A stretch of 64,000 nt of DNA from Pontiella sulfatireligans. Lineage in GTDB: Bacteria; Verrucomicrobiota; Kiritimatiellia; Kiritimatiellales; Pontiellaceae. Position numbers and translations under genes: made by a program. Shown piece by piece: positions 1 to 64,000 of the stretch (its first letter is position 1; every line of letters starts with the position of its first letter). The notes below the pieces were generated by a model. It was not told where the DNA came from and did no database searches. It saw nothing but the letters and a program-made list of their open reading frames with translations. The stretch spans positions 1,426,001-1,490,000 of the forward strand of contig NZ_CAAHFH010000001.1 in NCBI RefSeq assembly GCF_900890705.1. The letters are read 5' to 3'.

Positions 1-74
1 GTGCCGACGGGGCCTTGATACACATGGCTAAAGTCGAGGATGCGAATGCCATCCAATGCGTTTTTCGTAATCAT
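1..74 (-). CDS. Class III CoA-transferase (CaiB/BaiF-like), N-terminal end only
   Basis: Only the first 24 codons lie in the window. They read M-I-T-K-N-A-L-D-G-I-R-I-L-D-F-S-H-V-Y-Q-G-P-V-G, split here as a start plus the family's opening signature (L-D-G-I-R-I-L-D-F-S followed by G-P). This is the usual N-terminus of family III CoA-transferases, which move CoA between carboxylic acids. The ATG at 74 lies one base after the stop of the enoyl-CoA hydratase-like gene, with an AAAGGAAAG ribosome site inside that gene's end, so the two are translationally coupled. The substrate cannot be told from this fragment. Confidence 0.75.
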   Translation of the reverse strand, partial: MITKNALDGIRILDFSHVYQGPVG

Positions 75-75
75 T

Positions 76-846
76 CTATTTCTTTCCTTTTTTCGATAAA
101 AAATCATGCAGCCGTTGTTTGGTATCCGGATCCTGCAGGCAGCTGACAGAACGGAACGCCTCCACGGCGGCGTTTTCATCACGAGCCGCCCGTTCCTGAT
201 CATTTAATATCGTTTTAAATTGTTGGAGCGCGTTCCGATTGTTGGAAATTACTAAAGCTGTAAATTCATCCAGCTCCTGTTCCAGCGCTACTTTGTTTCC
301 CACAAAATCGACCAAGCCAATCTCTGCGGCCTTCGCAGCATCCATCATTTTTCCACTGTAGTAATAATATTTGGCTTTCACCGAACCGATCCGGCCGGCC
401 AGGCGACGCGTGCCGCCCCAGCCGGGAATAAAGCCCAGCCCTGCTTCGGACTGCGCCAGCTGCGCGGTGTCCGATGCAAAGATTAGGTCGCATGCCACGG
501 CCAGTTCCAACCCACCACCCATGGCGAAGCCTTCCACCACAGAAACGACCGGCATTGGAAGATCTTCGAGCATATTGAGCACGCGATGCCCCTGCATCAC
601 CCAGGGTACAATCGTCTGTTCATTGGTATGCTGGAGCATATTGATATTGGCTCCCACACAGAAGAAACGTTCGGAGGCGCTGCGGACCAGGACCATTCTC
701 GGCATCTCTTCCAACGCTTTCGCAATACAACGTTCCAGTTCTTCCAGAACATCGTTATCCAATGTCGGTGGCTTGCCTTCCGGGGGTGCCAGAAGAATGG
801 TTGCCACGTCTCCGTCAATCTCATATCTGATATGTGTTTTTGTCAT
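76..846 (-). CDS. Enoyl-CoA hydratase/isomerase (crotonase) family protein
   Basis: A 256-residue crotonase-fold protein of standard length. Visible family marks are the oxyanion-hole stretch around S57-G65, the G-G-G-L-E-L segment with Glu114 and the Q-S-E-A-G-L-G-F-I-P-G-W-G-G segment with Glu134. These match the two catalytic glutamates of hydratases, so a hydratase or related acyl-CoA reaction in the cytoplasm is likely. The start lies one base past the stop of the transporter gene upstream, and the CoA-transferase start follows one base after its own stop. With the aldehyde dehydrogenase two genes upstream this forms a carboxylic acid/acyl-CoA module. The substrate is unknown; carnitine-like or sugar-acid breakdown are both possible. 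Confidence 0.85.
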   Translation of the reverse strand: MTKTHIRYEIDGDVATILLAPPEGKPPTLDNDVLEELERCIAKALEEMPRMVLVRSASERFFCVGANINMLQHTNEQTIVPWVMQGHRVLNMLEDLPMPVVSVVEGFAMGGGLELAVACDLIFASDTAQLAQSEAGLGFIPGWGGTRRLAGRIGSVKAKYYYYSGKMMDAAKAAEIGLVDFVGNKVALEQELDEFTALVISNNRNALQQFKTILNDQERAARDENAAVEAFRSVSCLQDPDTKQRLHDFLSKKGKK

Positions 847-847
847 G

Positions 848-1819
848 CTATTTCTGTATTTCTTCTACTACTGGTTTTCCGTTGATTCCTAAAATATCAT
901 CCAGGCTTCCAAAGTTGCCAAGCACCGTGCCGGCCAGCGTGGCAATCAAAACGCCCAGAAGCGTTAACTTGCCCGCTTTGGTCTTCGGCGCGGGATCCTT
1001 GAAGTAGAAGACGCCCCACAGCGCATTCACGGCCACACAAAGCGAAGCGAGGGTGTAGCCCGGTCCCGGGCCGATCGCGGCAACCATCAGCAGCATCATG
1101 AAAAAGCCCAACGCCCAGAGTCCGCCTGAACTCATAGCCTTGATATAATCGAGCGGTTTTTCCAGCTTCGGAGCCGTGCGTGTCAGCGCGACCATAATGG
1201 AGGTACCAATCAGCATGCCAACCGCCAGCGGCAAGGCCGAAGCCCAGGGAGAAATCTGCGCGAGCTCCGTACTCGTTTCCGATACGTATGCGGCCGGAAT
1301 ATAGAAGGTCCCCCACAGGATCCCGGCACCGACAGCACCCAGAAGTCCTTTCACCTTGGACTTGCTGGAGTCTTCTTCTTCGCCGCCTTTACCGATAATC
1401 ATCAGCACACCGACGATCATCAAAATCAACGACACGAGCCCGACCACCCAGGTCATGATCGAACAGTCGCGGAACTGACCGAACAGGGTCAAACTCCAGA
1501 TAAAGGAGACGATGATATTCAGCGGTGCCCAGATCCCGAATGCCTTGGCAATCCCGATCTGGTTGCAAGCCACAAATGCGCAATAGGCACTGATGGCCCA
1601 GATCAGGCCGCCAAGCACCGGCACCCATGCGATCCCGGTTGACAATTGGCCGAGCTCGCCGCGGCCTAGAACAACCAAAAACGCGATAATCGTGGTCGCC
1701 AGTGCAACGAAAAAGGTTTTCCCCTGTTCATTTGGAAACTTCACCTTCTCTGAAGGAACCAACCATGACCCCCAAGCCATTACACAAATCACTGCATATA
1801 TAATTCCTATTGTATCCAT
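848..1819 (-). CDS. GRP-family (drug/metabolite superfamily) sugar transporter
   Basis: A 323-residue polytopic membrane protein with about ten hydrophobic segments in two five-helix halves, split by a charged loop near residue 150 (G-G-E-E-E-D-S-S-K-S-K-V-K). The opening W-G-S-W-L-V-P and internal repeats resemble the glucose/ribose porter family, which also resembles RhaT. It should import a neutral sugar or small organic solute by proton or sodium symport. A GGAGAG ribosome site precedes the ATG. It is co-directional with the aldehyde dehydrogenase 97 bases upstream and abuts the hydratase gene, so it probably imports the substrate of this operon. The substrate is not predictable from sequence alone. 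Confidence 0.8.
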   Translation of the reverse strand: MDTIGIIYAVICVMAWGSWLVPSEKVKFPNEQGKTFFVALATTIIAFLVVLGRGELGQLSTGIAWVPVLGGLIWAISAYCAFVACNQIGIAKAFGIWAPLNIIVSFIWSLTLFGQFRDCSIMTWVVGLVSLILMIVGVLMIIGKGGEEEDSSKSKVKGLLGAVGAGILWGTFYIPAAYVSETSTELAQISPWASALPLAVGMLIGTSIMVALTRTAPKLEKPLDYIKAMSSGGLWALGFFMMLLMVAAIGPGPGYTLASLCVAVNALWGVFYFKDPAPKTKAGKLTLLGVLIATLAGTVLGNFGSLDDILGINGKPVVEEIQK

Positions 1820-1835
1820 TTTTCTCTCTCCGTTA

Positions 1836-1919
1836 TTTTTTAGTCAAAGGTCTCAAGGTCAAAGATCAGAAAGTCGGAATATTTGACGTTCCGACCTTCA
1901 GACTGCGGCGAATCCGCTA
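1836..1919. repeat. GTC/GAC-rich intergenic repeat, copy 1
   Basis: A run of degenerate AGTCAAAGGTC-type units, then an inverted pair around AAGTCGGAATAT/TTCCGACCTT and a GCGGC-AAT-CCGC arm. It fills the gap between the transporter start and the aldehyde dehydrogenase stop, and the stop codon TAG lies in its right end. Similar elements occur at 8005-8113 and 51329-51376. Confidence 0.5.
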
Positions 1920-3392
1920 CCACCACGGTTGCCGTTTTCCCAGACTGAACAGGATGCTCTTCTCTTCCGTATATTCTTCAACCGCCCGGCTTCCGAGTTC
2001 CCGTCCAAGCCCGCTTTGCTTGTAGCCCCCGAACGACAGCTCGGCATGGCCCTCCAGCCAGGTATTCACCCAGACGGTTCCGGCTCGCAACTGGCGCGAT
2101 GCCGTCATGGCCTGATTATAGTCGTTGGTGAAGATGCCCGCTGAGAGACCGAAGTCCGTTCCGTTGGCAATGGCGATGGCTTCTTCCAAGGTTTGGAAAC
2201 GCACGATGGAAAGTACGGGGCCAAAGACCTCTTCGGTCGCCACCGGAGAATCCGCCGGAACATGATCAAGGATGGTCACCTCAAGATAACGCCCCTTTTT
2301 AGATTCCACTTTTCCCCCGCCCATGCAGACCGTTGCTCCTGCTTCGCGTCCAGTCTGGACGTAACCAAGGATTTTTGCTTCCTGGGTTTCATTGATGATC
2401 GCTCCGATTTTGGAATCGTCTTCCAGCGGATCACAGACCTTCATTTCGTTGGCAAAATCTGTCAGGCGTTTCACAAACTCGTCGGCAATACCTTCCTGCA
2501 CGAGAATCCGGCTGCTGGCGTTACAGCATTCTCCCATGTTGAAGAACGCGCCAAGACGGGCTGCATCGACCACGGAATCGAGATCGGCGTCGTCCATCAC
2601 AATCATCGGATTTTTACCGCCCAGTTCCAGGCAGACCTTTTTGAGGTTGCACGCCGCAGTCGCGGCAATCGCCTTACCGACGACAATCGATCCGGTGAAC
2701 GAAATCATTTCGACATCTTTGTGTTCACACAGGGTTTGGCCCACGGGGTTGCCGTAACCGGTCACCACATTAAACACGCCGTCCGGCACGCCGCACTCCT
2801 TCAGGATCTCTGCCAGCAGCAACGTGGTGGCCGAGGTCAGTTCGGAGGGCTTAATAACCGCGGAACAACCAGCGGCCAAGGCATAGGGCGCTTTCTGACT
2901 GGCAATCAGCAACGGGAAGTTCCACGGCGTGATCAGCCCGACCACTCCGATCGGCTCCCGAAGGGTCATGGAAATGGTTCCGGCACCGAGCGTGTTGCAG
3001 CTTTCGCCGTAGAGATGGCGGCAAAGTGCCGCAGCATGTTTCCAAAGCCCCGCCGCCCATTCGACTTCGAATCCGGCCTGCGTCAACGGTTTGCCGCTTT
3101 CCAGTGTTTCCAACAGCGCCAGTTCTTCTTTGCGCTCAATCAAGCGATCGGCGACGGCATAAAGTACCGCAGAACGTTCTGCGCCGGAGATTTGTGCCCA
3201 CGTGCCGGATTCAAAAGAGGCTTTAGCCGCCGCTACGGCTTTGTCCACATCCGCCGCCGTTCCTGCCGGAACCCGGGTCACCTCACAATCATGCGCCGGG
3301 CTCATACGGGGGATGGTTGCCCCGCCTTCAGATGGCGTCCACTCGCCATTAATCCATAACTCAAACGATCTGGGTTGTTCCGGAATTTTCAT
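1917..3392 (-). CDS. Aldehyde dehydrogenase (betaine-aldehyde/lactaldehyde-like NAD(P)+ ALDH)
   Basis: A cytoplasmic ALDH-superfamily enzyme of 491 residues, oxidising an aldehyde to a carboxylate. The W-N-F-P substrate/cofactor motif is near residue 157, the general base Glu256 sits in C-L-E-L-G-G-K, and the nucleophile is Cys290 in N-M-G-E-C-C-N. The ATG at 3392 is preferred over an upstream ATG at 3443 because TCAGGAG lies 8 bases before it and the extra 17 residues are unlike the family. It follows the GntR/FCD gene, and an ATTGTTAACA box lies about 20 bases upstream of the start, suggesting control by a FadR-type repressor. The exact aldehyde is unknown. Lactaldehyde would suit a fucose/rhamnose feeder, but that is inference. 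Confidence 0.88.
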   Translation of the reverse strand: MKIPEQPRSFELWINGEWTPSEGGATIPRMSPAHDCEVTRVPAGTAADVDKAVAAAKASFESGTWAQISGAERSAVLYAVADRLIERKEELALLETLESGKPLTQAGFEVEWAAGLWKHAAALCRHLYGESCNTLGAGTISMTLREPIGVVGLITPWNFPLLIASQKAPYALAAGCSAVIKPSELTSATTLLLAEILKECGVPDGVFNVVTGYGNPVGQTLCEHKDVEMISFTGSIVVGKAIAATAACNLKKVCLELGGKNPMIVMDDADLDSVVDAARLGAFFNMGECCNASSRILVQEGIADEFVKRLTDFANEMKVCDPLEDDSKIGAIINETQEAKILGYVQTGREAGATVCMGGGKVESKKGRYLEVTILDHVPADSPVATEEVFGPVLSIVRFQTLEEAIAIANGTDFGLSAGIFTNDYNQAMTASRQLRAGTVWVNTWLEGHAELSFGGYKQSGLGRELGSRAVEEYTEEKSILFSLGKRQPWW

Positions 3393-3413
3393 ATGCATCT
3401 CTCCTGATTGTCC

Positions 3414-3423
3414 ATTGTTAACA
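3414..3423. promoter_or_regulatory. Candidate operator ATTGTTAACA upstream of aldehyde dehydrogenase operon
   Basis: In gene orientation it reads TGTTAACAAT. It sits between the GntR gene and the aldehyde dehydrogenase start and matches the palindrome found upstream of four other units in this window. Confidence 0.55.
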
Positions 3424-3469
3424 CTTAAAAAATCGCCATTCATCCGTACCTACGTGATGAATGTATAAA

Positions 3470-4084
3470 TTATTTACCGTCGAACGGCTTGACGATATTC
3501 TTTTTCAGCGCCGCAATGGCGGCCTTTTTATCGCCCTTCTCGATCGCATCAGCAATCTGCCGATGTTCCTGATGGCTTTCCGTAAGCAATCCATGCCTGG
3601 AATACGGGAGGCGCATACCGCCGAGCAGCGGCAGCCAGACGGATTCCAATCCAACATGGCCGCATTCTCGTAACAGCAGGCGATGGAACTGCAGATCCAA
3701 TTGAACCACCGCGGACATATCCTTGTCTTCGCAGGCCATTTTGAACATCCGCAGATTCCGGTTTATCTTATCGAAAAAACCCTCGGGGGTACTTTTGATC
3801 AATTCGGAAATGGCAAAGCATTCTAAATCAAAACGCACCTTCGCCATAACGGGAACAAGCTTCCCTTCCCAAAGTTTTGCGACCCGCACGCCCTTATTCG
3901 GTACGCTTTCGAGCAGCCCTTCCTGTGAAAGCTGAAGCAACGCGTCGCGGACGGGTCCACGACTGACCTTAAACCGTTCGGCCAAGGGAATCTCGCGCAA
4001 CGCTTCGCCCGTCTCGAATTTGCCCAGAAGCACTTCTTCTCTGAGCCGGTCAGTTACCTGTTCGCGTACGTTTCTGTAATCCAT
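3470..4084 (-). CDS. GntR-family transcriptional regulator, FadR/FCD subfamily
   Basis: A 204-residue protein with an N-terminal winged helix-turn-helix (about residues 8-72, including R-E-I-P-L-A-E-R-F-K-V-S-R-G-P-V-R-D-A-L) and a helical FCD ligand domain. The FCD metal/ligand positions are seen as D-L-Q-F-H near residue 130 and the H-Q-E-H-R segment near 167. FCD regulators usually sense carboxylic or sugar acids and bind TnGT-N(0-3)-ACnA palindromes. It lies just upstream of the aldehyde dehydrogenase operon on the same strand and downstream of GH92. The ATTGTTAACAAT-type box after it fits this class, so it is the obvious candidate regulator of that box. Confidence 0.88.
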   Translation of the reverse strand: MDYRNVREQVTDRLREEVLLGKFETGEALREIPLAERFKVSRGPVRDALLQLSQEGLLESVPNKGVRVAKLWEGKLVPVMAKVRFDLECFAISELIKSTPEGFFDKINRNLRMFKMACEDKDMSAVVQLDLQFHRLLLRECGHVGLESVWLPLLGGMRLPYSRHGLLTESHQEHRQIADAIEKGDKKAAIAALKKNIVKPFDGK

Positions 4085-4120
4085 TGTTTTACCTATTGCT
4101 ATGTATATTCAATTCGGGAA

Positions 4121-4141
4121 GCCACCACACATCGTGGCGGC
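4121..4141 (-). terminator. Hairpin after GH92 gene
   Basis: GCCACCAC and GTGGCGGC form an 8-bp stem with one mismatch and a 5-base loop, directly after the GH92 stop. There is no clear T-run, so termination is only suggested; it may limit read-through into the GntR gene. Confidence 0.35.
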
Positions 4142-4142
4142 G

Positions 4143-6443
4143 TTACTTTCCGTCCGCCAACGGGACCGGTTCTGAATTAACGCCCCATTTACTGGGCCTG
4201 GATCCCATCTTAAACTCCAAGTGGCCGCCACGCATAATATCCGCATGGGTGATCCACATATTGTTCAAGGGTCTTCCATTGAGTTTCACGGACTGGATGT
4301 AGATATTTTTATCGGATAGTCCCTGTGCCTTAATCTGGAAGGTTTTCCCATTTTCCAACGGAAGCGTAAAGTCTGGAAGTAGAGGAGAACCAATCACATA
4401 AATTCCTCCGCAGGGATTGACGGGATAAAAACCCATGGCGCTCATCACATACCAGGCCGACATCTGTCCGGCATCCTCGTTGCCAATGTAGCCGGCCGGT
4501 TCCGGTTTATAGAATTCCCGTGCAATCTGATGGACCTTTTCCTGCGTCTTCCAGGGCTGGCCGATATAGTTGTAAAGGTACGCCACATGGTGGCAGGGTT
4601 CGTTTCCGTGCGCATAATCGCCAATAAGTCCGGACACATCGCCTACCGCCGTTCCATCTTCATTGGGCGGCATTGTGAATAGTGTATCGAGACGCTCGCC
4701 GAATTTCTTTGGGCCGCCGACCAGATCGATCAGGCCGTACACATCGTGCGGGACAAAAAAGAGATACTGCCAGGCATTCCCTTCTGTGAATTCGCGATCT
4801 TTCGGATCTTCACGATGATAAGCGCGTGGAGCGAAGGGTTCATAAAACGTCCCGTCCTCCAGCTTCCCGCGGAAAAAACCAGTTTTTGGATCCCATACCC
4901 GGTGATAACTCTGCCCTCGGGCGAGGTAGTCCGTGGTGACCTTCTTATTACCCGTTTTTTCAGCCATCAGCGCTACGGTCCAATCATCGTAGGCATGTTC
5001 CAATGTGAGCGAAGTGCCGGAGCGGGTCAACTCGTCGGGGAAATAGCCCAGCCGCAGATAGTGCTGCTGGCCGTACCACTGCGGATAGTTATTAAACTTC
5101 ATTTTCGGGGCGCCCGGCTGCGTGGTAGTCGCCAGCAGCGCCTCCATAATTTGTTCCGATGGAACATCAACCAGCCCCTTCATCCAGACATCCACCACGA
5201 CCGGCACCGCATGGTAGCCGATCATGCAGAAATTTTCATTATGGTGCATCGCCCAACTCGGCAGCATGTGGTGCGAGCTTTGCGACTGGTGCGAGAGCAT
5301 CGATTTAATGAAGTCGCCTGTGCGTTTCGGGTGGATGATCGTATCGAGCGGATGCAACGCCCGGAACGTATCCCACAGCGAGAAAACTGTATAGTTGGTG
5401 AATCCGTCGGCTGTATGAATCTCTTTATCGATGCCCCGATACTCGCCATTGACGTCCTGATCAATACCGGGATGGATCATGGTGTGGTAGAGTGCAGAAT
5501 AAAAGGTTTCCAGATCGTTCTCTGGGCCATCCGCTGTGATTTTTCCTAATTCCTTCGCCCACTTCGCTTCTGCCGATTTCCGCACCTTCCCAAAATCCCA
5601 ATGCGGGATTTCCGTTTCAAGATTTTCCATCGCGTTTCGCATGGAAACCGGCGACACGGAAATTTTAGCCTGCAGGATCTTGCCGGGCGCAAAACCGAAG
5701 GCGGCGATCATTTTTGATGATGCCAGTTCAGGAATATTTGGATAGTCCAAGTTACGGACCTCATCGCGAATCATGTAATTCGCCATCGGCTCGGAAAATT
5801 TTAAAGCGAAGTACGTGAACCGGCTGGTGGCCCAGCGCGAATCGGTGATCCGGTATCCCGTCACCGTATACGGGTCGTTTACGCGGACGTAGGCATGCTT
5901 AACCCCGCTGGCCCCCGGAATGTAGTGTTTAAAATCCATCAGCACCTGACGGTTCTCGCCTTCTGGAAACGTGTAGCGATGCATCGCGACGCGCTCGGTG
6001 GCCGTCAGCTCGACGTTAATGCCGTAATCCTGCAACCGCACCTGATAGTAGCCCGGCTTCGCCATTTCATCATCGTGCGAAAAACGCGAACGGTAGCCGC
6101 TCTCCGGCTTATGCTCCGCGCCAGGCTTCAAGGGGACATCGCCCACGGTCGGCATGAGCATAAAGTCGCCCAAATCAATCAATCCCGTGCCGCTCAGATG
6201 GGTCTGGCTGAAGCCGAGGATGGTGGTCTTGTCGTAGTGATACCCCCCTGCAGAATGCCACTCGCCGACCGAGCAATCCGGCCCCGGCGCAACCGCGCCG
6301 AATGGAACGATGGCCGCAGGAAAGGTATGCCCGTTATACCCCGTTCCTATGAACAGGTTCAGGTGATCCATCCCGTCGGCGGCAAAACACGTCGGCAAAG
6401 CCAACAGGCTTGCCGTTAAAATTGATATGTGGCACTCAGTCAT
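4143..6443 (-). CDS. Secreted GH92 family alpha-mannosidase
   Basis: A 766-residue protein with a short signal peptide (cleavage after C-F-A-A near residue 22). It matches the GH92 pattern: the N-terminal beta-sandwich starting N-L-F-I-G-T-G-Y-N-G-H-T-F-P, then the helical barrel with G-N-A-W-Q-Y near residue 545 and G-N-E-P-C-H-H and N-E-D-A-G-Q-M-S-A-W-Y toward the C-terminus. GH92 enzymes are calcium-dependent exo-acting alpha-mannosidases, mostly alpha-1,2, acting outside the cytoplasm on glycans. The start lies 4 bases after the upstream sulfatase stop, so the two form one operon, perhaps for a sulfated mannose-containing glycan. Length and motifs are those of a complete enzyme. Confidence 0.9.
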   Translation of the reverse strand: MTECHISILTASLLALPTCFAADGMDHLNLFIGTGYNGHTFPAAIVPFGAVAPGPDCSVGEWHSAGGYHYDKTTILGFSQTHLSGTGLIDLGDFMLMPTVGDVPLKPGAEHKPESGYRSRFSHDDEMAKPGYYQVRLQDYGINVELTATERVAMHRYTFPEGENRQVLMDFKHYIPGASGVKHAYVRVNDPYTVTGYRITDSRWATSRFTYFALKFSEPMANYMIRDEVRNLDYPNIPELASSKMIAAFGFAPGKILQAKISVSPVSMRNAMENLETEIPHWDFGKVRKSAEAKWAKELGKITADGPENDLETFYSALYHTMIHPGIDQDVNGEYRGIDKEIHTADGFTNYTVFSLWDTFRALHPLDTIIHPKRTGDFIKSMLSHQSQSSHHMLPSWAMHHNENFCMIGYHAVPVVVDVWMKGLVDVPSEQIMEALLATTTQPGAPKMKFNNYPQWYGQQHYLRLGYFPDELTRSGTSLTLEHAYDDWTVALMAEKTGNKKVTTDYLARGQSYHRVWDPKTGFFRGKLEDGTFYEPFAPRAYHREDPKDREFTEGNAWQYLFFVPHDVYGLIDLVGGPKKFGERLDTLFTMPPNEDGTAVGDVSGLIGDYAHGNEPCHHVAYLYNYIGQPWKTQEKVHQIAREFYKPEPAGYIGNEDAGQMSAWYVMSAMGFYPVNPCGGIYVIGSPLLPDFTLPLENGKTFQIKAQGLSDKNIYIQSVKLNGRPLNNMWITHADIMRGGHLEFKMGSRPSKWGVNSEPVPLADGK

Positions 6444-6447
6444 TCGT

Positions 6448-7983
6448 TCAGCCCTTTACAGCCATGCGTTCCGATCCCTTTTCCCGAATACGATCGAGCG
6501 CCTTCTGCATCTTTTCCGCCATCTCCGGGAACTGATCGATGACGTTTTCCGTTTCAGCAGAATCCTTTTTCAAATTGTAGAGTTCAGGTTTGGCCAGCTT
6601 GGGATTCTTTTTCTGCCTCGCCTTATCCGCAGGCCGCAGCGCCTTGTTCTCGATATATTTCCAATCGCCCATTCGGATCGCTTTAACGCCCTTCACATCA
6701 TTCTGGACCATCGATTTCCGGGCATCCTTTTTCGCAGCGTTATTCACCAGCTCGGAATAGAAACTGAAACTGTCCGGCGCGGCGGTCTTCGGATCCAGCA
6801 CTTTCCCGGACAGCAGCTCCTGCAGCGTGGCATAGATATCGACCAGATTGATCATGCGATCCGACTCGGACCCCGCAGCAATCTTTCCCGGCCATCGGAC
6901 AATAAAGGGCACCTTGAAACCGCCCTGCCAAATCAGGTGCTTATCCCCTTTAAGGTCGCCATTCATTTTAAAGCCCTTTTCCCGGGCGAGCTCCTCTTCC
7001 GGGCAAACATCGCCGCCATTGTCGCTGGTAAAAATCAAGAGGGTATTTTCCAGAACACCTGCGGTTTCCAATGCCTGGATAATATCCCCTACGCTGTTAT
7101 CCAGATCCTGAATAAAATCGCCATATGCACCGATCCCGCTCGTTCCGATGAATTCATCACTGGGCGAAATCGGGTGATGCACCGCGACCGGCGCAAAATA
7201 AAGGAAGAAGGGTTTGCCCGGTTCATCCTTGACGGTTTTAGCAATCCACTCACCGGCCTTGTCCGACAGATCCTGCGTAACATTTTTTGCAATCGCCTGA
7301 GGCGCGTCATACCCGTGATATTGCTGTCCCTTGTAAAAACTTTTCCCGTACGGGGTTTTACCTTTGGAACGCAGTCCCCAGATGGATTCGTTCTCCACGT
7401 AGATCCGGTCCAGCCAATCAATATTGTTCGGTATGGCAAAATGATAATCAAACCCGAGCGACCGGGGCCCCGGCTCCAGAGGTTGCGCAGACAGATCCTT
7501 CACCATTTTCATGTTCGTGTAACCCAGATGCCACTTACCGATGTGTGCCGCCTGATAACCAAACTCTTTGAGATATTCCGGCAGCGTCACCAGCTCCGGT
7601 TCAATCGCCAACGGTCCTTCCGGCGGACTCAGCACGCTGTGCTTCATCACGCCGCGCCAGGCATAACGCCCAGTCAGGAACGCATAGCGGGTCGGACTGC
7701 AAACGGAAGCCGGCGTGTTGGCATCCGTAAACCGCAGCCCTTCCTCGGCCAACCGATTCATGTTCGGTGTTTTAATATGTTCAACGCTGGCGCCATAACA
7801 ATTGGCGCTGCCGCAGCCAAAGTCATCAGCCAGAATCACCACAATGTTCGGCCGGTCCTGCCTGTCCGCCGAAGCTTCAGCGGAGGAGGAAGCCTGTCGA
7901 AGCGGCGCCTGCTGTGCCGCGCCCTGTGCTGTCATAGTTCCAATGATTGGAAAAATCATCCATTTAAATATTCGATTCATCAT
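6448..7983 (-). CDS. Secreted Cys-type (S1) sulfatase
   Basis: A formylglycine-dependent sulfatase of about 511 residues. The signal peptide is followed by an odd Ala/Ser-rich linker (about residues 25-44) encoded by a palindromic repeat. The core starts R-P-N-I-V-V-I-L-A-D-D, with the metal-binding D-D pair. Cys95 in C-S-P-T-R is the residue converted to formylglycine, and H-I-G-K-W-H-L-G is the other active-site strand. The start is the ATG at 7983, with AAGGA 5 bases ahead; a GTG precedes it. It is operonic with GH92. No sulfatase-maturating enzyme gene lies in the window. The sulfated substrate is unknown. Confidence 0.92.
   Translation of the reverse strand: MMNRIFKWMIFPIIGTMTAQGAAQQAPLRQASSSAEASADRQDRPNIVVILADDFGCGSANCYGASVEHIKTPNMNRLAEEGLRFTDANTPASVCSPTRYAFLTGRYAWRGVMKHSVLSPPEGPLAIEPELVTLPEYLKEFGYQAAHIGKWHLGYTNMKMVKDLSAQPLEPGPRSLGFDYHFAIPNNIDWLDRIYVENESIWGLRSKGKTPYGKSFYKGQQYHGYDAPQAIAKNVTQDLSDKAGEWIAKTVKDEPGKPFFLYFAPVAVHHPISPSDEFIGTSGIGAYGDFIQDLDNSVGDIIQALETAGVLENTLLIFTSDNGGDVCPEEELAREKGFKMNGDLKGDKHLIWQGGFKVPFIVRWPGKIAAGSESDRMINLVDIYATLQELLSGKVLDPKTAAPDSFSFYSELVNNAAKKDARKSMVQNDVKGVKAIRMGDWKYIENKALRPADKARQKKNPKLAKPELYNLKKDSAETENVIDQFPEMAEKMQKALDRIREKGSERMAVKG
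7861..7899. repeat. Palindromic repeat read in frame in a sulfatase
   Basis: The core CCGCCGAAGCTTCAGCGG (7866-7883) is an imperfect palindrome. It is translated as an Ala/Ser/Glu/Asp/Arg-rich stretch between the signal peptide and the sulfatase domain. Such A-E-A-S-A-D-R/K stretches recur in proteins of PVC genomes as products of inserted palindromes, to my knowledge. Confidence 0.5.
7938..7952. repeat. TTCCAA-NNN-TTGGAA palindrome inside signal peptide
   Basis: TTCCAATGATTGGAA is a perfect arm pair with a 3-base centre, lying in the signal-peptide codons of the sulfatase. The same palindrome with a different centre occurs at 13719, 20601, 35755 and 40901-40947. Confidence 0.5.
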
Positions 7984-8004
7984 CACATTCCTTCCGTTTT
8001 TACG

Positions 8005-8113
8005 TACGTCAAAAAGTCAAAAGTCTGAAAGTCAAAAGTCCAATCAACCGACCCGATGCACTTGCAACCGACCTTCGACTTTCGTCATTCCGACCTTAAG
8101 ACCGCGGCTCCGC
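8005..8113. repeat. GTC/GAC-rich intergenic repeat, copy 2
   Basis: Tandem AAAGTCAAAAGTC units are followed by CCGACCTTCGAC, CCGACCTTAAGAC and a GCGGC-GCCGC arm. The element provides the last codons and stop of the upstream sulfatase (A-A-E-P-R-S-stop). Confidence 0.5.
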
Positions 8114-9565
8114 CGCCTTCTTATTCATCTCTCGTTGGAACTCAATCACCATGCCGCGCAGTTTGGTTTTAATCCGCCATGCCTCAGCCACGCTCTTCGC
8201 CTGCTTTTCGCCCGCTTTCGGCCATGTGGCGACAACCTCTGTGGTTTCGCCCGGATCGTTTTCCAGATCATACAGCACGAGATTCGGATGCAAAGCCAGC
8301 TTCCATTTCCCAGAACGCACGGCGGCCAGCGCGCCATGGCTGCCGTGATAGAAAAAGGCGTTGGCATACTCCTCCCGCGTAAATTTTCCGGACCATTCCT
8401 GATCCAGTTCATACCACCGCCGCAGGGGTATTTCGGCATTCAGGGAAACCGATTTGTCGAAAGCGGGAATGTCGTCGGTTTTGCCTTCCAGCATTGCGCT
8501 CAAGTCCCGACCGTCGAGAATGACTCCCTCAGGAATGGGAATGCCCGCAATGGAAGCCAGCGTGGGATACCAATCCATCGCGTGGCAAACCGCACCGGCC
8601 TCAAACCCTTTGCGGATGCCAAGCCCCGGCCCGTAAGCGATGGCGGGAACCTTCAGGCCGCCTTCGTAGGTGGTCAGCTTGGAACCGCGCAGCGGCTGCT
8701 GATCGTTTCGTCCCGGCCAGCGTCCATTGTCCGACACATACAGGACGATCGTATTCTTATCGATTTTAAGACGTTCGAGCGTCTTCATCAGCCGGCCCAC
8801 GTGGTAATCCATTTCCTGAATGGCATCGCCATATTCCTGATGGGCCGTCCAGTTAGAACTGCCTCTGAATTCCGGACTCACACCGAGTGGATCGTGCAAC
8901 ATGGTGTGGGGCAAATAAAGAAAGAACGGTTTGTCCGCGGCCGCCTGTTTTTCAATCCATGAAATGGCTTCATCCGTATATTTTTTCGCCAGCTGTGCCG
9001 GTCCCACGCCGCGCTCGACCACCTCTTCGTCGTTGAAAAACGGCATACCGCCCATGTCATCAAAATGAGAAACCTCGAATGAATCCATGTTGTGCCGAAT
9101 ACCGTAATAATGATCGAAGCCCTGATTGAGCGGCAGGAACTCTTCCTTGAAACCCAGGTGCCACTTGCCGATACACGCCGTGGCGTACCCGGCACCTTTA
9201 AAGAGTTCGGCCACCGTCAGCCGTTCTGCCGGAATGCCCTCTGTCGCATCCGGCCGATGCACCCAGATTTCGTTACCGGTTCTGCGCGGATAACACCCTG
9301 TAATCAGGCCGGCTCGCGAAGGACTGCAAATCGGCGCGGCGGAATAGTAATCGGTAAAACGAACTCCATTTTTCGCCAGCGCATCAATCCGCGGCGTCTT
9401 AACCTCCGTCGCGCCATAACACCCGAGGTCATAATATCCCTGATCATCAATGAAGATGAAAAGGACGTTTGGTTTATCCGCCGCCAGCGCTGAAGGCAGG
9501 GCCAACGAGGATAGAAGGATGGTCAAAAGGGCGAAACACCAAGACCTGATTGTAGATGACTTCAT
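8096..9565 (-). CDS. Secreted Cys-type (S1) sulfatase
   Basis: A 489-residue sulfatase with a clear Sec signal peptide (cleavage after A-L-A-A near residue 29). The core begins K-P-N-V-L-F-I-F-I-D-D-Q-G-Y; the formylglycine site is Cys80 in C-S-P-S-R, followed by I-G-K-W-H-L-G. Its overall pattern resembles arylsulfatase A and N-acetylgalactosamine/galactose-6-sulfatase relatives. The ATG is preceded by GAGGTC at a long spacing. An ATTGTTAACA box lies about 70 bases upstream, linking it to the candidate regulon. The last six codons come from an intergenic repeat, so the C-terminal tail may differ from relatives. Confidence 0.92.
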   Translation of the reverse strand: MKSSTIRSWCFALLTILLSSLALPSALAADKPNVLFIFIDDQGYYDLGCYGATEVKTPRIDALAKNGVRFTDYYSAAPICSPSRAGLITGCYPRRTGNEIWVHRPDATEGIPAERLTVAELFKGAGYATACIGKWHLGFKEEFLPLNQGFDHYYGIRHNMDSFEVSHFDDMGGMPFFNDEEVVERGVGPAQLAKKYTDEAISWIEKQAAADKPFFLYLPHTMLHDPLGVSPEFRGSSNWTAHQEYGDAIQEMDYHVGRLMKTLERLKIDKNTIVLYVSDNGRWPGRNDQQPLRGSKLTTYEGGLKVPAIAYGPGLGIRKGFEAGAVCHAMDWYPTLASIAGIPIPEGVILDGRDLSAMLEGKTDDIPAFDKSVSLNAEIPLRRWYELDQEWSGKFTREEYANAFFYHGSHGALAAVRSGKWKLALHPNLVLYDLENDPGETTEVVATWPKAGEKQAKSVAEAWRIKTKLRGMVIEFQREMNKKAAEPRS

Positions 9566-9634
9566 TTAAGATCGACCTCTCGGTTGAGTGATTTAGAAAG
9601 CACTGGTTAAACCTAACAGGATGCATAATCTCAG

Positions 9635-9644
9635 ATTGTTAACA
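9635..9644. promoter_or_regulatory. Candidate operator ATTGTTAACA upstream of sulfatase
   Basis: About 70 bases upstream of the sulfatase start at 9565. In gene orientation it reads ATGTTAACAATCTG, matching the longer shared form TGTTAACAATnTG. Confidence 0.5.
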
Positions 9645-10060
9645 TTTTACAAGCGTAAAATGTACAGAGCCCATTGGCGTTCGAGCGAAGCCCCTTCCCT
9701 GCACCGACTGACAGATACTCCCTCCGTTAAACTCCAGGAGCACTACAAAGGGTAACGCACGTAGTTCGTTCGGAGTCACGAGCCTTTTGAGACTGGTTGA
9801 GGAGTGCGGCGCAGCCGCTCTGGAGTGCGCCGACCCCGTCGGCGCTTTTCGCACGACCAGCCCAGCAAAGAGCGGAGACGGGGTCTCCGCACCAAAGCGC
9901 TTCGCGCACAAAATAAGACATGAAAGTTCTAACCATCGTTCTTTTAGCCTCACAATTGAGAGACAATTGCGCGCAGATGATTGGGCGCGAATAACAACCA
10001 ATTTCGCAAAAGGTTTTAGGGTGCAGGAACGGTTCACTTTGCGAAGCAGGGCCATGAGTT

Positions 10061-10109
10061 TGCGATTGATAATTTGCGCAGAAAACAACGAACAAAGAGA
10101 GAGGTTCAC
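10061..10109. repeat. Dispersed intergenic repeat, copy A
   Basis: GCGATTGATAATTTGCGCAGAAAACAACGAACAAAGA-type block followed by GAGGTTCA. It aligns with 46511-46558 (GCGCATCGCATAATTTTCGC then AGAAAACAGCGACGAAGGA then GCGGTTCA) with few differences. Confidence 0.5.
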
Positions 10110-10163
10110 GCGTTGATCTGTTGCAGGGGAATCGGTGCAACGGATCAATGCTGATAAATCGAT

Positions 10164-10193
10164 AGCCGCAAAGAGGCGCAAGAAGCGCAAAGG
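10164..10193. repeat. GCAAAGAGGCGCAAG-type low-complexity repeat, copy 1
   Basis: A 30-base purine-rich unit with roughly 10-base periodicity of GCAAAG/GCAAGA. Close relatives at 49878-49909 and 51301-51331 are translated as signal peptides on the opposite strand. Confidence 0.5.
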
Positions 10194-10236
10194 ATGTAGT
10201 AAACGAGCACGACGAAAGTCACTTCAGCAGAACCTT

Positions 10237-11463
10237 TTATTGCTCCACAGATGACTCCGAAATTTCACCCCCGACCAATTTATAAACCTCGGTTCCCGCC
10301 ACTAAAAACGCGCCGATGCCGTAGACCTCAGTTTTTTCGCCGTACGAATCCCCGGGCGCCACACCGACCGGCTGAACGTAGCCGAGCATCCCCTCTTCGC
10401 TCACACATTCCGTCAGCGCATTCCATGCTTTGATAATGATAGGTTCAAACGTGGCGCGATCAAGTATTCCGTTATTCACGCCCCAGGCCAGTCCAAAGGT
10501 AAAGAATGAGGTGCCGCTGGCCTCCTTGATGGGATACCCCTCAACCCCTCCAAGCAGCCCCATGGACCAGGTGCCATCTTCTCGCTGACACGTAACCAGG
10601 CTTTTGGCCATCTGCTTAAAGAGGTCGATATAAAATGCGCGTCCGTCCCAATCCCGCGGAAGGTCGGGAATCATCAGAGCCAGTCCGCCGAACACCCAGC
10701 CGTTTCCTCGCGCCCAATAAAGTTTGCTTCCGTTGGCTTCTCGCTTCGGGAAGCAGGAAGAATCCCGCCAGAAGAGATGATCTTCTTTGTCCCACAAAAG
10801 GTCATAGGTGGCATGGTATTCCTGATCCATGAAATCGAGATATTTTCGGTCTCCCGTAACTTTCGCTAAACGCGCCCAAACCGGAGGCGCCATAAACAGC
10901 GCATCACACCAGCCCCAACGATGGTGGGCATCCGTCGGCCGAGCTCTCCAATCCAGCGTTCCGGTTCTGGGGTTTTCCAGAATCGAGTCGAACTGCTGTC
11001 GTGTCGGCTGGAGCATAGCCGAATCGTTGCACTCCTCGTAGAGCGACAGGTAGAGCTGGCCGACCGCATGGTCGTCGGCGTGATAGGGTCGCCGGTACAA
11101 CTGCCACTCATTGCGTTCACCGATCATTTCCAGGAAAGCGGTATACTTCTCCGGATGATCCGCAATGGAACGCCACTCATTCATGCCCGCATAGAGCGCC
11201 CCCATGTTCCAAGACAGATCATGGTGCTTACCGGGCCTCTTACCGGTCTCCTGAAACCGCTGCATGGCTTTACCAGCAAGCGCGCGATATTCCCCGGAAT
11301 CCTCAAAGGTTTCGATCTGCCAGTCGGCCACCTTCTGCGTAAGGGATTTGACCGATTCCGGTTTCGGATTCTGATCCGCGCAGGCCATAACCGCTGCGCA
11401 AAAAAGGAATACCAAAGTCACTTTACCATTCAAATCAAACCGCTTATTTAACATTCGTTTCAT
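10237..11463 (-). CDS. GH105/GH88-type unsaturated glucuronyl/rhamnogalacturonyl hydrolase
   Basis: A 408-residue secreted protein (hydrophobic signal ending A-V-M-A-C-A near residue 29; the Cys could allow lipidation) with an (alpha/alpha)6 barrel. Family marks are H-H-R-W-G-W-C-D-A-L-F-M-A-P-P near the middle and A-R-G-N-G-W-V-F-G-G-L further on, containing the Asp acid/base expected in GH105. These enzymes remove unsaturated uronic acids from oligosaccharides made by polysaccharide lyases. That fits the heparinase-like lyase gene ending 7 bases upstream. The ATG at 11463 is chosen because AAGGA lies just ahead and longer starts would overlap the upstream gene. Confidence 0.88.
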   Translation of the reverse strand: MKRMLNKRFDLNGKVTLVFLFCAAVMACADQNPKPESVKSLTQKVADWQIETFEDSGEYRALAGKAMQRFQETGKRPGKHHDLSWNMGALYAGMNEWRSIADHPEKYTAFLEMIGERNEWQLYRRPYHADDHAVGQLYLSLYEECNDSAMLQPTRQQFDSILENPRTGTLDWRARPTDAHHRWGWCDALFMAPPVWARLAKVTGDRKYLDFMDQEYHATYDLLWDKEDHLFWRDSSCFPKREANGSKLYWARGNGWVFGGLALMIPDLPRDWDGRAFYIDLFKQMAKSLVTCQREDGTWSMGLLGGVEGYPIKEASGTSFFTFGLAWGVNNGILDRATFEPIIIKAWNALTECVSEEGMLGYVQPVGVAPGDSYGEKTEVYGIGAFLVAGTEVYKLVGGEISESSVEQ

Positions 11464-11470
11464 CCATTCC

Positions 11471-13762
11471 TTATCTGCTTCGCACAACCAGCTGTATCGT
11501 ATGAGAGCCCGATGCCACGTGTACCTCAAGCCATCCAGCTCCGGAACCTGTCAAAGGAGCCGGATTCCCGTCTATGTTTACCGCGGTGATGCCCGAGCAG
11601 AAGAACTTCACATTCGCGCCTGCCGAAATGATCCGTCCCAGTTTATCATTCATAAACAGGCTGACCTCCGCATCGGACTCGAAGCCCCTGCGTTCCGAGG
11701 CTCCATCATTGAATTTAGTTCCTTTGCGAATGAAATAGGTTTGTAGACTTCCAGCAACCTGACGGTAGACGGTCGCCATTCCCTCAAAGCAAACCCCTTC
11801 GCGGGTAACTTCTTCAAGTTGCGATGCGCTTAAAACCGTATCCATGACGCCGTCACCATGATCAAGCGCGACTCCACTCGCTTCCGGTAAAGAGACGCGC
11901 GTCATACCGGCGACCGGATGCGCGTCATCATGCGGGAAGATGACGGAGACGATGCCGGCCTGTCCTTGTTCATCGGTTGGATAGGTTGCGTAGAGATATT
12001 TTCCATAAAACTGACTGCAATTAGAATAAGAGCCCTTATAGCCGACTTTGATCTCCACGCTCTCTGGCGGGGTGCCCTGGAAGACCGTCGACTGAACCGG
12101 ATGGCCACTGTAGTTGCAGCCTTCTATATTCCATTGATAGGTCTGCTTTTCGGCGACCACAACCGGATCTGATGCGGAGTTGGGATGCAGTACCACATTC
12201 ACCGAAGCAGAAGCATCGGTGGCATGAACTTCATCAATGAGGATGAAATAGCCGCTCTTTCCATCCCGCGGTTTCACAAAAACAACGTTGCGCTGATGGT
12301 GTCCGTTGGGCAGGGCCTTACCGGAACTGCCACTGGCGTATTCAATGTCGCATCCAACGAAACCTTCCGTAATTCCAGCGCCCTGCTTATCCACATGGTC
12401 GACGCCATTGATTAAAACGACATTGGAGGATTCCGCGGTATTATGGATCCACTTCCATTCGCCATTGGCCCACCCGTCGTACCCGGAATTGCGGAAAATA
12501 TGCTCCCCGTATGCGGCGATGTGGATCGCGTTTACATCTTTGTGGGCATGGCTTACCGGATGCATGTTCAGGTTCCATAGTGCGACGGCCAGCGCCCGGT
12601 CCGAATCGGCATCTTCCATCAGCCAGGCCCCGCCATCTTTAAAAATGCGACTGGGCGGGCTTTCTGCGTCCAACGGAGCCACATCGCATAAGAGATAGTG
12701 CAACAGGCGCCCTTTAACAAACTCGTCTCTATAGGTGCCAATGGTGTGGGCGGCATAGCGCTGCGCCTTTTCGGAGAATCGATTGGCCCGCAGCGCGGCG
12801 ACGGACCAGTGATCAAACTCTTTGGTCGGCGGGGTATCGCCGAACGTATAACTTTTTCCGAAAGGCGTCATCACATAGCCAAAGACCCATTCATACAGCA
12901 CCTGAAATTTGGGCTCGGAATAAAACTCATGATAGCCCTGAACTTCACACACATCCATAAAGGCTTTTTTCTGGATGCGCTTATCCATGTACAACCGACT
13001 TCGCGTATAGCCCGGTCCGGCGGCAAAAACGCCGCTTTCGGAAGTCTCTTTTAGGATATAGTTGCGATAGGCCTTCTTCTTCTCTTCGAATAATTTTGTA
13101 TTACCCTGATGATACAGTTCTTTCATCCCTTCGATGGCATATCGGCTTTCCCGCCAGGACGGTTTGTGGTGATCGGCAATATAGTCGCAGTCCTCCTCCA
13201 TGGCCTTTCGAACCGACTCAGAAAGGTCGTGATGCATGATATCCAGGGCGATATAGGTCATAAAGGCAGTGCTGGCCGGCCGGACGCTGTAGAGATGACC
13301 TCCGCCGCCCGGTCCCTGTTTTTCTTTTTCCGCGCGTAAATAATTCATCCCGCCGGCTACCTCCGTCTCCATCTTCCGGAGATAAATAGACTTATGGTCC
13401 GGGTCGAGGATATAGGCTAGCGCGCACGCGCTAACGATGTCCTGAATGCGATAGCAGTCGAGTTCATAGGCCGCGATCGGCTTGTCTCTACCCGTGGGGG
13501 GCGCGACTTCCTCCGTGCGCGGAAAGGATAAGTTCGTCGCATCATGAATTGCCTTTTCTTTCATGGCCGACCACGGCCATTTTCCAGAACGCGCGCGTAA
13601 CTGCGCAAATTCCGGCTCTGTCACAATGATGTGTGGATGAGTATCGACGGGAGCCGAAACTGCTGCACAAACAAACCAAAGCAGACTTATGAAAGACAAG
13701 GTCAGCCCGCGTATGGGATTCCAAAGATTGGAAAATACTGGTCGTTTCATTTTAATAATCAT
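11471..13762 (-). CDS. Heparinase II/III-like polysaccharide lyase, secreted
   Basis: A 763-residue protein: signal peptide (cleavage after A-V-S-A near residue 37), a helical toroid domain to about residue 390, and a beta-sheet domain. The heparinase II/III signature H-A-H-K-D-V-N-A-I-H-I-A-A-Y-G lies near residue 440. Lyases of this class split uronic-acid-containing chains by beta-elimination, leaving 4,5-unsaturated ends that the adjacent GH105 would remove. The ATG at 13762 has AAGGAAAG ahead; a longer ATG-less extension is less likely. A TTCCAA palindrome is embedded in the signal-peptide codons. The start of GH105 follows 7 bases after the stop. The PL family number is not assignable by eye. 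Confidence 0.82.
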   Translation of the reverse strand: MIIKMKRPVFSNLWNPIRGLTLSFISLLWFVCAAVSAPVDTHPHIIVTEPEFAQLRARSGKWPWSAMKEKAIHDATNLSFPRTEEVAPPTGRDKPIAAYELDCYRIQDIVSACALAYILDPDHKSIYLRKMETEVAGGMNYLRAEKEKQGPGGGGHLYSVRPASTAFMTYIALDIMHHDLSESVRKAMEEDCDYIADHHKPSWRESRYAIEGMKELYHQGNTKLFEEKKKAYRNYILKETSESGVFAAGPGYTRSRLYMDKRIQKKAFMDVCEVQGYHEFYSEPKFQVLYEWVFGYVMTPFGKSYTFGDTPPTKEFDHWSVAALRANRFSEKAQRYAAHTIGTYRDEFVKGRLLHYLLCDVAPLDAESPPSRIFKDGGAWLMEDADSDRALAVALWNLNMHPVSHAHKDVNAIHIAAYGEHIFRNSGYDGWANGEWKWIHNTAESSNVVLINGVDHVDKQGAGITEGFVGCDIEYASGSSGKALPNGHHQRNVVFVKPRDGKSGYFILIDEVHATDASASVNVVLHPNSASDPVVVAEKQTYQWNIEGCNYSGHPVQSTVFQGTPPESVEIKVGYKGSYSNCSQFYGKYLYATYPTDEQGQAGIVSVIFPHDDAHPVAGMTRVSLPEASGVALDHGDGVMDTVLSASQLEEVTREGVCFEGMATVYRQVAGSLQTYFIRKGTKFNDGASERRGFESDAEVSLFMNDKLGRIISAGANVKFFCSGITAVNIDGNPAPLTGSGAGWLEVHVASGSHTIQLVVRSR
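13719..13733. repeat. TTCCAA-NNN-TTGGAA palindrome inside signal peptide
   Basis: TTCCAAAGATTGGAA, within the N-terminal codons (F-S-N-L-W-N-P) of the heparinase-like gene. Identical to the intergenic copy at 20601-20615. Confidence 0.5.
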
Positions 13763-13914
13763 TGCTTTCCTTGTAGACGGAGAATGGGTGACTGACACTG
13801 TCCATAAGTTTGTATATTGTTTACAACTTGACCTCAACGCTCTATTTCGGAATATTGATTCACAAGAACTACGTTGTTTTCTAAACCGTCTAAAAACACA
13901 TTCATAATCATTCT

Positions 13915-13946
13915 ATTGCGGTTAACCGGCTTAGCCGTCCCGCAAT
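13915..13946. other. Nested hairpin between divergent heparinase and GH29 genes
   Basis: ATTGCGG and CCGCAAT form a 7-bp outer stem enclosing CGGC-TTA-GCCG. It lies in the divergent promoter region about 100 bases ahead of the GH29 start. It contains GTTAAC but not the flanks of the shared operator. Its role is unknown; an RNA leader structure or a protein site are both possible. Confidence 0.4.
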
Positions 13947-14045
13947 TTTAAGAAAAAAGAAAACTCAGCACTTTGACCACTATGGTTCGGTGGCGGCATT
14001 CGAATTTGATGCGTCTAAAACCCAGTTCAGAGGGAGCGTAAAGGC

Positions 14046-16046
14046 ATGAATAAAAGGAATCCTGTACATCCTAGTACGCCAGCTATAAAGGATCTTAAAA
14101 CAATCGGGACAGGCATTGCGTGCTTACTGATCTCCATTCCATTTTCCTCAACGGCTGAAGAACCTGTTTTTGATACGACCAGGCCCTCGCTGGAGTTCAG
14201 AAATTATAGAGACAAGACGAATGTTCCGGAATGGTGGACCGAGTCGATGAAGACACGGGAACAGCGGGTCGCGTGGTGGAAAGAAGCGCGCTTCGGCCAG
14301 TTTATGCACTGGGGTGCTTATTCAGTTCTCGGAGGCGGATACGAAGGGCAGGAAATGACCGGTCAGTATGCCGAGCATATCGCCCGCGTCTATAAGATCC
14401 CCAAAAAGGATTACATCGAACAGGCGGCGAGCAAGTTCCAACCCGAGCAATTTAATGCCGACGAGTGGGTGCTCCGCGCAAAAAATGCGGGTATGCAGTT
14501 TTTTGTGATCACCGCAAAACATCATGACGGCTTTGCCATCTATCACTCCAAACATTCTGACTTTGATATTGAGGATGCCTCCAAGTGGTCCAGAGACCCC
14601 CTGAAAGAATTGTCAGCGGCGTGTAAAAAACATGGCCTTAAATTCGGTGTTTATTATTCGCACGCTCAGGATTGGTATATGCCGGGCAATACCCAAAACA
14701 ATTGGGATTTTCCGGGTAATCCAGCAACCAGTGCTAATGAAAAGAAAATGGGGAATGGCAAATGGTATGAGCAGGATACACCCGAAGTCAAAGCCCATAT
14801 GATTAAGGCTTGGGATTACTATGTGAATAAATCTATCCCACAGGTCATTGAACTGCTTCAGGATTATGATGTGGAATTTATCTGGTTTGATACGGCCTCC
14901 TGGATGCCGCCGGAATATAACATTCGCGTTCTGGAAACCGTCAGAAAACTAGCGCCTGACACGCTTGTGAATTACAGAATTCAGCATTTCTATGGCGATT
15001 ATGAAGGCGGGCCCGATAGCCCCATCGTCTTCCCGTATAAAGACAACGACTGGGAGTGCATTCAGTCCACCTTACATTCTTGGGGTTATAATAAATTTGA
15101 TGAACATAACCGTCGTCCTACCGATTACTTGCTTAAAATGTTGGCCACGGTGGTGTCCAAGGATGGGGTCATGATGATCAATATCGGACCCAAAGGTGAT
15201 GGCACCTGGACCGATGGCGACATCACAACCTATAAAGAAATGGAAACGTGGTGGGCAAACAACGGCGATTCTATTCGTGGGGCCGGCATGACGCCACTCG
15301 CCGTGCATAATTGGGGCGTAGTTACGGGCAAGGACAACGATCTTTATCTGCACGTCTTTGATTGGCCGGCAGATCGTAAGCTCAGAGTGGGCGGACTTAT
15401 GAGTACGCCGGATTCAGTCGTCTTAACGGAAAATAATCAATCGCTTTCCGTCAAACAAAAGGACGGCCTTCTAACCATCGACGTACCTGTCGAACCGGAT
15501 ACCCCCTACCATAGCGTGATCAAACTGAGTTTTTCCTCTGAGCCAAAGGGGGAAAACCGCCGCCCGCTTGAAGCTACTGTTAATAACCGGCTTCATGTCT
15601 ATGACACGCCTTTTGTCAGTGATGGTTTATCGTACAAAAAAGGAAAAGGGTTTGAAGCCTATTTCACGAATTGGAAGAAGCCTGAAGATCACGTGACCTG
15701 GAAGGTAAGCGTAGAAAAAAAGGCCGAGTATAACGTTCACGTTATCTATGACCTTCCACCTGAAGGAAAATTCGATGACGCCTACCAGATCACCATCGGC
15801 GATCAGCAGCTCACCGGAACGGTCAATTATGAAGGCAAGATCGATGAGCGCTATATCAACGAAGAGCTGAAGCTGATGAAAATGGATTCCACCAAATCCA
15901 AAAAGACGGTAATGGTCGGCGATTCTTTAGGGACTCTTAGCTTAGAGCCCGGCAAGTACGACCTCAAGCTGAGCGCATTGGATGGGATCAGCAGCACGGA
16001 GCTGTTCAGCCCCAGAACGATCATTCTCGAACCCGTTCTGAAATAA
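14046..16046 (+). CDS. Secreted GH29 alpha-L-fucosidase with C-terminal beta-sandwich
   Basis: A 666-residue fucosidase. A signal peptide ends near S-S-T-A-E-E (residue 37). The catalytic barrel carries F-M-H-W-G-A-Y near residue 87 and K-H-H-D-G-F near 158; the nucleophile is Asp282 in I-W-F-D-T-A-S-W. The C-terminal third (about 460-666) looks like beta-rich accessory domains. GH29 enzymes release alpha-L-fucose with retention, here outside the cytoplasm from fucose-rich glycans. It is the only plus-strand gene in the first 36 kb, divergent from the lyase operon. The start is supported by GGGAGCGTAAAGG before the ATG. Confidence 0.92.
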   Translation: MNKRNPVHPSTPAIKDLKTIGTGIACLLISIPFSSTAEEPVFDTTRPSLEFRNYRDKTNVPEWWTESMKTREQRVAWWKEARFGQFMHWGAYSVLGGGYEGQEMTGQYAEHIARVYKIPKKDYIEQAASKFQPEQFNADEWVLRAKNAGMQFFVITAKHHDGFAIYHSKHSDFDIEDASKWSRDPLKELSAACKKHGLKFGVYYSHAQDWYMPGNTQNNWDFPGNPATSANEKKMGNGKWYEQDTPEVKAHMIKAWDYYVNKSIPQVIELLQDYDVEFIWFDTASWMPPEYNIRVLETVRKLAPDTLVNYRIQHFYGDYEGGPDSPIVFPYKDNDWECIQSTLHSWGYNKFDEHNRRPTDYLLKMLATVVSKDGVMMINIGPKGDGTWTDGDITTYKEMETWWANNGDSIRGAGMTPLAVHNWGVVTGKDNDLYLHVFDWPADRKLRVGGLMSTPDSVVLTENNQSLSVKQKDGLLTIDVPVEPDTPYHSVIKLSFSSEPKGENRRPLEATVNNRLHVYDTPFVSDGLSYKKGKGFEAYFTNWKKPEDHVTWKVSVEKKAEYNVHVIYDLPPEGKFDDAYQITIGDQQLTGTVNYEGKIDERYINEELKLMKMDSTKSKKTVMVGDSLGTLSLEPGKYDLKLSALDGISSTELFSPRTIILEPVLK

Positions 16047-16071
16047 CGGAATGAGAGAAGTCTTAAGCAAT

Positions 16072-16560
16072 TCAGGGTCCCGTGTCGGAAAAGGTAGCGT
16101 CCGCATGGAAACCGACTACGGGCCATGCGCGCCCTTTTGTGTCAAGAACAGTCAGCGCCTGACAATTCATTGTAATCAGTTCGGCCTTGTTCAGGATCAC
16201 TTTTTTTGACTCGCCCGAGCCAAGGGTGAATTTAGCAAATTGTTTACGAACGCGCTTCTCAGCCTGTGGATTGTGAACATCGTTTATATCCAGATAGGGC
16301 GTCGGGAAGCACCTTTTTTGATTGCCGTCACGCCCCTCTATCCCTACTAGCTTAAACCTGTGTTTCCCCTGATTTTCCAGAGAGAGAACGATTGTTTCTC
16401 CCTCCATGGAAGCTTTCGTTAACAAGGGACCATTCCCGGATTGCAGACCCACGAGGGAGAATAACCAATCGACGAGTTTATCGAAGGCATCTTCGATAAG
16501 AATAAAGAGTATAAATAGTGCAATCCCGAAAACCACGATTATAACGGTTATTACATTCAT
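16072..16560 (-). CDS. Membrane-anchored protein of unknown function
   Basis: A 162-residue protein with one hydrophobic N-terminal helix (about residues 3-22), a second weakly hydrophobic stretch (29-39), then a soluble domain that looks like a small beta-sandwich. No family is recognised. A good ribosome site (AAGGTG) precedes the ATG. The gene is convergent with GH29 and 72 bases downstream of the start side of a sulfatase stop. It may be a standalone cell-surface protein. Confidence 0.6.
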   Translation of the reverse strand: MNVITVIIVVFGIALFILFILIEDAFDKLVDWLFSLVGLQSGNGPLLTKASMEGETIVLSLENQGKHRFKLVGIEGRDGNQKRCFPTPYLDINDVHNPQAEKRVRKQFAKFTLGSGESKKVILNKAELITMNCQALTVLDTKGRAWPVVGFHADATFSDTGP

Positions 16561-16632
16561 CGACTCACCTTATATTCAACATCACCCTTTGTGAAACCCT
16601 TATCATGAGCGGCAAAAGCCAGTAATCGTTGG

Positions 16633-18066
16633 TTAACGATCTTTTTCCACGTCCTTCCAGTGTTGTTCCAACTGCTTCTTCAGCTCCTGCGCCTTTTCCG
16701 GATATTGATCGATTACGTTGTTTTGTTCTCCGATATCTTTTTTCAAATTGAAGAGCTGTTCGACCTTCACGTTTACCTCTCCATTCGGCACCTCGACCCC
16801 GCTTCCATATTTATCTGCGAAACGGTATTTCCAATCGCCGACACGAATCGCCTGCCCGTTCATATAGATAAAATTCTTCCGGAGCGCCTGTTGGTCTTCG
16901 GCTCCTAGTAAAACTTGACTGATATCCATGCCGTCCAGTTTGCGATCCGTTGGAAGCTCGCTTCCTGTCACCTTGGCCAACGTCGGAAAAAGGTCGAGAG
17001 CAGTTGCATTATAATCGGAAACCACACCGGATGGAATATGGCCCTGCCACCAGAAGACACCCGGGACACGGTGGCCGCCTTCGTAACTGCTTCGCTTCCC
17101 CGCTCTCAGTGGACCGGCACTTCCGCCGTCATCACCCCGCTGAAGCCATGGGCCGTTGTCAGACGTGAAGATGACTAGTGTCTTTTCCTCCAATCCGCGC
17201 TCACGCAGGGCCTGTAATATCTGCCCGACCGACCAATCAATTTCCGTCATGACATCACCATACAGTCCCCGCTCCGTTTTTCCTTTGAAGGGTTCCGATG
17301 CTGCAAGCGGCGTATGGGGCATCGAATGCGCAAGATAGATAAAGAAGGGCTGCTCCTTATTTGTATCGATCCATTGAATTGCTCTTTCGGTGTAACGACG
17401 CGTGAGTTGCGATTGATCAGCGGGCCACTCAATTACCTCGTTGTTTAACACAAGAGGAGGCATGTGTTTGAATGCGCGACCTTCCTTTTGAGCCACTTTC
17501 CAATGCTTCCCTTGAGGCTGGTAGGCTTTGTAATCCTCGAGGGTCATCCCCCCGAGGAACTTCACGTTGTCGGCCAGTGGCATTCCACCATCGTGGCACA
17601 TATCATTGCTATATGGGAGGCCGAGGTAAGCGTCGAATCCTTGCGCGGTCGGGAGATATTCAGGGAGATGTCCCAAATGCCATTTCCCGATGGCCGCCGT
17701 TGCGTAGCCCTGGGCCTTGAGCATCTCCGCCAGGGTCACTTCGCTTGGTGGCATCCCGTCGCTACTGTAGGGCCAGAACACACTTCCGCGATTTCCCCAG
17801 CGCGCGGCATATCGCCCGGTAAGCAACCCCGCCCGGGACGGTGTACACACCGAGTGCGCCGCATAAAATTCCGTAAAGCGCATGCCCTCCGCAGCCATGC
17901 GATCAATTTCAGCCGTTACAAACCCCTCCGCTCCATAAGAGGAAAGATCCCCATAGCCTTGGTCATCCGTAAAGATAACAATGATATTTGGTTTTCCGGC
18001 CGGTGCTGCGAAGCCGCAGCATGCTAAACAGCTGACGAATATTAGGGAGGAAGGAAGAGTTTTCAT
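16633..18066 (-). CDS. Secreted Cys-type (S1) sulfatase
   Basis: A 477-residue sulfatase with a signal peptide ending near G-F-A-A-P-A. The core begins K-P-N-I-I-V-I-F-T-D-D-Q-G-Y. The formylglycine precursor is Cys74 in C-T-P-S-R, followed by I-G-K-W-H-L-G and, later, the S-D-N-G-P strand. It resembles the arylsulfatase A / N-acetylgalactosamine-6-sulfatase type. The ATG at 18066 gives a standard signal peptide; a GTG 12 codons upstream is possible but has no better ribosome site. It appears to be a single-gene unit between two unknown proteins. Confidence 0.9.
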   Translation of the reverse strand: MKTLPSSLIFVSCLACCGFAAPAGKPNIIVIFTDDQGYGDLSSYGAEGFVTAEIDRMAAEGMRFTEFYAAHSVCTPSRAGLLTGRYAARWGNRGSVFWPYSSDGMPPSEVTLAEMLKAQGYATAAIGKWHLGHLPEYLPTAQGFDAYLGLPYSNDMCHDGGMPLADNVKFLGGMTLEDYKAYQPQGKHWKVAQKEGRAFKHMPPLVLNNEVIEWPADQSQLTRRYTERAIQWIDTNKEQPFFIYLAHSMPHTPLAASEPFKGKTERGLYGDVMTEIDWSVGQILQALRERGLEEKTLVIFTSDNGPWLQRGDDGGSAGPLRAGKRSSYEGGHRVPGVFWWQGHIPSGVVSDYNATALDLFPTLAKVTGSELPTDRKLDGMDISQVLLGAEDQQALRKNFIYMNGQAIRVGDWKYRFADKYGSGVEVPNGEVNVKVEQLFNLKKDIGEQNNVIDQYPEKAQELKKQLEQHWKDVEKDR

Positions 18067-18181
18067 ATTAAATAATCTGTCGGTTAATGGATGGAAATTC
18101 ACTTTTTCAGGTGATTGGAGAGCTCGTGACTGTAGATCGAATCTACCTGAAGAACTAGTTTATCCTGACCGTCATATCGGA

Positions 18182-19282
18182 TCAGTCATTTGAAGCCACA
18201 GGAGCGGTTCCTGATGCCTCCCAGTTGCAATTACTCACGACTCCGGAAAACTTTGCTAAGTTGCCATTATAATCACCCATTAACAAGGTATAAGCCATAC
18301 CGGCATCCGATGCGTCCAGTCCCTTTCTGTTCGCATTTTTCGGGTTTTCATTCTGAAAGAAATCGGTAAAAACGACAAATCGGTTATGCATCCATTGGAA
18401 CGCTTCGTCATCGGAGTCTTTCATCCACGCCACGAAGTCCCAGGCTTCCATATTCGTTTTGCTGCCGAACCGATCCCTGCCCTGAGCTCCGGTGAAGTAG
18501 AACCCGACACCATACTCCTCTACACACATCTGTGCGCCGGCCGCAGCTCGCTTGTTTCCCGAAATCGCATCGATTTCATTTCTCCACTTATTCGACTGTT
18601 CATTGACTCCGGAATGGGAAACCAGAATCGTGTTGCGCAGGTTTTCTGCCGTAGCGCCCCGATGTGTGACGGCCTCTTGAAGAACCCGGTAGGCGAATTC
18701 AAAGGGACCGGCCTGAATCCAGAAAAAACGGTTTGTTTCACTGCTGGCCAACACTTCCTGAATGGCCGACTCAAAAGCCGCGTCATATCCAGGATATACG
18801 CCCGAAGCGGCATGACCGGGACGAAGGGCGTTTGCTGGACTTTTGCCGGTATTCGTATCCGATGCCCACAGATCATAAAACAGGTTCGTATCCAACCCGA
18901 ACCGAGTCGCCGCCCCCAGCGTGCTCTCATTATTCTCCCGCATTTTTTTCGTATTGAATTGGTCCAGCCGATTATTATACGAAAAATGAACCAGCTGATC
19001 ACGATATCCACTGGCCGCAATAATGCACAACGCGACCGGCGTTGCACACCAGTCATCCGGATCATTATTATTCCCATCTGCACTCCAGCCAATCCGGTCG
19101 GTAGTTCGTACCGAGGGCACAGACAGTTCATAGGGTGTCAATTTATCGGTTACTCTGGGTTCATCATCTTGACCTATATAGTCAAATTCTGCAGAAGCCG
19201 CCATACTCAGCAGTACAGCCGCCACAAATACATAAACCAGCTGTCTCCCTTTTTTTTGCGTATTCATCTTTATCGTTTTCAT
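18182..19282 (-). CDS. Secreted protein of unknown function, nucleoside-hydrolase-like N-terminal motif
   Basis: A 366-residue protein with a Sec signal peptide (cleavage after S-A-A-S-A-E near residue 32). The segment D-G-N-N-N-D-P-D-D-W-C-A-T-P-V-A-L (about 70-86), with clustered Asp/Asn and a following hydrophobic helix, faintly recalls the metal site of DUF1593 or nucleoside-hydrolase-like proteins. I do not recognise the family with certainty. AAGGAAAC precedes the ATG. The gene stands alone between a sulfatase and a xylose-isomerase-like gene, so a role in glycan use is guilt by association only. Confidence 0.6.
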   Translation of the reverse strand: MKTIKMNTQKKGRQLVYVFVAAVLLSMAASAEFDYIGQDDEPRVTDKLTPYELSVPSVRTTDRIGWSADGNNNDPDDWCATPVALCIIAASGYRDQLVHFSYNNRLDQFNTKKMRENNESTLGAATRFGLDTNLFYDLWASDTNTGKSPANALRPGHAASGVYPGYDAAFESAIQEVLASSETNRFFWIQAGPFEFAYRVLQEAVTHRGATAENLRNTILVSHSGVNEQSNKWRNEIDAISGNKRAAAGAQMCVEEYGVGFYFTGAQGRDRFGSKTNMEAWDFVAWMKDSDDEAFQWMHNRFVVFTDFFQNENPKNANRKGLDASDAGMAYTLLMGDYNGNLAKFSGVVSNCNWEASGTAPVASND

Positions 19283-19463
19283 GTTTCCTTTTTTTTATTA
19301 TCTAAATACCTGAAAGAAGAGAGTCCGTGATCTATGGCATTACATTCAACGGCAGATAAAAAACGCGGGTAGTCATTTACCGTCTTTTTAACGAGAAAAT
19401 CGGAGATGAAAAACCATGAACACTTTTTACAATGTGTTCATGATTTTGAACATCTGAGGGACA

Positions 19464-20387
19464 TTATGCGATAAGCGGCCCTAGGAGTTCCATGGATTGT
19501 TTGTACACCTCGAATCCATCCGGGCCGCCTTTCTCGAGGTTCACATAGCCATTGTAGCGATTTTCTTTCATCGCGTTGATGATCGCCGGAAGATCAACCA
19601 CACCGGTTCCCGGCACACAGGGACCGCTCTTCACTTTACCGAGTTCCCCTTTCACATCTTTAAAATGCATGTGGGTGACGTGCTCTTTATTATTCAAATA
19701 GCCCTGCAACGGATCTTCGCCGTTTATAAAGCTGTTTCCCGTATCAAAACAAACCTTCAGATCCGGCACCTCGGCAATGGCTTCCGAAAAATGGGCCGAT
19801 GTTTTGAACGGTGCCGTTGGACTGTTGTGCGTTTCTATCGTCACTTCAATGCCCGCCGCATTGGCAAGCGGCATGGCATCCTTGAGCCCCTCGATCATCC
19901 ATTTCCGATTTGTATCCGAATCATTACCCGAACGTACTCCGCCCTGGTTGAGCATAATCCGGTCCGAACCCAGGGTGTGGGCAACCTCCAGACGATTTTT
20001 AAATTCTTCCACACCGACTATACGCTCTTTGGCATCCGGTGATTCAAGCTGACCAACCCCCATCGTAAAGCAAATGGTTTTCAGTCCATGGTCATCGGTT
20101 ATCTTCCGAATATTTTCCCAGGACTTATGGTATCCGGTCCCGATAAAATCCAGCCCATCGATACCCAGAGATTTGGTTCTTCGGCAGATTTCAACCAGAT
20201 CCATTTCCTCTCTGGTCCAAGGGCAATTCATCAAGGTATAGAGATACATTGAAAACTGGATGTTTCCTTTTTTATGATCCGCCGCCAAAAGCGACTTCGG
20301 TGCCGCTACAGCAGCACTGGTGCATACCGCCGCAGCCCCAACCGTCGTCGAAAACCTTCGACGTGATAGATTTTGTTTTGTCATCAT
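19464..20387 (-). CDS. Tat-exported xylose-isomerase-like TIM-barrel protein
   Basis: A protein of about 307 residues in the AP-endonuclease-2/sugar isomerase-epimerase superfamily. A twin-arginine signal (S-R-R-R-F-S-T-T-V-G-A-A) leads the protein, so it is folded before export. The barrel contains metal-ligand candidates: E in V-T-I-E-T-H-N, D in C-F-D-T-G-N, H in M-H-F-K-D-V, and E in V-N-L-E-K-G-G. Such proteins isomerise or epimerise sugars or keto-acids. The ATG at 20387 has AAAAGG ahead; a GTG two codons earlier is possible. Periplasmic members are common in PVC and Bacteroidota glycan loci, but the reaction is not known. Confidence 0.82.
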   Translation of the reverse strand: MMTKQNLSRRRFSTTVGAAAVCTSAAVAAPKSLLAADHKKGNIQFSMYLYTLMNCPWTREEMDLVEICRRTKSLGIDGLDFIGTGYHKSWENIRKITDDHGLKTICFTMGVGQLESPDAKERIVGVEEFKNRLEVAHTLGSDRIMLNQGGVRSGNDSDTNRKWMIEGLKDAMPLANAAGIEVTIETHNSPTAPFKTSAHFSEAIAEVPDLKVCFDTGNSFINGEDPLQGYLNNKEHVTHMHFKDVKGELGKVKSGPCVPGTGVVDLPAIINAMKENRYNGYVNLEKGGPDGFEVYKQSMELLGPLIA

Positions 20388-20832
20388 GTTCACCTTTTCA
20401 TCGTTCTAGAATTATCGATCAAATAAAACTGAACCATATTGGAATCCGATTTACTCAACACACGGCCTCAAACGTTCAACATTCAGCGTCATTTTCATCT
20501 GACCCACACGCTCGAAAGGTTCAGCTCTCGAACTCAAGCATCCGTTGTCTAGGTCGCCCCACCCCCACCAACAAAGGAGTTATCGGGGGCGTCATCATTT
20601 TTCCAAAGATTGGAAGTTTCCCTGATATGGAGAGGCGCCGGTACGGCGACATATATACGCAACGCATTCCTCAAAGTGTAGCATGCTCTTCTTTGCGGGA
20701 CGCAAAGGGCGTGTATCCGAGGTTCAGGGGCAAGCCCTCCTCATACTTCGGAGAAACCGGACCTCCCACCTGCTACGCCAGAGGAGCCGTTTTAACCTAC
20801 TCATGGAGTTACTCTTTGACACATTGCCGTTC
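20388..20832. other. Intergenic interval without recognisable gene
   Basis: About 440 bases between the TIM-barrel start and the stop of the pectate-lyase-like gene. It contains the palindrome TTCCAAAGATTGGAA at 20601-20615 and a short GGCGCCGGTACGGCGAC stretch. Open frames on the plus strand look like noise. Confidence 0.5.
20601..20615. repeat. TTCCAA-NNN-TTGGAA palindrome, intergenic
   Basis: TTCCAAAGATTGGAA, identical in sequence to the copy at 13719-13733. Confidence 0.5.
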
Positions 20833-23595
20833 TCAAAATCCATCATGTGGAATCGAGTGCATGATCTTTACCTTTGATCCGGCCTTATTGATAAAGGCCT
20901 CTCCATCGGAAGGGTTTTTCTTTTTGATGGCGCCGATAATTTCAGCCCCGTCGATCCCCTCTCCGAAATAGCCGTATAACCCTGATTCGTACCCGCCGGC
21001 AATCGGGCTTCTGATCGGTTCGCCGAAGCGCATTCCTACCGCTTTTAAAGTGCCGCCGGTTTGTTTGATGCCATAGTCCAGCCCAAAGCTCGCGAAACTC
21101 GAAAACAAGAAGTAGAAATCACCACTGTGCATCTCGATCCCGGTTTCTGCGCAGGGGTTGTGACCCCATCCCAGCAGGCTGTAAAATTGCGCTTTCCCTT
21201 TCACGCCGTCGCGGATATCGAGATACCGTCGCCGCGCATCCATTTCCATGGAAACAATCTGGAAATTCACAAATTGCGCATCATCGCCGACGTCATCAAA
21301 CACCATCGACACGCCGCTATGGTCAATGCCGTGGGCAATCAAGGTTCCATTGATTCCACCGTGCTCCGGATTACCGATAAAATGAATGCCGGTTTTGGTT
21401 CCGAACGAAAAATTCTGCAGCATGTTTTCCTGTTCTGAATAACCGAAAACAAATCCGGTCAGCGTGTACCGGACGACGTCCCGCAGTTCCCGGCTGCCGC
21501 CCGGGCTGTCGGGGTACCCCGACCATCCCCAGAACGATGGGTTCCACTGCACATTTTTTACAAACCCTTTTCCGAAACAGTTATCGATGTAGAGGCCCGT
21601 TTTCAGCACCGCTCCACATAAATAATCAATATTATGCCCCGTGCTGTCATACGTTCCAAAATCGGCGCCTTTGTAGGAATTAACCAGCAGCACATCTTTC
21701 ATACGGACATTAGGGCCGAGCGACTGGACCGTCCAGGGATACGGAGTAAAGGCTTTGCTTTTTTCGTAGTCCGACCATTTCTGTTCAGGATAATAAATGG
21801 TCAGCCCGCGCAGCGATGCTCCCGCATTTAATCGGATAAACGGGGCGCCTTGTTCATCGCCCTTCCCAGGAAACGCAAACAGCTCGCTTCCCCTCTGTCC
21901 GCTATACACTTTTTTATTGGACTGTTTTCTCCAGCTGTTTCCATTTTTGGTGTGATGACAATTCTCAAACACCCCGCGCACTTCAATATTGGACGGAATA
22001 ATCAGTTCCTTCTTCAGAACATATTTTCCAACCGGAATATAAACGGTTCCGCCCCCGTTTTTCTCGGCCGCGTTTAAGGCTTTGACGAATGCTGTTGAAT
22101 CATCTGTAACCGCATCCCCTTTGGCCCCGAAATCGCGCACATTAAAAAGATCGGCCTTTTCCGGCTTATAGATCGCGTCCGGATATTCGAACCGGGATAG
22201 ATCGCATTGTTTAAGATCCAGACCGGTATGATCAATAATGACTTCCGCACGTTTGGTTGTGTTATTTCCAATGTCCGGAACCCCTTTAAATCGGTTGCCC
22301 AATACAGCTGCACTCTTAATTCCATTCCCCAGATAAATATGATTCCCCGATTGTGAAAAATCGTTCTGAATCAACTGAATGACACCGGATTCGGCATACA
22401 CCGCATAGCCATCATCCGCCCAACCGTTAAACGAGCACCCGGACATGCTGACCACACCCAGGGACGCTTCCGACAGCACGCAATATTTAAACGAGCCTTC
22501 AAACGTAATATTTAAAAACTGAGCCACACTCTTTAAAGGCGCCGTGACTTTAATACCGATCGCATTTTTCAGACGGGAGCGAATATACACATCCGTATCG
22601 GCCCATCCGCATCGGTTGACATCCCCCACCTGCATACCGATAAAATTATCAATCAGCTTTAGATTCACAAAACCGCCATTGGGACCCCGATCTTCGGTCT
22701 TGATTTTGGAGCGACTGACCTCGATGCCCGTATGGAACCCCTCAATGACCCAATCATACATCCACGTCCAGTCATAATGGGTGATCACCGCGCCCGTGGA
22801 TTCCTTCAATAGATGTTTTTTCAGCGCGACCTGCTCAGCCGGTGTTTTAGGCGATCCGGGAAGATTCGACTCCATCCAGTATTTCGGGCGCATATATATT
22901 TTCTGCAGCTTCTGGCAGTCATAGATCTCATCCCGTAGGAATCCTGTATGCAGCGTGGTCATAAACAGGTTTTTTATGGTCAGCAACTGATTATGGCTCG
23001 GACCGGCCTGAATACCGTTCCATGAATTGTAAACGGTGATGTTTTCCAACCCGGCGCTCAGCCCTGAGCGTTGTTGTATGGTCCAGGCATACGGCACCGG
23101 TTCAGCAAAGTTCTGTTCCGGATACCAAAGCGCAAGGTCCTTCAGTCCACAGCTTTCTCCCAGCGTGATGAAGGGCTCAGCGTCAGGCTCTCCTCTGCCA
23201 TAATAGATGGCAAATAGCGTAGACGTTCGCGGAAGGTTTTCGACATCAGGACTACTCCATTCCCCCCGCAGATGTACCCCCGACTTTAAAATCAGCCGAT
23301 CTCTAAAAACATAATATCCAGCCGGAACAAAAATGACTCCGCCACCATCCTGCTCACAGGCATCAATGGCTTTCTGAAAGCTTTGGGTATCATCGTCCTT
23401 ATCATTGGCAATTACGCCGTAGTCGCGCACATCATGTGTCGCGATAACATAGTCCTGCGTCTCGAATTGTGTCTCGTTGATGCGCGGCGTTCCCGGCTCC
23501 GGTCGTTTGGCCTGAGCCGCAAATGTAATCTGGAACGACAGGATGAAAAACGCCATCGGCAACAGCATCGGTTTAACTAATGGTTTAATCTGCAT
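20833..23595 (-). CDS. Secreted protein with two tandem pectate-lyase-3 (rhamnogalacturonase/epimerase-type) beta-helices
   Basis: A 920-residue protein with a signal peptide ending near T-F-A-A-Q-A. It has two right-handed beta-helix units, each opening with the PF12708 pattern: first R-D-Y-G-V-I-A-N-D-K-D-D-D-T (about residue 57), then V-R-D-F-G-A-K-G-D-A-V-T-D-D-S (about 488). Each is followed by G-G-G-x-V-x-x-P-x-G-x-Y. It probably binds or cleaves a polysaccharide chain, but the catalytic residues cannot be set by eye. AAGGAAAG precedes the ATG. It lies about 100 bases downstream of the ROK kinase stop, on the same strand, so it may be the last gene of the glycyl-radical operon. Confidence 0.82.
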   Translation of the reverse strand: MQIKPLVKPMLLPMAFFILSFQITFAAQAKRPEPGTPRINETQFETQDYVIATHDVRDYGVIANDKDDDTQSFQKAIDACEQDGGGVIFVPAGYYVFRDRLILKSGVHLRGEWSSPDVENLPRTSTLFAIYYGRGEPDAEPFITLGESCGLKDLALWYPEQNFAEPVPYAWTIQQRSGLSAGLENITVYNSWNGIQAGPSHNQLLTIKNLFMTTLHTGFLRDEIYDCQKLQKIYMRPKYWMESNLPGSPKTPAEQVALKKHLLKESTGAVITHYDWTWMYDWVIEGFHTGIEVSRSKIKTEDRGPNGGFVNLKLIDNFIGMQVGDVNRCGWADTDVYIRSRLKNAIGIKVTAPLKSVAQFLNITFEGSFKYCVLSEASLGVVSMSGCSFNGWADDGYAVYAESGVIQLIQNDFSQSGNHIYLGNGIKSAAVLGNRFKGVPDIGNNTTKRAEVIIDHTGLDLKQCDLSRFEYPDAIYKPEKADLFNVRDFGAKGDAVTDDSTAFVKALNAAEKNGGGTVYIPVGKYVLKKELIIPSNIEVRGVFENCHHTKNGNSWRKQSNKKVYSGQRGSELFAFPGKGDEQGAPFIRLNAGASLRGLTIYYPEQKWSDYEKSKAFTPYPWTVQSLGPNVRMKDVLLVNSYKGADFGTYDSTGHNIDYLCGAVLKTGLYIDNCFGKGFVKNVQWNPSFWGWSGYPDSPGGSRELRDVVRYTLTGFVFGYSEQENMLQNFSFGTKTGIHFIGNPEHGGINGTLIAHGIDHSGVSMVFDDVGDDAQFVNFQIVSMEMDARRRYLDIRDGVKGKAQFYSLLGWGHNPCAETGIEMHSGDFYFLFSSFASFGLDYGIKQTGGTLKAVGMRFGEPIRSPIAGGYESGLYGYFGEGIDGAEIIGAIKKKNPSDGEAFINKAGSKVKIMHSIPHDGF

Positions 23596-23696
23596 GGTCT
23601 TTCTTTCCTTATAATCTTATTCCGCGGCATAAAATCAACCTCTGGAATTGCGTATGTACAATTTATCCCCATTAAAGGCGGTGCAAGCTTTTTTGA

Positions 23697-24815
23697 TCAC
23701 CCCAGATGGCTTACTGCGAAAGCATAGGCTCCCAGAGCTGTGGCGCGGCTGATGCCGAGGGTGGACAATCCCACACCAATCCGCGGCAGCGCGTCATAGG
23801 TTACGGTCGCTGATGACTGCGGCACAGCCAAGGTGCGCGGATCGCCCTTGCTGAAGGCGGCTATGGCCGCATCATCTTCCAGATAGCTTGCATGGAAGGG
23901 CATTCGCTGTAGCTGCGCCCCGTGGAGGTGGCCGATCCGACCGTTGAGTTCTGCCATAACGGCGGGCATGAATAAGTCAGCAGCACCACTGATCCCACCG
24001 CCGATGACCACGAGCCCGTCGATGAGACTGGCGGTATTTGCAATCGCATCGCCCAGCACCTGGCCCATGAGTGCAAAAGCTTCACATGCTGCTTTCGAAT
24101 CCCCTTCGGCTTCTCCTTTGGCAATACGGTAGAGCACATCCGGTGCGGGAACGTCGGTCAGATCCTGCCCCGTCTTTTGAGCATAGAAAACACGGAGCTT
24201 GTCCCTGCCGATCCCGGCATCGGCGCAGCAGTCGGTCTGGACCTTGTTGCGCATCAGCCAAATCTCGGCCGTATTGGAGTTATCCCCCAACAGAAGCTGC
24301 CCGCCGCAAACGATACCGCAGCCGAAACCGGTTCCGAGGGTGAGCCCGATCAGGTTTTCGAAACGTTTGCTCCCGCCATGTGCCTGGATCTGCTGGTTGA
24401 CGTCGGGGAGAAAACCAAAGACATATTCCCCAAGAGCAAAGAGGTTGCCGTCGTTATTGATGAAAACGGGCAATCCGAAAACCTCCTGAAGGAAGGGGCC
24501 GAGCGCCACCCCGCCGCGAAAGGCCGGCAGGTTGGGCAGGTCGCCGATGATGCCCTGTTTGTAATCCGCGGGGCCGGGAAAGGCAAAGGAGATGGCATCG
24601 GCCTGTCCCGGAATCTGTTCCAGCACCTTGCGAAAGCCGCGTTCGAGTTGTTGCAGACAGGGTTCGAGTTCATCGGCCACACTCGGGAGAATCACGGCCT
24701 CGGCGACCTCGCGTCCTCCCTGCAAAGCTGAAAATTCCAACGTCGTTCCCCCGGCATCAAGGGTCAGTACCACACGGTTATCCTGTTCATAAGCCGCGTT
24801 ATCTCTTAGCTGCAT
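23697..24815 (-). CDS. ROK-family sugar kinase
   Basis: A 372-residue protein with the ROK/ASKHA fold: the phosphate-1 loop D-A-G-G-T-T near residue 20, N-N-D-G-N with the likely catalytic Asp near 116, and G-T-G-F-G-C-G near 155. The usual ROK zinc motif is poorly conserved (C-C-A-D-A-G-I-G-R). It should phosphorylate a hexose or hexose-like alcohol at the 6-position in the cytoplasm. Its start overlaps the activase stop by 10 bases, so the two are translationally coupled. In that context it may supply the phosphorylated substrate of the glycyl radical enzyme, replacing the PTS found beside E. coli pflDC. That link is inference. Confidence 0.82.
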   Translation of the reverse strand: MQLRDNAAYEQDNRVVLTLDAGGTTLEFSALQGGREVAEAVILPSVADELEPCLQQLERGFRKVLEQIPGQADAISFAFPGPADYKQGIIGDLPNLPAFRGGVALGPFLQEVFGLPVFINNDGNLFALGEYVFGFLPDVNQQIQAHGGSKRFENLIGLTLGTGFGCGIVCGGQLLLGDNSNTAEIWLMRNKVQTDCCADAGIGRDKLRVFYAQKTGQDLTDVPAPDVLYRIAKGEAEGDSKAACEAFALMGQVLGDAIANTASLIDGLVVIGGGISGAADLFMPAVMAELNGRIGHLHGAQLQRMPFHASYLEDDAAIAAFSKGDPRTLAVPQSSATVTYDALPRIGVGLSTLGISRATALGAYAFAVSHLG

Positions 24816-25636
24816 TGGAACTCCTTTCCCAACCTTCGGTATTTACTGGGTGTCAATGGATTGTAATCCAGTTTCTCAATCGGAATGTCGCTTTTGACAG
24901 AGAAAACAAATTGCTCAATGGCCTCAATATTATCCGGCGCATCCGTGAAGTTTTTTATCAAGGGGATACGCACGGTCACATGCGAATGCCGCTCGGCCAG
25001 ATATCGGAAATTTTCCAGAATGATCGTATTGTCTTCTCCCGTGCACTGCCGATGGGCCTGCCCATCCCAAAGTTTGAGATCAACCAGAAAGTGGTCAACC
25101 AGGGGGATCACCGTATCCACTGTTTCCCGAGGTGCAAAAAGGCAGGTTTCCATGGCGGTCGACAGTCCACTATCCTTGCAGGCCTTTAGGATTTCCCGAC
25201 AGAAGGACGCCTGTTGGAGGGGCTCCCCCCCGCTTAACGTGACACCGCCGCCGGACATCTCATAGAACAGCCGATCCTTCTCAACCTCCTCCATGACTTC
25301 GCCGACCGTCACCTCCCTGCCGGCCCATTCCAGGGCATGGGTGGGACAACGGCTCACGCAGTCAGAGTTGAGCGCGCAACGTTCCCGATTGATCTGAATA
25401 AAAGATCCTCCGGATGGATCTGCGCGCAAGGCCTTTTCCTGACAGACCTCCACACACTGCCCGCAACGGATGCAGCGACTTTCATGGTACCAAAGTTGAA
25501 TTCCGGGTTCGATGCCCTCGGGGTTATGGCACCAGTGGCAGGCCAAGGGACAGCCTTTCAGGAAAACCGTGGTGCGGATACCCGGACCGTCGTGCACGGC
25601 GAAGCGTTTGATATCAAAAATTGTTCCGCGTACCAT
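24806..25636 (-). CDS. Glycyl-radical enzyme activase (radical SAM, PflC-like)
   Basis: A 276-residue radical SAM protein. Cys29, Cys33 and Cys36 (C-x3-C-x2-C) bind the [4Fe-4S] cluster that cleaves S-adenosylmethionine. Two ferredoxin-type clusters follow (C-I-R-C-G-Q-C-V-E-V-C and the C-A-L-N-S-D-C-V-S-R-C group), as in the non-PFL activases. G-G-G-V-T-L-S-G-G-E-P is the SAM-binding motif. It installs the glycyl radical on the enzyme encoded just upstream, whose stop is 7 bases away. The ATG at 25636 is chosen; longer frames run into the upstream gene. Requires anoxic conditions. Confidence 0.9.
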   Translation of the reverse strand: MVRGTIFDIKRFAVHDGPGIRTTVFLKGCPLACHWCHNPEGIEPGIQLWYHESRCIRCGQCVEVCQEKALRADPSGGSFIQINRERCALNSDCVSRCPTHALEWAGREVTVGEVMEEVEKDRLFYEMSGGGVTLSGGEPLQQASFCREILKACKDSGLSTAMETCLFAPRETVDTVIPLVDHFLVDLKLWDGQAHRQCTGEDNTIILENFRYLAERHSHVTVRIPLIKNFTDAPDNIEAIEQFVFSVKSDIPIEKLDYNPLTPSKYRRLGKEFQCS

Positions 25637-25643
25637 AGGTTCG

Positions 25644-28004
25644 TTAATCTCCAAAAGTCGTGCGTGCCATGATCTCGTCCTGCAAGTCCTCGGCGAGTTC
25701 CGTGAAATAGGCCGTGTAGCCGGCGACGCGCACGGTGAGCCCCCGGTAGGCATCGGGATTCCGTTGTGCGTCCAATAGATCCTCCCTGCGCAACACATTG
25801 AACTGTACATGGTGAATGCCCATCCGGACGAAGGCCTTGAGCAGGGCCAAGAACTGTTTCCGCCCCTGCCGCGTCTTAAAGAACACCGGCAGGAACTTCA
25901 TGTTTAAAAGGGTTCCGTTACTCGCCCGGTGCGAAGCCGCGCGGGCTACGGAACGAAGCACCGCCGTGGGTCCCAGGCAATCGCGGCCGTACATGGGGGA
26001 CATGCCGCCGTCGGCCAAAGGGCTTTCGGCCAACCGTCCGTCCGGTGTGGCAGCGACGTTTTTTCCCATGGGCACATGGGCCGATACGGTATAGAGACCC
26101 ATGTGGTAGGGTCCGCCGCGCACATTGGTGAACCGCTGCAACTGGTCGGCAAAGAACGTCAGCCACCGGGCTCCCAGCTCGTCCACCCATACCACGTCGT
26201 TGCCGTACTTGGGTGCCTGATGCAGACAGACCTGTTGCAAGGTTTCCTCCCCTTGGAAGTTATTCCGGCAGGCCGCGAGCAGTTCCTCCCGGGATAGTCG
26301 CCGCTCCCCATAGACCAACTGTTTCAATACGGCCAAACTGTCCGCCACATTGGCGACCTGAATGGCCTGGATGCCGGAGAGGTTGTAAACCGCCCCGCCG
26401 GCGGTGACATCCAGTCCCCTTGCCATGCAATCGTCGACGACCGTGGAGAGGAAGGGAGAGGGCAGGTGTTTTTGGTGCATGGCTTCGATCCACTCGCAGA
26501 CCTTGATCATCTTGTCGACGAAGAACTGTATCTGGCGGCCATAGGCTTCTTCCAAATCCACATAGCTGTCATAGTCCGAAAGATCTCCCGTCTCCAAGCC
26601 CATGCGCTGCCCGGTCAGCATGCACCGGCCGTTGTTCAGGGTCAGCTCCAGCGCTTTGACCAGATTAAACATGGCCGCATCGCTCCATCCCAGATTGTTG
26701 CCCTGGGTGGTGAGTTCCACGCAGCCCACCACGGCATAGTTCATGGCATCCCGGTGACTGATGCCCTGGGATTCCAGGGCGGGAACAATGCTTTCGTCGT
26801 TGAAGATCTGCGGCATGCCGCTGCCCAAACCGATCACACGGGTACAGGCATCCACAAAATCGTCGGGCGAGTTTTTATGAAGCCGGGCGGATAGGTTGGG
26901 CTGGGGCAATCCGATATGTTCCTGCGCCTTGAGGAAGAGATAGGAAAGCGAGTTGGTCGCATCCGCACCCCTATCGGTCTGTCCGCCGATGGCCACATTA
27001 AAACCAATGGGAAAGCCCGCAAAAAAACGGGCGCTATGGGCGTTGCGCATATAGACAATCTGATTGAACTTGATCCAGATCGATTCGATCAGCTCCAACG
27101 CCGCTTGCTCGGTGAGTCCCCCATCCCGCACATCCCGTTCGTAGTAGGGATAGAGATACTGGTCCATGCGTCCCGGCGAAAACGAGGATGCATTGGATTC
27201 CATGTGGAGGATTACGAATAGGAACCAAACGGATTGGAGCGCCTCACGAAACGACGCCGGCGGCCCCTCGGCAAGCTGTCGGCAAACGTCAGCGACCTTC
27301 CTCAAATTCCCCGAGATCGCTTCATCCGTCCCGGATTGAGCGAGCTGATCGGCCAGGTCCGCATATCGTTTGATGAAGCAGATCGCCCCCTCTAAAACCA
27401 GACAGACGCCTTGGTAGAATTCCACCTTTTCGGCTGAAGCCTGCGTCTGCTTTTCTCTTGCCTGCTGCAGCAGTCCTGTGGGGCCATGGCGCAGCCAGCT
27501 GGCCACATGGGGACAGATGTGCCCCTGAGCATGATCCTTCTGGTTGATTTTCACAACCTTCTCAATGGCCTTAATCTCCGCACCGTATTGTGCGTAGATA
27601 TCGTCCTCCAAATTTTTGCCCCGCCAATAGGGTAGAATGGCCGTACGAAAGTCATGGATATCCTGTTCACGAACTTCAAAGGTGTCCTGCGGGCGGGTCG
27701 GGAGGGTCTCTATCTCCTCCTCAAGCCAGCTGATTCCTGCCTCTGGAAAAACCACACCTGCACGTCCATCGGGTGTGCGGTTGCCTACGATCAATTCCTC
27801 GGGATCAATGGCAATGGGCATCTCCTCCAAGGCGCATGCCAGGGCCCGGGCGCGTTTGAGATTTACGGGCAGATCGGGCGACTTCCGATAGACGCGCGTT
27901 ATAATCCTGGCCTGCTCCAGAGACAAATAACGAGGCGATGCAAGCGCCCGCTCTCTAAGCGCCTTTATTCGTTCCGTCATGTTTAGATCTAACAGCTGTT
28001 TCAT
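25644..28004 (-). CDS. Glycyl radical enzyme, PflD-like (possible 1,5-anhydrohexitol-6-phosphate lyase)
   Basis: A 786-residue glycyl radical enzyme. Gly762 in R-V-A-G-Y-T-A-Y-F carries the radical, and Cys428 with Glu430 in V-V-G-C-V-E-L is the active-site pair. This differs from true pyruvate formate-lyase (Cys-Cys) and from G-C-V-E-P diol/choline enzymes. It closely follows E. coli PflD as I recall it: E-E-L-I-V-G-N-R-T, L-P-T-R-P-Q-D, I-N-Q-x-D-x-x-Q-G-H-I and V-V-G-C-V-E-L. PflD and YbiW have been reported to open 1,5-anhydroglucitol/anhydromannitol 6-phosphate. The ATG at 28004 is preferred; ribosome sites are weak, and the gene starts 27 bases after the propeller gene. Confidence 0.88.
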   Translation of the reverse strand: MKQLLDLNMTERIKALRERALASPRYLSLEQARIITRVYRKSPDLPVNLKRARALACALEEMPIAIDPEELIVGNRTPDGRAGVVFPEAGISWLEEEIETLPTRPQDTFEVREQDIHDFRTAILPYWRGKNLEDDIYAQYGAEIKAIEKVVKINQKDHAQGHICPHVASWLRHGPTGLLQQAREKQTQASAEKVEFYQGVCLVLEGAICFIKRYADLADQLAQSGTDEAISGNLRKVADVCRQLAEGPPASFREALQSVWFLFVILHMESNASSFSPGRMDQYLYPYYERDVRDGGLTEQAALELIESIWIKFNQIVYMRNAHSARFFAGFPIGFNVAIGGQTDRGADATNSLSYLFLKAQEHIGLPQPNLSARLHKNSPDDFVDACTRVIGLGSGMPQIFNDESIVPALESQGISHRDAMNYAVVGCVELTTQGNNLGWSDAAMFNLVKALELTLNNGRCMLTGQRMGLETGDLSDYDSYVDLEEAYGRQIQFFVDKMIKVCEWIEAMHQKHLPSPFLSTVVDDCMARGLDVTAGGAVYNLSGIQAIQVANVADSLAVLKQLVYGERRLSREELLAACRNNFQGEETLQQVCLHQAPKYGNDVVWVDELGARWLTFFADQLQRFTNVRGGPYHMGLYTVSAHVPMGKNVAATPDGRLAESPLADGGMSPMYGRDCLGPTAVLRSVARAASHRASNGTLLNMKFLPVFFKTRQGRKQFLALLKAFVRMGIHHVQFNVLRREDLLDAQRNPDAYRGLTVRVAGYTAYFTELAEDLQDEIMARTTFGD

Positions 28005-28031
28005 AATAGTCACTTTTGTCTGGCCTCGGGC

Positions 28032-30755
28032 TTATTCCACGGCATAAACCCAGCCCCCCGAGCTCAGTGTGTAAACCTTGTCGCCATAAAATGCCATACA
28101 AGCTTCTTCCATGCGATTTTCCATTCTGAATTTCCAGAAACATTCCGTGGAGCCGTCACCATTGCCTTTTTCATCCAGGCTGTACAAATAGGGAGAAGTC
28201 AGCGAGCCGACATAGACTCTATCGCCTGCAACCAAAGGCGCCGTGTGGCCGCCGCCGGGATGGGTCCAGACGATTTCCTGCGTATCCAGATTGATGCGGT
28301 AGACATTGCAATACACCGGCGTGCTGCCCAGCATCCGGCCGATCATCGCGGATGCGAAGACATGATTATCCTTAAAGGCTGGAGTCACATTGAAGATCGA
28401 TGCTTCTACATAAATATTCCACTCCAGCTCGCCGGTCTTGGCATCCAGACATCGGAACTCGTTGCCAGGCGACGGGAAGTAGAGTTTCCCTTCATGGGCG
28501 ATCATGGCGCCGGAATCGGAACCGTGATCGAAATATTTACTCCAGTTCACCTTTCCTGTGTGCAGATCAAAGTTATAAATAAACCGGTCCCATCCCCCGA
28601 AGGTCACCGTGCCGTTATCGATTGTCGGTTCGGTGCACAGCGAACTGTTGGTGCGGTGCCGCCAAACAATTGCGCCGGTCTCTGCATCCAGACAGGTTGC
28701 GTATCCGTCAATACACGGCACCAGCACTTTGCCCTCGGCAATGTTGCACGATCCCCATACCCAGCCGATCGACTGCTTCCAGATCTTTTGCCCCGTTTTG
28801 GCATCCAGGCAGTAGAAATATTCCTCCACGCCCTGCTGGCCGACATAGATTTTTCCGTTCGAATAAGAAGGTGCCACCGAGACGGCCGCTCCTAGCTCGA
28901 AGCGCCACAACTCCTCTCCGGTTTCAGCGTCAACGCCATGTGTAAACCGCGACGGCGTACCGAAGAAAATGGTTCCATCCGCCGCGGTAACCTTCGACTG
29001 GAAGTAGGCTCCGCCGGCAACCTGTTCCAATAGAATCCTGTGTTCCCCATCGTACGCACATTCAATGAGGCTCTTTTTCCAGAGCAAATCCCCTGCATCG
29101 CTGTAACACCAAAGAAACAGATCCGTGGTTGAAACCAGAATCCTGTTTTGGCTACAGGTCAGATCCGCTAGCGTCTGGTGGGTGCCGACTTTTTTCTCCC
29201 AGATTTTCTCAGCCTTCCTACCTGTGTTCTTGAGACAGGTCAGGGTGCCGTCGAACGAACAAACATAGATTTGATCGCCGGCAACGACAGGCCTGGAACG
29301 GATCCAGTCGTTGCATTTATATTTCCACTCAACGCGGCCGTCTTCGGCATTCAGGCAATAGAGAAATGTGTCCGCACTGCCGATATATACTTTACCTTCG
29401 GCACAAACCGGCGGGGAGAAATTTATCATCGCCCGTTTTTCCGGCGCATCCGTCTTGAACGTCCACAGCACCGTTCCGTCTTCCTCTGACAGACAATAGA
29501 TCATCCCGCCGTTGGAACCGAAGATCACATTTCCATCCGCAATCAGGGGCGTCTTGTTTACGCCGCCTTCGGCCTGGAACTGCCAACGAACCGAACCGGG
29601 GCGCTCGCCCTTAACCGGAGACCGCAGATTCATACAGAATATATTTCCGTTCATGGTTCCGGTGACCACGGTATTTCCCTTGAGCACCGGCTCGCACATT
29701 GTTGCGCCCGTATACTGGTTCCACATGGTTCTGCCATAGGCAATATCCCGACAGGTCAGCCGATTAAAAGCTCCACTTACCGGCGGATTTTCGTGGATAT
29801 CATGCGGCCCGTTCGGGAATACAATAAAGCGTTCGTTCGCCACAATCGGGGCATAACCGGTCCGGTAATCCACATGGCCTGTTTCAACACGTTTTTCGAT
29901 CTCACCTGTTTTTTTATCAATCACCATCGCATAGCGCGTATCGCCTTTATTGCCGCGCGATCCGATATCACGCACAACGATTTTATCTTTCAGCACGCGC
30001 GGTGTGGAGCCAGCGGCCGGCGTCCAATAGAGTTGGTCCTGAACAATGTCCGCCAGTTGCTTGGTGGTCCAACGCTCTTCTCCGGTCTCAAGGTCAAGGC
30101 TGTACATCATCGTGCGCATGCCGGGGGAAATGGCATAGACGATCCCATTTTCCACCACGGGCTGTGCATAAGCCGCAAAACCGACCGGAAACTTCCAGGC
30201 CTCTTTGCCGGCCAACACCACATCAGTTTCCACAAACCCTTTATGCTGATTATTTTTTTGGTAGAGCGGCCAGTTTTCTTTCCGAACATTGGACGTTTTG
30301 TTTCCACCCTTTGGAACCGCGCTGTCAGTCCGGACAACCGGTTCGGGGCTCAGCTGATTGCATTCCGCATAGAGGACATCGAGAATTTCATAGCCTCGAT
30401 CAATCGCCGGAAACATCTCGGCTTCCTGTTTAACAGTCAATGGTTTTTCTTTTCCCCCCAGATGCATCAGGTTCCAGGGGGAATTTTTCTTATAAATCTC
30501 CGACACCTCCAGGAACGCTTCCGTATTGGCGCCCATCTGTTGAAGACTGCAGACCCACTGCTTCAGCATAAACAGCCTGAGCTTGTAGTTTTCACGGTTG
30601 GTTTTATCGAAAGCAATGGATTGGCGGATCGCATCCAGCTCGTCGTGACCGGTCGTCTTAAATTCAGCGACAGCACTCCAGGCGCCCAAACTGAGTATAA
30701 GGGTTAAACTCAGCGCACAGCGCGATCCTCTCGAAGCCTTCAACCCACCTTTCAT
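28032..30755 (-). CDS. Secreted PQQ-binding-like beta-propeller protein (BamB-like)
   Basis: A 907-residue protein with a signal peptide ending near W-S-A-V-A-E (residue 31), a helical segment to about 170, and then many blades of the PQQ-like repeat (D-x-x-T-G-x-x-x-W pattern, for instance D-L-E-T-G-E-E-R-W and D-A-K-T-G-Q-K-I-W). Such propellers act as scaffolds or, when they bind PQQ, as dehydrogenases; no PQQ-site set is assignable by eye. AAGGGA lies 9 bases before the ATG. It is the first gene of the glycyl-radical operon, a strange pairing of an extracytoplasmic propeller with cytoplasmic radical chemistry. Confidence 0.82.
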   Translation of the reverse strand: MKGGLKASRGSRCALSLTLILSLGAWSAVAEFKTTGHDELDAIRQSIAFDKTNRENYKLRLFMLKQWVCSLQQMGANTEAFLEVSEIYKKNSPWNLMHLGGKEKPLTVKQEAEMFPAIDRGYEILDVLYAECNQLSPEPVVRTDSAVPKGGNKTSNVRKENWPLYQKNNQHKGFVETDVVLAGKEAWKFPVGFAAYAQPVVENGIVYAISPGMRTMMYSLDLETGEERWTTKQLADIVQDQLYWTPAAGSTPRVLKDKIVVRDIGSRGNKGDTRYAMVIDKKTGEIEKRVETGHVDYRTGYAPIVANERFIVFPNGPHDIHENPPVSGAFNRLTCRDIAYGRTMWNQYTGATMCEPVLKGNTVVTGTMNGNIFCMNLRSPVKGERPGSVRWQFQAEGGVNKTPLIADGNVIFGSNGGMIYCLSEEDGTVLWTFKTDAPEKRAMINFSPPVCAEGKVYIGSADTFLYCLNAEDGRVEWKYKCNDWIRSRPVVAGDQIYVCSFDGTLTCLKNTGRKAEKIWEKKVGTHQTLADLTCSQNRILVSTTDLFLWCYSDAGDLLWKKSLIECAYDGEHRILLEQVAGGAYFQSKVTAADGTIFFGTPSRFTHGVDAETGEELWRFELGAAVSVAPSYSNGKIYVGQQGVEEYFYCLDAKTGQKIWKQSIGWVWGSCNIAEGKVLVPCIDGYATCLDAETGAIVWRHRTNSSLCTEPTIDNGTVTFGGWDRFIYNFDLHTGKVNWSKYFDHGSDSGAMIAHEGKLYFPSPGNEFRCLDAKTGELEWNIYVEASIFNVTPAFKDNHVFASAMIGRMLGSTPVYCNVYRINLDTQEIVWTHPGGGHTAPLVAGDRVYVGSLTSPYLYSLDEKGNGDGSTECFWKFRMENRMEEACMAFYGDKVYTLSSGGWVYAVE

Positions 30756-30798
30756 ATCAACGTTCCCTTATGCGGTATCCATGGGCCGAAACAAGTAA

Positions 30799-30825
30799 CC
30801 CCTGCCTTTGATTCAAAGGCAGGGG
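30799..30825. terminator. Strong hairpin after GH3 gene
   Basis: CCCCTGCCTTTGA and TCAAAGGCAGGGG form a 13-bp perfect inverted repeat between the GH3 stop and the propeller start. It probably ends GH3 transcription. The T-run is weak on the minus strand and better on the plus strand. Confidence 0.6.
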
Positions 30826-30840
30826 ATTTTGATTAAACTT

Positions 30841-33441
30841 CTATTTGATACTGCATGCCGCTTTTTTGCGGATATCGCGTGAAGAGCTGCCGAGGAGCAG
30901 GTCGAATTGCCCCGGCTCCACCACCCAGCTTTCGGTCGACTCGTCGAAAAAGGCAAATGAGCGATCATCGAGTTCCAGCGTTACGCTTTGAGTTTCTCCA
31001 GGCTGAAGAGCGATCTTCTTAAATGCCTTCAGCTCCTTCTTCGGGCGCGGCACGCTGCATTCAACATCGTGAACATAGAGCTGTACCACTTCGGCACCAG
31101 CTCGTTTCCCGGAGTTAGTAACATCGAACGTAACCTTAGCCGTCTGCCCTTTTACTTCGACCTTCGGCTCACCGTATTCAAAGGAGGTGTAGCTCAGTCC
31201 GTGTCCAAACGGGAACTGCGGTTCAATGTTGTGCTCATCGAAGTAGCGATAGCCGACAAAGATGCCTTCCTTGTATTCGATTTCCTTCAGATCCGCGCCC
31301 CAATACCCTTCCGGATACTGCGCAACCGTTTTCGGAATCGATACCGTCAACTTACCGTTCGGATTGGCATCGCCAAAAAGGATCTCCGCCAGCGCTTTAC
31401 CGGCCTGTTCACCCGGATACATGGCCTGAATCACCGAAGGAACACCACCAATCCAGTCTTCCATGCCCACACCGGCGGTAAAGGTAATGGCCGCAACCTT
31501 GCTGTTTACTTTAGACACGGCATTGATCAGATTTTCCTGCGCTTCACTCAGTTGCAGTCCCTGATAACGGTCGCGTCCTTCGCGCTCCATGTTTCCGGAG
31601 TTACCCACACAGAGAATAACCGCGTCAGATGTTTTGGCCAACTCAACGGCCTCCTGGGTCCACGCGATATTTTCATAGTCCCACCAAAGCTTCATGATGC
31701 CTTTACGGCCGATTTTTTCGTATTCAACACGAATATCATGCGGCCCTTCGGTCAGCTCGATTTTAACCTGTTGCGCCCACCGATTGTTAATATCTCTACC
31801 GGTGAACACTTTTTTACCGTCAATGTATAGGGAAGCCCGACCTTCGAAGCGAACTTCCATCATATACTCGCGTGTCACAGGAGCATTCAGCTGGCCCTCC
31901 CAACGGACGGAAAACTTTTGATCCGAACCCATTCGGCGGCCGGCTTCAGGAATCAGCGGATCCTTATCCCACTGGAAAGAGATGGAGGAATCCACAGCGC
32001 TGCGCTGCTCTTTTTTAAAACCGATGCCGTCGTAATAAACGGCGCTGAGCCCCGGCTTACCCTCTTTCGTGGTTAGGTATTTTGAAGCAATCGGTCCGCA
32101 GCCGAATTCGGCATAGGCCCCTGGTGCATAGACGACTTCCACCGCATCACCGAGATAGGCTTGAATGCCTTTCAGCGGGGTGATCATATCCTCCTGGTCC
32201 GCCTTCACATTGGCGCTTCCGCCGAGCTGGAACAACGTGTAGTCGTATTTTCCTTCATCAAAATGTTTACCGTAGTCCCCATGCGGGCCAATCACCGCAA
32301 CTTTCTTAACCGCAGCCTTATCAAACGGGAGTACCCCGTCTTCATTCTTAAGCAGCACAATCGAGTTGAGGGCCAGCTCGTGCGCCAAGGCTTTCATCGG
32401 AGCGCTTTTGAAAACCGACTTCGGCGGGTTTTTGAAATCCGGGTCAAAACATTTTGCAACGTACATGGTACGCAGAATATTGCTCACGCGTTCGTCAATC
32501 AGCTCCATCGAAACTTCGCCGGACTCCACCGCCGCTTTGAGTTTTTTGCCGTACCAGCTTGTTCGCGGCATTTCCAGATCCAGACCGGCCTTGACCGAGT
32601 CCACGGTTGAATGGGTACCGCCCCAATCGGACAAAACAAAGCCCTTGAAGCCCCAGCGTTTGCGCAGCGTTGTATCGAGTACATACGGATTTTCAGCCGC
32701 CCATTTACCGTTAATTTTATTATATGAACTCATGATGCCCATGGCATCCGCTTCGGTAACGGCATATTCGAATCCCGGGAAATAGATTTCGTTTAAGGCA
32801 CGATGACTCACCTTTACATCAAGGAACCCGCGCGACCACTCCTGGTTGTTACAGATCAGATGCTTCAAGGTAACGATGACCTGCTCATCCTGCAGTCCCT
32901 TTACAAAAGGAACAGCAATGCGGGCATTGAGGAAGGGATCTTCCGTGAAGTATTCGGTTGAACGGCCACAGCGCAGATCGCGCACAATATTGAAGGCTGG
33001 ACCAGCCACGGCGTGGTTGCCCATGCTGCGGATCTCCTGCCCCATACCGTGGGCAACCTTTTCGACCAGTTCCGGATCCCAGGAGGCGGCGTAGTTCATA
33101 GATACCCCCATAAAGGTTCCCGGGGTGACTGTCCGACGGCCGGTCTCTGGATCCGGATAAATTGGCCGCGCGCCATGCGGACCGTGGGCAACCATATAAG
33201 GCGGAATGTTCAGACGTTCAATCGGCGGTGGCCCGTCATAGCCCAGCTTGATAGGGTCCCCGTGCATGAACACCATCTTTTCATCCAGTGTCATCTGCTC
33301 AACAAGTTTCGCCACATTCGCGTCAATTTCGGCAAGGTTTTCCCCCGCAAGAATCGTATCTCCGGCATGGGCACAAAGACCACCGGCCATTAAAACAGTC
33401 GCCACAACTGCGATCTTTTTATTTAATATTCTATTCATCAT
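30841..33441 (-). CDS. Secreted GH3 beta-glycosidase with inserted PA14 domain
   Basis: An 866-residue GH3 enzyme. The signal peptide is cleaved near L-C-A-H-A (residue 26). The nucleophile is Asp272 in F-V-L-S-D-W-G-G-T. The second domain is split by a PA14 carbohydrate-binding insert (about 440-575, G-L-S-A-V-Y-Y-D-G onward), and a fibronectin-III-like C-terminal domain ends the protein. GH3 members with PA14 inserts are mostly beta-glucosidases or beta-xylosidases. GGAG lies 5 bases before the first ATG. It is downstream of the Gfo/Idh gene by 47 bases on the same strand, so it is likely part of the operon led by the beta-helix gene. Confidence 0.92.
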   Translation of the reverse strand: MMNRILNKKIAVVATVLMAGGLCAHAGDTILAGENLAEIDANVAKLVEQMTLDEKMVFMHGDPIKLGYDGPPPIERLNIPPYMVAHGPHGARPIYPDPETGRRTVTPGTFMGVSMNYAASWDPELVEKVAHGMGQEIRSMGNHAVAGPAFNIVRDLRCGRSTEYFTEDPFLNARIAVPFVKGLQDEQVIVTLKHLICNNQEWSRGFLDVKVSHRALNEIYFPGFEYAVTEADAMGIMSSYNKINGKWAAENPYVLDTTLRKRWGFKGFVLSDWGGTHSTVDSVKAGLDLEMPRTSWYGKKLKAAVESGEVSMELIDERVSNILRTMYVAKCFDPDFKNPPKSVFKSAPMKALAHELALNSIVLLKNEDGVLPFDKAAVKKVAVIGPHGDYGKHFDEGKYDYTLFQLGGSANVKADQEDMITPLKGIQAYLGDAVEVVYAPGAYAEFGCGPIASKYLTTKEGKPGLSAVYYDGIGFKKEQRSAVDSSISFQWDKDPLIPEAGRRMGSDQKFSVRWEGQLNAPVTREYMMEVRFEGRASLYIDGKKVFTGRDINNRWAQQVKIELTEGPHDIRVEYEKIGRKGIMKLWWDYENIAWTQEAVELAKTSDAVILCVGNSGNMEREGRDRYQGLQLSEAQENLINAVSKVNSKVAAITFTAGVGMEDWIGGVPSVIQAMYPGEQAGKALAEILFGDANPNGKLTVSIPKTVAQYPEGYWGADLKEIEYKEGIFVGYRYFDEHNIEPQFPFGHGLSYTSFEYGEPKVEVKGQTAKVTFDVTNSGKRAGAEVVQLYVHDVECSVPRPKKELKAFKKIALQPGETQSVTLELDDRSFAFFDESTESWVVEPGQFDLLLGSSSRDIRKKAACSIK

Positions 33442-33488
33442 TTTTTCTCCATTAGCAAATCATTCCCCTCTTCTGAAGAGGCGGAATT

Positions 33489-34577
33489 TCATTTCAATAC
33501 GACTTTTTTACCGGTCCGGCTGCTTTCCTTTGCCGCTTCCAGAATTTCAACCACCGCCAAATTAATTTCAGGGGATGACAAATCGGTTTTCCCAACCTTT
33601 GTATCCCCCCTGATCGCGGACACAAAAAAAGTAAACGGATCAGAAAAGGGTGCGCTTTCCTTCGGTATAATTTTGGTTTGCTCCGGAACTCTTTTTTCAA
33701 ACCGATACCGAATCGTTTCTTTGTCATCCAGCAACGCATATCCGGTTGTTCCATACAGATGCATATCCTTGCGGCTGAAGGGCCAGTTCCACGAGGCATG
33801 AATCACACCTTCCATGGTCGGATACGATAGAACAATCGTCGCATCATCATCCACCTTGGGATATACGTCGGGCTTATACTGCTTCAAACTGGCGTACACA
33901 CTAACGGGCCGCTCCCCTTTCATCAGCCATGTGATCAGATCCGCGCCATAACACCCGAAATCCGTAACAGCGCCACCGCCGTTAAGAACGGGATCAGTCA
34001 GCCAATCGAGGAACTCTTCATTGACGCGGATTTCCTTCGGCCCCGTATGCCCGTCATAGACAATGATTTTCCGTAAGTCGCCCAGTTCTCCACGCTCAAC
34101 CATTTCGAACCCCGCATGATTCGAGGGATACCAGGAGGTTTCATAATTGGTCAGCAACAGGGTTCCCGCTGCTTTGCTCAGTTCAATCATCTTCGCAGCA
34201 TGTTCAACTGAAACGGCCAGCGGCTTTTCGACCATCACATGAATGCCTCGCGAGGCGCAGGCCTCTACCACCGCCAAATGCTCACAAATCGAAGTATACG
34301 TGACCACCGCCTCGGGCTTCGTCTGATCCAGCATGTCTTCCAGCGAATCAAAGATCAGGCTTTTATCGATTTTGAACTTAGTGGCATATCGCTCTGCAAG
34401 AGCCGCGTCCCGCTCTGCAATTCCGACAATTTTAATATCAGTTCGCTCCTGATCCCTAAGCAAAAGCAAAACATGGGAATGCGACAATCCGGCCACGCCA
34501 ATCTTTACCGGTTCTTTTGAAAAGGAAGTCCCAGCAACAGCAAGAAAACACAATAAAGTTTGACACAGCTTATTCAT
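33489..34577 (-). CDS. Exported Gfo/Idh/MocA-family protein
   Basis: A 362-residue protein with a Sec-type signal peptide (cleavage near T-S-F-S-K) and a Rossmann plus alpha/beta domain. V-E-K-P-L-A carries the family Lys, and G-G-G-A-V-T-D-F-G-C-Y-G-A-D carries the second-domain motif. The dinucleotide loop is degenerate: G-L-S-H-S-H replaces G-x-G-x-x-G. So NAD(P) binding is uncertain, and the exported location is odd for a soluble oxidoreductase. The start overlaps the upstream beta-helix gene stop by 8 bases, indicating coupling. A substrate cannot be assigned. Homologues with the same loop occur in glycan loci of Bacteroidota, to my recollection. Confidence 0.85.
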   Translation of the reverse strand: MNKLCQTLLCFLAVAGTSFSKEPVKIGVAGLSHSHVLLLLRDQERTDIKIVGIAERDAALAERYATKFKIDKSLIFDSLEDMLDQTKPEAVVTYTSICEHLAVVEACASRGIHVMVEKPLAVSVEHAAKMIELSKAAGTLLLTNYETSWYPSNHAGFEMVERGELGDLRKIIVYDGHTGPKEIRVNEEFLDWLTDPVLNGGGAVTDFGCYGADLITWLMKGERPVSVYASLKQYKPDVYPKVDDDATIVLSYPTMEGVIHASWNWPFSRKDMHLYGTTGYALLDDKETIRYRFEKRVPEQTKIIPKESAPFSDPFTFFVSAIRGDTKVGKTDLSSPEINLAVVEILEAAKESSRTGKKVVLK

Positions 34578-36108
34578 ACAATGCCTTCATTAAGGTCTCA
34601 TTCCATGCACGGGCATTCGGCCAGTCGATGCCGCCCGACTGAATGGTTGAACAGGTTTCCTTGAGCAAGTTCAGCCAGCGGCTGTTTCTCCATTCATGCA
34701 AATTCAACGGATCAATATAACCATGCTTCTGAACAAATTCAGGTCGTGCCATCAGATTCCGACGCAGTGTATCTGCATTCGTTTTATTTTCCTGAAGCCA
34801 TTTTTTCCAATGTCTGGATTCCACATCAGTAGGATCACGGCCCAGCATCTCAACAAATGCCATCCTCACCACGGCAAGGACTTCGTCATCCGGATAAGGC
34901 TGATCGCGATACCCCAGCGCATTCCGGGAATCCCTGGGGCTGCGACTTGCGCGCAGCACCGCGGTAAGGCTGTTTGTCATCGGCACGAAATCCGACTGCA
35001 ATTCACTGTTTCCAATGTTCTGCGGATCGTACATGAACGCCATCGGGGCATCGGGCGGCTTGCCCGGAAGTCCGTCCCCTAAACCGGAATAGGTTGCATC
35101 GCTGGTATTGCCTTTAATTTCAAAATTATCGACCCCGCGAACAACATATCCGTATCCGGCGGCTCCGCCACTGATATGATTATTCAGTACCCGCGCGCCC
35201 AGCAACGTGGTGCCGTCAAAGCCGGCATTCCACGGACTTCCACCCATTGGAAACCCCGCATGAATGCGGCCTCCAGCAGCCACAATCAGATTATCCTCAA
35301 CCACAATGCCGCGATAATCATAGGTTCTTTTTTCAGCATCCAGTTCGTAATAGCCAAAGGGATCAATCAGGACAATGCCGCCCAGCATCTCACGGGAGAG
35401 TGCGACAATTACATTATCCTTCACCAACGACCCGGGCGCGCCCTGAAGCATGATTCCATCATCGGTCGCATCAATAATCAGGTTGTTCAGGATTTTAGTA
35501 TCCCGACTTGCCGATGAAATCCCATCGCCCCAACCAAATGGTTTTTCGTAGGGCGATCGTCCATTACCACGAATATCGGCTCCGGCGGAAAATACAACGT
35601 TGTCGCGGATGACAATAGCCGCCCCACCTTCCTGCACATGAATGGCCCCCCAGCCTCCGGCGCAGCGACCATCGATGACAATGCAGTTGCGGATTTCCTG
35701 ACCCACTGCCCCTTCTCCGCCAAACGACAGCATCGGCTCGCCGGTCAGCTTTCCTTCCAAGGATTGGAAACCCGGCCGATTCCCATCCAGAATCAGCTTC
35801 GATAGTGTGGCGCCGGAAATTCCATGCGCGTTAATCAATGCGCCCTGCCCCCCATCAGCCATCACGATTTTTGCATAGTCCGCGGCCGTCTTTGCCCCTA
35901 GGGTCTCTATTCGTTGCCCAGCCTTATGAAATGTCAGACATTCAGTAAGTCTGACCACCTGCCCGGGTTGCAGCTCGATATTTTTTCCGGCATCCAGTTT
36001 CGCCTGCAGAGGGTGTATTTCCCCATATCCATTGCGGGTCAGCAAACTGGAGAACAACAGGACGCATCCCATTACCCCAACCTTCAGTATAGAGTTTATT
36101 ACATACAT
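34570..36108 (-). CDS. Secreted right-handed beta-helix protein (alginate/pectate-lyase-like) with DUF4214-like tail
   Basis: A 512-residue protein. The signal peptide ends near L-T-R-N-G-Y-G. Rungs rich in Asn and Gly (N-C-I-V-I-D, N-N-L-I-I-D, D-N-L-I-V-A) make a parallel beta-helix of the chondroitinase-B/alginate-lyase type (PL6-like). Residues about 415-465 (M-A-F-V-E-M-L-G-R-D-P then W-K-K-W-L-Q-E-N) resemble the DUF4214 repeat. It shares this plan with the gene at 42622. The ATG at 36108 has AAGGGG just before it, and a perfect ATTGTTAACAAT box lies 17 bases upstream. It leads the operon with Gfo/Idh and GH3. Catalysis is unproven. Confidence 0.8.
   Translation of the reverse strand: MYVINSILKVGVMGCVLLFSSLLTRNGYGEIHPLQAKLDAGKNIELQPGQVVRLTECLTFHKAGQRIETLGAKTAADYAKIVMADGGQGALINAHGISGATLSKLILDGNRPGFQSLEGKLTGEPMLSFGGEGAVGQEIRNCIVIDGRCAGGWGAIHVQEGGAAIVIRDNVVFSAGADIRGNGRSPYEKPFGWGDGISSASRDTKILNNLIIDATDDGIMLQGAPGSLVKDNVIVALSREMLGGIVLIDPFGYYELDAEKRTYDYRGIVVEDNLIVAAGGRIHAGFPMGGSPWNAGFDGTTLLGARVLNNHISGGAAGYGYVVRGVDNFEIKGNTSDATYSGLGDGLPGKPPDAPMAFMYDPQNIGNSELQSDFVPMTNSLTAVLRASRSPRDSRNALGYRDQPYPDDEVLAVVRMAFVEMLGRDPTDVESRHWKKWLQENKTNADTLRRNLMARPEFVQKHGYIDPLNLHEWRNSRWLNLLKETCSTIQSGGIDWPNARAWNETLMKALYE
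35755..35769. repeat. TTCCAA-NNN-TTGGAA palindrome inside coding sequence
   Basis: TTCCAAGGATTGGAA, translated as part of F-Q-S-L-E-G in the beta-helix protein. Confidence 0.4.
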
Positions 36109-36124
36109 TCGCCCCTTATTGCAT

Positions 36125-36136
36125 ATTGTTAACAAT
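36125..36136. promoter_or_regulatory. Candidate operator ATTGTTAACAAT upstream of beta-helix/Gfo/GH3 operon
   Basis: A perfect 12-base palindrome 17 bases upstream of the start at 36108. The longer block GCATATTGTTAACAAT (36121-36136) is shared with 44225-44239. Confidence 0.6.
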
Positions 36137-36462
36137 CCGTCAAGGTTTCAATAATAGATTCTAACTCGTTTCCACGGATAAAAACGTACTTAACAAACTA
36201 TGTAATTTTGGTCGTTCCTACCCCAACCGACTCTATAAACCGAAATACGTCAGCAACGAATATTTCGAGGAAATGGATTAGTTGCTTTTCCTACATTCGT
36301 TGCAGCTTCCCCCTCTTGATCCGGTAGTCCCTATAGAATGAAACTCCCCGCAGCAAGCAACGGGGTATTAACCTAAGTGCTTATGAAAAGGGGCGGAAGT
36401 GAGAATGGTCGCCCCTCGCTCATGCTCATTTTCACACTTTAAACTTTCACGACGACCGCCAG
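36137..36462. other. Divergent intergenic region with two hairpins
   Basis: Lies between the minus-strand beta-helix gene and the plus-strand broken sulfatase. It holds CCCCG/CGGGG arms (36346-36365) and AGGGGCG/CGCCCCT arms (36390-36416). No gene is seen; each divergent gene has its own operator at the two ends. Confidence 0.5.
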
Positions 36463-36472
36463 ATTGTTAACA
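36463..36472. promoter_or_regulatory. Candidate operator ATTGTTAACA upstream of broken sulfatase
   Basis: 27 bases upstream of the ATG at 36500 on the plus strand, followed by TTCTGCAT, which matches the longer shared form. Confidence 0.55.
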
Positions 36473-36499
36473 TTCTGCATTAAAACAAGGAGTGTGGTT

Positions 36500-39400
36500 A
36501 TGGAAGAACAAGTCGGGCTTGGGCCCAAGCGGTCGTATGGGGTAAAATGTATCTTTCTAAAATTGTGTGTAACATGCTTTATATTTTCCGCCTGCGTTGC
36601 GGGAGCAACCAACCATCCGCCAAATGTTGTATTTATTTATGCGGACGATCTCGGCTATGCGGACATCGGATACAACGCGCCGGCCGGCAGCCTGGCTTAC
36701 ACGCCGAATATTGACCGCATCTGCAATGAAGGCATCTATCTTTCCAACTACCTGACGCATCATGTCTGCACGCCCAGCCGGGCCGGCGTGTTGACCGGTC
36801 GGCATTATACGCGGGTCGGGGCAGGGATTAATGTAAACGGCACACTGGACAACAGCGTTCCGAATATTGCCAAGGATTTCCAGGCGGCGGGTTACGCCAC
36901 GGGCTGTTTTGGAAAATGGCACAGCAGTGATCCCAATGAACCCACCAATGGGAAAAGTCAGGTCGTTAACTATAATGATGTAGCGGTCTACAGCGATGTG
37001 CATCAGATGAATACCGCCCCATTAGATAACGGCCTGTTTGATAAAAGTTTTCCCAGGGCGTGGGGCGAAGGCGTCAATGCCTACGGCTTTGATCGCTATG
37101 TCGGGTTTTACAGCGGTCTGGTCGATTATTTTGATAAATTCATCAATTTTTATCATGACGTTAACTGGTGGCATGACGGAGATTACGTGCCTGATGAACC
37201 GGGCTATCTGACGGATCTGCTTTCACAGCATTCGCTGGCGTTTGTTGAAACCAACCAGGCCAATCCGTTCTTCTGCTACGTTCCTCACGGGTGCGTGCAT
37301 GCGCCCTATGATATTATGCGCTCCGACCTGGAGGAGATGTGCAACATCATCGATGATGAGCATCCCACGCTGGCCTGGACCAACGTCATGATGCTTGCCA
37401 GCCCGTTGACGGGCGCTCTGATCCGGGATGCGGACGAAATGCGCTGCACCCCCGATTTCGAGTTTGATAGAGAAGCGCTGGATGGGCAAATCAATGGGTT
37501 CGCTGATCTGGTTTATTATACCATGATTTATTCGATGGATAAATCAGTCGGTGCCATGCTGGACAAGCTCGACGAGCTGGTCGCGGTAGGGACGGTCGTC
37601 ACCGACCGCCCCCCGCACAGATCCGTACGTGCGACATTAACGCATACGGCTCCTACCTCAAGTAATGGCGTTTTGAGCGGAAAACCTGTATCGAAGCCAT
37701 TTCCTTTTGATGCCCACTACGCAACCTGTAAATTCATTCGATGCGACTATTCGGCTCTGAGTCCTTGCCGCAGCTTCATTCACTGATTTCCTCTTGGTTG
37801 ACTTCCTTTCCTCCATCTGCTCCGCAGAAACCGAAGCCTCCTTGTTCGCAAACTTCTCAGGTACTATGAAGTCATCCGACTTCTCGGGGGAACTCATCGC
37901 TGGTATTCGGCGATTAGCCTTTTCCAGCGATGCCTCTACCAGGTGCTTCAAGCTTGGCGAGCCTCCTTCCCGAGATCTCCCGATTTCCGCGCGGAGAGTG
38001 TCCACACAGGCCAAGGTTCTTTGACTCCGCCAGAGTGGTATGCCACTCGCGATTACGCGGCATTCCATTTCGCGTCCCCTGCAGTCCACTGGGTATGCCA
38101 TCTGGTAACTGGTGATTTCGGAGCTCAATAATTCGGCTTATGCTTTCCCCTGTCAACGCTTCGCCACGTCCTCGCGGATCGTCGACGCATGACTCGGGGC
38201 CATTGTTTCTCGCTAAGATTTCAATGTAAGACTCTTTCATTCTCTACTCTCCGCCGACTTTAATCGGCGCTTTCGGACTGACCACCAACACCATTGTTGT
38301 GTTCAGCAGTGACAATGGCGGAGTAATCGGTCGAGGGGATAATGGCCTGTTCCGAGGGGGGAAAACCCAGGTTTGGGAAGGTGGCATTCATGTGCCCGCG
38401 GCAATCTGGTGGCCGGGTATGTTGGATGCAAATCAAGCGCCTTATAGCTCCGGGGACAATGTTTACAGCAACCTCACGCAATACATCGACTGGTATCCCA
38501 CGCTGATCAATATGACGGGGCAGCCCCTGTACGGCACGGATCTTGACGGAATTAATTTAACCTCGAACCTGTTCAGCCGGACATCGGCCCGGCTGGGTTA
38601 TGAGGGTTGCTATTTCGGTCTTGACGACTATTGGGCATCGACGCGAAATGAGCGTTGGAAGCTACACTTCAACCGGCTGGTCGGCGACGACCATGTGCTG
38701 GAATTGTATGACCTGTGGACCGACATTGGGGAAGCAACAAACGTTGCCTCGGTCTTTACCTCCGAACGTGACGCGTTGATCGCGCGGCAGGATCAGTGGT
38801 TTGGCTCCGGCGATGTTACGGCCAGTTTTATGCCGCTGACCGGTGACAGCCTGCCCCCCTATACAAACCCCGCACCTTTCGGCGATATTCTCGAAATAAC
38901 GGCGACGCAAACGGAATCGATTTCAAATCCGAACAACGGCGTCTCGGTTGGCTTTTCCGACCCCTCCTTCAAATCACTCAATGCATACGATATTCATATT
39001 CAGGCCAGCGACGTGATCGAATATGACCTCTATGTGGCCGCTGATTCCGACCAGGTGAGTGGTTTTTTCTGCTCTCCTTCCCGCAGCTCGAAACCGTTGT
39101 TCAGTACAGAGCGAGGCATCCATTCCTCCGGCAGCATGCTCAATCTCTATTCGATGCCAAAAGGAGAATGGATACGCGTTGCAGCAGGGGTCGGAGATAT
39201 TGCCCCATCGACGGCCAGGCCACAGTACATCGGTCTTTTCAACAGTTCTCCGGGAACCTACCACTTCTACATCGACAATGTCGTCATCCGCAGAAAAGAC
39301 GGAACCATCCGGGCCATGGTCTGGAATAACGGAAATGATTCCGACCCGACTCCGAGCTATTATTATAACCGTGTAAAATATAACACATTAGCCGAGGCGA

Positions 39401-40854
39401 GCGCTGTCGCAGGTTTCCCGTTCAGCGACATCAGCTTAAGCACGACCGACCTCAGCACGCTGGATGTTGTTGATCCGGGCACAGGAACGAATCAAGTGAC
39501 CGTAACCCCGGCGACCGGAATCGGCATCGACTATCCGGTCTGGGCCGACAACGCCACCGACACCACCGGAAATGGATCGAACAATTCAACCGGTAACGCG
39601 CAGGTGGGCGATGTGTTCGGCGATGACAATGTACGCCGATCTATTTTTGCTTTTGATGTTGATGACACCATCACACCCGACAAAATCGAATCCGCTGTGC
39701 TGAAGCTTTACTACCGAGGAGCAAACGCCAATGCAGAGGCAACGGGTGGAGCAGTCTCGCTCTATCACAGCGAAGCCGCGGATGTCTGGAGCGGAAGCCC
39801 GCTCTCTGAGCAGAGGGACTGGTTTAATCTGGGCGGATGGACGAACACTGGACTTAATGTGGTTGCAACGCCTACGGAAGACATCGGATATAAAGAAATA
39901 GACGTTACCGCCGAGATCCTCGCGGATCTGAACAATGATCCCGGCCGTCCAGCCATCGACGGAGGCTCAAACAAAGTGATGTCCCACTTTCTGATTCGCT
40001 GGGACAACGAAGGCACGTTCGACGCGGACCTGACCTTCGACGCGGTTGAAGGTTCCGTTGGGGATCCGATTCTTGAATTAAATTTCAAACCGGTATCTTC
40101 TCCCGCAAGCAGCGAATCAAGCTACACTGAATGGATTACCGGAATCGAAGGTCTGAACGAAATAGATCCTGCCGGAGCCGGGCCAACAAACGCATGGCCA
40201 TTGATTTTGGAATATGGATTAGGAAGTGATCCCGCCACCTACACGGCTGGATTCATGCGGGGCACCAATGCCCCGATGGCGCAGCAGCTTGGAAGCTATG
40301 CGATTCAGGACAACGTTCTGACCATGAGTTTTGATTTCAACCGCAATGCCGGCGATATTGAAGTCGTTGTCAGCGAATCCACGAATCTGATCGACTGGGC
40401 AGATACGCTGGTGCTTCAGCCGCCCTATTCCGATACCGCGCTTCTTTCCACAAACCCGATGGTACTGAGCATTTCCGACAACGCGGCAACCAATGGTTAT
40501 TCCGGCGAAACCACTCGGGTAACCGCCCGAAGCGGAAATGCCGTGGATGATGAACCGAAGGGCTTTCTCAAGCTAGAAGTCAGACCTTCTATCGCGTCGG
40601 CAGCCACCCCGCTCTACCTCAACACCGTATCGCACAACGGCATTCTGCTCGAATGGAGCGGCAGCGAACAGGAGCTGTTTATCATTGAACGAGCGGCGGC
40701 GGGTTCGGGCTCATTTACCCAACTGGCCCAAACCGGTAATTACCAGTATACCGACACCTCGGCAATTGCGGGACAATCCTACAACTATCGCGTGCGCGCC
40801 GTGAATGCCGCCGGTGTCACCGAATGGTCCAATTTGGCGACAGCCATTCGCTAA
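36500..40854 (+). pseudogene. Multidomain secreted sulfatase interrupted by an antisense group II intron remnant
   Basis: Removing 37580-38274 joins codon 360 to a GGA codon and restores one frame of about 1,219 residues. AAGGAG lies 7 bases before the ATG; a signal peptide ends near V-A-G-A. The formylglycine Cys90 sits in C-T-P-S-R. The left piece ends within L-D-K-L-D-E-L and the right resumes L-T-T-N-T-I-V-V-F-S-S-D-N-G, exactly where other sulfatases continue. Beyond the sulfatase domain (about 1-500) there is a long tail: a beta-sandwich, a DNRLRE-like domain (about 780-950) and a fibronectin-III-like C-terminus. As the intron is antisense it cannot splice from this mRNA, so the gene is dead or makes a truncated product with the frame ending at 37786. 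Confidence 0.85.
37580..38274 (-). mobile_element. Group II intron remnant lacking most of its reverse transcriptase
   Basis: On the minus strand the 3' end carries a domain V-like hairpin at 37620-37652 (GAGCCGTATGCG and CGCACGTACGGATC arms) and a domain VI-like stem (37580-37612). The 5' part reads as the familiar intron leader: M-K-E-S-Y at 38240, then G-P-E-S-C and E-A-L-T-G-E. A remnant of the intron-encoded protein N-terminus follows (37896 to about 37752: K-S-D-D-F-I-V-P-E-K-F-A-N-K ending R-T-Q-S-R). The polymerase and maturase domains are gone. The element interrupts the sulfatase without a target duplication and ends in AC, as expected for group II introns. The 5' end (GAAAGCG) departs from the usual GTGYG, so it may be decayed. 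Confidence 0.8.
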
Positions 40855-40900
40855 CGTTTAAATCATGCAACGCGTCCAGCCCGAAAGCTGGCTCCTTGAA

Positions 40901-40947
40901 TTCCAATGTTTGGAAAAATATACCTGTAACTTTTCCAAACATTGGAA
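40901..40947. terminator. Hairpin of TTCCAA palindromes between convergent sulfatases
   Basis: TTCCAATGTTTGGAAAA and TTTTCCAAACATTGGAA form a 17-bp perfect stem with a 13-base loop. Each arm is itself a TTCCAA-NNN-TTGGAA palindrome. It lies between two genes pointing at each other, so it may act as a two-way terminator. Confidence 0.5.
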
Positions 40948-41076
40948 ACGCAGTTCGGCGATAGAGATTATAGGTTTTAATTAAAAAATGAGACGGTCGC
41001 CGCCATAGCTGTTTCAAAGAAATCCTTATTGCTTAAAAACGAACTACAGCTGAACTTGATTACGCTAAAATCCCGA

Positions 41077-42621
41077 CTATTGCTCATCATTATCCAACGC
41101 ACGCATTCCTTCGAAAGGACCCCAGGTCATGCGCTGATCGTAATCCTTCAGCTTTTTATAATGATCCGGATCATAGTCCGGATTGACTTTCGGCATACGT
41201 GCGCCGACCTGATCAAAATAGCGCATCATCTCATTGAACAACTGCTTATGCTGCTCCGGATTTTTCTTTGCAATATTTGAGACTTCCCCATCTTCGGCAC
41301 TCAAATCGAACAGCATAGGAATGTCCGGTCTTTCGTAAAAATGCATCACCTTTTTTGAACCGCTGACGATCGCCGAACTCGGCATCGTTGAACGGTAGTG
41401 TGGATTGTGAAAATAAAGATAGCGGTTCAGGAAGGCGCTGTCCGGTTTTTTACCGCGCAGGTAACCGGCCAAACTGACGCCGTCAATATCCTTCAGGCTC
41501 TCCGGATTTCCGCCGGCCCAGTCGACAAACGTGGGCAGGAAATCATAGTTGATGACATTCGCATCGAACACGGCACCAGCCTTAATGTCCGGGCCCTTAA
41601 CAAGCATTGGTATGCGAAGACCGCCCTGCCAGACCCACCACTTGGCACCGTGCATCGGTTGCGCCTGCCCGGGGAAAAATTTGTGTCGATAGCCGTTATC
41701 CGAAGCCACAATCACATAGGTGTTATCCTCAATACCCAGCTTTTTGAGCTCATCGAGCACCGCACCGATACGACCGTCCAGATCATCCAGCATACCCAGC
41801 CAGACCGCCGGATCCTGCTTATAATTGACGGTATCCGCCGTCTTTTTTGTTTTCTTATAATAGGCCTGCACCTCCGGTAAATTTACATATTTCTCGCGCG
41901 TTGCCGGCAGACATTCATGAAAGGCATGGTTCGCATAATGGGAAACCTGCAGATAGAACGGATTTCCGTCCTTTACCTGGTCGCGCATAAAGTTGATCGA
42001 CTTCTCTGTGATGCTGAACATGAGTTTGGGGTCGGAATGATCCTCCGGCATGCGCTTGAGCTTCGCAATGGTGCTTCCGGGCACATTATCCGTATCGCCA
42101 TCATTCACCACATAACCTTCCGCCCCGGGGTCGCTGTACATATGCCATTTCCCCAAATGAGCGCTGACGTAGCCGAGCGGCTTCAGCGCCTCGGGAATGG
42201 TAAACGCATCGGCATCGATCGATATATCCGAAGTATTCGGTATCAACGGCAGCTTTTCATACGTCTTCCGCGTGTCGTAATCAGAATCAGGCTGATTCTT
42301 ACCCAGGACGAGGGTATAGCCGCTTCGAGCCGACGTCTTCCCGGTCTGGATGCATACCCGCGACGGAGCGCACTGTGGTGCACCGGCATACGCATTCCTG
42401 AATTTCATCCCTTGTGCCGCCAGCTTTTCCAGATTCGGCATATGCGCCAAGGGCATCTGCGAATTGGACATTGCGTCATCCATTCGCACGGAACTGCCGT
42501 ACCACGCCCAATCGTCGATCAACAGCAGCACAATATTGGGACGTTCACTTTTGCCTTCTACCTGACCCAAAGCAGCACATGACAGGACAAGGATAATCAC
42601 CTTAAACAATTTCATTTTCAT
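41077..42621 (-). CDS. Secreted Cys-type (S1) sulfatase
   Basis: A 514-residue sulfatase with a signal peptide ending near G-Q-V-E-G-K. The core begins [12 protein letters not shown]. The formylglycine precursor is Cys84 in C-A-P-S-R, followed by H-L-G-K-W-H-M. The ATG follows the beta-helix gene's TAG with no spacing at all, so the two are translationally coupled. It probably acts on the same polymer as that beta-helix protein, removing sulfate groups before or after backbone cleavage. Confidence 0.92.
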
Positions 42622-44142
42622 CTATTTATTCCCCAATTCATCAAGTGCTTCTTTGTAAAGTGTAACTGCCGAAGGCATGCCGCCGTTTTTTCGTATCAGT
42701 TTATCACAGATATCAAACCAGAGTTTGACTCGGAAAGGATGCAACTCCTCCGGTTCAACCTCACCAAAATATTTCTTAAACTCTACACCGGTCATCAGCT
42801 GTCTGCGAAGTCCATCGGCATTCAGTTTCCTGGAAGCCAGCAGTTTAATGCCCTCCGCCACTTCCTGTCGATTCGGTGCACGGCCCAACATTTCCAGATA
42901 GGCCGCCTTCACGACCGCAATCCCTTCCGGTTCGCCATAATCATGCATCTGATAGCCGTTCGCATCTTCCGGTGCAAACTGCGTGCGCAGCAAATGTTCA
43001 ATGTGCCGTTTTGCCGGGACAAACTCCGGTTGCAGCGTGCAGTCTATGACGGAGGGCGCGTCGTAAAGAAAGGCGGCGGGATCGTCCGGGGGATTCGGGT
43101 GTTCTCCATATTCTGCCAGGCCGGAATAGGTGGCCTTACTGATGTTGCCGATGATTTTCCAGTCGGTAATCCCGTGCGCCACAATGCCATAGCCTCCGGC
43201 ACCGCCATCGAGAATATTGCCGGTCACTTCCCCGCCCGTCAGAATGTTGCCGCGCCAATGCGGCACCCACACCACGCAACCCACCGGAAGCATCATATGG
43301 ATACGGCCGCCGAAGGCATCGATCATGTTGTTGCGCACTTTCACTCCGCGATAACTGATCAAGGTTTTCTCTTCATTGAGTGCATAGAGCTGATATTTAT
43401 CCACCATGTTTACGCCGCCCATGGATTCGCGGGAAATGGCGGCTACGACATTGTCTTCCACCACCGTTCCGGCCGCGGCATAGAGCACTACGCCAACATC
43501 CGTCGGATCAATAATGAGGTTGTTTCGAATCACTGAATTACTGGATGCACAAGAGATCGCATCCGCCCATGCGAAGGGTTCTTCATTCAGATCGCGGCCA
43601 TTCCCCCGCGGATCAACCCCGGCACCGAGGAACAGATTATTCTCAGCCACCAGTTTTTCGGCGCCCTGCTGCATCTTCAGCGTCGACCAGGTTCGCGTAT
43701 TCATAAAAACGCAATCGCGAACCGCCATGCCGTCGCCACCATGACCGCCAAAACGAACCAGCGCCGGTTGACCCCCGCCGCCGATTTTCGGTTTGGGCAC
43801 CACCGAAATGTGATAGCGGTCCCCATCAAAAACAACCTTCTCAATCAAGCCCCCCTCGCAGGACGCATTGAGAATCATCATTTCCTCCGGGTTGACCAAT
43901 CGCAGGGTGGCGTACTCAGAAGGAAACCGGGCGTTTTTGGTGTAAATCTTCTGACCCGGCTTTTTACAGGTCAGCGTTTGAGTAATTTCATACATCTTCC
44001 CCTTAGCCAGCACCAGGTCATCGCCCCGGTTCAGGACCGCCTGAAGATCATCGCCCGGATTTACCTCACGGGAAAAGGCGGGGTGACACGGCAATAAGAG
44101 GCAACCGAGGCCAACCATGATTAATCGTTTATTTATCAACAT
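42622..44142 (-). CDS. Secreted right-handed beta-helix protein, paralogue of the gene at 34570
   Basis: A 506-residue protein with a signal peptide ending near H-P-A-F-S-R. It has the same plan as the gene at 34570: N-terminal G-D-D-L-Q-A-V-L-N segment, Asn/Gly-rich beta-helix rungs (N-N-L-F-L-G-A-G-V-D-P-R-G-N-G-R, N-N-L-I-I-D-P-T-D) and a DUF4214-like tail (Y-L-E-M-L-G-R-A-P-N). It is probably a polysaccharide lyase or hydrolase of the PL6-like group, but no catalytic set can be fixed. The ATG at 44142 is chosen to give a normal signal peptide; the ribosome site is weak. A 16-base palindrome lies about 85 bases upstream. Confidence 0.8.
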   Translation of the reverse strand: MLINKRLIMVGLGCLLLPCHPAFSREVNPGDDLQAVLNRGDDLVLAKGKMYEITQTLTCKKPGQKIYTKNARFPSEYATLRLVNPEEMMILNASCEGGLIEKVVFDGDRYHISVVPKPKIGGGGQPALVRFGGHGGDGMAVRDCVFMNTRTWSTLKMQQGAEKLVAENNLFLGAGVDPRGNGRDLNEEPFAWADAISCASSNSVIRNNLIIDPTDVGVVLYAAAGTVVEDNVVAAISRESMGGVNMVDKYQLYALNEEKTLISYRGVKVRNNMIDAFGGRIHMMLPVGCVVWVPHWRGNILTGGEVTGNILDGGAGGYGIVAHGITDWKIIGNISKATYSGLAEYGEHPNPPDDPAAFLYDAPSVIDCTLQPEFVPAKRHIEHLLRTQFAPEDANGYQMHDYGEPEGIAVVKAAYLEMLGRAPNRQEVAEGIKLLASRKLNADGLRRQLMTGVEFKKYFGEVEPEELHPFRVKLWFDICDKLIRKNGGMPSAVTLYKEALDELGNK

Positions 44143-44225
44143 ATTCAAATCCCAATCTACCATTACGCGGCGTCTATATGAATGAATCATACCGACATGA
44201 ATCCTTGACTAGAAATCTTTTTTGC

Positions 44226-44241
44226 ATATTGTTAACAATAT
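44226..44241. promoter_or_regulatory. Candidate operator ATATTGTTAACAATAT upstream of beta-helix/sulfatase operon
   Basis: A perfect 16-base palindrome, the longest copy of the shared motif, about 85 bases upstream of the start at 44142. Confidence 0.6.
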
Positions 44242-44350
44242 AACAAGGTGGAATTGCCGGTCAGTTTAAGTGGAATCGCGATGAAGTTCTTTCAAGGCGG
44301 ATATGCCCATTTGAGCAGAGTATTCAGATTTCATGAATGCGCGGCTGCAC

Positions 44351-46030
44351 TTACAGTTTCCATCCGAGTTTCCGGATGCTTTCCGGCTCGCAATATTGGC
44401 GCACAACCTCATCCCCGTCGGGAAGAGCAATGGACAGCTTGATCCAAATGCCGACAGTCCGGCCTTCCTGTTCCATCCCTGGCAACGGATTGGACATCTC
44501 CCGAACGAGCTTGGTATTGACGATGGCGTATTGGCCCGTACCGACCACTTTGGTCGCGGCGGAATCGATAAGCGCCACCCAGCTGCGCCCTTTTTCGCAA
44601 CGATCCTGCCACTCGTTTTCAGACGGACCGGAGTCGCCTGGACGGCGCGGCATCCGCTTCTCCTGCTGGTAGTAGACGCACCATTCCACTTGGATGTTTT
44701 CAAGCGGCGTGCCGGTTTGATTAGCCAAGCTGATTTGTTGAACCGTGTCCTGAAAGGTGGATATCCGAAACAACCGTTTCTCCCCAGACGCCCTGTTGGT
44801 GGCGTATTGATTTTCCTCTCGCTCGGTAACCTTGGGTTCGACCGCAATCGCAAATCGCTTCGAGAGCAACTCCTGCGCGTCGATCCATTGCTTGAGGTAT
44901 TCCCGGTCGACCCCGCTGAAGATGGAGACTTTGACCTGCTTGCTGCGCCCGTTTTCAAGGCGCAGCTTTACGGTGCCGTACCTTGGATCGCATTCAAGCA
45001 CTTTTGCCACAACGGCGCGGCCTTCCTGGTCATGGAACTGGTGATAGCCTTTGGGCAGGGTTTCAGCAGAATCGTCGGCCTCGGGTTTACCCTGGGCGAC
45101 CGGAATTGTGGAATCGTATGCCAATGGCGCCGACAACCAATGCAGTACATTCAGGACAAACTGGGCGTTCTGTTCGGCCCCGTCGGCGTTCATGCCTGTT
45201 TTTCTGGCCTGTCCACCGGACACCTGCGCCGTAAACCCGGCGGCTTCGCCGAATACACACACCCGCCCCTTGCCATACTCCAGAGCTGCGCCCTGCAGCC
45301 ACCCCTCCACCGGGACTTGGGGCGTAGTTTCGTCAAACTTCCATGCCTTCTGCGGCATTAGTGAATAGCACCCCTCGCCGAAGACCAGAAGCGGGGCGGC
45401 GGCGGGAGGCGCACTGAAAGCCTGCCCCGTGAAGGTCATAACATGGTCGATTCGTTCTGCAGGCTGGGAACCATTGGTTATTTCGTGATCCTGCAATGTA
45501 GCCGTTTCCCGGTCAAACTGCATGCCGCCGCTTTTCTCAAGGCCAAACGCGAAGCCATTATTAAACTGGAAGCCAAAGGTTTCGGCCAGATCCCGCGCGG
45601 CTCCCGCAAAGGGCATATGGTCGGCAATAAGCATCAACGATCCCCCCGCCTTAACCCACTCGTTGACAGCGACAATTTCAACGGCACTGAAGGCGGAAGG
45701 AGTTGGCAGCTTCCAGTTCCTGTCGTTGCTGGGATGCAGCGCATTGGCGACAACCAGAATATCGACGAAATCCAGCATCCCGCGAGAAAACGCTTCCGCG
45801 TTGGAACCAATACGGCAGCCATCCGCCCGCAACAACTCGGCGAATGGCTTATAGCGCTCCTCCGCCTTATGGAAATTAAAGTGGGCACCGTCTATGACCA
45901 CAAAAGGGCCTTTGCCCTCGGTGTAGGTTGGCGCAGCTAACCGGGGTTTAAAATCCGGATCGCCCATCTGCTGGGCGCAGACACACGCGCTAAAGCCTAT
46001 GATCGAGCTGAACAAAACAAAGAACCGCAC
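44351..46030 (-). CDS. Secreted DUF4350-like (GATase-fold) protein with SHD1-like segment
   Basis: A 559-residue protein with a signal peptide ending near S-A-C-V-C-A. Residues about 40-290 fit a class I glutamine-amidotransferase-like / DUF4350 fold (V-V-I-D-G-A-H-F-N-F-H, D-F-V-D-I-L-V-V-A-N-A, G-G-S-L-M-L-I-A-D-H, V-C-V-F-G-E-A-A-G-F). This looks like a carbohydrate-binding or non-catalytic relative. Around residues 340-390 there is an SHD1-like segment (V-K-L-R-L-E-N-G-R then Y-L-K-Q-W-I). The function is unknown. It is a single-gene unit on the minus strand between the beta-helix operon and GH29. Confidence 0.7.
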   Translation of the reverse strand: MRFFVLFSSIIGFSACVCAQQMGDPDFKPRLAAPTYTEGKGPFVVIDGAHFNFHKAEERYKPFAELLRADGCRIGSNAEAFSRGMLDFVDILVVANALHPSNDRNWKLPTPSAFSAVEIVAVNEWVKAGGSLMLIADHMPFAGAARDLAETFGFQFNNGFAFGLEKSGGMQFDRETATLQDHEITNGSQPAERIDHVMTFTGQAFSAPPAAAPLLVFGEGCYSLMPQKAWKFDETTPQVPVEGWLQGAALEYGKGRVCVFGEAAGFTAQVSGGQARKTGMNADGAEQNAQFVLNVLHWLSAPLAYDSTIPVAQGKPEADDSAETLPKGYHQFHDQEGRAVVAKVLECDPRYGTVKLRLENGRSKQVKVSIFSGVDREYLKQWIDAQELLSKRFAIAVEPKVTEREENQYATNRASGEKRLFRISTFQDTVQQISLANQTGTPLENIQVEWCVYYQQEKRMPRRPGDSGPSENEWQDRCEKGRSWVALIDSAATKVVGTGQYAIVNTKLVREMSNPLPGMEQEGRTVGIWIKLSIALPDGDEVVRQYCEPESIRKLGWKL

Positions 46031-46664
46031 ACCTACCCCCTCAAACTAACGCGTTATTTTCCGCAAAACATTCGGATTGTACCACCCTTTGGCTCGGGCA
46101 ATCAACTGAATGGCTTACTAGATCTTCTTTTCGTATTTTGAATCCTTAACCTTTTCGAGGATTTCAATCGGTGGTCGCCTAGGGTGACGGTGACTGGCTT
46201 AAGTTTCTGCAGGTTCATATATTGCCTTCACCACTGCTCGGCTTTTCGATGCCAAAGCTCTGAAGCGAAGCAATCGCCAAGGCTTTACAGCCACATATTT
46301 CATGAAAAACGGCGAGTTATAGGCAATAAAAAATGGTGCTACTTGCTCCCTCCATCATCGGGCCGCAGAGTTAAGCGACTGTGCATTATCCTAAAAAATG
46401 CAGTTGCCAAGTTTGCCGCAGATACGCGATTTGAGACCTGACGGCGTAGACGCCTACTCCGAGGGGCTCAAACCAAAGTAGATGCGGCAAAACCGGCAAC
46501 CCGAAGGGGAGCGCATCGCATAATTTTCGCAGAAAACAGCGACGAAGGAGCGGTTCAATGAAGAAAACAAAAGTCACCCAAAGGGTTAAAATAAAAATCA
46601 AACGAAAGCACCATATCTATTGGGTAAATCACCGTTTTATTCATTTCTACTGCGTTTTATAGGA
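46031..46664. other. Gene-poor interval with dispersed repeats
   Basis: About 630 bases with no convincing gene. It holds the block at 46511-46558 shared with 10061-10109 and a short GACGGCGTAGACGCC element. Open frames here resemble no family. Confidence 0.5.
46511..46558. repeat. Dispersed intergenic repeat, copy B
   Basis: Partner of 10061-10109. The shared core reads ATAATTT(T/G)CGCAGAAAACA followed by GCGA/ACGA and a GGTTCA end. Confidence 0.5.
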
Positions 46665-48431
46665 TTATTGAACCGGACTGAAACGGATGGACTTGAGGCT
46701 GGAAGTTTTACAGTCGCCTTCAAGGCTCGATACGGAAACCTTGTATTTTCCAGGCTCAGGAAAATTAATCCAGCCAATGGGGAACTCCTGATAATTATGC
46801 GAGGAGTTCTGCTCGTTCTGAATATGCTCTCCGCCTTCAACATCAACCCCCCAAACCAGACGCCCCTCGCCTGAATAGGTCAGGCTGACGACGTAGTCGC
46901 CCGGCCGAAGCACATCGACATCAAATATCGCTTTGCCTTCAGGCGTCCAGTTATGGACATGGTGCACGCTCTTCCATTCGCCGAATTTTTCCATCCAGCG
47001 CTTATGGGACAGCTCAGCTCCGTCAACCGACGCAAACTCAGCAAGAATTTCGGTGCCGATATTCGGATCGATTCCAAAGGTTGCATCGACCCTGGGTGTG
47101 CCCGCCAGATCAATCTCGATAACAGAAACCAGCTTTTCCGGCGCAACCGGCGGAAGCTCCAATATAGTCCACCCATTCGACTCCGAAAATTCGAGCGGAT
47201 TCGATTGATCTTTCTTTAATAAATTCGCGGCAATGATTTTGGTTTTCAGTCCGGGCAAATACAGTTTCCCCGCGGTCGGCCATTCGAAGACGGAGAGGTA
47301 GAGCTTGCTGCCCTTAACGGTGGCATCGCCCCACGGCAGGGCGTGTTCCCATGGCGAGGGTTCGGCGGCGTAGACCACTTGCGGATAGGTGCGGATCCAC
47401 TCGCCAGATTCGCGCAGGGCGCGGGCGGCGCGCTCCGGCACGGAGCCATCGCCGCGCGGGCCAATGTTGAGCATATACGTTCCGCCACGGCCGACGCAGG
47501 CAATCAGGCGGCGCAGGATTTCCTTAGGCGTTTTCCAGTATTCGTCGTACCAGGCATAGGCCCAGGAATCGTTGGTGGTATCGACGGCTTCCCACATGCC
47601 CTTCACATTTTTATGCGGAACCTCCATATCGCCCAGCGACTGGTAGTCGCCCAGTCCATGTCCGGCACGACCGGAAACGAGTGCGTTGGGCTGGTTCTTG
47701 CGAACCACATCGACAAGCTGCTGCACATACTTCTTCGGCATCTTCCCGGGGGTGTCGAACCAGACCAGTTCAATCGGGCCATAGTTACTGGTAATCTCTT
47801 CAACCTGCGGGAGACATTTTTTTGTGAAATAGTCTTCGAACGTGGCCGGATTCCCATTTTCATCCACCGTAGGACCGCGGCCCCCACCGGGGAAGGTCCA
47901 GTCCTGATTGTGGGAATAGTAGAACCCGAAACCTAGCCCCTCCGCCCGGCAGGCGGCCGCCAGCTCCTTCATGGGATCCTTCTTCCATGGGGTGGAGTTC
48001 ACTATATTGAAATCGCACGCCTTCGAGTCATACATCGCGAATCCGTCGTGGTGCTTGCTGGTGATTACGATGTATTTCATGCCGGCATCCTTGGCCAGCT
48101 TCGCAATAAATTTTGCGTCAAACTGCTGCGGATTAAAGGTTCCTGCCAGTTTTTTGTATTCCGGAATCGGAATGCCGGCCATACGCGGATTCATGATCCA
48201 TTCTCCAATGCCGTAGTAGGTTTTATCGCCCACTTGATTGCCGAGCTGGGAATACAGCCCCCAATGGATAAACATGGCATAGTTTCCGTCGTTGAAAAGC
48301 TGGCCGCGCTCCGCATTCTCGGCCCGGAGCTTCACCGTGCTTTCGCCCCACATTTCATTCATGCCCTGCTCGGCGGCAACACCCTGCATGACCAATGCAG
48401 CCATTATGCCTGCGATCACTTTATTTTTCAT
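46665..48431 (-). CDS. Secreted GH29 alpha-L-fucosidase
   Basis: A 588-residue fucosidase. The signal peptide ends near G-V-A-A-E. The barrel holds F-I-H-W-G-L-Y near residue 55 and K-H-H-D-G-F near 128; the nucleophile is Asp226 in E-L-V-W-F-D-T-P. The C-terminal 130 residues look like a beta-sandwich carbohydrate-binding module. GAGGTT precedes the ATG at 48431. It is distinct in sequence from the other two GH29 proteins here, suggesting different linkages or substituents of the same fucan. It appears to be a separate unit, 260 bases from the esterase-like gene upstream. Confidence 0.92.
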   Translation of the reverse strand: MKNKVIAGIMAALVMQGVAAEQGMNEMWGESTVKLRAENAERGQLFNDGNYAMFIHWGLYSQLGNQVGDKTYYGIGEWIMNPRMAGIPIPEYKKLAGTFNPQQFDAKFIAKLAKDAGMKYIVITSKHHDGFAMYDSKACDFNIVNSTPWKKDPMKELAAACRAEGLGFGFYYSHNQDWTFPGGGRGPTVDENGNPATFEDYFTKKCLPQVEEITSNYGPIELVWFDTPGKMPKKYVQQLVDVVRKNQPNALVSGRAGHGLGDYQSLGDMEVPHKNVKGMWEAVDTTNDSWAYAWYDEYWKTPKEILRRLIACVGRGGTYMLNIGPRGDGSVPERAARALRESGEWIRTYPQVVYAAEPSPWEHALPWGDATVKGSKLYLSVFEWPTAGKLYLPGLKTKIIAANLLKKDQSNPLEFSESNGWTILELPPVAPEKLVSVIEIDLAGTPRVDATFGIDPNIGTEILAEFASVDGAELSHKRWMEKFGEWKSVHHVHNWTPEGKAIFDVDVLRPGDYVVSLTYSGEGRLVWGVDVEGGEHIQNEQNSSHNYQEFPIGWINFPEPGKYKVSVSSLEGDCKTSSLKSIRFSPVQ

Positions 48432-48692
48432 AGTCAACCTCATCCTGTTACCCAGTTATGTTCTCAAAAAAACCAGTAAAGGCAAATGCGCCTGTTCCCT
48501 CTTAAGCTGCCATGGCGGTCCGTGTGCCAATGATCGCCCAGCCTTTGAACTTTACATCTCTCCTACTGCCTGACCTCTAGATTCTTTCCCTAAAAACAAC
48601 CCATTATGCCCCGCATCGAAAATGGCACCATCCCCCAAATGCATGATGCCTGACAAAAAAGCATCTTTTCTGATGATGCCGCAATCCCATGT

Positions 48693-49982
48693 TTACAGAA
48701 CTTGCTGAAAATCAGAACTCGCCATCAATTTTCCGCAACGGACATTGACAAACCACGCCGTTGTTCCCGAAGGCACGGCAGCGGCAGCCTTCCACCCGTC
48801 GCCATCCCGCTTCAGCTTTGCGGACGACTCTACCCACTTGCGGGAACCAGTGATGCCTGTATCGACCGTCGAAATCAACTCGGCGCCATCCAGCGGCTTT
48901 GAAGATGCAAAGGAAACCATGGCCGTTCCACCCTTGACCGCCGCGCTGGTTTGGTGGCACCACGGAGTGCCCGACCCAACGACGCTTTTTGCAAAGGCAT
49001 AGCTGTCGGGCGGATTCCATCCGGCGCCGTGGCCATGCCGCATTCCGGGAATGAGCGACACCATGTGATCGCCCGTCATCGCGGCGTAACAGGAAGCCTG
49101 CTTATCCAGCGGAAAATGTTGGTCGCCCGGCCAAGAGAACCACAGCGCCGGCATCGTCGCCTTATCCAACCGAAGAATCGGATCCCAGACCTGTTTGTAA
49201 ATTTCATTGTTTCCGAGCGCCCGGCCATACTGGTTTTCGGCCTCCGAAAGATTGCCGCAACCGTAGGTCGGGATCGCGAAGGCAAAACGATCGTCGATGC
49301 CCATCACCGTGCTGGTAATCACCCCGCCCCACGAGATGCCCATGAGGCCAACCTTGTCCGCATCCACTTCCGGCAACGAACGCAGCAGCGAATTGGCAAG
49401 GATGGTGTCCGCAACCGCGTGATACATCCACTGATCCTTCAGCGGCTCAGCCGAATCGCCATAAATGCCGGAGCGGCGTGGACCAGGCCACTCATGTTGC
49501 TTCCAAGACTTCCCCCGATCCGTCGAGTTCGGATCCTTTACATCCGTTTGCCCCTCCACCGCGATGGAGATGGCCGCGAAGCCTTGGTCGTTCCATTTTT
49601 CCACCCACTCCTTAAACGCCGATCCGCCGCCGCCATGCACCAGCACGATGCCGGGCACCTTCCCCGAACGGTTTGCGGGCAGCCCCAGCCAGGCGAATAC
49701 CTTGGTCGGCTTTCCCTTCCAGTCGAGCGCATCGAAATAGATGGCCTTTAAATGATCCGTTGATTCAAAACCGGCGGCATCCCGAACATCGGGAGCTTCC
49801 GTAAGCTTCCCCAACGCCAGCACCTCGTTGCATTCAGTCGAGTAATCGCCTGAATAAACACCTTGCGCAATATTAATGGCCGCAAAGAAGCTCACGAGGC
49901 ACAAGACTCCACGTATTTTCTGTCGTTGTGCTTTTTGCGCTATTTTGTGGCGACCTCCTCTGCCGAACGGATGCCGTATCAT
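48693..49982 (-). CDS. Secreted alpha/beta-hydrolase, acetyl-esterase/dienelactone-hydrolase-like
   Basis: A 429-residue protein with a signal peptide (about residues 24-42). The alpha/beta-hydrolase core has the H-G-G-G-G oxyanion turn near 116, nucleophile Ser217 in G-I-S-W-G-G, an Asp in P-G-D-Q-H-F near 295, and a His in M-R-H-G-H-G near 325. A C-terminal beta-rich domain (about 345-429) resembles those in acetyl-xylan-esterase-like PhoPQ-type proteins. It may remove acyl groups from the polysaccharide. Its ATG overlaps the sulfatase stop (ATGA), with AGGA ahead, so the two are coupled. The signal-peptide codons lie in an intergenic-type repeat. Confidence 0.85.
   Translation of the reverse strand: MIRHPFGRGGRHKIAQKAQRQKIRGVLCLVSFFAAINIAQGVYSGDYSTECNEVLALGKLTEAPDVRDAAGFESTDHLKAIYFDALDWKGKPTKVFAWLGLPANRSGKVPGIVLVHGGGGSAFKEWVEKWNDQGFAAISIAVEGQTDVKDPNSTDRGKSWKQHEWPGPRRSGIYGDSAEPLKDQWMYHAVADTILANSLLRSLPEVDADKVGLMGISWGGVITSTVMGIDDRFAFAIPTYGCGNLSEAENQYGRALGNNEIYKQVWDPILRLDKATMPALWFSWPGDQHFPLDKQASCYAAMTGDHMVSLIPGMRHGHGAGWNPPDSYAFAKSVVGSGTPWCHQTSAAVKGGTAMVSFASSKPLDGAELISTVDTGITGSRKWVESSAKLKRDGDGWKAAAAVPSGTTAWFVNVRCGKLMASSDFQQVL
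49878..49909. repeat. GCAAAGAAGCTCACGAGGCACAAG-type repeat encoding a signal peptide
   Basis: Resembles 10164-10193 and 51301-51331. On the minus strand it encodes the hydrophobic core V-L-C-L-V-S-F-F-A-A of the esterase-like protein's signal peptide. Confidence 0.5.
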
Positions 49983-51391
49983 TTTGAGTTCCTGAGTTTG
50001 GAAAAGCAGCTCGCCGGCGGTTCCGTCGGCAGGGTCTTTTTCCACGCCTTCAATTGCAGGATGAGCTTTTCGACGGTTTCAGGATGTGCCGCTGAAACAT
50101 CGGTGGTTTCCGCCCAGTCATCATCAATGTTATAAAGCTCCGCCTTGCCCAGCTTTTCATTGTAGAGCAGCTTCCATTTGCCCTCGCGGATGCCCAGGTT
50201 CGGCCAAACCTCGGGATGCTTGCGTGCAGGCGCCCACTCCCAGAAAACGGGTTTGCTGCGTGTGAATCCCTCGCCTTTCAGCGCCGCGACCATGCTTTGG
50301 CCGTCCGGCTGGTAGCCTTTTGGAAGATCCTGCCCGGCAATTTCCATGAAGGTCGGCAGCAGATCAACCGCAGTGATCACGGAATTGCGGTCGGTTTTCC
50401 CGGCGGGAACCACGCCCGGCCAGCGGGCAAGGAACGGCACACGGATTCCGCCCGCATAAAGCGACCGCTTCTGTCCTTTCAGGTTCCCTTTTTCGCCAAC
50501 TGAATAATATGAACCCAGCCCGGGACCGGTGGATGTATCATCCGTCTCTTTTTTAGTCCCCGTCCATTCGGGACCATTGTCAGAAGAAAAAACAACCAGC
50601 GTCTTTTCATCCAACCCGAGCTCCTTCAGCGTATCAAGAACCAGACCAACGCCGGCATCGCCCTCGGCGACTACAGCCGCATAAACCTGCTTTTGCTCAT
50701 CCAGGGTTTCAAACTGTTTCAGATACTGCGCCAACGGATAATGCGGCGTGTGCGTTTCGTGAAGCCACAGGTTGATAAAGAAAGGCTGGCCCTTATGGCG
50801 CTTGATAAAATCGACTGCGCGCGGGCAGGCGGCACTCGTCTTCATTTGCTCGGGCGCTTCGTTCGGCAGATTGAATGCTCCGAATTCGTCGTAGCCATAG
50901 ACCGGAGGCATCGGGCCGTCCGGAATATGGTCGTTGCACAGATGCCATTTGCCGAAGTGTGCAGTGGCATAACCCGCTTCCTTCAGCATGCGCGGAAGCA
51001 TTGGCGCTTTGGGGTCGAGCCAATCCGGCATGCCGGCTTTGATGTGGTGTTCGGTGGATGCAAAATGCTGGTGCACGGAATGCCGCGCCGGAAACTGCCC
51101 CGTCACCACCGCCGTGCGGCTCGGAGAACAGACAGGGTGGTTGACCGTAAAGTTCTGGAAGTCGATCCCCTCCTTCGCCATTTGGTCGAGCCGCGGCGTC
51201 TTGCAAAACGTGCTGCCGTGAATCCCCAGATCGCCATAGCCCCAGTCATCCGCAAAGATGAAAATGATGTTGGGCTTGTCTGCTTTGGCGACAGAAACAA
51301 TAGCCACAAAGAGGCATAAGAAACACAAGACTTTTGACTTTTGACCTACCAACCTTCGACCGCGGCGAAGCCGCCTTATTTTTCCAACCAT
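49979..51391 (-). CDS. Secreted Cys-type (S1) sulfatase with repeat-derived signal peptide
   Basis: A 470-residue sulfatase. The core starts K-P-N-I-I-F-I-F-A-D-D-W-G-Y. Cys88 in C-S-P-S-R is the formylglycine precursor, then F-G-K-W-H-L and S-S-D-N-G-P. The N-terminus is unusual: an Arg/Lys-rich n-region (R-R-L-R-R-G-R-R) plus hydrophobic core V-L-C-F-L-C-L-F-V-A, both encoded by intergenic-type repeats. The ATG at 51391 is supported by GGGAGA ahead. It overlaps the stop of the glycoside-hydrolase fragment by 16 bases and is coupled to the esterase gene downstream. Confidence 0.9.
   Translation of the reverse strand: MVGKIRRLRRGRRLVGQKSKVLCFLCLFVAIVSVAKADKPNIIFIFADDWGYGDLGIHGSTFCKTPRLDQMAKEGIDFQNFTVNHPVCSPSRTAVVTGQFPARHSVHQHFASTEHHIKAGMPDWLDPKAPMLPRMLKEAGYATAHFGKWHLCNDHIPDGPMPPVYGYDEFGAFNLPNEAPEQMKTSAACPRAVDFIKRHKGQPFFINLWLHETHTPHYPLAQYLKQFETLDEQKQVYAAVVAEGDAGVGLVLDTLKELGLDEKTLVVFSSDNGPEWTGTKKETDDTSTGPGLGSYYSVGEKGNLKGQKRSLYAGGIRVPFLARWPGVVPAGKTDRNSVITAVDLLPTFMEIAGQDLPKGYQPDGQSMVAALKGEGFTRSKPVFWEWAPARKHPEVWPNLGIREGKWKLLYNEKLGKAELYNIDDDWAETTDVSAAHPETVEKLILQLKAWKKTLPTEPPASCFSKLRNSK
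51301..51331. repeat. GCCACAAAGAGGCATAAG-type repeat encoding a signal peptide
   Basis: Relative of 10164-10193 and 49878-49909. Minus-strand translation gives the core of the sulfatase signal peptide. Confidence 0.5.
51329..51376. repeat. GTC/GAC-rich intergenic repeat, copy 3
   Basis: ACTTTTGACTTTTGACC, AACCTTCGAC and CGCGGCGAAGCCGCC, matching the copies near 1840-1919 and 8005-8113. It encodes the Arg-rich n-region of the sulfatase and carries the end of the upstream gene fragment. Confidence 0.5.
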
Positions 51392-51735
51392 TGGATTCTC
51401 CCTTCCCGTTTTTCCAGATCAACTGCCACAATGGCATGTTCGAATTCTCGTTTAAACTTCCAGCCTTTGGAAATTGCATCGCCTTTAGGGGCTCCGAGCT
51501 TTTTACTGTATTCCAGGTAGTCTACCAAATGACCGTCTTCAATGCCATAGCCCCAGCCATAACAGAAATAGCTATTCTCCCGCGCACCGATCAGATAGCA
51601 GGCCAGCGGATAGGTCATCTTCTTCCGGGCAATCGCTTCCTTTTCAGCCGGACTCTTGGCCATGAACTCCTTGTTGAGCCAATTGATGTCATGATCCGGC
51701 CACCCCTTGTAGAGCACAATCTTTCCCGCCCTCGA
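51376..51735 (-). pseudogene. C-terminal fragment of a putative glycoside hydrolase (GHL15-like)
   Basis: About 115 residues with the pattern G-W-G-Y-G-I-E-D-G-H-L near 70 and a final K-F-K-R-E-F-E-H-A-I-V-A-V-D-L-E. This recalls the end of the hypothetical glycosyl hydrolase 15 (GHL15) group. The N-terminal barrel is absent. The left boundary runs straight into a response-regulator fragment on the other strand, so this is the scar of a deletion or rearrangement. The assignment is tentative. Confidence 0.55.
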
Positions 51736-52066
51736 AGATGAATCCGACATTGAACTGATCAGTCAGTTCGGAACATCCGCGATTGCCCTGCGCAGCCTGC
51801 AGGATATGAGCACCCGCAGCGTGCCCGACCTCGTCCTGCTCGACCTGCGCCTGCCCGGCATGGATGGCCTCGACTCCCTGCCCTGTTTTAAATCCACCCT
51901 GCCCGACGCAAAGGTTATGATTCTCACCCAGTCGGATGACGAAGCCGACGTACTGCGCGCCATTTCCCGCGGCGCTTCCGGCTACCTGCTCAAATCATCG
52001 ACCCTCGACCAGATCACCGAAGGCATCCGCTCCATCATGGTCGAAAGGGTCAGAGTACCAGAGTGA
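51725..52066 (+). pseudogene. Response regulator receiver-domain fragment (NarL/LuxR type)
   Basis: An open frame encodes L-E-D-E-S-D-I then D-L-V-L-L-D-L-R-L-P-G-M-D-G with the phosphoacceptor Asp, and G-A-S-G-Y-L-L-K-S-S with the conserved Lys. There is no start codon with a ribosome site, and the helix-turn-helix output domain is missing. The frame ends in REP-like sequence (E-R-V-R-V-P-E). It is a relic with no partner kinase nearby. Confidence 0.7.
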
Positions 52067-52097
52067 GCGCAAGTGATATTCCTCGAAAGGGTCACTC

Positions 52098-52162
52098 GAA
52101 AGGGTCAGTCCCGTAATCTAGTAATCCAGCCATAATTACGTTATTACGGGACTGATCCTTTC
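52098..52162. repeat. REP-like palindrome type A, copy 1
   Basis: Arms GAAAGGGTCAGTCCCGTAAT and ATTACGGGACTGATCCTTTC (one mismatch) around a 25-base centre. It lies just downstream of the GH29 stop; the second copy is upstream of the same gene, in the same orientation. Confidence 0.7.
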
Positions 52163-52175
52163 TTTATAAACTTCA

Positions 52176-53534
52176 TTATTTATTTTTCCTTTTAGTTTCG
52201 AACTCAATCGCGATCACCGTTGCAATAGGATCGGGACAGGGCTGGGGAACCGCAAACCGAACTTCCATGCCGGAGCGGACAAACTCCAGCGATTTCTCCG
52301 GCTGTTCCAACAGATATATGCGCTTGATCTTACGGCCCGACATCTGCTCCAGGCGCATATTAAAGCGATCGCGTGGCCACTCGAAAATGTGCAGGAAAAC
52401 TTTATCGTCACCTTTGGTGGTCAAACGCCCCCAAGGCATCATACCAATCGGGCTGTGCGATGTACCGTAGACCGCCTCGCCATTGACTTTCAACCAACGC
52501 CCCATTGCGTTCAGCCCATCAACACTGGGCTGAGGAATGGTCCCATCCGCCTTCGGTCCAATATTCAGGGTCAGGTTGCCGCCGCGGGAGGCAACCTCGA
52601 TCAGGGTGCGGATCAGTTCACGATCCGATTTCCAACTATTGTCGTCCTTGCGGTAGCCCCAGGTGTTGTTCATGGTCAGCACGGTTTCCCAGAAATCGCC
52701 TACCTTGATGTTCGAAGTTGGCACGGACGGTATATTCTGTTCGGGGGTAACATAGTCGCCAATTATTGTACGCGGAAAATCACTACTGATTCGGTCGTTC
52801 ACGATGGTAGAAGGGCTGATCTCTTTAATATAGTCATAGATTTCCTTGCCCATTTCAGGTTTCCACCACTCTTCCCAGAATCCGTCGAACCAAATCATCG
52901 GGATCATTCCATACTCACCGCCAAGAAGTTCCTTCAATTGCGGTTTCATGTAGGTCTGCACATAGCGGTTGAAGTCCTGCTTCGCGTCCCTATTGCGATA
53001 GCTCACGTCCGGGTGGTGCCAGTCCAAAACGGAATAATAGAGACAGAGCTGGATGTCGTGTTTTTTACAGGCCTTGGAAAGCGCCTTGATGACGTCCTGC
53101 CCATCCGGTGTCCGATCCACAACATCATAGTCTGTGGTTGGCGAATCCCACAGACAGAATCCATCGTGGTGCTTGGTGGTAATGAGCATGTATTTCATGC
53201 CCGCGTCCTTCGCCAGCGTCACCCACGCATCCGCGTCGAACTTTACCGGATCAAACTGCTCGGCAAATTGTTCATATTCCTCTGTCGGAATATTGCCGCG
53301 CTTCATGATCCATTCGCCAATGCCGTCCACTTTCTTCCCGTGGTATTCTCCAGCAGGAACCGAATAGAGCCCCCAGTGAATGAACATGCCGAACCGCGAC
53401 TCACTAAACCATTCGAGCGTCTGCTGCTTTTCAGCAGACAACTCTTGCGGGTAGTCGATTTTTCCGGACTCTCCTCCATTCGCCAGCGACACCATAACCG
53501 CGCAAAGCATAACCCCTCTCATTGTTGGTTTCAT
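52176..53534 (-). CDS. Secreted GH29 alpha-L-fucosidase, compact form
   Basis: A 452-residue fucosidase without the extra C-terminal modules of the other two. A short signal peptide ends near L-A-N-G-G. F-I-H-W-G-L-Y lies near residue 52 and K-H-H-D-G-F near 121; the nucleophile is Asp217 in M-I-W-F-D-G-F. AGGAGAG lies 4 bases before the ATG. It sits between two directly repeated type A REP palindromes and apart from other polysaccharide genes, among gene relics. That suggests it was brought in or left behind by rearrangement. Confidence 0.92.
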   Translation of the reverse strand: MKPTMRGVMLCAVMVSLANGGESGKIDYPQELSAEKQQTLEWFSESRFGMFIHWGLYSVPAGEYHGKKVDGIGEWIMKRGNIPTEEYEQFAEQFDPVKFDADAWVTLAKDAGMKYMLITTKHHDGFCLWDSPTTDYDVVDRTPDGQDVIKALSKACKKHDIQLCLYYSVLDWHHPDVSYRNRDAKQDFNRYVQTYMKPQLKELLGGEYGMIPMIWFDGFWEEWWKPEMGKEIYDYIKEISPSTIVNDRISSDFPRTIIGDYVTPEQNIPSVPTSNIKVGDFWETVLTMNNTWGYRKDDNSWKSDRELIRTLIEVASRGGNLTLNIGPKADGTIPQPSVDGLNAMGRWLKVNGEAVYGTSHSPIGMMPWGRLTTKGDDKVFLHIFEWPRDRFNMRLEQMSGRKIKRIYLLEQPEKSLEFVRSGMEVRFAVPQPCPDPIATVIAIEFETKRKNK

Positions 53535-53597
53535 TCCACTCTCCTGCTAGTTGATTCGTTTCTGTCAAATCTTCTGTTCGTGTCGAAAGGGTCCGTC

Positions 53598-53662
53598 GAA
53601 AGGGTCCGTCCCGTAATCTAGTAATCTAGCTATAATTACGTTATTACGGGACTGACCCTTTC
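53598..53662. repeat. REP-like palindrome type A, copy 2
   Basis: Arms GAAAGGGTCCGTCCCGTAAT and ATTACGGGACTGACCCTTTC, same spacing and centre as 52098-52162, 64 bases upstream of the GH29 start. Confidence 0.7.
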
Positions 53663-53665
53663 TTC

Positions 53666-53698
53666 AAAAAACATCATTTCATAGGTCTGACCCCTTGC
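53666..53698. repeat. REP-like element type B, copy 1
   Basis: AAAAAACATCATTTCATAGG followed by TCTGACCCCTTGC. Identical over 33 bases to 54080-54112. Confidence 0.7.
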
Positions 53699-54079
53699 TA
53701 TGGACAATGGGTGGACAAACACCGGTTTCGGCATGGCATAGTAAAGGTTTCATTAGCAGCTCCATGTTGACACAGTCGTTAATAGCTGTAAGCGATCCGG
53801 GCCGAAAATTCAAACCCAAAGGGGACGACCCAAGGGGCCGGGAACTGAAAAACCTGTTAACCATTAAGAAACTTGAAGATTCGGAATTATACTTTGGACA
53901 AAATCCGAGTTAGAAGTCTTGGCAGACTGAAAAAGGTTTAAGGATGATAGACAAACGTAGCGGAGAGGATAAAACTTAAGGCCCCAGCAACGATTCAACG
54001 GGCTGAAACATTAGAAAACAGGCTGGTTCGGGAAGAAATTTAGACGGCATTTCAATAAGGGGGCAACGGGGCCAGAAGC
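53699..54079. other. Relic interval between two type B repeats
   Basis: No recognised gene. A short plus-strand frame (53695-53913, about 72 residues) has no family resemblance and is likely noise. The sequence may be a decayed insertion bounded by the type B elements. Confidence 0.4.
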
Positions 54080-54112
54080 AAAAAACATCATTTCATAGGT
54101 CTGACCCCTTGC
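54080..54112. repeat. REP-like element type B, copy 2
   Basis: Exact 33-base match to 53666-53698, directly abutting the truncated end of an IS4-type transposase fragment. Confidence 0.7.
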
Positions 54113-54484
54113 CAGACGCCGGATATGGTGGAGAAGGAACTGCTCATGTACTTCATCGCCTACAACGCCGCCCGCTGGATGATTTGCAAGGCAGCCGGCA
54201 CGAGCGGTGCCGACCCCATGCGGATCAGCTTTAAGGGCGCGCTTCAGGAACTCAGAAACTGGGAAGGGCAGCTCAATCACCCCAGGACTACCCAGCAAGA
54301 CAAGCGGAAGTTGATTGCCGAGTTGTACCGGGGAATTGCCCTCAAAACCGTACCGCTCAGGCCCAACCGAAAAGAACCCCGCTGCCTCAAACGCAGGCCC
54401 AAGCCCTATCAACTTTTGACCGAACATCGAAGTACCATGAAAGAGACGAAGCACCGCAGTAAATATCGTGTCAAAGCGGCTTAA
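54113..54484 (+). pseudogene. C-terminal fragment of an IS4-family transposase
   Basis: About 123 residues: V-E-K-E-L-L-M-Y-F-I-A-Y-N followed by S-F-K-G-A-L-Q-E-L and R-K-E-P-R-C-L-K-R-R-P-K. This is the typical C-terminal end of IS4-group transposases, including the catalytic Glu region. The N-terminal DDE part is missing; the cut coincides with the type B repeat. It is not functional. Confidence 0.8.
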
Positions 54485-54525
54485 CTAAGTGCCATTCCTG
54501 ACCCTTTCTTCTGACCCTTTCTTCG

Positions 54526-57500
54526 TCATCTTGCCTGCCCATTGTGGAACACGATTTCCAGCAATGGAACCTCCCAATCATCCGGGCAGTTTTTCTCGGG
54601 CTCGCGGTCGAGCATTTCCTTTCGCCAACTAATGACGGAAGAAACCCGCGCCTCCTTGATGAACTGGAGACGATCCTTCCATTTCTCGGAGGCACTATTC
54701 GATAGGGCCCCAACTCGGTGCCCCGTGTCATCCGTGATAAAGATTCGATCACCGTCTTCTTTTTTCTCAAGCCGGACCAACGCGCCCGGACAAAGTTGCG
54801 CGACGCGCTGGCGAATGCCCCCGGAGAGCGCGGGATACGCAATCCAAGCACTGGAAAGATCCATCATCGCGTAGTTTAAATTTAGCGATTCCGCGGGGGG
54901 GGCTGAAAACACATCCGCTTGCGCCCGCGCGACGCCCCGCCCCGTCAACACGGCGGTATATGGATTTAGAACGCGCTCCAGCTCGCACAAGATTAGTGTT
55001 TTTCGCGCGCGCGTCGTTCCCACATAATACAATCGCCGTTCCTCTTCGAGCGCGGCGGCGTCCCGCGGTTTTTCCCAGCCTCCAAGAAGGATGACATGGT
55101 CGAACTCGAGTCCCTTCGCGGAATGAACGGTCGATAGGTAAACGTGGTCGTCCGCCACGCGCTCCCGCTGCCGTTCTTGCAGCGCCTCATACAAAAAGTC
55201 CACCACTTCAATCGGAGTTCGATCATTGTTGTTGGTCTCATGCTCCCATTCCCGGAGCAGCCCAGCCATCAACTGGCACCACGGATTGTTTTCTTCATAG
55301 CAATCCATCGCCTGGAATTCCTTTTGGAGACGGGTGGCCATAATGGTTTGCTGGTCCAACCCTTTAACCAATGTGATAAGGGCCAGCGGCTCACGCATCC
55401 GATGGAGCGGCACGTTGTTTTTCCCTTCCGCCGCCATGACGGAAGGAATTCCCGCGTATTCGAGCGCGGCCCGGATGGAGTGCAGCTCCTTCTTCGTGCG
55501 AGCGAACACGGCGACGCCGCCGCCATCGCGCCGGAACCGCGTGATCTCGCTCAGGACATACCGCGCCTGATGCAACGGATCCTCGCACCGCGTGATTTGG
55601 ACCAGTTTCCCCGCGGGGTCGGAGCGCCGAGCCGCGTTGATTTGGATTGGATGATCCGTCTTCATCCGATCGTTGTTCAGCGCGATGAGTTGGTTCGAAA
55701 CGGAAATGATATGTTCCGTCGACCGATAGTTTTCGATCAAATAGTGCGCCCGCGCGGTATAATCCTTTTCGAATTGCCGGATGAATTGAATGTTCGCGCC
55801 GCGGAATGTATATACGTTCTGATCATCATCCCCCACCGCGAGGATCGAAAGCTTGGCGTCTTCATTCTCGGACTCCAGCGCGCGCCCTGCGATGGCTGAG
55901 ATCATCTCATATTGGGGCTCGTCGATATCCTGATATTCATCGATCAGAATATGGCGATAGCCCGCGAGCAGACGCTCGCGCATTTCATCGCGCTCAAGGC
56001 CGGGAATATCGCATTCGCCCCGCAGCATCTTGGTGGCTTCAGGAATCATGGCGTTCAAATCCAGCTCCTCGGCCTTGCCGTCAAGCCGGGTCGCGTAGGA
56101 CGCCCCGATCAACCGCATCGCCAACCCATGATAAGTCTGTACGGTCACACGGGACGCCTCTTTGCCCACCAGATCTCGAATTCGTTGCCGCAGGCTGATC
56201 GCAGCGGAACGGTTGAAACAGACTACCAGAATCTCACGTGGCCGCACCCGCTCCACCCGGAGTAGATATGCGCATCGATGCGCGATCACCCGCGTTTTTC
56301 CAGAACCCGGCCCCGCGAGTACGAGCATATTGATATTCGTTCGCGCGGAGACCACCGCGGCCTGAACCGGGTTGTTTAAATCATCGACGATCGTCTGATA
56401 GGATTCCGCGCTGGTGGCGCGGTTCAGCATCTCCTTCTCGCCCGCGAAATATTTCTTCACGAACTCCGTTTTGCTCATCGTGAAATAGGCCGACACCAGC
56501 CCCAGCGCGGTCGTTATTTTCTCGAGGCCGAGGCTGGCATATCGATTCATGACATGAATCTGGAAGTTGCGCTCCCTGTAGTGCTCTTTGAGCGAGGAAT
56601 AGTCGCCCTCCGTGAAACGCCGCCCTTTACTTTCGGGAAGAATCGCGATGGTCATGGCCTGTCTAAATACGGCTAAACCCTGCTGAAGAATGATGGCCTT
56701 CTGTTCATGCAGGAAAAGCAACCCCCGCTCTATCGCGGCGTTGAAATCCTTAATCTGGGCCGCCAGAAGCATATCGCTTTTCAATTCATTTAGCAGATCG
56801 CTCTCGCTAAACTCCACCAAATGCTCGCCGCTGGATTTAGGAGGAACTTTTTTAATGATGGCGCCCAACACAATCGCCGCGACAGCATGTCGTTTTTCAG
56901 AGGTTTCCGATAGCGCCTCCCACGAGCGTTGGAGCTTCACGCGGTAATGCTCCTTATCCCGATACTTCAAATCAATGCTTCCACGGTTCCCCGCGAGGCC
57001 CTTTCCATCCAGCGCCAGACTTCGCAGCAGGTTGATGATGGTTTCCGGCGCGCATGCGAATCCTTCATCATGCAGGCGCTGGTTCAACCGCCGCAGGCCA
57101 AGCAAAATCCAGCCCTCCGCATCCGGTTCCTCCTCGCGCATCACCGCCAGCATCGCGGCTTCCAACGCTCGAATATCCGCTAGCACCTTTTCCGCAGCGT
57201 TCGCGCAGCGGACTTTCACGTAGGCGCTCATCAGCGTATCTTTCTTAACCAGCTGGGCGTTCACCATATCATTCAGGATCTTCATGATCGGCAGCGTGTC
57301 GTGCCGCAGCGTGCGATAGGCCGGAGTGTCCTCCGCCACCGCCATGGACGGCAGTTCCGCCAGCTCATCCGCGCTAAGCCCCTCGTTCGGGTTGCTGTTG
57401 AAGATCGCCCCCAAAACCTCCAGCCATTGTCGACGGACCCGATCCGAAAGGTCGAGCTTGGCGATCATATCGACCGCGTCCTCCACCGAACGCACCAACG

Positions 57501-59730
57501 GCTGAACCTGCAGCACGCTCGTTCTATTGTCATCGCGCCGAACAAATCGCCCCCGCTCCAACATGGAAACGGCGGTGTTGATTTTCGTGGAGGCCATGGG
57601 ATCCAATGAAGTGAATCCCGCGTCCACCTCCTCGTCCCGCAAAATTTCGCCCGCGGTAATGATCACCTCGTTTTTATCATCCCGCCTCGCCCGCCGCAGC
57701 CCGCGTAGAATCTGCGCGATGTCATGCCGGGTCAGCCGGGAAAAGGCACTCATCGCGAACTGAGATTCCACATCCTGCTTATCATACAGAAGAACGCACA
57801 TGGCCTGCGAGCGGTCCCGACCCGCGCGACCCGCCTCCTGTTGATAGTTTTCCAGCGACCCGGGAATATCGGCGTGAATCACCAAGCGGACGTTGTCCTT
57901 ATCAATCCCCATGCCAAATGCGTTCGTCGCGCAAATGTGCTGAATATTCCCCGCGATGAACTCTTCCTGAATCCGGCGCTTCTGCGGAGCCTCCAATCCC
58001 GCGTGGAACGCCTCCGCCGACAAGCCCGCTTGGCGCAGCCACGCCGCCATCTCTTCCGTGCCCTTGCGGGTTGCGCTATAAACCACTGAGGCGCCATCCC
58101 CCTCGTTTGGAAGGCGCTCCCGCAGCAACTCAACCACCCTTGCCCGCTTTTCCGCAGAATTCACCACCTCGACATCAAACTGAAGATTAACCCGTTCCGC
58201 GCCGCCATCAAATAGGTTCAGCTTCTGCGACAACTCCGTCTCGAAATGTTTTAATATTTCCTCCACCACATCCTGTTTCGCCGTGGCCGTGAAACACGCG
58301 ACCGGAGGGCATGGAACCGCCTGCTCCGCGGAGAGCTCGCGAATAAAGCGCGAGGCGTACAAATAGTCTGGACGAAATGAATGGCCCCAGCGCGACAAGC
58401 AATGCGCCTCGTCAAAAATCCAGCACCCAATCTCGCGTTGTTTAATCACCTTGCGAAACGAGCCATTCCGCAACTGCTCCGGAGAAACATATAGAAGCGC
58501 GACATCCCCCATCCGAATCCGCTCCATCACGTCCCCGCGCTCGGGAGGCGTCAGCATGCCATAGAGGGCCGCCGCGAAGGAAGACTCCGTAATGCGGTTC
58601 AGATTATCCACTTGGTCCTTCATCAACGCCTGCAACGGTGAGATCACGATCGACAGCACGCCCATCCGCCGACTCCGAACCAACGCCGGCAATTGAAAGC
58701 ACAACGACTTCCCGCCCCCCGTCGGCAAGATCGCCAGTAGAGGCTCATCATTCATGCCCGTTCGAACAATCGACTCCTGCAGGCTTCCTCCATCCGGAGC
58801 GGCCGGTTGCGCCCTGAAGTCATCAAAACCAAAGAAGCGCTTCAACTGCGTCTGCGGATTATGGTTCGCCTGACAATAGGAACAGGAGGGATCCCCGCAA
58901 CTCTTGTCCCGCAAACGACGCGCCATCGCCACCACCTCGGGGAAACGATGCCGAACCCACGGCGGCAAAATCGAATTCGAACCCGCGACCCGAAGCCAGG
59001 CAAACACATAGGCCGCTGGCGTTTTCAACACGGAGTAGGTGGGTTCATTCTGGAGGGCGACGCTCCGTCGGAGCCATTTCCTTAGACCCGATGGCTCGGA
59101 CAGAGCCTCGCCCTCCACGGAAACGAATTCCAAGGCAATCGACTCCGCCGCGGTCTGACACCCAAACTCTGCGGCCCGAACGCGGAAGAAGGTTGAAGCA
59201 TCCCGGTCCGACAAAGGTGCCACACCCAACGCCTGAAACAACGGCAGCATCGCCTCGGAAAAAGACCACGCGTAAAACTGGACCAACTCCAGATCGCCGT
59301 CCATCAATTCCAGAAAAACAGCGCGCTGATCCTCAAACAACTTTCCCGCGTTCCGCGCATCGCTTACCGGATCATTCAACGCCGTGTTCAGCAACTTATC
59401 ATCCTTCACCAAGTGGTGATACGGATTTTGCGGAAACGTGATCGGCGACAGGAAAAGGGTGTCGATTACCGGCAACGAATGAAGGTGTAGATCGGGATAT
59501 TGCTTTCGCAGGATCGGCAAATCATGATCCAAAATATTATGGCCCAGCACATACTTCGCATCGCGTCCCAACCCATCCAACGCCCGCGACACATCAGCCG
59601 AGGAAAAGCGTCCCTTAAGAAAGCACTCCTCCCCCCCACATACCGCCCCAACCTTCAGCACCTTTCCATCCGGAGAGGTTTCTAGATCCAGAAGGAGGCT
59701 ATTTTTTAGAATGTTATCTGCTGCATTCAT
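54526..59730 (-). CDS. DnaQ-like exonuclease - RecQ helicase - UvrD-like helicase fusion
   Basis: About 1,734 residues. Positions (from a TTG two codons earlier): residues 1-170 form a DEDD 3'-5' exonuclease (D17, E19, D70 region, D126). A C-G-D-P-S-C-S-Y-C cluster (280-288) may bind zinc. A RecQ-type SF2 helicase follows (Walker A L-P-T-G-G-G-K-S at about 338, D-E-A-H at 442, then Q-Q-E-A-G-R-A-G-R-D at about 632). Last is a UvrD/PcrA-type SF1 helicase (A-G-P-G-S-G-K-T at 1141, D-E-Y-Q-D at 1266, Y-V-G-T-T-R-A-R). It should unwind and trim DNA. It lies 70 bases after a truncated DUF3732 gene on the same strand; no clear ribosome site is seen. Confidence 0.9.
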   Translation of the reverse strand: MNAADNILKNSLLLDLETSPDGKVLKVGAVCGGEECFLKGRFSSADVSRALDGLGRDAKYVLGHNILDHDLPILRKQYPDLHLHSLPVIDTLFLSPITFPQNPYHHLVKDDKLLNTALNDPVSDARNAGKLFEDQRAVFLELMDGDLELVQFYAWSFSEAMLPLFQALGVAPLSDRDASTFFRVRAAEFGCQTAAESIALEFVSVEGEALSEPSGLRKWLRRSVALQNEPTYSVLKTPAAYVFAWLRVAGSNSILPPWVRHRFPEVVAMARRLRDKSCGDPSCSYCQANHNPQTQLKRFFGFDDFRAQPAAPDGGSLQESIVRTGMNDEPLLAILPTGGGKSLCFQLPALVRSRRMGVLSIVISPLQALMKDQVDNLNRITESSFAAALYGMLTPPERGDVMERIRMGDVALLYVSPEQLRNGSFRKVIKQREIGCWIFDEAHCLSRWGHSFRPDYLYASRFIRELSAEQAVPCPPVACFTATAKQDVVEEILKHFETELSQKLNLFDGGAERVNLQFDVEVVNSAEKRARVVELLRERLPNEGDGASVVYSATRKGTEEMAAWLRQAGLSAEAFHAGLEAPQKRRIQEEFIAGNIQHICATNAFGMGIDKDNVRLVIHADIPGSLENYQQEAGRAGRDRSQAMCVLLYDKQDVESQFAMSAFSRLTRHDIAQILRGLRRARRDDKNEVIITAGEILRDEEVDAGFTSLDPMASTKINTAVSMLERGRFVRRDDNRTSVLQVQPLVRSVEDAVDMIAKLDLSDRVRRQWLEVLGAIFNSNPNEGLSADELAELPSMAVAEDTPAYRTLRHDTLPIMKILNDMVNAQLVKKDTLMSAYVKVRCANAAEKVLADIRALEAAMLAVMREEEPDAEGWILLGLRRLNQRLHDEGFACAPETIINLLRSLALDGKGLAGNRGSIDLKYRDKEHYRVKLQRSWEALSETSEKRHAVAAIVLGAIIKKVPPKSSGEHLVEFSESDLLNELKSDMLLAAQIKDFNAAIERGLLFLHEQKAIILQQGLAVFRQAMTIAILPESKGRRFTEGDYSSLKEHYRERNFQIHVMNRYASLGLEKITTALGLVSAYFTMSKTEFVKKYFAGEKEMLNRATSAESYQTIVDDLNNPVQAAVVSARTNINMLVLAGPGSGKTRVIAHRCAYLLRVERVRPREILVVCFNRSAAISLRQRIRDLVGKEASRVTVQTYHGLAMRLIGASYATRLDGKAEELDLNAMIPEATKMLRGECDIPGLERDEMRERLLAGYRHILIDEYQDIDEPQYEMISAIAGRALESENEDAKLSILAVGDDDQNVYTFRGANIQFIRQFEKDYTARAHYLIENYRSTEHIISVSNQLIALNNDRMKTDHPIQINAARRSDPAGKLVQITRCEDPLHQARYVLSEITRFRRDGGGVAVFARTKKELHSIRAALEYAGIPSVMAAEGKNNVPLHRMREPLALITLVKGLDQQTIMATRLQKEFQAMDCYEENNPWCQLMAGLLREWEHETNNNDRTPIEVVDFLYEALQERQRERVADDHVYLSTVHSAKGLEFDHVILLGGWEKPRDAAALEEERRLYYVGTTRARKTLILCELERVLNPYTAVLTGRGVARAQADVFSAPPAESLNLNYAMMDLSSAWIAYPALSGGIRQRVAQLCPGALVRLEKKEDGDRIFITDDTGHRVGALSNSASEKWKDRLQFIKEARVSSVISWRKEMLDREPEKNCPDDWEVPLLEIVFHNGQAR

Positions 59731-59805
59731 ATACAAATATCAAAGGATCGACCCCTTATGCGCATAGAGCGCGATGCCTATACTCCCATGATTTAAACTC
59801 TGCCA

Positions 59806-61422
59806 TTAGCTCTCCTCACCTTCTGAGTCCTGATCTGTCAATTCACTAATATCTTCCGGACGAATCAGAGCATTTCCTCCTATGAATTCTTCCACTGGAT
59901 GAATATTATCAAGGCCCTTCCAATAATTAGCAGGCACATGCTCCAGTACAATCATCTGAAAACCGGGGCCACCATTCTTCAGCATTTTATCCATGAACGA
60001 ATCAAGGAGCTCGAATGCTTTGCGTATCTTCTCATCATCGCCAGTTTTCAGCACACCCTCTCCCTTGCCTTCACCTGTATCACCCCAGTAGGGCCTGCTT
60101 GGTTGGTCAATGATCAGGAAAGGTGGAATAAATGGAACATCCTTCGATTTCACAAGCTCATGGAGCCCAAGGAAAAGAAAGAGGTGTAGGAATAGATGAT
60201 TTGAGCTACTGCCAACGGAATCAACATAGTCTGTAAAAGGTTTCCGCAGGGAAAGGACCTTTTCTTTGTAATCGAATTGCGGATGATAACTTTTGTAGTT
60301 TTCAAGAGCATCACCAGCCAGGTTAATATACTCCTGCATTATTTCTTCCAGTAGCCTGACGGTCATGCCCCTCTGCTCTGCAACATCCCTGACTGTTATC
60401 TGCTTCAGGTCTTCAGTCACAGAATCTATCGTGGCCTTAATATCGACATCAGGGTTACTCGCCGAAGCCGTATATAAATCGAGCTGTGCCGCTAGCTTGC
60501 CCATAAAAAAATGTTTTTCTCGATCTGTATTAAATGCCCGAAGCTCTTGAGCAGAGATTGCTAAATCTTTTTGAATACGACCAATCTTACTATTCTCTTC
60601 TGCAATAAGATCGTTGAGATTCTTTTCTATGGCCGTGCGCTTCTTCACATCTTCCTTGATATCCAGAAGATCTGTTTCTAATGCATTTACCAGCTCTGAA
60701 AAGATGGAGGTTTGGACAATTTCACTTTTCTTATTCTGGATATAAGCGAGAGGTCGCAGGCTATCTACACTTTTTGTAAGTGCATCTTTATATTTCCGGT
60801 ATCCCTGATTTAAGCGCTCAAGATTTCGGATCGTTAGTCGAGCCTGATTTTCTGACTGCTTCAGAGTATCAACATCAGTCGATGGCCGTTGAAGAAGTGA
60901 TCCGGAGAACTCCTTGATAACATGGCGCAACTCATCCAGCGAAGCGTCTACATCCAAACCATCAGGTATCAGTTCATACTCTTTAGCCCGTTTGATGAGT
61001 TCATCGACCTCTCGCTCAAATTCAATTCTCTTTTCAGCATAGCGAGCACCCCTACGCTCCTGCCTTTTCAATTCCTTTTCTAGCTCAGCCTTCTTCTCTC
61101 TGGATATAATGTTTTCTATAGTATCGACCCCAATCGCAAGGTCAAAAATACGTTCAAGAGCTTCCCGATACCGTCCACTATTCTGCTTATCAAAAAATAC
61201 AGCACTGTTAATAATTATGTCTTGGGAAAGCGTGTTGAACATAAGAAAATAGCGAAAGGAAAACTTTGATCCCGCCCTGAGATAACGGCCGCCAAATGGA
61301 ACCGCTACTTTGCTGTCTATGCTAAACTCAGCCTCTAGCAGGTTTTTTATGGTTCCCTCATCGCTGTTGATATCAGGAACTTCAGGAATAGCACCTGTTG
61401 ATGAAAAGTGGTAGTTAATCAA
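59806..61422 (-). pseudogene. DUF3732 (ABC-three-component type) ATPase, truncated at the N-terminus
   Basis: A frame of 538 residues with long coiled coils (about 115-330) and a C-terminal ATPase half: F-L-I-I-D-Q-P-S-R-P-Y-W-G-D near 440 (Walker-B-like region) and I-V-L-E-H-V-P near 500. DUF3732 proteins belong, as I recall, to ABC-three-component conflict systems. The N-terminal Walker A P-loop that family members carry is absent, the only upstream start is TTG, and the frame begins at a fusion with an unrelated 21-codon remnant. The gene is visibly richer in A/T than its neighbours, consistent with transfer. Probably non-functional. Confidence 0.7.
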
Positions 61423-61480
61423 AGCCTATTGATTTATCGGCGGCAGATACACTTTCAGCAAACGGTTTCGGACTGCTCAT
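61415..61480 (-). pseudogene. 21-codon remnant of an upstream conflict-system gene
   Basis: A strong ribosome site (GAGGAATAATAG) precedes ATG at 61480. The frame M-S-S-P-K-P-F-A-E-S-V-S-A-A-D-K-S-I-G-F-D stops at TAA, 2-8 bases into the truncated ATPase. The ending S-I-G-F-D resembles the opening of effector or middle-component proteins that continue F-D-Y-Q-Y-Y. A deletion seems to have fused the start of the first gene to the middle of the ATPase. Confidence 0.4.
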
Positions 61481-61578
61481 CTATTATTCCTCAATCGTCG
61501 GCTTCTGAAAAAAAGGGAGCGGTCCTTTGATATTGGTTCGCGTCGTTTTTCAATTCTATTTCTCATTATCTAAGTCCT

Positions 61579-61773
61579 TCAAAAATTCCCGGTAAAGCGT
61601 TCCAGATGCTCCGCCAAATTCTCTTTGCTCGGTCTATATCTCACGCTCTTCGGCAAATGTATTTCCTGCCCTTCAAACTGCTGGATGGAATAGGTGCTGG
61701 TGACGGGTTCGGTCATGCGGTTGGAAACGATGACGCGGTAGTTGTCGGGGTCAGTAGATTTCATTTTCGACAT
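61579..61773 (-). pseudogene. C-terminal fragment of a second HNH endonuclease copy
   Basis: 64 residues that closely repeat the last 60 of the intact HNH protein at 62734 (Y-R-V-I-V-S-N-R-M-T-E-P-V-T, S-I-Q-Q-F, H-L-E-R-F-T-G-N-F). The HNH core is missing. Its start overlaps the transposase-like gene's end (ATGTCGAAAATGA). The two HNH 3' ends thus flank the transposase-like gene as direct repeats. Confidence 0.75.
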
Positions 61774-62702
61774 TCCTTCAAAAGCCGCTCCAACATTCCG
61801 CCGGGCGTGGTATGCGGCACAAAAATCTCATCCGCATGCTCAATCACAAAACGGTTCCGTTGCTCTGCAGCCGCCAGATCCCCATCTTTATTGCGCATCT
61901 CCAGAATCAACAGGCGGTTCTGCTCCAGCGCCTCCAGTACGCTCGGCATGCTTGCCGCTCCTTCAATTCCCCACGCCGGACAAGCAATCACCCGTTTTTT
62001 CTGTTCCAGCAACCAATCGAACATCTCCTTTTCCTTCGGCGAATGCCACCCTCCGAAATACACTGCCGCCTCCGGCATGCGCCCGATGCGCGGCGCATTA
62101 CGACTACACAGCACCCCGAGTTTTTCCGCATTCCACAGCGCCGGATTGCCCATACCCCGCAGACCGTTGCTAAAACTCTGCACACACTTCCACGGATTCA
62201 TCCGGATATATTCCGCGATCTTCTGTTCCGCCTCCGCCGAACGCACAATCATTTCATAATAATTCCGATGCCATATCCGCCCCGAAAAGGAAGCGAGGCC
62301 GACCTCGCCCCTACGTACGGGCGACATCCGCGTCGCCCCTTTGGCCTCTTTTTCCGTCCCACTCGCCCCACTTGCCGCCCGCCGTAATTCACGCGATACC
62401 GCCGATTTGAATCCGCCGATGATATCGCCCAATCGTAACCCGCCGCCATCCATTTGAATTAACGCATGGAAATGATCCGGCATAATCACCCATTCTTTCC
62501 ACCGCGCGTCCGGAACCTTTTCTTCCGTAATCCGCAGACGCTCCGCAACAATCTGTTTCGCCATCTCCGTCGCGAAAATATTCCCCGCCTCCCGATGCGC
62601 GCAAAGCGTCACAAAATACACCCCGCCGCCGGCATAATCATGCCCCTTCAGCCGAATGCTCCGACGGTGATGCAGCTCTGGATTATATTGGTTCACTCCC
62701 AT
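61761..62702 (-). CDS. REP-associated tyrosine transposase (RAYT) fused to a DprA/SMF-like Rossmann domain
   Basis: About 313 residues from the ATG at 62702 (AGGACAC ahead; an ATG at 62729 is also possible). The N-terminal Y1 domain has the H-F-H pair (about 77-79, in P-D-H-F-H-A-L) and tyrosines at about 148-149 (R-N-Y-Y-E-M-I-V). The C-terminal 130 residues read like a DprA/SMF (SLOG-type) domain: L-G-V-L-C-S-R-N-A-P, F-G-G-W-H-S-P-K-E-K-E, R-V-I-A-C-P-A-W-G-I-E, R-N-R-F-V-I-E-H-A-D-E and T-T-P-G-G-M. RAYTs mobilise REP palindromes, which are plentiful nearby. An in-frame repeat (62287-62347) splits the Y1 domain. Confidence 0.8.
   Translation of the reverse strand: MGVNQYNPELHHRRSIRLKGHDYAGGGVYFVTLCAHREAGNIFATEMAKQIVAERLRITEEKVPDARWKEWVIMPDHFHALIQMDGGGLRLGDIIGGFKSAVSRELRRAASGASGTEKEAKGATRMSPVRRGEVGLASFSGRIWHRNYYEMIVRSAEAEQKIAEYIRMNPWKCVQSFSNGLRGMGNPALWNAEKLGVLCSRNAPRIGRMPEAAVYFGGWHSPKEKEMFDWLLEQKKRVIACPAWGIEGAASMPSVLEALEQNRLLILEMRNKDGDLAAAEQRNRFVIEHADEIFVPHTTPGGMLERLLKECRK
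62287..62347. repeat. In-frame palindromic insertion in the RAYT gene
   Basis: GAAGCGAGGCCGACCTCGCC and GGGCGACATCCGCGTCGCCC elements, translated as a segment G-A-T-R-M-S-P-V-R-R-G-E-V-G-L-A-S-F between the H-F-H motif and the catalytic Tyr. Confidence 0.5.
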
Positions 62703-62733
62703 GTGTCCTGATTCTCGTTTTCCCGACATCCCT

Positions 62734-63714
62734 TTAAAAATTCCCGACAAAGCGCTCTAGGTGCGCGGTCAGGTTCTCTTTACTCGGGTGGTATTTTTCG
62801 CTCTTCGGCAAATTGATTTCCAGGCCTTGGAACTGCTGGATGGAATAAGTGCTGGTGACGGGTTCGGTCATGCGGGTGGAGACGATGACGCGATAGGTAT
62901 CGGGATTGATGGCGATAAGGCCGCGGTCGAAGGCGCGGTGCAGAGTTGGGCAAAGCGCGAGACCATTGGTGATGGTATCGTCGTGCGACTGGCTGAAGGG
63001 GACGATGTGGCATGCGTCGATCAGCGATGCGTTGATGCTGGTTTCAACTTTCAGACCGGAAATGCAGCAGGTGTTATCATAGATCCGCGGCACCTGTTTT
63101 TTAAATACCCCGCCCCGAACGAACACCTCTTCTTCATAGCTGGCCGCATCGAGGGATTCCTGCAGGGATTTTATCTGCGCCTGATATTCAACGGATGATT
63201 CCGCAAGGATCTGATCACTTACCTGATCCCAATAACTCACCCCGTTCGAGAGCGATGCATCCGGGAAATAGGTTTTCAGCAAGGTCTGTCGCAATACCTC
63301 CCGCTCCACGGGCGAGACCATTAAAGCAAATAGCTCCGGATCCAATTCAACATGACTGATGGTTTTTTGAAGCATCCCGATAGTTTTACAACTGCTCGTT
63401 GCCGCGCTCCATCCTTTGAACCCTGGATACTCAACATGATGCCAGAACTTCTCACCTTTTAGATGAAAGAACGGCTGGGCGATCAGCGGCGAGTGCCCCG
63501 TCGTCACCACCTCCTGCCAGATTGATTTAAATGCCCCGACCAGCTCCGGCGTCAGTTCAATGCGGTTCCCCGAAATCCAACCCTCATCCATTCCCCGCAT
63601 TACCGCCAGCAACAGCACTGGCTTATGCGGTGCAGGCCCATACTTAGTCACCCCCTGCCGAAGGTGTGTGAGCTTAGAAAAGGGGTCAGTCCTATGAAAT
63701 GATGTTTTCCGCAT
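62734..63714 (-). CDS. HNH endonuclease with sulfur-binding-type N-terminal domain
   Basis: A protein of about 326 residues. The N-terminal part (K-Y-G-P-A-P-H-K-P-V-L-L-L-A-V, S-P-L-I-A-Q-P-F-F-H-L) resembles the sulfur-binding domain of McrA-type endonucleases that cut phosphorothioated DNA. The C-terminal HNH core reads C-C-I-S-G, then D-A-C-H-I-V-P-F, N-G-L-A-L-C-P-T-L-H-R-A-F-D. The first residues (K-T-S-F-H-R-T-D-P-F) come from a type B REP element, so the original N-terminus was probably replaced. AGGTGGGG lies 3 bases before the ATG. It may be a restriction enzyme, but no DNA-phosphorothioation genes are in view. Confidence 0.82.
   Translation of the reverse strand: MRKTSFHRTDPFSKLTHLRQGVTKYGPAPHKPVLLLAVMRGMDEGWISGNRIELTPELVGAFKSIWQEVVTTGHSPLIAQPFFHLKGEKFWHHVEYPGFKGWSAATSSCKTIGMLQKTISHVELDPELFALMVSPVEREVLRQTLLKTYFPDASLSNGVSYWDQVSDQILAESSVEYQAQIKSLQESLDAASYEEEVFVRGGVFKKQVPRIYDNTCCISGLKVETSINASLIDACHIVPFSQSHDDTITNGLALCPTLHRAFDRGLIAINPDTYRVIVSTRMTEPVTSTYSIQQFQGLEINLPKSEKYHPSKENLTAHLERFVGNF
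63679..63708. repeat. REP-like element type B, copy 3 (inverted)
   Basis: AAGGGGTCAGTCCTATGAAATGATGTTTT, the reverse complement of the type B element with one or two changes. It encodes residues 3-12 of the HNH protein and supplies the stop of the small frame at 63692. Confidence 0.65.
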
Positions 63715-63820
63715 TTTCCCCACCTGTGAAACCAGCAACCTTCAGCCAGCTCCGCAGGTGCGTCGCTTCCGGTTGCCCATCCCTGATTTCTTTATGCCGA
63801 GTCTTACAATACAACTCCAT
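63692..63820 (-). CDS. Small frame of 42 residues, probably a truncated gene
   Basis: ATG at 63820 with AAGGTGAT ahead. The frame begins M-E-L-Y-C-K-T-R-H-K-E-I-R-D-G and ends at a TAG inside the type B REP element, overlapping the HNH start. The composition looks like real protein, but no family is recognised; it may be a gene start cut by the repeat. Confidence 0.35.
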   Translation of the reverse strand: MELYCKTRHKEIRDGQPEATHLRSWLKVAGFTGGENAENIIS

Positions 63821-64000
63821 ATCACCTTGTTCCAACCCCTCCAGACCTTAAATGTAAGGAAAATATCGCAAACAGTGCCGCACAGCAAGCCATAACACTT
63901 ATAATACGTATCGGCTTACCAGTGTTTAGTGGTATAATTTACTAGTTCCGTGCGCACGGGGAGAGCGCAAGTGCAAGGTATAAGGGGAAAGTGCGAATTA

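Follow-up and report, generated by a model that had tools for sequence, protein, structure and literature searches.

ORF-less, trans-mobilised group II introns and introns with shifted 5' ends are already known. In the TeI3 introns of Thermosynechococcus elongatus, one deletion of the domain IV ORF has given a compact form, which is present in identical copies, keeps an ORF remnant beside the deletion and was dispersed by the reverse transcriptases (RTs) of related introns; the T. elongatus genome codes for several related, potentially active RTs (PMC2882425). C.te.I1 of Clostridium tetani is also ORF-less, is described at a single locus with alternative splicing and has no related RT gene in its genome, and its 5' splice site lies off GUGYG with an altered IBS1-EBS1 pairing (PMC3919590, PMC4424553). 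According to a 2015 review, it is the one ORF-less intron of bacteria for which no related RT is present (PMC4424553). The GUGYG consensus of the 5' end is usual and not strictly defining, as published exceptions are available (PMC4424553, PMC3919590), and shifted 5' ends are found in C.te.I1 and in fungal rRNA introns (PMC3919590, PMC4424553). Mobile elements are also known to insert into REP elements: insertion sequences lie in Pseudomonas REPs and, of 9 cases of a P. putida group II intron, 2 lie in REPs (PMC1525189), beyond which no match to REP-homing group II introns was found in the literature searched.

In our study, the window (the whole 64,000-nucleotide stretch of Pontiella sulfatireligans DNA that was analysed) was found to carry a 695-bp insert with exact coordinates inside a sulfatase gene. 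The insert is a non-autonomous, ORF-deleted group II intron which spread after loss of its RT, and not a decayed leftover. It is present three times in the genome with 100% identity, the same two ends and unrelated flanks:

37580-38274, minus strand: complete ORF-less group II intron, 695 bp, 5' GAAAG...CUACCGCGAC 3', with three identical copies having the same ends and with orthologous and paralogous empty sites
C2:1795431-1796125: further intron copy, 695 bp, 100% identical
C2:1778675-1779369: further intron copy, 695 bp, 100% identical

The original prediction of an antisense group II intron with domain V/VI-like hairpins was borne out on the minus strand by the covariance models, with RF02005 (group II intron D1-D4) matching over its full length of 1-225 (38015-38235, 159.7 bits, E 4e-46) and RF00029 (D5/D6) scoring 42.7 bits, above the gathering score (37580-37654). 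Two RT-bearing relatives were available for comparison. One, at locus L040 of genome G058, encodes a 529-aa group II RT/maturase (TIGR04416) and has the same 5' end as the insert; the other, in the same-genus genome G008, shares both ends and is split over two contigs with a 36-base end overlap, giving about 1980 nt if it is one copy. The maturase N-terminus proposed on the minus strand was recovered with the L040 protein (tblastn, 46% aa over q17-92, E 1.7e-9), and the proposed deletion of the RT was also seen, about 1.3 kb of the G008 intron being absent through a deletion in domain IV. A stretch of about 50 nt near domain V (intron 560-610), examined for a C-terminal ORF remnant, aligned poorly. 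The word "remnant" in the prediction is contradicted by the three identical copies, with domain V, domain VI with its branch A and EBS1 in place. The search for full-length copies elsewhere in the genome, which had been proposed as a check, returned the two further copies, which carry the same RT deletion and are not full-length. Since the identical deletion is present at three unrelated sites, it predates the spread and the intron moved after it.

The insertion has broken the sulfatase gene into two parts:

36503-37579, plus strand: 5' part of the broken sulfatase with the CTPSR active-site motif (PF00884 positions 1-226 of 301, 92.8 bits); its frame enters the intron and stops at 37784
38275-40854, plus strand: 3' part with the remaining sulfatase domain (PF00884 positions 236-300) and a long multidomain C-terminus; orthologue L093

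As had been predicted, joining 37579 to 38275 restores the frame, giving ...MLDKLDELGLTTNTIVVFSSDNGG... within 1218 aa without an internal stop. Comparison with an uninterrupted orthologue, also suggested beforehand, was made with L093 of the same-genus genome G023, which has 82% aa identity over 739 aa, reads continuously through MLDKLDELG-RTTNTIVVFTSDNGG and aligns at the junction without gap or insert. Because the intron is antisense, the ribozyme is absent from the sulfatase transcript, which points to loss of function, and the gene is almost certainly dead. Of the claim that a 1.2-kaa multidomain sulfatase has been lost, the disruption and the antisense intron stand, and the loss of the enzyme is well founded as a reading of the sequence; the same genome also encodes a paralogue with 54% identity, as well as hundreds of sulfatase candidates from a first look. 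The insertion looks recent, as no other stop is found in either half of the sulfatase. Similar right-handed beta-helix proteins are encoded on either side of the sulfatase region (34573-36135 and 42625-44190, both minus strand), which looks like a repeated gene module.

The ribozyme looks complete and is presumably competent to splice. Its parts and the pairing partners in the 5' exon are the following:

38281-38284, minus strand: putative IBS2 UGGU, pairing with the putative EBS2
38275-38280, minus strand: IBS1 CAGUCC, located in the 5' exon on the strand antisense to the sulfatase, pairing with EBS1
38252-38269, minus strand: 5'-terminal hairpin CGCCGAU/GUCGGCG with GAAAG before it; also an arm of REP-like palindromes elsewhere
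38015-38235, minus strand: ribozyme domains I to the start of IV (RF02005 match; consensus fold of 4 relatives)
38110-38113, minus strand: putative EBS2 ACCA, assigned by inspection, pairing to IBS2
38082-38087, minus strand: EBS1 GGACUG, pairing 6/6 with IBS1 and co-varying with it in L040
37665-38008, minus strand: what is left of domain IV, including the surviving N-terminal part of the intron-encoded protein, as seen by tblastn with the L040 protein and by nucleotide alignment to the G008 intron
37620-37652, minus strand: domain V (RF00029; 3' ends of relatives)
37583-37618, minus strand: domain VI hairpin with bulged UA, fold -28.2 kcal/mol

In the consensus fold of the four relatives, 15 of the 65 pairs have changes on both sides. 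Domain V possesses the catalytic triad AGC, whose G faces A (CGGAUC) and not U, likewise in the relatives seen. A group II intron is expected to carry in domain VI a bulged A 7-8 nt from a 3' end in AY; here the predicted branch-point A is 37587, the 8th base counted back from the 3' terminus, which reads ...GAC.

The 5' end is GAAAG, not GUGYG, in all the copies and relatives listed except one (GAATG, L051). The start was placed at GAAAG on account of the IBS1-EBS1 pairing, the coupled change in L040 and the divergence of the relatives upstream. The pairing is 6/6, with the same domain I loop, in all five introns testable; L040 has a different core (CAGACC/GGUCUG) which pairs 6/6 with itself and 5/6 with other introns, and immediately upstream of GAAAGCGCCGAU the sequences of relatives from many genomes of the class no longer agree with one another. 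Empty sites also support this boundary. The putative EBS2-IBS2 pairing is 4/4 in the window copy, L004 and L040, and 3/4 in L001, L002 and L039. Judged from these sequences, the GAAAG end is a feature of the whole clade including its RT-bearing members, and a clade with such a 5' end could escape GUGYG-anchored searches. Two neighbouring boundaries were considered and rejected. A 5' end 4 nt upstream (GUCCG, nearer to GUGYG) would take GGAC from the sulfatase and shift its frame, and GTCC is present in empty repeat sites; an end 4 nt downstream (GAAA^GCGCC) is ruled out by the sulfatase frame and IBS1.

The 5' exons were found to agree with GGGGTCAGTCC, which forms the core of a REP-like repeat:

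Sulfatase, 5' exon: GGTGGTCAGTCC
L001, 5' exon: AAGGGGTCGGTCC
L002, 5' exon: AAAGGGTCGGTCC
L004, 5' exon: CGGGGTCAGTCC

The sequence GGGGTCAGNCCTATGAA has 24 copies in the genome against 0 for the reversed control, and several of these form palindromes; the second type of repeat arm is GGGTCAGTCC-CGTAATCTAGTAATC. On removal of the intron, L001 reads GGGGTCGGTCC^TATAAAATGATG, comparable to the repeat GGGGTCAGTCC-TATGAAATGATG, and L002 reads GGGTCGGTCC^CGTAATCTAGTAATC, comparable to GGGTCAGTCC-CGTAATCTAGTAATC in L072 and at window position 52102. The rejoined flanks of both loci are recognisable repeat copies, and both of these further intron copies sit in REP-like repeats. Empty repeats are also present in the window:

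63683-63708, plus strand: REP-like repeat without intron, GGGTCAGTCC^TATGAAATGATG, presumed to be a copy of the normal target
52102 (plus), 53658 (minus), 53693 (minus) and 54107 (minus): other REP-like repeat copies, core GGGTCAG[TA]CC

Among the 5' exons of the relatives, GTCA occupies -8 to -5 in 9 of 16. These matches suggest that the intron homes to the REP-like core and that the sulfatase insertion is ectopic, the gene probably being targeted because the strand opposite its codons G-L-T-T has the sequence GGTGGTCAGTCC. The 5' hairpin of the intron, GAAAGCGCCGATTAA, also occurs between repeat cores GGGGTCAGTCC in L068 and L072 without the rest of the intron, and as an arm of REP-like palindromes with no intron after it at Candidatus Scalindua L066:1574-1601 and at L069 near 2942-2972. 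This points to a capture event in one of two directions, with REP-like elements having taken up the intron end or the intron having taken up a REP hairpin. The GC-skew, as a sign of lagging-strand template insertion, was set aside as evidence: four clade copies agree in sign, the skew is weak (-0.03 to -0.09, +0.06) and 1 of 4 RT introns of another class disagrees.

The insert stands close to both described systems and departs from each. It shares with TeI3 the single ORF deletion, the remnant beside it and the identical copies, whereas it targets a REP-like core, begins with GAAAG and is in a genome where no closely related RT was found. A cognate RT was sought in its own genome (assembly completeness 94.8%) and none was found, the best being 39% aa; relatives at 61-63% occur only in another species. 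Since the genome is 94.8% complete, a driver RT may have been missed; it is possibly missing, unassembled or of a more distant type. C.te.I1 is similar in having no related RT gene and a displaced 5' splice site, unlike which three recent copies and a GAAAG clade with RT-bearing members are seen here. In comparison to the mobile elements that insert into REPs, the REP-like core itself appears here to be the base-paired homing sequence.

Taken together, we consider it probable (about 0.84) that the insert is an ORF-less mobile group II intron which is mobilised in trans, homes to the REP-like core and has knocked out the sulfatase by an ectopic insertion. The RT/maturase of a related intron would have acted in trans on the spliced RNA, and the RNP would have recognised 5'-(G)GGUCAGUCC-3' by EBS1/EBS2 pairing and reverse-spliced the intron directly 3' of it. 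The antisense strand of the sulfatase codons probably resembles the core by chance, leading to a recent insertion outside the usual sites, from which the antisense intron would be unable to leave the mRNA by splicing. The absence of a cognate host RT, the GAAAG end and the 3/4 EBS2-IBS2 pairing in both repeat copies speak against this explanation. The first of these would be expected of an immobile relic, in which a full-length intron had inserted at each place and decayed there to leave a dead window copy; the RT is absent from insert and genome alike, and other clade copies, e.g. L004 and L072, are truncated. Independent decay, however, cannot yield the same deletion with 100% identity over 695 bp at three unrelated sites and is refuted, and the relic as a whole is very unlikely; the decayed-remnant reading was rejected on the same three identical copies.

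A REP-associated tyrosine transposase (RAYT, HUH type) could instead have moved the element as ssDNA with the intron as cargo, as in IStrons. The left end, GTCC^GAAAG with its hairpin, resembles the layout of a REP element, the hairpin recurs in intron-free REP-like palindromes (L066, L072), and near the L001 copy only there is a RAYT-like gene, with 46.6 bits to NF047646, below the cut-off of 80. Within the 695-bp element no transposase gene was found. This route is highly improbable, because identical ends occur in RT-bearing introns, EBS1 deep within domain I tracks the target and the 3' end is an ordinary domain VI with a branch A. That the insert is an artefact of the assembly, or a coding segment natural to the sulfatase family, can practically be dismissed: no point in support of this was found, the orthologue is without the insert, the stop at 37784 in the sulfatase frame refutes a coding insert, and an artefact is hard to reconcile with an assembly of 5 contigs that shows three copies, each with flanks of its own.

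The intron shows that a non-autonomous retroelement has recently spread in a bacterial genome in which no cognate RT was found, a situation seldom met with in the review literature (PMC4424553). A safe-haven rule is suggested, namely homing to the genome's own REP-like core, and the sulfatase would be an example of this rule failing in a coding gene. A further-reaching and rather unlikely idea is that the clade has adopted the REP/RAYT system: EBS1/EBS2 would home to the GGGGTCAG REP-like core, GAAAG with its hairpin would be interchangeable with REP hairpin arms, intron ends would turn into REPs and RAYT might act on the intron as well. If true, this would give IStrons a counterpart among group II introns.

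The insert has the same D1-D4 architecture as other RF02005 (group-II-D1D4-6) introns, including the GUGCG-starting L006-L009 of the same genome, but these score 93-106 bits against 159.7 bits and differ in 5' end, target and domain V. L006-L009 belong to a second group II intron family, consisting of L006, L007, L008 and L009 (G000), L081/L113 of another same-genus genome (G005; 1945 nt, RT-bearing) and partial copies in three more genomes; the loci L114, L115 and L118 are counted in this family. Where readable, the 5' end of this family follows ATGA (ATGA^GTGCGCC), i.e. directly after start codons, and the 3' end carries a Shine-Dalgarno-like stretch and ATGTCTACTCGAC, which in the five complete copies keeps the reading frame of the host gene. 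The spliced mRNA would start M-K... and the unspliced one M-S-T-R-Q..., the frame being otherwise unchanged; hence the intron would replace the start codon which it interrupts, and both mRNA forms would encode the host protein. The sole TCAT in the first 330 nt lies at offset 194-201, the same place in 6 of 6 checked, and UCAU is a putative EBS1 complementary to ATGA. No description of start-codon group II introns was found in the literature searched, and this family may be of more general interest.

Another class, of RF02001 type with a 440-aa RT, is found four times in G000 (C1:863197, C1:3142096, C2:908997 and C2:1454333), the scores of the copies being equal or almost so, and was probably active recently. 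Moreover, L022 (C2:1622213-1622887), of the RF02005 class, has a 591-aa RT frame whose C-terminus seemingly runs into unrelated sequence, and this frame is possibly frameshifted or chimeric.
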